Part shown: piece after piece, positions 1 to 22,942 of the stretch
Numbering within the stretch: the stretch's first letter is position 1
How the letters are laid out: each line of letters begins with the position of its first letter
Assembly (NCBI GenBank): GCA_002470165.1
Contig: DKNF01000019.1
Coordinates: forward strand, 1 to 22,942
Source: Betaproteobacteria bacterium UBA7395
Lineage (GTDB): Bacteria; Pseudomonadota; Gammaproteobacteria; Burkholderiales; Rhodocyclaceae
Length of the DNA: 22,942 nucleotides
Reading direction: 5' to 3'
Position numbers and translations under genes: made by a program
The notes under the pieces: generated by a model
The model's input: only the letters and a program-made list of their open reading frames with translations
What the model was told of the DNA's origin: nothing
Databases searched by the model: none

Positions 1-2808
1 GCCGCCTTCAACAACGAATTCGGCCGCCCGAACCTGACCGGCTATTTCCGCACCTATGAGCAGGAAGTGGCTGGCACCGTGCGCGGCTACCACAAGCCGA
101 TCATGATCGCCGGCGGCCTTGGTTCCATCCAGGCCGAGCAATCGTTCAAGGAAGAAACCTTCCCGGTCGGCACGCTGTTCGTGCAACTGGGCGGCCCCGG
201 CATGCTGATCGGCCTGGGCGGCGGTGCCGCTTCGTCGATGACTGCCGGGGTGAACGCCGAAGACCTCGACTTCGCCTCCGTCCAGCGCGGCAACCCGGAA
301 ATCCAGCGGCGTGCTCAGGAGGTGATTGATCGCTGCTGGCAGATGGGCAAGGACAACCCGATTCTTTCCGTGCATGACGTCGGTGCCGGCGGCGTGTCCA
401 ACGCCCTGCCGGAACTCGCCCATTCGGGCGGCGTTGGCGCCAAGTTTGACCTGCGCAAGGTGCCGACCCTGGAACCGGGCATGTCGCCGGCCGAAATCTG
501 GTCCAACGAATCGCAGGAACGCTACGTGCTGGCCATCCCGCCGAACCGTATCGGCGAATTCCAGGCCATGTGCGAACGCGAGCGCTGCCCGTTCGCCGTG
601 GTCGGCGAAGCCACCGGCGACGGCCACCTGACCGTCACCGACGCCCACTTCGGCGTCAATCCGGTCGACATGGAAATGGAAGCGCTGCTCGGCAAGCCGC
701 CGCGGATGACCCGCGACGTGACGTCGCAGCCGGCCAGCTTCGTGCCCTTCGACGCCGTTTCCATCGAACTCAAGGACGCCGCCTATCGCCTGATGCGTCT
801 GCCGACCATCGCCGACAAGACCTTCCTGATTTCCATCGGCGACCGCTCGGTCGGCGGCATGACCGCGCGCGACCAGATGGTTGGTCCGTGGCAGGTGCCG
901 GTGGCCGACGTCGCCGTCACCACGATGGGCTATCAGGGTTATCTCGGCGAAGCCTTCGCCATGGGCGAGCGCACGCCGCTGGCCGTGCTCGATGCGCCGG
1001 CTTCCGGCCGTATGGCCATCGGCGAGGCGCTGACCAACCTGGCTGCCGCCGACATCGGCAGCCTGGACAAGGTCAAGCTCTCCGCCAACTGGATGGCGCC
1101 GTGCGGCGTGCCGGGCGAGGACGCCCGTCTGTACGCGACGGTCGAAGGCATTGCCGAGCTGTGCAAGCAGATCGGCGTGTCGATCCCGGTCGGCAAGGAT
1201 TCGCTGTCGATGCGGACTGCCTGGGAAGAGGGCGGCGAGAAGAAGCAGGTGGTGTCGCCGTTGTCGCTGATCGTCACCTCGTTTGCTGCCGTCGACGACG
1301 TGCGCAAGACGAAAACCCCGCTGCTCGCTACCGACCAGGGCGAAACCGAACTGCTGCTGCTCGATCTCGGCAAGAACCGCCTCGGCGGCTCGGCGCTGGC
1401 GCAGGTGTACAACGCGACCGGCGACGATGCGCCGGACGTTGATGAACCGGCCAAGCTCAAGGGCCTGTTCGACGCCGTGCAGAAGCTCAACCGCGACGGC
1501 CTGCTGCTCGCCTACCATGACCGTTCCGACGGCGGCCTGTTCGTCGCCGCCTGTGAAATGGCCTTCGCCAGCCGTCGCGGCGTCTCGCTCGACCTCGACG
1601 GTGTCTGCTTCGACGCTGCCGCGCTCGACGTTGATGGCGCCGAGAAGCGTCCCGACCTGATGGCCGGCCGCGATTTCGAGAACATCGTCCGTGCCCTGTT
1701 CAACGAGGAACTCGGCGCGCTGATCCAGATCCGCCGCGCCGACCGCGAAAAGGTCACGCCGATCCTGCGCGCCTGCGGTGTGCCTTACCACTTCGTCGGT
1801 TACATGAACGAGTGGGACGAAATCCGCGTCACCCGCAACGCCAAGCGCGTGCTGCGCGAGAAGCGCGTCGACCTGCAGCGTGCCTGGTCGGAAACCAGCT
1901 TCCGCATGCAGGCGATGCGCGACAACCCGGATTGCGCGCAGCAGGAATTCGACCGCATCCTCGACGTGACCGACCCCGGCCTGACGCCGAAGGTGACTTT
2001 CGATCCGCAGGAAGATTTCACCCAGGTCTATCTGGACATCAGCGGTCGCCCGCGCGTCGCCATCCTGCGCGAGCAGGGCGTCAACAGCCATTACGAAATG
2101 GCCGCCGCCTTTGATCGCGCCGGCTTCCAGTCGGTCGACGTGCATATGAGCGACATCCTCGCCGGCCGCGTCAGCCTCAAGGACTTCAAGGGCCTCGTCG
2201 CCTGCGGCGGCTTCTCCTACGGCGACGTGCTCGGTGCCGGCCAGGGCTGGGCCAAGACCATCCTGATGCACGACGGCTGCCGCGACGAGTTCGCCGCCTT
2301 CTTCAACCGTAAGGACACGTTCGCACTGGGCGTCTGCAACGGCTGCCAGATGATGAGCGCACTGAAGTCGATCATCCCGGGTGCCGAACACTGGCCGGCT
2401 TTCCGCCGCAACCAGGTCGAGCAGTTCGAAGCGCGCTTCGTGATGACCGAAGTGCTCGATTCGCCGTCGATCTTCTTCGCCGGCATGGAAGGCTCGCAGA
2501 TTCCCATCGTCGTCTCGCACGGCGAAGGCCGCGCCGTGTTCGATAACGCCGACGACCAGGGCAAGTGCCTGTCCGCCGTGCGCTACGTCGACAACAAGGG
2601 CGAGCCGACCGAGGTTTATCCGTACAACCCGAACGGTTCGCCGGGTGGCCTGACCGCGGTGACCACGGCCGACGGCCGCTTCACGATCATGATGCCGCAC
2701 CCGGAGCGTGTCTTCCGTACCGTGCAGATGTCCTGGCACCCGGAAAACTGGGGCGAGGACAGCCCGTGGATGCGGATGTTCCGCAACGCCCGGCGCTGGG
2801 TGGGCTAA
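1..2808 (+). CDS. purL: Phosphoribosylformylglycinamidine synthase, large single-chain form (5' end outside window)
   Basis: This enzyme converts FGAR, glutamine and ATP to FGAM in de novo purine synthesis, in the cytoplasm. The reading frame is open from the first base, and 935 residues are visible. The family's proteobacterial form is about 1,300 residues, so roughly the first quarter to third is missing. The visible part starts in the synthetase half ([16 protein letters not shown], then [10 protein letters not shown] and [16 protein letters not shown]). It ends with a complete class I glutamine amidotransferase domain: [12 protein letters not shown], the nucleophile Cys in GVCNGCQMM (codon 2335-2337), and the His/Glu of [16 protein letters not shown] near the end. 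No frameshift is seen. The gene ends TAA, and no clear terminator follows before the next gene 57 bases on. Identification is very secure. Confidence 0.98.
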
Positions 2809-2865
2809 TAAACTGGGCGGGCGATTGGCACGAAGCGAGCTATAACTTTTGCACTAGACGATGAT

Positions 2866-3648
2866 ATGCTTGATACATTGATCCTGAAATGTGTCAAGCA
2901 ATATCTTTCCGCTGTGCGCCAATCGTCCATTCCTTCGCTTCCGGCGATCCTCCTTGCTGCGCTATTTCTTTGTGTCGCACCGCTGACAGCCTTTGCCTCG
3001 GCTGCTGAAATCGTATTCGCTTCAGGGGCGGCCAGGATCGTCGCCGCGGATCAGTCTGTTCGCCCTGCCAAAAAAGGGGTGACCGTCGCCGACGGCGATA
3101 CCATCGATGCAATGGATGGAATGGTGCAATTGCGCTTCCGCGATGGCGGGACAATATCTTTGCGACCTGGTACCCAGTTCAAGGTCGAACAGTTCCGCTT
3201 TTCCGGGCAGGGGGGCAAGGCAGCCGCCGATGACCGGGTGACGACGCGCTTGGTCAAGGGCGCCTTGCGGGCCATCAGCGGGGCGATTGGCAAGGAACGT
3301 CACGAGCAGTACCAGATGAAGACGAGTGTCGGAACGATTGGCATCCGGGGTACCGAATTCGGCGCAATATTCGATGCTCAGGGGCTCCGGGTGACTACCC
3401 ATGCCGGTATTGTCGAGGTGTGCAGCGATGTCGGCTGTGAACGGATCGGTCCGGGGCAGTCGCTGATCGTTCGCGATGCCATGAGCCGGCCGAGCAGGTT
3501 GGATGAGACGCCGGTGCTGGCGCCGGGATCGGACTCCGCGCCGACTTTGCCGGCGCCGCAGTCGTCGCCGGATCTGCCGCAACAGCCCGCAGTTGAAAAG
3601 CCGCATGCGCCCAGGGGGGCTGATCCAGCAGCAGCGCCTCGTCGTTGA
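2866..3648 (+). CDS. FecR-domain periplasmic protein (first of two paralogues)
   Basis: A 260-residue protein with a signal peptide: a long N-region, a hydrophobic core at about 25-44, and probable cleavage near ASA-AEIV at 46-47. A FecR domain follows at about 55-205, with the hallmarks LRFRDGGTISLRPGT and TIGIRGTEF (158-165) and a Cys pair at 186 and 191. The tail after about 205 is rich in Pro and Ala. Classical FecR has a cytoplasmic anti-sigma segment and a membrane helix; neither is present, so this is an exported FecR-domain protein rather than an anti-sigma factor. It heads an operon with the Slam-like gene (36-base gap) and the second FecR gene. The start is uncertain because no good Shine-Dalgarno precedes ATG 2866; another ATG at 2861 is out of frame. 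The ligand or partner is unknown. Confidence 0.85.
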   Translation: MLDTLILKCVKQYLSAVRQSSIPSLPAILLAALFLCVAPLTAFASAAEIVFASGAARIVAADQSVRPAKKGVTVADGDTIDAMDGMVQLRFRDGGTISLRPGTQFKVEQFRFSGQGGKAAADDRVTTRLVKGALRAISGAIGKERHEQYQMKTSVGTIGIRGTEFGAIFDAQGLRVTTHAGIVEVCSDVGCERIGPGQSLIVRDAMSRPSRLDETPVLAPGSDSAPTLPAPQSSPDLPQQPAVEKPHAPRGADPAAAPRR

Positions 3649-3684
3649 GAAATCGGGCTATATCAGTTTGTTTTAGGGGGAAGA

Positions 3685-5010
3685 ATGAAAACAACGGGGA
3701 TGCATCGCATCGGCACGCTGTTGCTGATGCTCTTGATGTTTCAGGCCGGACCATTGCGCGCCGACGCCCTGACTGATCAGGCAAAATCCTTACTGGATGC
3801 GGGAAAAGCGGCGGCTGCCTACAGCCTGCTGGAGCCCCAGGAAGCAGCGCGTGCCGGCGAGCCACTGTTCGATTTCCTGTTAGGCCTGGCAGCACTGGAG
3901 GTCGGTCAGAATACCCGGGCTGTCTTTGCGCTGGAGCGTGTTCTGGCAGTCGATCCGGGTAATGTCCGGGCGCGTGCTGAAATTGCCCGGGCCTACCTGG
4001 CGCTGGGTGAAACCGAAACCGCGTTGCAGGAGTTTCAGACGGTCAAGCGTCAGGGCGTACCGGCCGATGTCTCGATGACCATAGATCGCTACATTGCCTC
4101 GGTACGTCGCGGCGACAATGAGGTGGCGCGTTCGCTGACCGCCTATGTCGAAGCATCCGTGGGCTACGACGACAATGTCAACGTCGGTCCCAACCGGAAC
4201 TCGGTCATGATTCCCGGTTTTGGCAATATTCCGTTCAGGCTGAGCCGCGACAGTCGGGCCAACGAAGATGGTTTCGGCTCCCTGGGGGCGGGCGCCAATC
4301 TGCGTCAGCCGCTCGGTAACGGGTTCGCGTTGTTGGCCGGTGTTGCGGCGACATCCCGCGCAAATTTCAGCAAGCAACAGTTCGATACCTATAACGGAGA
4401 GCTCAATCTCGGTATCAGCCGTACGGTCGATCAGGACGTATTCACGGTCATGTTGCAGGAAGGCGTTTTCTACGTCGATGACAGTCGATTCCGGAATCAC
4501 ACCGGGCTGACCGGGCAATGGCAACGCAATCTGGATGCCCGCAACCAGGTCAGTGTTTTTGCCCAGTTTACGCAGCTGCGTTATCCCGACCAGGATGTCC
4601 GTGATGCCGATCGTTGGGTCGGTGGTGCCGGCTATGCCCATCTGTTCCGCGAGGGCATGGTGGCCTACGCCAGCGTTTATGGGGTCGAGGAAAAGCCCCA
4701 GGAACGCGGTGTCGATTGGCTGGGTTTCTCGGGGTGGGGCGCCAGGCTTGGTGGGGGCATGAATTACGACGCCCAGACCGTCCTGTTCGGCGGGGCCAAT
4801 TACGAGCATCGAACCTACGACGAGGATGATCCGTCCTTCCTGCGCAAGCGCCGGGACGACCAGTTCGGCCTGCTGCTCGGGGCGACGCATCATCTGACGT
4901 CGCAGTGGAGCCTTACGCCGCAGTTCAACTACACCCACAACCAATCCAATGTCGCGCTCAACAAATATCACCGCAGCCTGTTCTCGGTGACGCTGCGTCG
5001 CGAGTTCTGA
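3685..5010 (+). CDS. TPR plus outer-membrane beta-barrel protein, Slam-like (DUF560 type)
   Basis: A 441-residue protein preceded by a strong ribosome site (GGGGGA, 5 bases before ATG). It has a signal peptide (1 to about 26, ending LRADA), then helical TPR-like repeats at about 28-135 (for example LLGLAALEVGQNTRAVFALERVLAVDPGN). From about 152 to the end it shows alternating beta-strand patterns with many Tyr, Phe and Gly, and finishes in Phe, as outer-membrane barrels do. A periplasmic TPR domain followed by a barrel is the architecture of Slam (surface lipoprotein assembly modulator), which moves TbpB-type proteins across the outer membrane. The C-terminal pattern (RRDDQFGLLLGATHHLTSQW, then SNVALNKYHRSLFSVTLRREF) fits that family as I remember it. 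It lies between two FecR genes, 15 bases before the second, so they are probably co-translated. A generic TPR/barrel porin is the alternative. Confidence 0.65.
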   Translation: MKTTGMHRIGTLLLMLLMFQAGPLRADALTDQAKSLLDAGKAAAAYSLLEPQEAARAGEPLFDFLLGLAALEVGQNTRAVFALERVLAVDPGNVRARAEIARAYLALGETETALQEFQTVKRQGVPADVSMTIDRYIASVRRGDNEVARSLTAYVEASVGYDDNVNVGPNRNSVMIPGFGNIPFRLSRDSRANEDGFGSLGAGANLRQPLGNGFALLAGVAATSRANFSKQQFDTYNGELNLGISRTVDQDVFTVMLQEGVFYVDDSRFRNHTGLTGQWQRNLDARNQVSVFAQFTQLRYPDQDVRDADRWVGGAGYAHLFREGMVAYASVYGVEEKPQERGVDWLGFSGWGARLGGGMNYDAQTVLFGGANYEHRTYDEDDPSFLRKRRDDQFGLLLGATHHLTSQWSLTPQFNYTHNQSNVALNKYHRSLFSVTLRREF

Positions 5011-5025
5011 GCGGGAGTCCGTCAA

Positions 5026-6378
5026 ATGCTGAATCACGATGTTTTTCGTTTGCAGAACCCGGTGCTGCTGATGGCCTTGGTCGTGCTTTTCCCGCTCAAT
5101 GCCTCGGCCGCCGGCGCTGCCAAGGTGGATTTTGTGGCTGGTCCGGTCAATGTTCTGATGGCTAGCGGTGAACAACGCCCGGCGACCAAGGGCGCCGAGG
5201 TGCAGAGCGGTGAAACCCTGGTGACCGGAAGCGGCGGGCGGGTCCAGTTGCGTTTTTCCGATGGCGGTATGGTTTCACTGCAACCCGGCTCCGAGTATCG
5301 AATCGATGATTACCGCTTTTCTGGTAGTCAGGATGGTTCGGAAAAAGGGGTCTTCAGCCTTGTGAAAGGTGGCTTGAGGACGATTACCGGAGAGATCGGG
5401 CGCAACAACAAGGCGGCCTATCGCGTGAATACCGGGGTTGCGACCATCGGCATTCGGGGAACCGAGTTCACCATCGTCTATACCGGGGCCAACAGCATTT
5501 CCCTGGCCACCGGGGAGGGGGCGATCGAAGTCTGCAACAACGCCGGCTGTGTCGTCATGCCGTCCGGCACGTCCGCAATCGTCAGCGGTCCGGATACCCG
5601 CATCGAACGCAGCGAGGTGCGCCCGAGACTGGACCCTGCGCAACCGGACGACACCCGCCTGGCAACTTTTTCTTCCAGCGACGCCCGGCAGGATAATGGG
5701 CGGATCGCACCGGTTTCAACGCCTCTGCGCTCCGGGGGCGGTTATGCGGTGGCTTATGCCTATCGGGACGATCCCGCGGCGGCTACCGTCATTGATCGTG
5801 TTGCGTCTACATCGGCAGTATTCGACGATTTCTCGGCCATGCGTTCATTCATAGACGGCACGGAAAGCTTTGCCGCCGGCACGATTGCCGGCAGCTTCTC
5901 CAAGGATGGCGTACTGGGCTGGGGGCGCTGGAGCGGCGGTACGGTAACCGATGCCGCTACGGATCCGCTGGCCGATCTGCATTACGTTGTCGGAACGCCG
6001 ACGTCGCTGGCCGGACTGACGGGTACCGCCAACTTCACTTCGTTTGGCGGTACCAATGCGACGCACAGGGATTCGGTCACAGGTGTCGTTACCGTCGGTG
6101 GTGTCGCCACTGGTTCAATGACGGTTAACTTTGGCACAAGCACGATTCAGAGCGCATCGCTCAACATCCCGATCAATGGAAACAACATTGCAGTCAATGC
6201 GTTGAATATCAACGTAGCGGCAGATGGTACTTATATTTTCAATGATACTAACAGCAGCATCCGCGGCTTCTTCTCCGGGGCAAATGCGTCGCACACGGGT
6301 TTGACCTACAGCACATTGGGAGCGCCTGCTGGGCTGAACAATGGTCGTGTATCGGGGGCCATTGTCTTCAGTCGCTAA
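5026..6378 (+). CDS. FecR-domain protein with C-terminal TbpB-like barrel region (second paralogue)
   Basis: A 450-residue exported protein with a signal peptide at 1 to about 29 (core LLMALVVLFPLNASAA). The FecR domain spans about 33-190, with LRFSDGGMVSLQPGS, TIGIRGTEF (140-148) and Cys 170/175 at the same places as in the upstream paralogue. After a linker, residues about 283-450 are Gly, Thr, Asn and Ser rich with beta-strand periodicity: GTIAGSFSKDGVLGWGRW, LTGTANFTSFGG, GSMTVNFGTS, then RGFFSGANASHTGLTYS and a final VSGAIVFSR. The GFF.G.NA...G pattern near the end recalls TbpB-type eight-stranded barrels, which Slam proteins export. The tail has lower GC than its surroundings. GGGAG lies 7 bases before ATG 5026. 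The FecR call is firm; the TbpB-like call is an inference from pattern. Confidence 0.82.
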   Translation: MLNHDVFRLQNPVLLMALVVLFPLNASAAGAAKVDFVAGPVNVLMASGEQRPATKGAEVQSGETLVTGSGGRVQLRFSDGGMVSLQPGSEYRIDDYRFSGSQDGSEKGVFSLVKGGLRTITGEIGRNNKAAYRVNTGVATIGIRGTEFTIVYTGANSISLATGEGAIEVCNNAGCVVMPSGTSAIVSGPDTRIERSEVRPRLDPAQPDDTRLATFSSSDARQDNGRIAPVSTPLRSGGGYAVAYAYRDDPAAATVIDRVASTSAVFDDFSAMRSFIDGTESFAAGTIAGSFSKDGVLGWGRWSGGTVTDAATDPLADLHYVVGTPTSLAGLTGTANFTSFGGTNATHRDSVTGVVTVGGVATGSMTVNFGTSTIQSASLNIPINGNNIAVNALNINVAADGTYIFNDTNSSIRGFFSGANASHTGLTYSTLGAPAGLNNGRVSGAIVFSR

Positions 6379-6407
6379 ACGGCCGGTTGGGTTGATCGGC
6401 GCATCGC

Positions 6408-8615
6408 TTATTTGGTTTGGAATGTGGTGACGCCTTCGTCCCACTCGCTGTTGCCTGGTGGCAATTCGCGCAGGTGGGCGATACGCTCGAGATAAACGCG
6501 GTAGAGCATGTCATCCGGGGCTTTTCGTTGCAGGTCGCGGAGGATCGTTTCCGCGGCTGCCCATGATTGTTCGCGATAGCGCGTCAGGGCCTGCGACCAG
6601 TTCGCCAGTTCCTCCATCCGCTCAGGGGTTACGGATTCTGTCGTGCCCAAGGGTTCGTAAATCGATACCGCGCTGGCCTTGCCCTTGACTCGCACCTTGT
6701 CCAGTTCCCGGAAAACGATGTCCGGGCAGGCGTCCCGGGTCTTCTCTCCGACCGCGATGCCGACGCCGTATTCCTTGGTGATGCCTTCGAGGCGAGCGCC
6801 CAGATTGACCGCGTCGCCCATCACCGTGTACGACTTGCGAACGGAAGAGCCCATGTCGCCGACAGTCATGGTTCCGCTATTGATGCCGATGCCGATCTTC
6901 AGCACCGGCCAACCTTTTGCCGCGAAGGTTTCGCCCAGCGAGCGGAGGCGGCGCTGCATTTCGAGCGCAGTCATCACTGCTTCCCGTGCGTGCAGCGGAT
7001 TGGCGACGGGGGCGCCCCAGAACGCCATGATGGCATCCCCGATGTACTTGTCGAGCGTGCCCCGGTGTTTCTGGATGATCAGGGTCATCGCACCGAGATA
7101 CTCGTTCATCAGCGCGCTCAGTTCCCTGGGCGGCAGGCCTTCGGAAATCGTCGTGAAGTTCCGAACGTCCGAGAAGAGCACGCTCATGTCGGCGTTGCGC
7201 CCCTCCATGCTGTATTCCTCGGGGTTCTTCGCCATCTCGTCGACCAGCTCGGGGGGGACATACTGCCCGAACAGTGCGGTGAACTGGCGTTTGGCGTTGG
7301 ACTCCCAGAAAAATCCCCAGGCGGCGTTGAAGACATAGATCATCAGGATGGCCAGCGTGGCCGAAGCAATCGGCATGACGACATGCACCTGCCACAATGC
7401 GAAGTTGGCTGCGACCAGTATGCCGAAGATGCCCAGTGTGAGCAGTGTTCCACGCAGTGGTGACATGAAGGGTAGCGATAGCGCCAGGATGCCACCGGCA
7501 AGGATCAGCGCCACGATCTCGGCGGCAAGCATGTAATACGGTTTTTCCTTGACCGAGCCGTCGAGTGCGCCGGCCAGCAGGTTGGCGTGTGTTTCCACGC
7601 CAGGATAGCTGCCGCCTACGGGCGTCGCCCGCAAGTCCTTGAGTCCGGGGGCGCTGGTGCCGATCAGCACGATCCGGCCGAAGAGTTGCTCGAAATCGGC
7701 ACGACCGGCGAGGACATCGGCTGCTGAGACATAGGGGAAGCTACCCTCGCGACCCCGGTAGGGAATCAGCGCACAGCCATCGCCATCGACCGGCAGGCGC
7801 ACCATGCCACGCAGGCCGATGACATCGATCGCTTCGACCGGCTCCCCGGGGGCCGGTACGTATGGGTGCAGTTCTCCCTGGCCGACGAGCAGTTGCAGCA
7901 TGGCCAGCGACAAGGCGGGATAGTACTTGCCGTCGTTTTCTGCCAGCAACGGAACCCGGCGGATGATGCCGTCGTTGTCGATCTTCGGGTTGAAGTGGCC
8001 GCCGCTTGCCGCTGCCTCCTGGAATGCCGCCAGATTGCCGCCATAACCGGGCCAGCTGGGAAATTGTCCGGCCGGTAAAGGGGCCGGGAATTGCTGTGGC
8101 GGCGGCAATGCGCTGCCCGGGGAGCCGCCGGGACGTTCGGAGAAATGGAAGCCAAGCACGGTCGGACGCTCGCGCAACGTCTCGGCAAAAATCCGGTCAT
8201 AGTCCAGTAGCGGTCGTTGTGCTTCGACGGCGCGACGGAACTCGACGTTGTTGCGGAATTCGCCGCTGGCCAGCGATTCAAGCACCGGCAGCCCGGAACT
8301 GTCGTCGCGCTCGGCAAACACGATATCGAAACCGATCACGGCAACCCGGTATTCATCGGTCAGTTGCCTGATCAGGTCGGACATCACCTTCCGGTTCCAC
8401 GGCCAGCGGCCAAGCTCGCCCAGGCTTTTTTCATCGATGTCGACGATGACGATGCGCTCGTCCAGCGTATCCGGCATGAAAGCGCGTGTGCGGACATCGT
8501 AGGAGTAGTTGTCCAGCAATGTGAGCAGCGGAATCTGCCAGTTCCCGATGACATGGCCGAAGATGCTGGCAATGCAGAGGACGCCGAACAGGAGGCGGGG
8601 CAGTAGCCGTTTCAT
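6408..8615 (-). CDS. CHASE2-domain class III adenylate cyclase
   Basis: A 735-residue inner-membrane sensor enzyme predicted to make cAMP. A helix at about 5-21 leads into a periplasmic CHASE2 domain (about 25-340; VIVDIDEKSLGELGRWPW, VLIGTSAPGLKDLRATP). Three helices cluster at about 360-440, followed by a cytoplasmic cyclase domain at about 475-660. Both metal-binding Asp are present: D483 in LFSDVRNFT and D527 in KYIGDAIMAFWGAP. Base-selecting residues K523 and T597 (YTVMGDAVNLGARLE) form the Lys/Thr pair typical of bacterial adenylate rather than guanylate cyclases. A soluble tail of about 75 residues follows. I chose ATG 8615 because the membrane helix begins there; a TTG at 8699 would add 28 unlikely residues. 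The gene is convergent with the FecR/Slam operon, with 29 bases between stop codons. The CHASE2 ligand is unknown. Confidence 0.93.
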   Translation of the reverse strand: MKRLLPRLLFGVLCIASIFGHVIGNWQIPLLTLLDNYSYDVRTRAFMPDTLDERIVIVDIDEKSLGELGRWPWNRKVMSDLIRQLTDEYRVAVIGFDIVFAERDDSSGLPVLESLASGEFRNNVEFRRAVEAQRPLLDYDRIFAETLRERPTVLGFHFSERPGGSPGSALPPPQQFPAPLPAGQFPSWPGYGGNLAAFQEAAASGGHFNPKIDNDGIIRRVPLLAENDGKYYPALSLAMLQLLVGQGELHPYVPAPGEPVEAIDVIGLRGMVRLPVDGDGCALIPYRGREGSFPYVSAADVLAGRADFEQLFGRIVLIGTSAPGLKDLRATPVGGSYPGVETHANLLAGALDGSVKEKPYYMLAAEIVALILAGGILALSLPFMSPLRGTLLTLGIFGILVAANFALWQVHVVMPIASATLAILMIYVFNAAWGFFWESNAKRQFTALFGQYVPPELVDEMAKNPEEYSMEGRNADMSVLFSDVRNFTTISEGLPPRELSALMNEYLGAMTLIIQKHRGTLDKYIGDAIMAFWGAPVANPLHAREAVMTALEMQRRLRSLGETFAAKGWPVLKIGIGINSGTMTVGDMGSSVRKSYTVMGDAVNLGARLEGITKEYGVGIAVGEKTRDACPDIVFRELDKVRVKGKASAVSIYEPLGTTESVTPERMEELANWSQALTRYREQSWAAAETILRDLQRKAPDDMLYRVYLERIAHLRELPPGNSEWDEGVTTFQTK

Positions 8616-8702
8616 GGCTGAAAATTGCTTTCCGGACAAAATGTAGTGTCGGAACCCTACCATGACCCCGATGGGAAACAAATATCCACATGCCAGCAAA
8701 TG

Positions 8703-8736
8703 AAAAAACCCGCTGGGCGATGGCCGAGCGGGTTTT
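8703..8736 (-). terminator. Rho-independent terminator of the tRNA-Ser gene
   Basis: A 10-base perfect stem (AGCGGGTTTT with AAAACCCGCT) closes a 12-base loop. Read on the minus strand, it ends in a run of six T. It starts ten bases past the tRNA 3' end and separates the tRNA from the cyclase gene. Confidence 0.85.
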
Positions 8737-8745
8737 CATGTGTCC

Positions 8746-8836
<91 letters not shown>

Positions 8837-8847
8837 GGAAGCCGCGC

Positions 8848-8875
8848 ATTGTAGCAGAAGCGCGGAGTGGGTCAA
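8848..8875 (-). promoter_or_regulatory. Sigma-70 promoter of tRNA-Ser
   Basis: On the minus strand, a -35 box TTGACC (8875-8870) and a -10 box TACAAT (8853-8848) are separated by exactly 16 bases. Transcription would start about 5-7 bases before the mature tRNA 5' end, which suits a stable-RNA promoter. A GC-rich segment (GCGCGGC) follows the -10, as in stringently controlled discriminators. Confidence 0.75.
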
Positions 8876-8987
8876 TCAAATGTCCGTGATTTTTGTGTTC
8901 AATGGCCTTTCTGCCAGACGCGAAAATTGATTAAATCGCATCAGCGCCTAAGATGAATCACGGGTATTGGTTTTCAACAGGGTTTTG

Positions 8988-9527
8988 ATGAACGTTTCAG
9001 GTGTCAGTGCGGGAGGTAGCGCCTATGCATCGGTCGCCAGTCGATCGGGGCAGGGCGGGGCTACGTCCGGTGCGGCCAAAACCCTGACGCCGGAGGAGCA
9101 GCAACAGGTCGCCGAGTTGAAGAAGATCGATCGTCAGGTTCGTCAGCACGAAATGGCGCATATGGCGGCTGGTGCCGGGATGGTCACTTCGGGGGCCAGC
9201 TACAGTTATCGCAAGGGGCCGGATGGGGTGAATTACGCCGTGGCCGGTGAAGTGCGGATCGATACTTCGCCGGGACGTACCCCCGAAGAAACGGTGTCGC
9301 GGGCACAGCGTATCCGCGGGGCGGCACTGGCACCGTCCGATCCTTCACCGCAGGACAGGGCAGTGGCCGCTGCCGCTACCCAGATGGAAGTTTCGGCTCG
9401 TATGGAAATGAGCCAGCAGCGGGCGGCCGCAATGCGTGGCAGCGAGGAAGAAGGGCGTGGCCGCCTGGCGGCCTACGATTCAACGCCCAGGTCGGCCGCA
9501 GGGACTACGGTCAATACCTGGGCGTGA
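8988..9527 (+). CDS. SprA-related putative metalloprotease
   Basis: A 179-residue protein. An N-terminal low-complexity stretch rich in Gly, Ser and Ala (1-30) precedes a compact conserved core. The zinc-site motif is HEMAHMAAG, with H54, E55 and H58 forming HExxH. It is followed by SGASYSYRKGPDGVNYAVAGEVRIDTSPGRTPEETV, diagnostic of the SprA-related/CJM1_0395 putative metalloprotease family. Activity is predicted from the HExxH only. No signal peptide or membrane helix is seen. ATG 8988 has AGGG 6-7 bases upstream; an in-frame TTG at 8967 lacks a site and was not used. The gene is convergent with suhB, 7 bases apart, with no terminator between them. Confidence 0.85.
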   Translation: MNVSGVSAGGSAYASVASRSGQGGATSGAAKTLTPEEQQQVAELKKIDRQVRQHEMAHMAAGAGMVTSGASYSYRKGPDGVNYAVAGEVRIDTSPGRTPEETVSRAQRIRGAALAPSDPSPQDRAVAAAATQMEVSARMEMSQQRAAAMRGSEEEGRGRLAAYDSTPRSAAGTTVNTWA

Positions 9528-9534
9528 AGCGGGT

Positions 9535-10347
9535 TCAGCCGCGGATCGATTCCGGCAGCTTGTCCTCGATCAGCTTGAGCAGCGGGGCGAAGACCTTGGG
9601 CGTGCCGGCGATCAGGTTGCCGGTTTCCAGGTAGTTGGCTTCGCCGCGCAGGTCGCTGACCAGGCCACCCGCTTCCGAGATCAGCAGGGCGCCGGCAGCC
9701 ATGTCCCACGGGGCCAGGCCGAATTCCCAGAAGCCGTCGTAACGGCCGCAGGCGACATAGGCCAGGTCGAGCGAGGCGGCGCCGGGACGGCGCTGGCCGG
9801 CGGTCTTTTCCGCCAGTTCCTTGAAGATGGCCAGGTAGAGGTCGATCTTGTCGAATTCGCGATAGGGAAAGCCGGTACCGATCAGGGCTTCGCTCAGGCG
9901 GGTGCGCCGGGAGACGCGGATGCGGCGCTCGTTGAGGAAGGCACCGGCACCCTTGGAGGCGGTGAACAGTTCATTGCGGTTGGGGTCGAAGACGACCGCG
10001 TGTTCGAGGACGTTGCCACGGGCCAGGGCGATCGACACGGCGTATTGCGGCATGCCGTGGATGAAGTTGGTGGTGCCGTCGAGCGGATCGATGATCCACT
10101 GGTACTCGGCGTCGCGGCCGCCCTTGGCCGGGGTGACGCCGGACTCCTCTGCTAGAATGCCGTAATTCGGATAAGCCTCGGTCAGCACTTCGATGATCGC
10201 CGCTTCGGCTGCCTTGTCGACCTCGGTGACGAAGTCGTTCGGCTGCTTCGACGAAACCTTGAGCATGTCGAGGTCGTTGGAAGCGCGGTTGATGATCTGG
10301 CCAGCGCGACGCGCGGCCTTGACGGCGATATTGATGACTGGATGCAT
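9535..10347 (-). CDS. suhB: Inositol-1-monophosphatase family protein SuhB
   Basis: A 270-residue, full-length member of the Mg-dependent inositol monophosphatase family; it hydrolyses inositol phosphates in the cytoplasm. In E. coli SuhB also acts as a Nus-type factor in rRNA transcription; whether that holds here cannot be seen. All metal-site motifs are intact: E67/E68 (LAEESG), D87-P-L-D90-G-T-T (DPLDGTTNF) and D215 in WDMAAG. The start is the ATG at 10347. It is divergent from trmJ across a 70-base spacer containing an inverted repeat. Confidence 0.96.
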
Positions 10348-10417
10348 GGCTTATGAAAGAGCGATCGGTGGGCCGTGACCCGCCGATTCATATTTGGGAA
10401 AGCGCGAATTTTACACC

Positions 10418-11179
10418 ATGAAACCAGAAGTCCTGTTGTCCCGCATCAGGGTGGTCCTGTGCCGCCCCAGCCACCCGGGAAATATCGGCGCGGCGGCGCG
10501 GGCGATGAAGACCATGGGGCTGTCCGACATGCGTCTGGTCAGCCCGAAGCAGTTTCCCGATCCGGAAGCCGATACCCGGGCGACCGGCGCCGTTGACCTG
10601 CTGGCCAGCGCCAGGGTCAGCGATTCGCTGGCCGAGGCCCTGCACGGTTGTGTCTTCGCCGTTGCCCTGTCGGCGCGGCAGCGCGATCTGGGGCCGACCA
10701 TCGGCACGCCGCGCGACACCATGGCGCGCTTGCTCGAACGGGCGAGCCTGGGCGAGGTGGCGCTGGTGTTCGGTAACGAAACCATGGGCCTGTCCAACGA
10801 GGAAGTCCTGCAGTGCCAGGCGGCGGTGACCATTCCGACCAATCCGGATTTCAGTTCGCTCAATCTCGGGGCTGCCGTCCAGGTGCTCTGCTACGAATGC
10901 CGGATGGCGGCGTTTTCCGGTGCGGCACCGCTGCGTGAGCAACTGACCACCCCGTTCACCGCACCGCCGGCCACGCATGACGAGATCGAGGGGCTGTACG
11001 GCCATCTCGAGGCGGTGATGACCGAAACAGGCTTTTTCAACCCGGCGCAGCCTGGCCGTTTGCTACCCAAGTTGCGTCGGCTGTTTGGCCGGGCCGATCT
11101 GGAGCGGGACGAAGTCAATATCCTGCGCGGCATCCTGGCGGCGACGCAACAGCGCACCGGCCACGGCCGCAAGAACTAA
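10418..11179 (+). CDS. trmJ: tRNA (cytidine/uridine-2'-O-)-methyltransferase TrmJ
   Basis: A 253-residue SPOUT-fold methyltransferase that, in E. coli, methylates the ribose of nucleotide 32 in the tRNA anticodon loop. It follows the E. coli protein closely: RIRVVLCRPSHPGNIGAAARAMKTMGL at the N-terminus, then the knot motifs LVFGNETMGLSNEEV and IPTNPDFSSLNLGAAVQVLCYE. The C-terminal helical part is also present. E. coli has FGRER where this protein has FGNET, a difference I believe is common in betaproteobacteria. ATG 10418 was chosen by alignment; it has no evident Shine-Dalgarno, and an upstream in-frame TTG at 10394 would add eight residues. The gene ends 3 bases from the convergent yaiI stop. 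Confidence 0.93.
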   Translation: MKPEVLLSRIRVVLCRPSHPGNIGAAARAMKTMGLSDMRLVSPKQFPDPEADTRATGAVDLLASARVSDSLAEALHGCVFAVALSARQRDLGPTIGTPRDTMARLLERASLGEVALVFGNETMGLSNEEVLQCQAAVTIPTNPDFSSLNLGAAVQVLCYECRMAAFSGAAPLREQLTTPFTAPPATHDEIEGLYGHLEAVMTETGFFNPAQPGRLLPKLRRLFGRADLERDEVNILRGILAATQQRTGHGRKN

Positions 11180-11182
11180 CCA

Positions 11183-11632
11183 CTAACCCGGAATTTTCGC
11201 CAGGAAGCGGTCGAGTTGGTTGGCGAAAGCCTGCCGGTCGGCCTGGCTGAAAGCGGCCGGGCCGCCGGTCTCGATGCCGGCGGCGCGCAGGCCTTCCATG
11301 AAATCGCGCATGTTCAGGCGCTCGCGGATGGTTGCCGTGGTGTACAGCTCGCCACGCGGGTTGATCGCATGTGCACCGCGTTCGATGACCTGTGCGGCAA
11401 GCGGGATGTCGGCGGTGACGACGAGGTCACCGGTGCTCAGTTGGTCGACGATGTGCGCGTCGGCGACATCGAAGCCGCTGGCTACCTGGATGGCGCGGAT
11501 GAACTTCGACGGCGGCGTGCGCAGCATCTGGTTGGCCACCAGAGTGGTTTTGATCTGTTTGCGTTCGGCGGCGCGGTAGATGATTTCCTTGATGACGCCG
11601 GGGCAGGCGTCGGCATCGACCCAGATCTGCAT
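11183..11632 (-). CDS. YaiI/YqxD family protein (DUF188)
   Basis: A 149-residue cytoplasmic protein matching the YaiI/YqxD (DUF188) family from end to end: [24 protein letters not shown] at the start, then [24 protein letters not shown] and NPRGELYT. The family has a PIN-like fold and its acidic residues (D6, D8, and the Asp of TADIPLA) could bind metal, but its substrate is not known. It is the last gene of a tight minus-strand cluster: its ATG lies 1 base after the stop of the small membrane gene, so translation is probably coupled. Confidence 0.93.
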
Positions 11633-11633
11633 C

Positions 11634-11939
11634 TCAGTCGTGGAAGGCCAGCCAGGCGGCGAGTCCGAAGAACACGATCATCAGGTAGCCGGCGATGCCG
11701 CCGATCAGCATCTGCTTGTCGCCTTGACGGCCGAGCGGCAGCATCTCGGTGACCTGGACACGGCGACCGTAACGCGCTTCGCCGGCCTGGCCGATGCGGA
11801 TCGAGACCAGCGAGGCGGCGATGCCGAGGGTGATCAGCAGCGGCACCGGCGTGTACGCCCAGGCGATCCACAGCATCGGCAGGAAAATGGCCAGGGCGCT
11901 GACGCTGCGCATCAGCAGGATGGCGCGCTTGTCGTTCAT
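11634..11939 (-). CDS. Small three-helix membrane protein of unknown function
   Basis: A 101-residue protein starting [10 protein letters not shown]. Its ATG overlaps the psd stop codon in an ATGA arrangement (11936-11939). Hydrophobic helices lie at about 11-28, 31-47 and 77-98. The stretch between helices 2 and 3 is polar and charged ([29 protein letters not shown]). I do not recognise the family. The overlap with psd and the 1-base gap to the YaiI-type gene put it in the middle of a coupled operon, so a role at the membrane linked to phosphatidylethanolamine synthesis is possible but unproven. The same frame stays open upstream to 12125, but that part only reads antiframe within psd and is not protein-like. 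Confidence 0.8.
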
Positions 11940-12799
11940 GCGCCCTCCCGTGCGGTCTTCTGCCCCATCGCCTCGCCCATGCGGATGGCGCGGGCCGGTG
12001 CCCAGTCGGGATTGAAGCTCAGGGTGTTCTTCGGGAACAACATGACGACGGTCGAGCCGAGCAGGAAGCGGCCCATTTCCTCGCCCTTCTTCAGCCTGAC
12101 CACGGTCTCGCCGTCGTAGCGCCATTCGCGGACAACGCCCGGGCGCGGCGGATTGACGATGCCGTGCCAGACGGTGGCCATGCTGCCGACGATGGTGGCA
12201 CCGACCAGCACCAGCACGAAGGGACCGCTGGCGGTGTCGAAGACGCAGACGACGCGCTCGTTACGCGCGAACAGTCCGGGCACGCCGCGCGCCGTGGTCG
12301 GGTTGACCGAGAACAGCGCGCCGGGAACGTGGATCATCCGCGTCAACTGGCCGTCGCAGGGCATGTGGATGCGGTGGTAGTCGCGCGGGCTGAGGTAGAG
12401 GGTGGCGAAACTGCCGTTCTCGAACTGCGCGCCGAGTTCGCGGTCGCCGCCGACCAGCGCGGTGGTCGAGTAGCTGTGGCCCTTGGCCTGGAATACCTGG
12501 TCGCGCTCGATCGCGCCGAACTGGCTGATCGCCCCATCGACCGGGCAGAGGAAATCCGCTGCCGCCGGCAGGCGGGCGTCATCCTTGAGCGGCCGGGTGA
12601 AGAATTCGTTGAAGCTCTTGTAGCTGGCGATGTCAGGATTGGCTGCCTCGGCCATGTTTACCCCGTAACGGCCGACAAACCAGCGGATCACCGCGGTGGT
12701 CAGCGCGCCGGCTTCAGCGGAAGCCAGTCGCCCGGCGAGGCGGGTCAGCGCCTGTTTGGGCAGCAGGTATTGGGGCAGGACGGCAAGGCGATCGGACAC
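11936..12799 (-). CDS. psd: Phosphatidylserine decarboxylase proenzyme
   Basis: This enzyme decarboxylates phosphatidylserine to phosphatidylethanolamine at the inner membrane, the last step of PE synthesis. The 287-residue length fits the E. coli-type enzyme. The N-terminus (LPQYLLPKQALTRLAGRLA) resembles the E. coli protein. The self-cleavage motif LGST is at 247-250; cleavage before S249 would give the pyruvoyl-bearing alpha chain. The catalytic-triad His lies in SPRDYHRIHMP. The start is GTG at 12799, chosen by alignment, with only a weak upstream GGA. The gene follows rlmF by 29 bases and overlaps the next gene by 4 bases (ATGA). Confidence 0.97.
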   Translation of the reverse strand: MSDRLAVLPQYLLPKQALTRLAGRLASAEAGALTTAVIRWFVGRYGVNMAEAANPDIASYKSFNEFFTRPLKDDARLPAAADFLCPVDGAISQFGAIERDQVFQAKGHSYSTTALVGGDRELGAQFENGSFATLYLSPRDYHRIHMPCDGQLTRMIHVPGALFSVNPTTARGVPGLFARNERVVCVFDTASGPFVLVLVGATIVGSMATVWHGIVNPPRPGVVREWRYDGETVVRLKKGEEMGRFLLGSTVVMLFPKNTLSFNPDWAPARAIRMGEAMGQKTAREGA

Positions 12800-12828
12800 A
12801 GGCAGGATTCCAGTACGAAAACCAGGGA

Positions 12829-13827
12829 TTATAAGGGCTCGCTTGCCGCCGGTATGTCATCGCCTGTGACAGGGGTGCCAAATGCCGGGGTTGAGGACCA
12901 GCGCTCGCGCCGCCACTTCTCCCGGTCACCGTTGGCACAGAAGGTCCAGGCAATCAGCCGGCTCTGCTTCTGGCCCTGCGCCATCGGGATGATGCGCGAT
13001 TCGACGACCTTGGCCTTTTTCAGCGCGGCTTCGATGTGCGGCAGGTTGTCGGCTTGCGACAGCAGACTGGTAAACCACAGCACGCGCTTGGGGATGTTGC
13101 AGCTCTGCTCGATCATCGATTTGACGAAGGCCCGTTCGCCGCCATTGCACCAGAGTTCGGTACCGCCGCCGCCGAAGTTGAGGCGCGGCTGGGCGCTGCC
13201 TTTTTTGGCGCCGGGTTTGCCGAGGTTGTTCCACTTGCGCTGGCTGACCGCCAGCACTTCGTCGGGCGAGTTGTGGAAGGGCGGGTTGCAGATCGACAGG
13301 TCGAAACTTTCGCCGCTGCGCAGCAAGCCGGTGAAGATGTTGTCCCAGACCGGCTGGTGGCGAAGTTCGATGCTGCCGGCCAGTTCCGGGTTCTTGGCGA
13401 GGATTTTCTGCGCGTTGGCCAGCGCCGCTTCGTCGATATCGACGCCGAGGAAAGACCAACCGTATTCGGCGTGGCCGATCAGCGGGTAGACCAGATTGGC
13501 GCCGGTGCCGATGTCGAGTACGCGCACGCCGGCACCGCCGGGAATGTTCTTCTTGTTGCAACTGGCGAGCAGGTCGGCGACGCTGTGCAGGTAGTCGGCG
13601 CGGCCGGGGATCGGTGGGCACAGGTAGCCTTCCGGAATCTCCCAGCCCTTGACCTGATAGTGGTGCATGAGCAGCGCGCGGTTGAGCGCCTTGACCGCCG
13701 CCGGGTTGGCGAAATCGATGCTGGCGGTGCCGGCCGGCGTGGTCTTGATGTGCTTCGCCAGTGCCGCCGAAGTGGCGGTCAGGGCGGCGAGGTCGTAGCC
13801 GTTGGCGTTCTTGTTGCGCGGGTGCAT
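12829..13827 (-). CDS. rlmF: 23S rRNA (adenine(1618)-N(6))-methyltransferase RlmF
   Basis: A 332-residue Rossmann-fold methyltransferase; in E. coli this enzyme (YbiN) makes m6A1618 in 23S rRNA. The AdoMet-binding motif is VLDIGTGANLVYPL (103-116), and the adenine-N6 catalytic motif is NPPF (181-184). The opening MHPRNKNANGYDLAAL fits the family. ATG 13827 is preceded by a purine-rich GAAAGA site; longer frames reaching 13887 were rejected because the extra residues are not conserved-looking. The gene leads the minus-strand cluster rlmF-psd-membrane protein-yaiI and is divergent from the AAA+ gene. Confidence 0.94.
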   Translation of the reverse strand: MHPRNKNANGYDLAALTATSAALAKHIKTTPAGTASIDFANPAAVKALNRALLMHHYQVKGWEIPEGYLCPPIPGRADYLHSVADLLASCNKKNIPGGAGVRVLDIGTGANLVYPLIGHAEYGWSFLGVDIDEAALANAQKILAKNPELAGSIELRHQPVWDNIFTGLLRSGESFDLSICNPPFHNSPDEVLAVSQRKWNNLGKPGAKKGSAQPRLNFGGGGTELWCNGGERAFVKSMIEQSCNIPKRVLWFTSLLSQADNLPHIEAALKKAKVVESRIIPMAQGQKQSRLIAWTFCANGDREKWRRERWSSTPAFGTPVTGDDIPAASEPL

Positions 13828-13992
13828 GGCGGTCTTTCTTCTACGGGGTGCGGATTGTCCCACGAAAGCCTGTTGCAAGCACGACAATGGCCGCTTGGGC
13901 CAATTGGTTGATTTTTAATGCTTTGGCTGCGTCGATCGCAAGGCACGAAACTGGCTAGTTGTTGCTCGGTTCAATTGCCAGGGAGGCAGCCG

Positions 13993-15693
13993 ATGAAGTT
14001 GCAGATCGACCGAGCGCACATCGAAACGATGTTGCAGCGTTTTCCGCGTCTTGAATTTGTCCGCGAGCAGTTGCGTTTCGGCAATCGCGTCGAACTCGGC
14101 TTCCAGCAACTCGAAGCGACCGAGCTCGATTTGCTGCAATCCCTGTACGCGACCGGCGATGCCGAACTGCGGGCGCGGGCAGCGCAGATCGCCACCTTGC
14201 GCCGGGCCTTTGCCGAGGACGGCCGACGCTTCGCGGCGGAAGAACTGGAAATGGCGGTGCCGGCGATAGCCCGTTATCTCGCCGAAGACGCCACGCGCGG
14301 CTGGGTGTTTTCGGCGGCGATCACCGGCAAACCGCTTGCCTGGGTGGTGACGCGGCTCGATTACACGCCGCCGTCGGAAGAAGAGAGCGGCAAGATCTTC
14401 GTCGAACTGAAGGCCAATTCGCGCGCCCGCATGGCCACGGCGACGCTGCGCATCACCGGGCCGGACATTGCCGGTCGGACGATTCCCGAAATCCTGGCCG
14501 GCAAGGGCTATGTCAAGGAAACGCCGGACCTGCTGGCGAGCTACGACGAAGCGGCCACCCTGTATTTCGACTGGCGGGCGCAGTACGGCGCGCAGTTTTC
14601 CGGCACCGGCACCGGCTGGTTCGCCGAGAACCCGACGGCGACGCATCGCGATACCGACTATTCGCGCAAAGACCAGATCATCCTGTCGTCGACCGGCTCG
14701 CCGGCGCGCCTGGTCAACGACGAGAGCATCCTCGGCGAGCGCGTGCTGGCGCTCGATGCCAGCGGCGACATCCTGGCCAAGTTCGTGCGCCGCGTGCAGC
14801 GCAACTCGCGGCTGTCGGGCAAGGAGGAAAGCGAAGTCGAGGAAACCCGCGACGGCATCGCCAAGGGCTTGTTCACCGAACTGCCGGTGCATTTTTACAT
14901 CCTGATGTTCCACCTCGACCTGCACCACTACGTCTGGGTCCATGTGGACGACATGGCGCCCTACGCCTATCAGCCGGAACTCAAGGACAAGCTGGTGCTG
15001 CCGCCGGAACAAACCGACCTGATCGACATCCTGACCGCCGAGATGGACGTATTGATGGACGACATCGTTGCCGGCAAGTCGGGCGGCACGACGGTGCTCT
15101 GCGCCGGGCCGCCGGGCGTCGGCAAGACGCTGACCGCCGAGGTGTATTCGGAGATCATCCGCCGCCCGCTCTATCGCGTGCATTCCGGCCAACTCGGCCT
15201 GAACGTCGCCGAGATGGAAAAGACGCTGAAGGAAGTCCTGACCCGCGCCCAGCGCTGGGGTGCGGTCATGCTGATCGACGAGGCCGATGTCTACATCAAG
15301 CGGCGCGACGACAACATCACGATGAACGCCGTGGTCGGCGTCTTCTTGCGCGTGCTGGAGTATTTCAACGGCCTGCTGTTCCTGACGACCAACCGGGTGG
15401 ACGATATCGACGAGGCCATCGTCTCACGCTGCATCGCGCTGATCCGCTTCCATTCGCCCGGCCGCGACGACCGCCGGAAAATCTGGGGCGTCATGGCGGC
15501 GCAGTTCGGGCTGGCCGTCGATGCGGCGCTGCTCGACCGTCTGCCGGACATCTTTCCGCAGGCTTCCGGGCGCGACATCAAGGGGCTGGCCAAACTGGTC
15601 GCCAAGTACTGCAGCCAGAAGCGGGTGGCGGCTGGCGAGGAAGTATTTCGCCGTTGCTCGATGTTCCGTGCGCTTGAGCAGGCGCAAGGCTAG
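13993..15693 (+). CDS. AAA+ family ATPase of unknown function
   Basis: A 566-residue protein with one C-terminal AAA+ module. Walker A is GPPGVGKT (372-379), Walker B is VMLIDEAD (D429, E430), sensor 1 is the Asn of TTNR (N467), a likely arginine finger is R479 in VSRCIALIRF, and sensor 2 is the GR at 526-527. The N-terminal 350 residues are unrecognised: a helical part (1 to about 90) and a mixed part containing HFYILMFHLDLHHYVWVHVDDM just before the ATPase. The SRC...RFHSP segment resembles BCS1/FtsH-like AAA modules, but no membrane helix, zinc protease motif or partner gene is present. GGGAGG lies 7 bases before ATG 13993, which decides the start over an open frame from 13918. A chaperone or remodelling role is a guess. 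Confidence 0.85.
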   Translation: MKLQIDRAHIETMLQRFPRLEFVREQLRFGNRVELGFQQLEATELDLLQSLYATGDAELRARAAQIATLRRAFAEDGRRFAAEELEMAVPAIARYLAEDATRGWVFSAAITGKPLAWVVTRLDYTPPSEEESGKIFVELKANSRARMATATLRITGPDIAGRTIPEILAGKGYVKETPDLLASYDEAATLYFDWRAQYGAQFSGTGTGWFAENPTATHRDTDYSRKDQIILSSTGSPARLVNDESILGERVLALDASGDILAKFVRRVQRNSRLSGKEESEVEETRDGIAKGLFTELPVHFYILMFHLDLHHYVWVHVDDMAPYAYQPELKDKLVLPPEQTDLIDILTAEMDVLMDDIVAGKSGGTTVLCAGPPGVGKTLTAEVYSEIIRRPLYRVHSGQLGLNVAEMEKTLKEVLTRAQRWGAVMLIDEADVYIKRRDDNITMNAVVGVFLRVLEYFNGLLFLTTNRVDDIDEAIVSRCIALIRFHSPGRDDRRKIWGVMAAQFGLAVDAALLDRLPDIFPQASGRDIKGLAKLVAKYCSQKRVAAGEEVFRRCSMFRALEQAQG

Positions 15694-15744
15694 GGGGCTG
15701 CTACTGACGGCAAGCGTGGTCAGGTGCTGCCGGGCGGCGTCGCC

Positions 15745-16008
15745 TTATCTGAGGAAAGCCACGGCATAAGCGACAACCGCAGCCGTGGGCAGGAAGATGC
15801 CACCAAGAAGAAGCCAAGTGCGGCGCAGGGCTTGCTCGATCTTGTTGACCTGCGCTTCGATGCAATCCTGAATCTGACGCATCTGCTGACTCAGCTTGTC
15901 GTTGCCGCCGTGACCGTTCAGGGGGAGCGGGCATGTCGTGGCGTGAATTTGGCCCGGTTCGGGTTGATGCGGGCAACCATAACAACGGGTGATCGAGCGA
16001 GCGGTCAT
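15745..16008 (-). CDS. Small tail-anchored-type membrane protein with N-terminal Cys/His cluster (unknown)
   Basis: An 87-residue protein I cannot assign to a family. The N-terminal part holds C9, C12, H14, H22 and C26 (RCYGCPHQPEPGQIHATTCPL), spaced as in small metal-binding knuckles. Residues about 37-63 are helical and polar (KLSQQMRQIQDCIEAQVNKIEQALRR) and could be a coiled coil. Residues about 65-86 form one hydrophobic helix ending AVAFLR, so the protein is probably membrane-anchored by its C-terminus. Support for a real gene: ATG 16008 has AAGGA 8 bases upstream, and a consensus-like promoter lies at 16042-16069. A GTG at 16029 would extend it by seven residues, but lies almost on the predicted transcript start. 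The gene is 110 bases downstream of nnrS on the same strand and convergent with the AAA+ gene. Confidence 0.65.
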   Translation of the reverse strand: MTARSITRCYGCPHQPEPGQIHATTCPLPLNGHGGNDKLSQQMRQIQDCIEAQVNKIEQALRRTWLLLGGIFLPTAAVVAYAVAFLR

Positions 16009-16020
16009 GATCGAATCCTT

Positions 16021-16074
16021 GATTGTCACAATGTCAATCGCATTATAAATAAATGTGATGACATGACAATGACA
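16021..16074 (-). promoter_or_regulatory. Promoter of the 87-residue membrane protein, with TGTCA/TGACA repeats
   Basis: On the minus strand, -35 TTGTCA (16069-16064) and -10 TATAAT (16047-16042) are 16 bases apart. Five TGACA/TGTCA pentamers lie around it: 16024-16028, 16032-16036, 16059-16063, 16064-16068 and 16070-16074. The pair downstream of the -10 forms the imperfect palindrome GATTGTCACAATGTCAATC at 16021-16039. This looks like an operator covering the transcription start, but the regulator is unknown. Confidence 0.6.
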
Positions 16075-16118
16075 AAATGATTCGTTTTGCCCGGTCCTCG
16101 GGAATTACGCGTGAAGGT

Positions 16119-17276
16119 TCAATGTTCGCGCCCGTCGATACGCGGTTTCAGCAGCATCGGAATACAGCGCCAGCCGAGCAGGCCGAAGGCCAGCAGCCAG
16201 CAGCTTGCAGCGGCATGGATGCTGGCCAGGTAAAGGTCGGGTACGAATTGCGGGAGGCCGATGCGGATCGCCAGCGCCGCCAGCATGAGGTAGAGGATGC
16301 CGCGGTCGAGCGGCGAGAAGATCACTTTCCTGCCGGTGTGGCCTTTGGCGATGCGGATGATCATCGCCGGGATGACGCAGCCCATGGCGCCGAAGGTGAA
16401 CAGGTGGGTCGTCACCGAGCCGACCCATCCAGGTTCGATAAATTGCGCCAGTGCAGACATCAGCAACTGGCCGGCGATGGCCAGATAGCCGACGTACATG
16501 ATGCCGATGTCGATGCGGCGCAAGGCCAGCAGCGGTTTCCAGAAGACGAAACGGACCAGCAGCAGTAACGCCAGTGCCAGCGACAGGGCGGCACCAAGAC
16601 TTGCGGGCATCAGGAAACTGCCGACCAGGACCAGGCCGAGCAGTTTGATCGGCATGTCCAGGCGCGGCTGGCGCAGGATCTGCACCTGGAAGGCGGCTTT
16701 CATGAACTGGCTCAGCGTGCGTTCGAGCATGACCAGGAAAGCCAGCCGGAAAAGCGCCAGCGTCATCTCGCTGCCGGCGCCGAAGTCGCCGTGCAGCATC
16801 AGTTGCTTGGCGACGATGAAGACCGGCAGCAGGACGACGAAGAAGGCATTGTCGCGGTAGCTGTCCTGCTCCCGGTAACGGATCAGCGTCCACACCAGCA
16901 TGGCGACGATGCTGCCGAGAAAGAGATTGCTCGACAGCAGGAACAGCGGCACCGGCCAGTCGCCGCCGATGGCCATGCCCAGGCGTTCGAGCAGCCAGGC
17001 AAGGGTGAGCAAGGCGAGAGCGGCGCCATGGTGGCCGCGGATATTGACCCAATTCTTGGTCGAGGTCAGCAGGAAGCCGCCGAGCACCGCCCAGCCGAAG
17101 CCGAAGAACATCTCGTGGGCGTGCCAGCGCAAGGCATCGACCGGACTGGCGTCGAGGTTCCCGGTGCCGGAGTAAACCATGGCCCAGGCGAGCGGCAGCA
17201 GTGCCCCGGCGATGCAGGCAAGCAGGAAAAATGGGCGGAAACCGACCAGCCAGAGCGGGTGATGCAGGAGGTTCAT
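16119..17276 (-). CDS. nnrS: NnrS family membrane protein
   Basis: A 385-residue inner-membrane protein with about twelve hydrophobic helices. NnrS proteins are haem- and copper-containing membrane proteins under nitric-oxide-responsive control in denitrifiers, and they help cells cope with NO; the reaction is not settled. Diagnostic segments are PLWLVGFRPFFLLA at the N-terminus, WHAHEMFFGFGWAVLGGFLLTSTKNWVNIRG, HLFTFGAMGCVIPAMIIRIAKGHTGR, and conserved His residues at predicted membrane faces. Length is normal. ATG 17276 has no strong Shine-Dalgarno. The upstream 172-base spacer is shared with the divergent nitronate monooxygenase-like gene. I could not find a complete FNR/NnrR box there. 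Confidence 0.93.
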   Translation of the reverse strand: MNLLHHPLWLVGFRPFFLLACIAGALLPLAWAMVYSGTGNLDASPVDALRWHAHEMFFGFGWAVLGGFLLTSTKNWVNIRGHHGAALALLTLAWLLERLGMAIGGDWPVPLFLLSSNLFLGSIVAMLVWTLIRYREQDSYRDNAFFVVLLPVFIVAKQLMLHGDFGAGSEMTLALFRLAFLVMLERTLSQFMKAAFQVQILRQPRLDMPIKLLGLVLVGSFLMPASLGAALSLALALLLLVRFVFWKPLLALRRIDIGIMYVGYLAIAGQLLMSALAQFIEPGWVGSVTTHLFTFGAMGCVIPAMIIRIAKGHTGRKVIFSPLDRGILYLMLAALAIRIGLPQFVPDLYLASIHAAASCWLLAFGLLGWRCIPMLLKPRIDGREH

Positions 17277-17379
17277 GGCGCAACCGTTTCGATGAAAGCG
17301 TAAAACGTCGCAACTTTACCAAGCGGGCGTGGCCGAATATTTGATTTATCCGATGGCGGCGCGCAGTCGCGGGGACATT

Positions 17380-17408
17380 GGCGTAAAATTACGCCCTTGA
17401 CCGGGCGT
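17380..17408 (+). promoter_or_regulatory. Two overlapping inverted repeats upstream of the nitronate monooxygenase-like gene
   Basis: GGCGTAA-AA-TTACGCC (17380-17395) is a perfect 7-base inverted repeat. It contains TAAAAT, a plausible -10 box, although no good -35 is seen. ACGCCC-TTGACC-GGGCGT (17391-17408) is a perfect 6-base hairpin that shares ACGCC with the first, so only one can form in RNA at a time. It lies about 40-70 bases before ATG 17449. It could be an operator at the promoter plus a leader hairpin; function is not shown. Confidence 0.4.
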
Positions 17409-17448
17409 GGAGAGAGACATCAGCCCGGCGGGTTTATTAAGGACTAAG

Positions 17449-18705
17449 ATGAAGCGTGTTGATGATTTCCGCTTGCGTTTCGGCAAGCACGAGCTGGTTC
17501 CGATCATGATCGGCGGCATGGGTGTCGATATTTCGACCGCCGACCTGGCCCTGGAGGCAGCGCGCCTCGGTGGCGTCGGCCATATTTCCGATGCGATGAT
17601 CAACACGGTCTCCGATCGGCGCTACGAAACCAAGCACGTCAAGGAAAAGCTCGCGCTGTACAAGTACAACGTTAACAACGAGGACAAGTCGCCGGTCAAG
17701 TTCGACCTCGGCCGCCTCGAAGAGGCAACCCGCCTGCACGTTGAAGCGACGATGGCGCGCAAGCAGGGCAGCGGCATGGTCTTCATCAACTGCATGGAAA
17801 AGCTGACCATGAACGCGCCGCGCGAGACCCTCAAGGTCCGCATGTCGGCCGCGCTCGATGCCGGTATCGACGGCATCACCCTGGCCGCCGGCCTGCATCT
17901 CGGCTCCTTTGGCCTGATCGAGGATCACCCGCGTTTCCGCGATGCCAAGCTCGGCATCATTGTTTCTTCGGTCCGCGCCCTGCAACTCTTCCTGAAGAAG
18001 AGCGCACGCACCAACCGCATGCCCGATTATGTCGTCGTTGAAGGCCCGCTGGCTGGTGGTCACCTCGGCTTTGGCATGGACTGGGCGCAATACGACCTGG
18101 CGACCATCGTCGCCGAGGTCATGCAGTACCTGAGAGATGAGCATCTCGATATTCCGGTGATTCCGGCCGGTGGCATCTTCACCGGTACCGATGCGACCCA
18201 GTTCCTCGAGGCTGGCGCAGCCGCCGTCCAGGTGGCAACGCGCTTCACCGTGGCGGCAGAATGCGGCCTGCCCGATGCCGCCAAGCAGGAATACTTCAAG
18301 GCAACCGAGGACGACATCGAGGTCAACCAGATCTCGCCGACCGGCTATCCGATGCGCATGATCAAGTCCAGCCCGGGTATCGGCGACGGCATCCGCCCGA
18401 ATTGCGAAGCCTACGGCTACCTGCTCGATGCCAGCGGCAAGTGTTCCTACATCACCTCGTACAACCGCGAAGTCGCCGCACATCCCGAGGCGCGCAAGGT
18501 CAAGGTCTGGGACAAGACCTGTCTGTGTACCCACATGCGCAACTTCGAGATCTGGACCTGTGGCCAGCTGACCTGGCGCCTGAAGGACACGACCCGCAAA
18601 CTGGACGACGGCACCTATCAGATATTGAGTGCCGAACACATCTTCAAGGATTATCAGTTCAGCACGGATCAGCAGGTCGCCTTGCCGGAGCCCGCTACGC
18701 GTTAA
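17449..18705 (+). CDS. Nitronate monooxygenase-like flavoprotein with Cys-rich C-terminus
   Basis: A 418-residue FMN-dependent TIM-barrel protein of the nitronate monooxygenase (2-nitropropane dioxygenase) family, which oxidises alkyl nitronates; some relatives are other flavin reductases, so the substrate is uncertain. Family signatures are IMIGGMGVDIST near the start, EGPLAGGHLGFG (203-207, with the catalytic-type H205), and the FMN-phosphate segment IPAGGIFTGTDATQFLEAGAAAVQVATRF (about 238-266). The region after about 310 has five Cys (319, 332, 358, 360, 371), including KTCLCTHMRNFEIWTCG, which is not part of the core family and may bind a metal or cluster. ATG 17449 has AAGGA 5 bases upstream. 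The porin-like gene follows after 18 bases, implying an operon. Confidence 0.85.
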   Translation: MKRVDDFRLRFGKHELVPIMIGGMGVDISTADLALEAARLGGVGHISDAMINTVSDRRYETKHVKEKLALYKYNVNNEDKSPVKFDLGRLEEATRLHVEATMARKQGSGMVFINCMEKLTMNAPRETLKVRMSAALDAGIDGITLAAGLHLGSFGLIEDHPRFRDAKLGIIVSSVRALQLFLKKSARTNRMPDYVVVEGPLAGGHLGFGMDWAQYDLATIVAEVMQYLRDEHLDIPVIPAGGIFTGTDATQFLEAGAAAVQVATRFTVAAECGLPDAAKQEYFKATEDDIEVNQISPTGYPMRMIKSSPGIGDGIRPNCEAYGYLLDASGKCSYITSYNREVAAHPEARKVKVWDKTCLCTHMRNFEIWTCGQLTWRLKDTTRKLDDGTYQILSAEHIFKDYQFSTDQQVALPEPATR

Positions 18706-18723
18706 TTCAAACGGAGGCCAGGC

Positions 18724-19953
18724 ATGTCCGGGCTAGGAAATCGCATCTGTCGCCGGGGGGGCTGGCAGCGTCTGGTCCTCCTGTTGTCCTCCGGTCTGTT
18801 CTGCGCCGCGGCGTTGGCGGCACCCGGTGATTCGTTCACTCTTCAGGGCTTCGGTACGCTGGGCGCCGTACGCACCACCTCCGACCATGTCGAGTTTGTC
18901 CGCGACCTGTCGCAGGCGCGCGGCGCGACCGACGCATGGACCGGCAAGACCGACAGCGCCCTTGGGCTGCAGGCCAACTGGCAGGTCAATCCCCAGTGGC
19001 AGGCGGTGGCGCAGGTGCTCAGCCGCTATCGTTTCGACCGGACCTTTCACCCCGAACTGGCCTGGGCTTTCGTCAAGTTCGAGCCGTCGCCCAACCTGAG
19101 TTTGCGGGCCGGCCGTCTCGGAACCGAATTTTTCATGCTGGCCGATTCGCGCTGGGTCGGCTATTCCTTCCTGACGGTCCGTCCGCCCGGCGATTATTTC
19201 TGGCACCTTCCGTTCTACAGCATTCACGGCGCCGACGCCTCGCTGGCCGTGCCGCTGGGCGAGGGGGTGATGCGTGGCAAGGTATTCTACGGACAGTCGC
19301 GCGGCAATATCCCGCTGGCCGACGAACAGTGGGATATCCGCCGCTCACCGATGATCGGCGGCTATCTCGAATATCAACTGGGCGGGCTCCAGCTTCGCGG
19401 CAGTTACGCCAATATCCGTTTCCGCAACGATCTGCCGCTGGCGCCGGTGCTGGCCAAGGAAAACAACATTGCCCTGCCGGCGGCCGCTGCGCAGTACCTG
19501 AAAACCCGCGATACCCGTACGCATTACTACTCGCTCGGTCTGGTTTACGACAAGGGGCCGTTCCAGGCCCAGTTGATGCTGAATCACATCGATCAGGGAA
19601 CCCGCGCGTTGAGCGACTCGAACGCCGGCTATCTGTTGCTGGGTTACCGGATCGGCAAGGTGACGCCTTTTGTCGGCTATTCGCGTGTGCGTTCCAGCGA
19701 GCGGCCTAAGCCCTCGCTCGGCGATCCACTCTCGAATCTGGTGGCGGCTTATGTGATCGAAGACTCGCACTCCGACCAGAAAACCATTTTTGCCGGTGCG
19801 CGCTGGGACGTTGCCCGCAATGTCGCGCTCAAGGCGCAATGGGACGGCATCCGTGGCGATTCGTCCTCGCTCTTTCCGTATCGCAGGGATGACCGCGCCC
19901 GCTGGGATGGGCGGATGGATGTCTTTTCCGTGAGTCTGGACTTCGTGTTCTGA
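18724..19953 (+). CDS. Outer-membrane porin-like protein
   Basis: A 409-residue exported protein. The signal peptide is about 1-33 (core LVLLLSSGLFCAAALAA, then PGDSFTLQGFGTLGA). The rest shows many amphipathic beta strands with aromatic girdles and ends in SVSLDFVF, the terminal-Phe barrel signature read by the BAM machinery. Typical of such porins are segments like WAFVKFEPSPNLSLRAGRLG and FAGARWDVARNVALKAQWDG. Length fits a 16- to 18-strand barrel. GGAGG precedes ATG 18724 by 6 bases. It lies between the nitronate monooxygenase-like gene and a small PstS-like gene (4-base gap), suggesting uptake of a small anion or organic solute. The specific substrate is unknown. Confidence 0.82.
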   Translation: MSGLGNRICRRGGWQRLVLLLSSGLFCAAALAAPGDSFTLQGFGTLGAVRTTSDHVEFVRDLSQARGATDAWTGKTDSALGLQANWQVNPQWQAVAQVLSRYRFDRTFHPELAWAFVKFEPSPNLSLRAGRLGTEFFMLADSRWVGYSFLTVRPPGDYFWHLPFYSIHGADASLAVPLGEGVMRGKVFYGQSRGNIPLADEQWDIRRSPMIGGYLEYQLGGLQLRGSYANIRFRNDLPLAPVLAKENNIALPAAAAQYLKTRDTRTHYYSLGLVYDKGPFQAQLMLNHIDQGTRALSDSNAGYLLLGYRIGKVTPFVGYSRVRSSERPKPSLGDPLSNLVAAYVIEDSHSDQKTIFAGARWDVARNVALKAQWDGIRGDSSSLFPYRRDDRARWDGRMDVFSVSLDFVF

Positions 19954-19957
19954 ACAC

Positions 19958-20386
19958 ATGCGGCGACTTTTTTTCCGGATTGCCCTCATCGTACTGACCG
20001 GCCTGGCGGGTGTCGCCCATGCCGAGCTGGTCGTGGTCGTCAACGCCCGTAGCGGTGTTGCCGCGATGACGCGCAACGAGGTCATCAACGTCTTTTTTGG
20101 ACGGAACCGTCAATTCTTCAATGGCATCGAGGCGATGCCGGTCGATCTCGACGATGCCCACCCGAAACGCGCACAGTTCTACAAGATGCTGGTCGGCAAG
20201 GATCTGTCGGAAATCAACGCCTACTGGTCGCGCCAGGTATTCACCGGGCGCATGCAGGCGCCGCCGCGTCTCGCTTCGACCGAGGAGGTGATCAAGTGGG
20301 TGGCGGCCAATCCCGGTGGTATCGGCTTTGTCGAGTTGTCGCGTGCCGACGCGCGGGTGCGCGTGGTCTATGAACTAAAGCGCTGA
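19958..20386 (+). CDS. Small PstS-like periplasmic substrate-binding domain protein
   Basis: A 142-residue protein with signal peptide 1-22 (RIALIVLTGLAGVAHA, cleavage before ELVVVV). The mature part matches the short PBP-like proteins related to phosphate-binding PstS: LVVVVNARSGVAAMTRNEVINVFFGRNRQF, KRAQFYKMLVGKDLSEINAYWSRQVFTGR, and AANPGGIGFVELSRAD. It covers only about one lobe of a full PstS, so it may not bind phosphate by the usual clamshell. No ABC transporter genes are nearby. Its ATG is 4 bases after the porin stop, so the two are almost certainly co-expressed and may act together at the outer membrane or in sensing. Confidence 0.83.
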   Translation: MRRLFFRIALIVLTGLAGVAHAELVVVVNARSGVAAMTRNEVINVFFGRNRQFFNGIEAMPVDLDDAHPKRAQFYKMLVGKDLSEINAYWSRQVFTGRMQAPPRLASTEEVIKWVAANPGGIGFVELSRADARVRVVYELKR

Positions 20387-20478
20387 ACAATTTGTCTCCA
20401 AACTTGTGCTGGCGGTCATAAAGCCACAATATACGGCTGTCAGGCTGGCACCTGATTCATACCAAAAGGAGACAAGAC

Positions 20479-20919
20479 ATGCCCAGAAGAATGATTTGCG
20501 ATGTGCTTGAAGGCCGTCCGCTGATCACGGCAACCCCGGACATGAATGTTCGTGCGGCCAGCCGGCTGATGGCGGAAAAGCGGATAGGGGCCCTGCTGAT
20601 CCTGTCGGGCGGTAGCATTGCCGGCATCTTCACCGAGCGCGATGCACTGAACAAGGTGCTGGCGACCGGCCTGGATCCCGATGCCACGCCACTGTCGGCC
20701 GTGATGGTGGCCGATCCGCTGACCATCCGCGAAGACAAGCCCTTGTCGCATGCGCTGCACATGATGGCCGAGGAAGGTTTCCGCCATGTGCCGGTCGTCG
20801 ACGCCGGCGGACGGGCGATCGGCATGGTGTCGGCGCGCGATGCGCTGGGGCAGGACATGATCGAGCTTGAAGGCGACATGCGCCGCATGGAGGCGCTGGA
20901 GTCGTCGATCGGCTACTGA
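20479..20919 (+). CDS. CBS-domain pair protein
   Basis: A 146-residue soluble protein consisting of two CBS domains (about 8-65 and 72-130) and a short acidic C-terminal helix. Characteristic phrases are ATPDMNVRAASRLMAEKRIGALLIL, GIFTERDALNKVLATGLDP, VADPLTIREDKPLSHALHMMAEEGFRHVPVVD and GMVSARDAL. Stand-alone CBS pairs (Bateman modules) bind adenine nucleotides and usually regulate a partner; none is identifiable here. A strong AAAAGGAGA site precedes ATG 20479. The last 7 bases of the gene overlap the end of the convergent truC gene. Confidence 0.95.
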   Translation: MPRRMICDVLEGRPLITATPDMNVRAASRLMAEKRIGALLILSGGSIAGIFTERDALNKVLATGLDPDATPLSAVMVADPLTIREDKPLSHALHMMAEEGFRHVPVVDAGGRAIGMVSARDALGQDMIELEGDMRRMEALESSIGY

Positions 20920-21644
20920 GCCAGGGACCAGCCGAAACGCTTGAGCAGGGCGGCGAAGCTGTCGCCCGGCGGGCATTTCAGATCGATGCTTCGGCCATCC
21001 AACGGGTGGCTGAAGCCCAGTTGCGTACACGCCAGCAGCAGCCGGTCGCAGCCCAGGTTTTCGGCGAAATAGCGGTTGTGCCTGCCTTTGCCGTAAGTGG
21101 CGTCGCCGATGATCGGGTGGGCGATGTGCTTGAGGTGGCGGCGCAACTGGTGCTTGCGGCCGGTGACCGGTTCCAGTTCAAGCAGCGCGTAGCGGCTGAC
21201 CGGGTAGCGGTCGACCTCGACCGGTAATTCGATGCTCGCCAGGCGGCGGAAATGGGTCAGTGCGGCCTGAGCTTCCTGGCTGCTGTGCTCGCCCTGGAAT
21301 TCGTAATCGTCGCGCTGGCGCGTCAACGGGTGGGCGATGCTGCCGCTTTCGGGCGGATGGCCGCGAACGACGGCGAGATAGCGTTTGCTGACCTGACCCT
21401 CGGCAAACTGCCGGCCGAGCAGGCTGGCGATTTCCGAACTCAATCCGAACAGCAGGATGCCCGATGTGCCGCGGTCAAGCCGGTGCGCCGGCCAGACTTT
21501 CCGGCCGATCTGGTCGCGCAGGATCTGGATCGCGAAACGCGTTTCGTGGCGGTCGATCTCCGAGCGGTGGACGAGTAGCTTGGCCGGCTTGTCGATGGCG
21601 ACGATATGCTCGTCGCGGTAGAGGATGGGCAGGGTTTCAGGCAA
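20913..21644 (-). CDS. truC: tRNA pseudouridine(65) synthase TruC
   Basis: A 243-residue RluA-family pseudouridine synthase. In E. coli TruC modifies U65 in tRNA-Ile and tRNA-Asp. The match to TruC is close throughout: LPILYRDEHIVAIDKPAKLLVHRSEIDRHE, the catalytic motif HRLDRGTSG (Asp at 57), LELEPVTGRKHQLRRHLKHIAHPIIGDATYG, and the C-terminal FGWS. The start is uncertain. Alignment with E. coli favours the TTG at 21644, which overlaps the stop of the upstream lyase gene by 8 bases; a GTG at 21695 would add 17 residues inside that gene. Neither has a clear Shine-Dalgarno, so translation is probably coupled to the lyase gene. Confidence 0.93.
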   Translation of the reverse strand: MPETLPILYRDEHIVAIDKPAKLLVHRSEIDRHETRFAIQILRDQIGRKVWPAHRLDRGTSGILLFGLSSEIASLLGRQFAEGQVSKRYLAVVRGHPPESGSIAHPLTRQRDDYEFQGEHSSQEAQAALTHFRRLASIELPVEVDRYPVSRYALLELEPVTGRKHQLRRHLKHIAHPIIGDATYGKGRHNRYFAENLGCDRLLLACTQLGFSHPLDGRSIDLKCPPGDSFAALLKRFGWSLAQ

Positions 21645-22620
21645 AGAAACGCTGCTTCGCTGCGTCGGGAAGGTCCATGCCGGTGACGTGGGCACGGTCG
21701 AGCAACTCCCAGTAATAGCGGTAGGAGGCGCGGTCGTGCAGCTTGCCGGCGTGCTGGATCGGTCCCCAGTCCTTGTCCTGGGCGGCGATCAGGATTTCGC
21801 TGGCGGTCTGGACTTCGGAAAAGTCGGGGCGCATGGCTTCGACGATGGGCTGGATCTGGTTGGGATGGATGCTCCACATGCGCAGGTAGCCGAATTCGCG
21901 GCGGGCGCGCAGCGCGTCGTTGCGGATGTATTCAATGTCCTTGAGTTCGGTGGTCACGTTGTGCGACGGCACCACGCCGCAGGCCAGGGCGGCAGCGCTG
22001 ATTTCGCACTTGGCGCGGGCGACCAGCGGATGGTCGAACTGGCCGGGGCTCTTCATGGCGCTGCCGGGAATCGCCCCATGGTGGCCGGAAACGAAGTCCA
22101 TCAGGCCGAAGTCGAGCGATTCGACGCCGGGCAGGGCGGCGATCTGCCAGACTTCGCGCAGGGCACCGTGAGTTTCGATCAGGACGTGAACAGGAATCGG
22201 CTGCGCGATGCCGCAGCGCTGCTCGATCTCGCGCAGGGCGGCGATCTGCGTCTGCACATCGGCGGCACTGCAGGGCTTGGGCAGGGTGATGAAAGGCAGG
22301 CGACGGCCGGCGCTGCCGACCAGGATTTCCAGGTCCTGGCGCCAGTGCGCGTGCGTTACATCGTGGATGCGGGCGCCGACCCGGTGGTAGCGGTTGTCGT
22401 CGGACAGGATCAGCGCCGCGGCCATTTCGGCGTGCTCGCGCTCGGCGCCGGCATGGGCGCCGTCCTCGCAGTCGCAGGTGATGTCGAAGATCGGGCCGAG
22501 TTCCTGCTGCAGTTGCAGCGCCTTCTTCATCAGCTTTTCCGAGCCGGCGTAGTGGTCTACGGCGGGCAGAACGGGGAAGGGCTTTTCGCCCGCGAACAGG
22601 ACGTGCTTGGGATGGCGCAT
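21637..22620 (-). CDS. HpcH/HpaI aldolase / citrate lyase (CitE-like) family protein
   Basis: A 327-residue TIM-barrel protein of the CitE/HpcH family, whose members cleave or form C-C bonds in CoA thioesters such as malyl-CoA or citramalyl-CoA. Visible motifs are DITCDCEDGAHAG (Mg-binding acidic residues), PVHVLIETHGALREVWQIAALPGVESLDFGLMDFVSGHHG, and RMWSIHPNQIQPIVEAMRP. The true substrate cannot be told. The start is ATG 22620 (MRHPKHVLFAG), just after a strong terminator that follows mdh; open frame further upstream runs through that terminator and is not coding. It lies next to malate dehydrogenase, and truC overlaps its 3' end. The neighbourhood suggests C4-dicarboxylate or CoA-ester metabolism. 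Confidence 0.88.
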   Translation of the reverse strand: MRHPKHVLFAGEKPFPVLPAVDHYAGSEKLMKKALQLQQELGPIFDITCDCEDGAHAGAEREHAEMAAALILSDDNRYHRVGARIHDVTHAHWRQDLEILVGSAGRRLPFITLPKPCSAADVQTQIAALREIEQRCGIAQPIPVHVLIETHGALREVWQIAALPGVESLDFGLMDFVSGHHGAIPGSAMKSPGQFDHPLVARAKCEISAAALACGVVPSHNVTTELKDIEYIRNDALRARREFGYLRMWSIHPNQIQPIVEAMRPDFSEVQTASEILIAAQDKDWGPIQHAGKLHDRASYRYYWELLDRAHVTGMDLPDAAKQRFFA

Positions 22621-22640
22621 GGAATATCGTCGGACAAATG

Positions 22641-22671
22641 AAAAAGGCCGCGGTATTTTACCGCGGCCTTT
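22641..22671 (-). terminator. Strong rho-independent terminator after mdh
   Basis: A 13-base perfect stem (AAAGGCCGCGGTA, 22643-22655, with TACCGCGGCCTTT, 22659-22671) closes a 3-base loop. On the minus strand it ends in five T. It lies between the mdh stop and the start codon of the CitE-like gene, only 20 bases upstream of the latter. The stem is symmetric, but the plus strand has just three T, all in the stem, so the minus direction is favoured. Confidence 0.9.
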
Positions 22672-22688
22672 CCGGGTGCTGAAAAGGA

Positions 22689-22942
22689 TTACAGCATGCT
22701 GGCGACGGCAGCGCGCTCGTCTTCCAGTTCCTTCAGGGTGATGGCGATCTTGCTCTTGGCGTAGTCGTCGATCTCCAGGCCCTTGATCAGGGTGAAGGTG
22801 CCGTTCTTGCACTCGCACGGGAAGCCGAAGACCAGGCCTTCCGGGATGCCGTAGCCGTTGTCGGCCGGTGCCGGGATACCCATCGTGACCCATTCGGTCG
22901 AGCCGAGGTGCCAGTCGCGGATGTGGTCGATGGCGGCGTTGG
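22689..22942 (-). CDS. mdh: Malate dehydrogenase, C-terminal part (5' end outside window)
   Basis: About the last 84 residues of NAD-dependent malate dehydrogenase, which interconverts malate and oxaloacetate in the TCA cycle. The visible sequence (NAAIDHIRDWHLGSTEWVTMG, then NGYGIPEGLVFGFPCECKNG and a C-terminal helix ending ERAAVASML) matches the roughly 328-residue form of the enzyme found in betaproteobacteria. The reading frame is intact to its TAA. The nucleotide-binding and active-site parts lie outside the window. Confidence 0.95.
   Translation of the reverse strand, partial: NAAIDHIRDWHLGSTEWVTMGIPAPADNGYGIPEGLVFGFPCECKNGTFTLIKGLEIDDYAKSKIAITLKELEDERAAVASML

Follow-up and report, generated by a model that had tools for sequence, protein, structure and literature searches.

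Two adjacent genes of a Dechloromonas relative, at positions 3685-5010 and 5026-6378 of the window (the whole stretch of 22,942 nucleotides that was analysed), probably encode a type XI (Slam) secretion pair in which a FecR domain is exported as payload. The computed basis of this reading is the domain make-up of the two proteins, the predicted cargo fold of the second and the conserved pairing of their genes. The preliminary description had proposed such a pair and it is supported here, three refuting checks (profile, tail fold and neighbours) having been run with none of them refuting it. The features of the locus are as follows:

2866..3648, forward strand: FecR1, 260 amino acids; FecR PF04773 at 36.1 bits (cut-off 24); signal peptide (by eye)
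3685..5010, forward strand: putative Slam-like outer-membrane translocon; PF04575 at 49.4 bits and TPR_19 at 40.9 bits; signal peptide (by eye)
5026..6378, forward strand: FecR2, a putative type XI cargo predicted to be soluble; made up of a signal peptide (by eye), a FecR domain, a linker, a handle and a barrel
5113..5640, forward strand: residues 30-205 of FecR2, its FecR domain; all-beta, with a match to PupR's juxta-membrane FecR subdomain
5713..6375, forward strand: residues 230-450 of FecR2, its handle and beta-barrel tail; the part predicted to target it to Slam
6265..6309, forward strand: conserved C-terminal motif GFFSGANASHTGLTY of FecR2, residues 414-428

The ORF coordinates confirm three co-directional genes with intergenic gaps of 36 and 15 bases, as had been described. 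Judged by eye only, all three proteins also appear to have Sec signal peptides and both FecR proteins to lack a lipobox, as described. The host's own genome (83.6% complete) gave a single SlipAM match and four FecR matches; two of these four flank the sole Slam-like gene, so the adjacency goes beyond chance.

The protein encoded at 3685-5010, previously described as TPR repeats plus a beta-barrel ending in Phe, does have this make-up. The proposed search against the Slam/DUF560 profile returned SlipAM (PF04575) at 49.4 bits (cut-off 22), covering profile positions 4-288 of 288. The TPR region lies at about residues 30-125, the SlipAM barrel at residues 154-441, and the C-terminal residue is Phe. 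TPR_19 exceeded its own cut-off, which places TPR repeats at the N-terminus, and SlipAM was the only barrel family above cut-off, matching end to end. The TPR region had no match to Pfam TPR_Slam (PF24575) at E ≤ 0.1; two classic Slams do match it. Searches found 116 relatives of the protein, most of them with PF04575, and this branch consists mostly of records labelled beta-proteobacteria.

FecR2 matched the FecR profile PF04773 at 51.0 bits over residues 64-168. The Pfam scan of the protein gave FecR only, with no anti-sigma and no STN domain, and its tail had no Pfam match at E ≤ 0.1. The structure model of residues 230-450 predicts a handle and a TbpB/fHbp-type barrel, and it lands on the structures of NHBA, fHbp, the TbpB C-lobe and HphA. 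It was obtained from a 142-sequence alignment, an earlier 9-sequence alignment having given a useless model (pLDDT 42.6). Both halves of the fusion claimed for the last gene, a FecR domain and a beta-rich TbpB-like tail, are thus matched by the PF04773 hit and the predicted handle and barrel, and the structural check proposed for the tail ended on known Slam cargoes.

For comparison, 79 related loci were taken from the best 80 of 269 ranked by similarity to the Slam query, and they are therefore not representative of remote Slams. Each reaches at most about 6 kb on either side. Slam-like and FecR genes were paired in 77 of the 79 loci (best 80 of 269) with a median gap of 12 bases, the gaps being approximate because ORFs were taken as the longest frames and some starts are too early; this also accounts for the overlap between the FecR and Slam frames of 1395 bases in L053 and 498 bases in L074. 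Azospira oryzae (L044) and Azonexus hydrophilus (L014) are among the species that carry the pair. Ten of 67 FecR cargo ORFs were set aside by eye (truncated, very long or without the motif), and L028 and L008 were left out after this reduction to 57, giving the A3 tail alignment of 55 members. The A3 profile found tails in 69 of the 77 paired loci, and in the other eight, two of which end at contig edges, the downstream FecR was without an A3-profile tail. Because A3 rows were dropped by hand, tails were also counted with a profile of the window and eight relatives alone, which found them in 63 of the 77 (loci again from the best 80 of 269). A lipobox pattern within the first 60 residues occurred in one of the 67 FecR cargo ORFs (window's included), where it falls within the central part of the hydrophobic stretch. 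FecR1 has a Pro-rich end without a barrel tail; an upstream FecR gene is present in 14 of the 79 loci (best 80 of 269), and FecR1 is thus an accessory gene of a minority of related loci.

Homologues of the tail usually have a Slam-like neighbour, which answers the question raised earlier about their surroundings. With the window counted, the tail match adjoins a Slam-like gene in 17/17 cases in the family sample and in 25/28 in the class sample, the latter not being independent of A3, as several of its contigs are equal in length to the records from which A3 members such as L020, L039 and L084 derive. Two genomes, both of one genus, carry tail-only proteins with no Slam-like match, and 4/17 genomes of the family sample with a strong Slam-like match (> 200 bits) were without a tail match. 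FecR genes adjoin SlipAM matches in 18/28 genomes of the class sample; the other ten were sorted by eye into five high-scoring matches of classic-Slam type and five low-scoring ones.

At the level of sequence, the tail resembles TbpB barrels only weakly. The C-terminal motif of the family aligns with GGFYGPQAAE of LbpB, and its pattern, composed after the alignment had been inspected, was present in the last 90 residues of 58/67 FecR cargo ORFs versus 0/561 control ORFs. Among PDB sequences, the tail profile matched only two lactoferrin-binding proteins B at E ≤ 10. Tail profiles matched in only 2 of 11 regions around classic-Slam-type matches. The proteins reached there are two neighbouring cargoes, at E 2e-5 to 3e-5 and at E 1.6e-4 to 2.7e-4, which Pfam assigns to TbpB_B_D and HphA. 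An HphA-like protein and a FecR cargo tail matched each other by BLASTP at E 3e-6, which counts little because the pair was chosen after the profile matches were known. A longer FecR cargo from the family exceeds the Pfam cut-off for TbpB_B_D (29.0 versus 26). At E ≤ 0.01, TbpB_B_D was matched by 5/55 tails and HphA_C by 1/55, the window's tail having neither match.

A TbpB-type profile was also made from 14 of 17 PF01298 matches, two of them below the Pfam cut-off; one match, itself a FecR cargo, was kept out. Run against the 4863 ORFs of the loci, it gave 33 matches at E ≤ 10; 28 of these, including the entire top 10, were FecR ORFs. No match was obtained for the window's FecR2 or for 77 of the loci's 105 FecR ORFs, tail-less ones included. 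Profile-profile comparison (hhalign) of the tail with TbpB barrels gave a probability of 22.6% (P 9e-4); four control comparisons gave 0.1-0.2%.

As a secretion pair, the two proteins would work as follows. FecR2 would cross the inner membrane via Sec, shed its ordinary signal peptide and be kept in the periplasm in unfolded form. The Slam-like protein would recognise the C-terminal TbpB-type barrel and thread the chain through its own barrel, handle and barrel would then fold outside the cell, and the FecR domain would travel along as payload. Because there is no lipid anchor, the exported FecR2 would be released or loosely held. Outside the cell, our guess is that the FecR domain may be a binding or adhesive module, not a sigma regulator; the Leptospira FecR-domain protein Lsa33 is reportedly a surface adhesin. 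We infer C-terminal recognition, unfolded passage and chaperone help by analogy with the Slams studied so far. A Skp-family chaperone gene is present in the genome, and Skp is needed for TbpB export according to the parts of the source drawn on here (PMC9090332).

A different topology is unlikely, in which the barrel is exported and the N-terminal FecR domain folds first and remains in the periplasm or the pore, in the manner of the retention module of LapA-type adhesins. There is a small chance that FecR2 is in this way a surface protein or sensor that is retained across the outer membrane; it is likewise doubtful that the FecR domain acts as a plug, by which a membrane-spanning Slam product could report surface events to the periplasm. 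In favour of this topology, the best PDB sequence match of the FecR profile was 5ix9 (E 0.0034), listed as 'Antifreeze protein', which we take to be the MpIBP ice adhesin's retention region, and NCBIfam retention_LapA was matched by 35/35 FecR members at E ≤ 1e-3. However, another FecR protein of the genome (L003), which is without Slam context, has the same likeness, so this may be a general FecR trait. The window's match of 35.5 bits spans about half of the module and falls short of the curated 50-bit cut-off. To our knowledge, the Slam cargoes studied so far leave the cell whole, and we know of no Slam cargo that acts as an outer-membrane-spanning plug. Retention of FecR2 would need other means, because it has no lipid anchor. 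No LapA-type structure was among the matches listed by VIA-align and Foldseek, which excludes nothing. The FecR domains of sigma regulators operate in the periplasm, as stated in the portion of the source used (PMC7186176), which favours a domain left behind.

The TPR-barrel protein could instead be an exporter or assembly factor of an envelope polymer, with the FecR protein as its periplasmic partner and the tail not a targeting signal. Its NCBIfam matches to BcsC, EpsL and a PEP-CTERM outer-membrane family, though weak and far below the respective cut-offs, would fit this, as would the family-41 glycosyltransferase-like genes found nearby in 39 of the 79 loci (best 80 of 269). It is nevertheless very improbable, as SlipAM alone among barrel families is above cut-off, at full length, and the partner's tail has a predicted Slam-cargo fold and the shared C-terminal motif. 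Cell-surface signalling, with FecR2 as sigma-factor regulator and the Slam-like protein as receptor, has hardly any likelihood and was dropped because the anti-sigma and STN domains are lacking (Pfam); FecR2 begins instead with a signal peptide (by eye). Furthermore, the 18 window proteins scanned gave no sigma-factor or TonB-receptor match, and PupR requires both subdomains for transducer binding, according to the passages cited (PMC7186176).

The preferred secretion pair resembles type XI subgroup 1B, which comprises a Slam (HsmA, HrpB) and a soluble TbpB-barrel cargo (HphA, hemophilin, HrpC). In both, a TPR and SlipAM protein adjoins a cargo that carries a handle, a C-terminal barrel (both predicted in FecR2) and a C-terminal motif of FYG/FAG type. 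A signal peptide and the lack of a lipobox, judged by eye in FecR2, would be shared too. Unlike subgroup 1B, FecR2 has a FecR domain as payload in place of a heme-binding clamp, neither a TonB receptor nor heme genes were found among the 18 window proteins scanned, the TPR part falls outside TPR_Slam, and the barrel sequences mostly lie below TbpB_B_D detection. The cargoes of Slam1 and Slam2 (TbpB, LbpB, fHbp, HpuA and NHBA) are lipidated neisserial surface lipoproteins, whereas FecR2, judged by eye, has no lipobox. In contrast to the FecR/PupR sigma regulators, FecR2 showed no anti-sigma or STN domain (Pfam), and its FecR domain is joined to a predicted cargo-type barrel. The N-terminal part of its FecR domain matches the first half of the LapA/MpIBP retention module, but this likeness is below the curated cut-off, and neither RTX repeats nor genes for type I secretion were found among the 18 window proteins scanned.

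As far as the sections consulted of a 2025 survey go (PMC12282271), most type XI outer-membrane proteins are without known or predicted cargo, co-occurring genes are covered for clusters 1 and 3 only, and the barrel is rare among those of cluster 3. No description of a Slam exporter paired with a FecR-domain cargo was found in the literature searched. The predicted pairing would assign a specific class of cargo, bearing a new payload domain, to a Slam branch mostly labelled beta-proteobacteria, and the rule of 'variable payload plus C-terminal barrel' would be extended past easy sequence detection. This suggests that some genes annotated 'FecR family protein' encode exported proteins, not signalling regulators.

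Scans for promoter-like sites (1 versus 1.6 in shuffles) and terminator-like sites (6 versus 3.7) were uninformative. As a possible modifier of the cargo, the family-41 glycosyltransferase was rejected; it had no match in the window's genome (83.6% complete) and therefore seems not to be required. The downstream CHASE2 cyclase was also dropped as a partner, with phmmer matches (E 1e-5) in only 2 of the 79 loci (best 80 of 269). In the same set of loci the neighbours depend on lineage, the window's purL being found in 1/79.

Three genes of the window lie in a row on the forward strand, with spacings of 36 and then 15 bases, exactly as given in the preliminary description, and are bounded by a purL-type gene on one side and a convergent gene on the other. 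Matches are to Pfam:

2866-3648, + strand: FecR1 gene; FecR (PF04773), 36.1 bits, cut-off 24
3685-5010, + strand: Slam-like gene; TPR repeats ahead of a barrel, SlipAM (PF04575), 49.4 bits, cut-off 22
5026-6378, + strand: FecR2 gene; FecR (PF04773), 51.0 bits, cut-off 24
6408-8699, - strand: gene for a protein with CHASE2 and cyclase domains; convergent with FecR2, 29 bases away

The FecR domains proposed for the outer two genes and the Slam/DUF560 barrel proposed for the middle one were thus recovered above cut-off, the SlipAM match spanning residues 154-441 (profile 4-288 of 288). Signal peptides of the cluster proteins were assigned by eye. Profile search of the whole genome (282 contigs, 83.6% complete) matched SlipAM once and FecR four times; two of these FecR genes flank the Slam-like gene. 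Named close relatives are labelled Dechloromonas, Azonexus or Rhodocyclaceae.

For the pairing as seen from the Slam side, the Slam-like alignment alone was used as query against 84,980 species genomes, and the best 80 of 269 candidates yielded 79 distinct loci. A co-directional FecR gene follows the Slam-like gene immediately in 77 of them, with a median gap of 12 bases (longest-frame starts); the exceptions are L049, with FecR on the opposite strand, and L075, without FecR. A downstream FecR protein has a recognisable tail in 63/77 loci with a profile from the window and near relatives only, and in 69/77 with the wider A3 profile of FecR2-type tails; two of the eight loci without an A3 tail are truncated by contig ends. 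Neighbouring genes, typed by Pfam on one representative per group, include an ornithine/lysine/arginine-type decarboxylase (20 loci), a dCTP-deaminase-type gene (10 loci) and FtsK-, LolA- and MgsA-type genes (7 loci, mostly records named as methylotrophs). Because neighbours differ among lineages and the window's own rarely recur (purL at 1/79 loci, the CHASE2 cyclase at 2/79), inherited gene order alone is not the explanation of the pairing. The CHASE2 cyclase gene (6408-8699, - strand) was rejected as a conserved neighbour on that count.

In a class sample of 274 genomes, the window's among them, SlipAM was matched in 28 by profile search; 18 of these have adjoining FecR genes, and the other 10 comprise five high-scoring genomes of classic-Slam type and five low-scoring ones. 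FecR is therefore the partner of the present Slam branch, not of Slams generally. Two loci of the Slam-FecR kind (L049, L078) stand in records titled Bordetella parapertussis MAG, a species label that looks doubtful. Genome G034 holds a Slam-like and FecR copy broken into several frames (L173, about 6133-8114) and another whose tail lies in an open frame separate from the FecR gene (L174, 2974-3768).

From the tail side, the expectation that tail homologues usually lie beside a Slam-like gene held in both samples. The class sample contains 28 tail matches in 23 genomes, 25 of them adjoining a Slam-like gene, and neighbours first visible only as fragments were borne out over a wider region. Another match abuts a contig end, its genome holding a Slam-like match elsewhere; the remaining two (L142 in G262, L143 in G150) are short tail-only proteins from a single genus that lack FecR and, judged by eye, start with a signal peptide; neither genome gave a Slam-like match. 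In the family sample (61 genomes, the window's included; adjacency by coordinates), all 17 tail matches, in 14 genomes, adjoin a Slam-like match, the pair in G322 being weak on both sides. Slam-like matches above 200 bits occur in 17 family genomes, four of them without a tail match.

Sequence evidence that the tail may be of TbpB type is weaker than that from structure prediction, yet points in the same direction. Run against 177,635 PDB sequences (E <= 10), the 55-row A3 profile found two matches only, both lactoferrin-binding protein B, at E 0.14 and 0.19; in the alignment, the tail consensus vsGfFaGanAsr is set against VTGGFYGPQAAE. Among 11 regions fetched around classic-Slam-type matches (L162-L172; E for a set of 5000 sequences), tail profiles matched in two, one from G252 (E 2e-5 to 3e-5) and one from G149 (E 1.6e-4 to 2.7e-4). 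The proteins matched there are small, adjoin the classic Slam and are assigned to TbpB_B_D and HphA by Pfam. A long relative in G242 (FecR plus barrel) exceeds the TbpB_B_D cut-off (29.0 vs 26), and five of the 55 tails match that family at E <= 0.01, the window's not among them. A TbpB-type profile built from 14 domains gave 33 matches (E <= 10) among the 4863 ORFs of the 79 loci; 28 of these, including the whole top 10, were FecR ORFs (28/105 present; FecR2 of the window was not matched), and none was among the 537 non-FecR ORFs of at least 350 aa. Profile-profile comparison of the tail with the TbpB type gave P 9e-4 at a modest probability of 22.6%, and four control comparisons gave E 0.27-0.55. 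The motif pattern G-x-[FIVLM]-x-G-x-x-A-x-x-x-[GAV]-x-x-[YFW], drawn up with the alignment already in view, occurs within the final 90 residues of 58/67 FecR cargo ORFs and 0/561 control ORFs (at least 350 aa); the nine cargo ORFs lacking it include L007 and L078, both truncated by contig ends.

After the pattern of studied Slams, FecR2 would most likely work as a soluble-type cargo. In the available text of PMC9090332, cargo passes through the Slam unfolded, helped by the periplasmic chaperone Skp, and its C-terminal motif is the proposed recognition site; a Skp-family gene was found in the window's genome. Two further papers describe HphA as a soluble, released cargo (PMC8560813) and subgroup 1B cargo as generally soluble with a single barrel (PMC8406197). 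With no lipobox seen by eye and a predicted handle and C-terminal barrel, FecR2 agrees with this soluble kind. The type XI cargo plan in PMC12282271, a variable N-terminal effector on pedestal and barrel, maps one for one onto the FecR domain, handle and barrel of FecR2; the abstract of that survey reports known barrels as rare alongside marine cluster 3 Slams. No paper joining FecR to Slam, DUF560 or type XI was found in the full-text literature (subscription papers and most preprints outside scope), and the word FecR is absent from the main texts of two type XI surveys and a Slam-lipoprotein survey. The secretion type is known; for the predicted FecR cargo class, no description came up in the literature searched.

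A signalling role for FecR2 is improbable, since in PupR both a juxta-membrane and an STN part are required for transducer binding (PMC7186176, available text), whereas FecR2 has a counterpart of the former only, with neither STN nor anti-sigma part. A binding role is thinkable, but no more, by analogy with Lsa33 of Leptospira, a FecR-domain protein, probably exposed on the surface, with laminin and plasminogen among its ligands (PMC3444417, available text); FecR2 matches the Lsa33 NCBIfam model weakly (27.8 bits, cut-off 420). Bearing on whether the FecR domain is exported too, its first half is akin to retention modules, but another FecR protein of the genome shares this likeness, which may be a general trait of FecR domains.

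A gene for a TPR and family-41 glycosyltransferase-like protein lies near the Slam-FecR pair in 39/79 loci (Pfam run on one; one on the opposite strand, two only short matches), 21 times directly behind the FecR gene; downstream examples are L017, L018, L019, L022, L030 and L044. The protein might glycosylate the cargo, and glycosylation is suspected for another type XI cargo in the available part of a 2025 survey (PMC12282271). No family-41 match was found in the window's genome (83.6% complete).

A FecR1 counterpart is present in 14/79 loci, and more than one FecR gene stands behind the Slam-like gene in 11/79. Six loci (L022, L037, L055, L056, L061, L063) have two tail-bearing FecR proteins behind a single Slam-like gene, which suggests two cargoes served by one translocon. 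Long cargo proteins of 755 to 1358 aa occur in L034 (7489-11406), L021 (1376-3643) and L148 (5325-12668); Pfam matches in them are limited to FecR, a single TbpB_B_D and, within the FecR end, two DUF7354 matches below threshold. No family (E <= 0.01) was matched in the long stretches from FecR domain to C-terminus, which are possibly extra payload. Upstream of the Slam-FecR pair in L154, a 1212-aa open frame (1986-5621) combines two FecR stretches with an OmpA-type membrane barrel.
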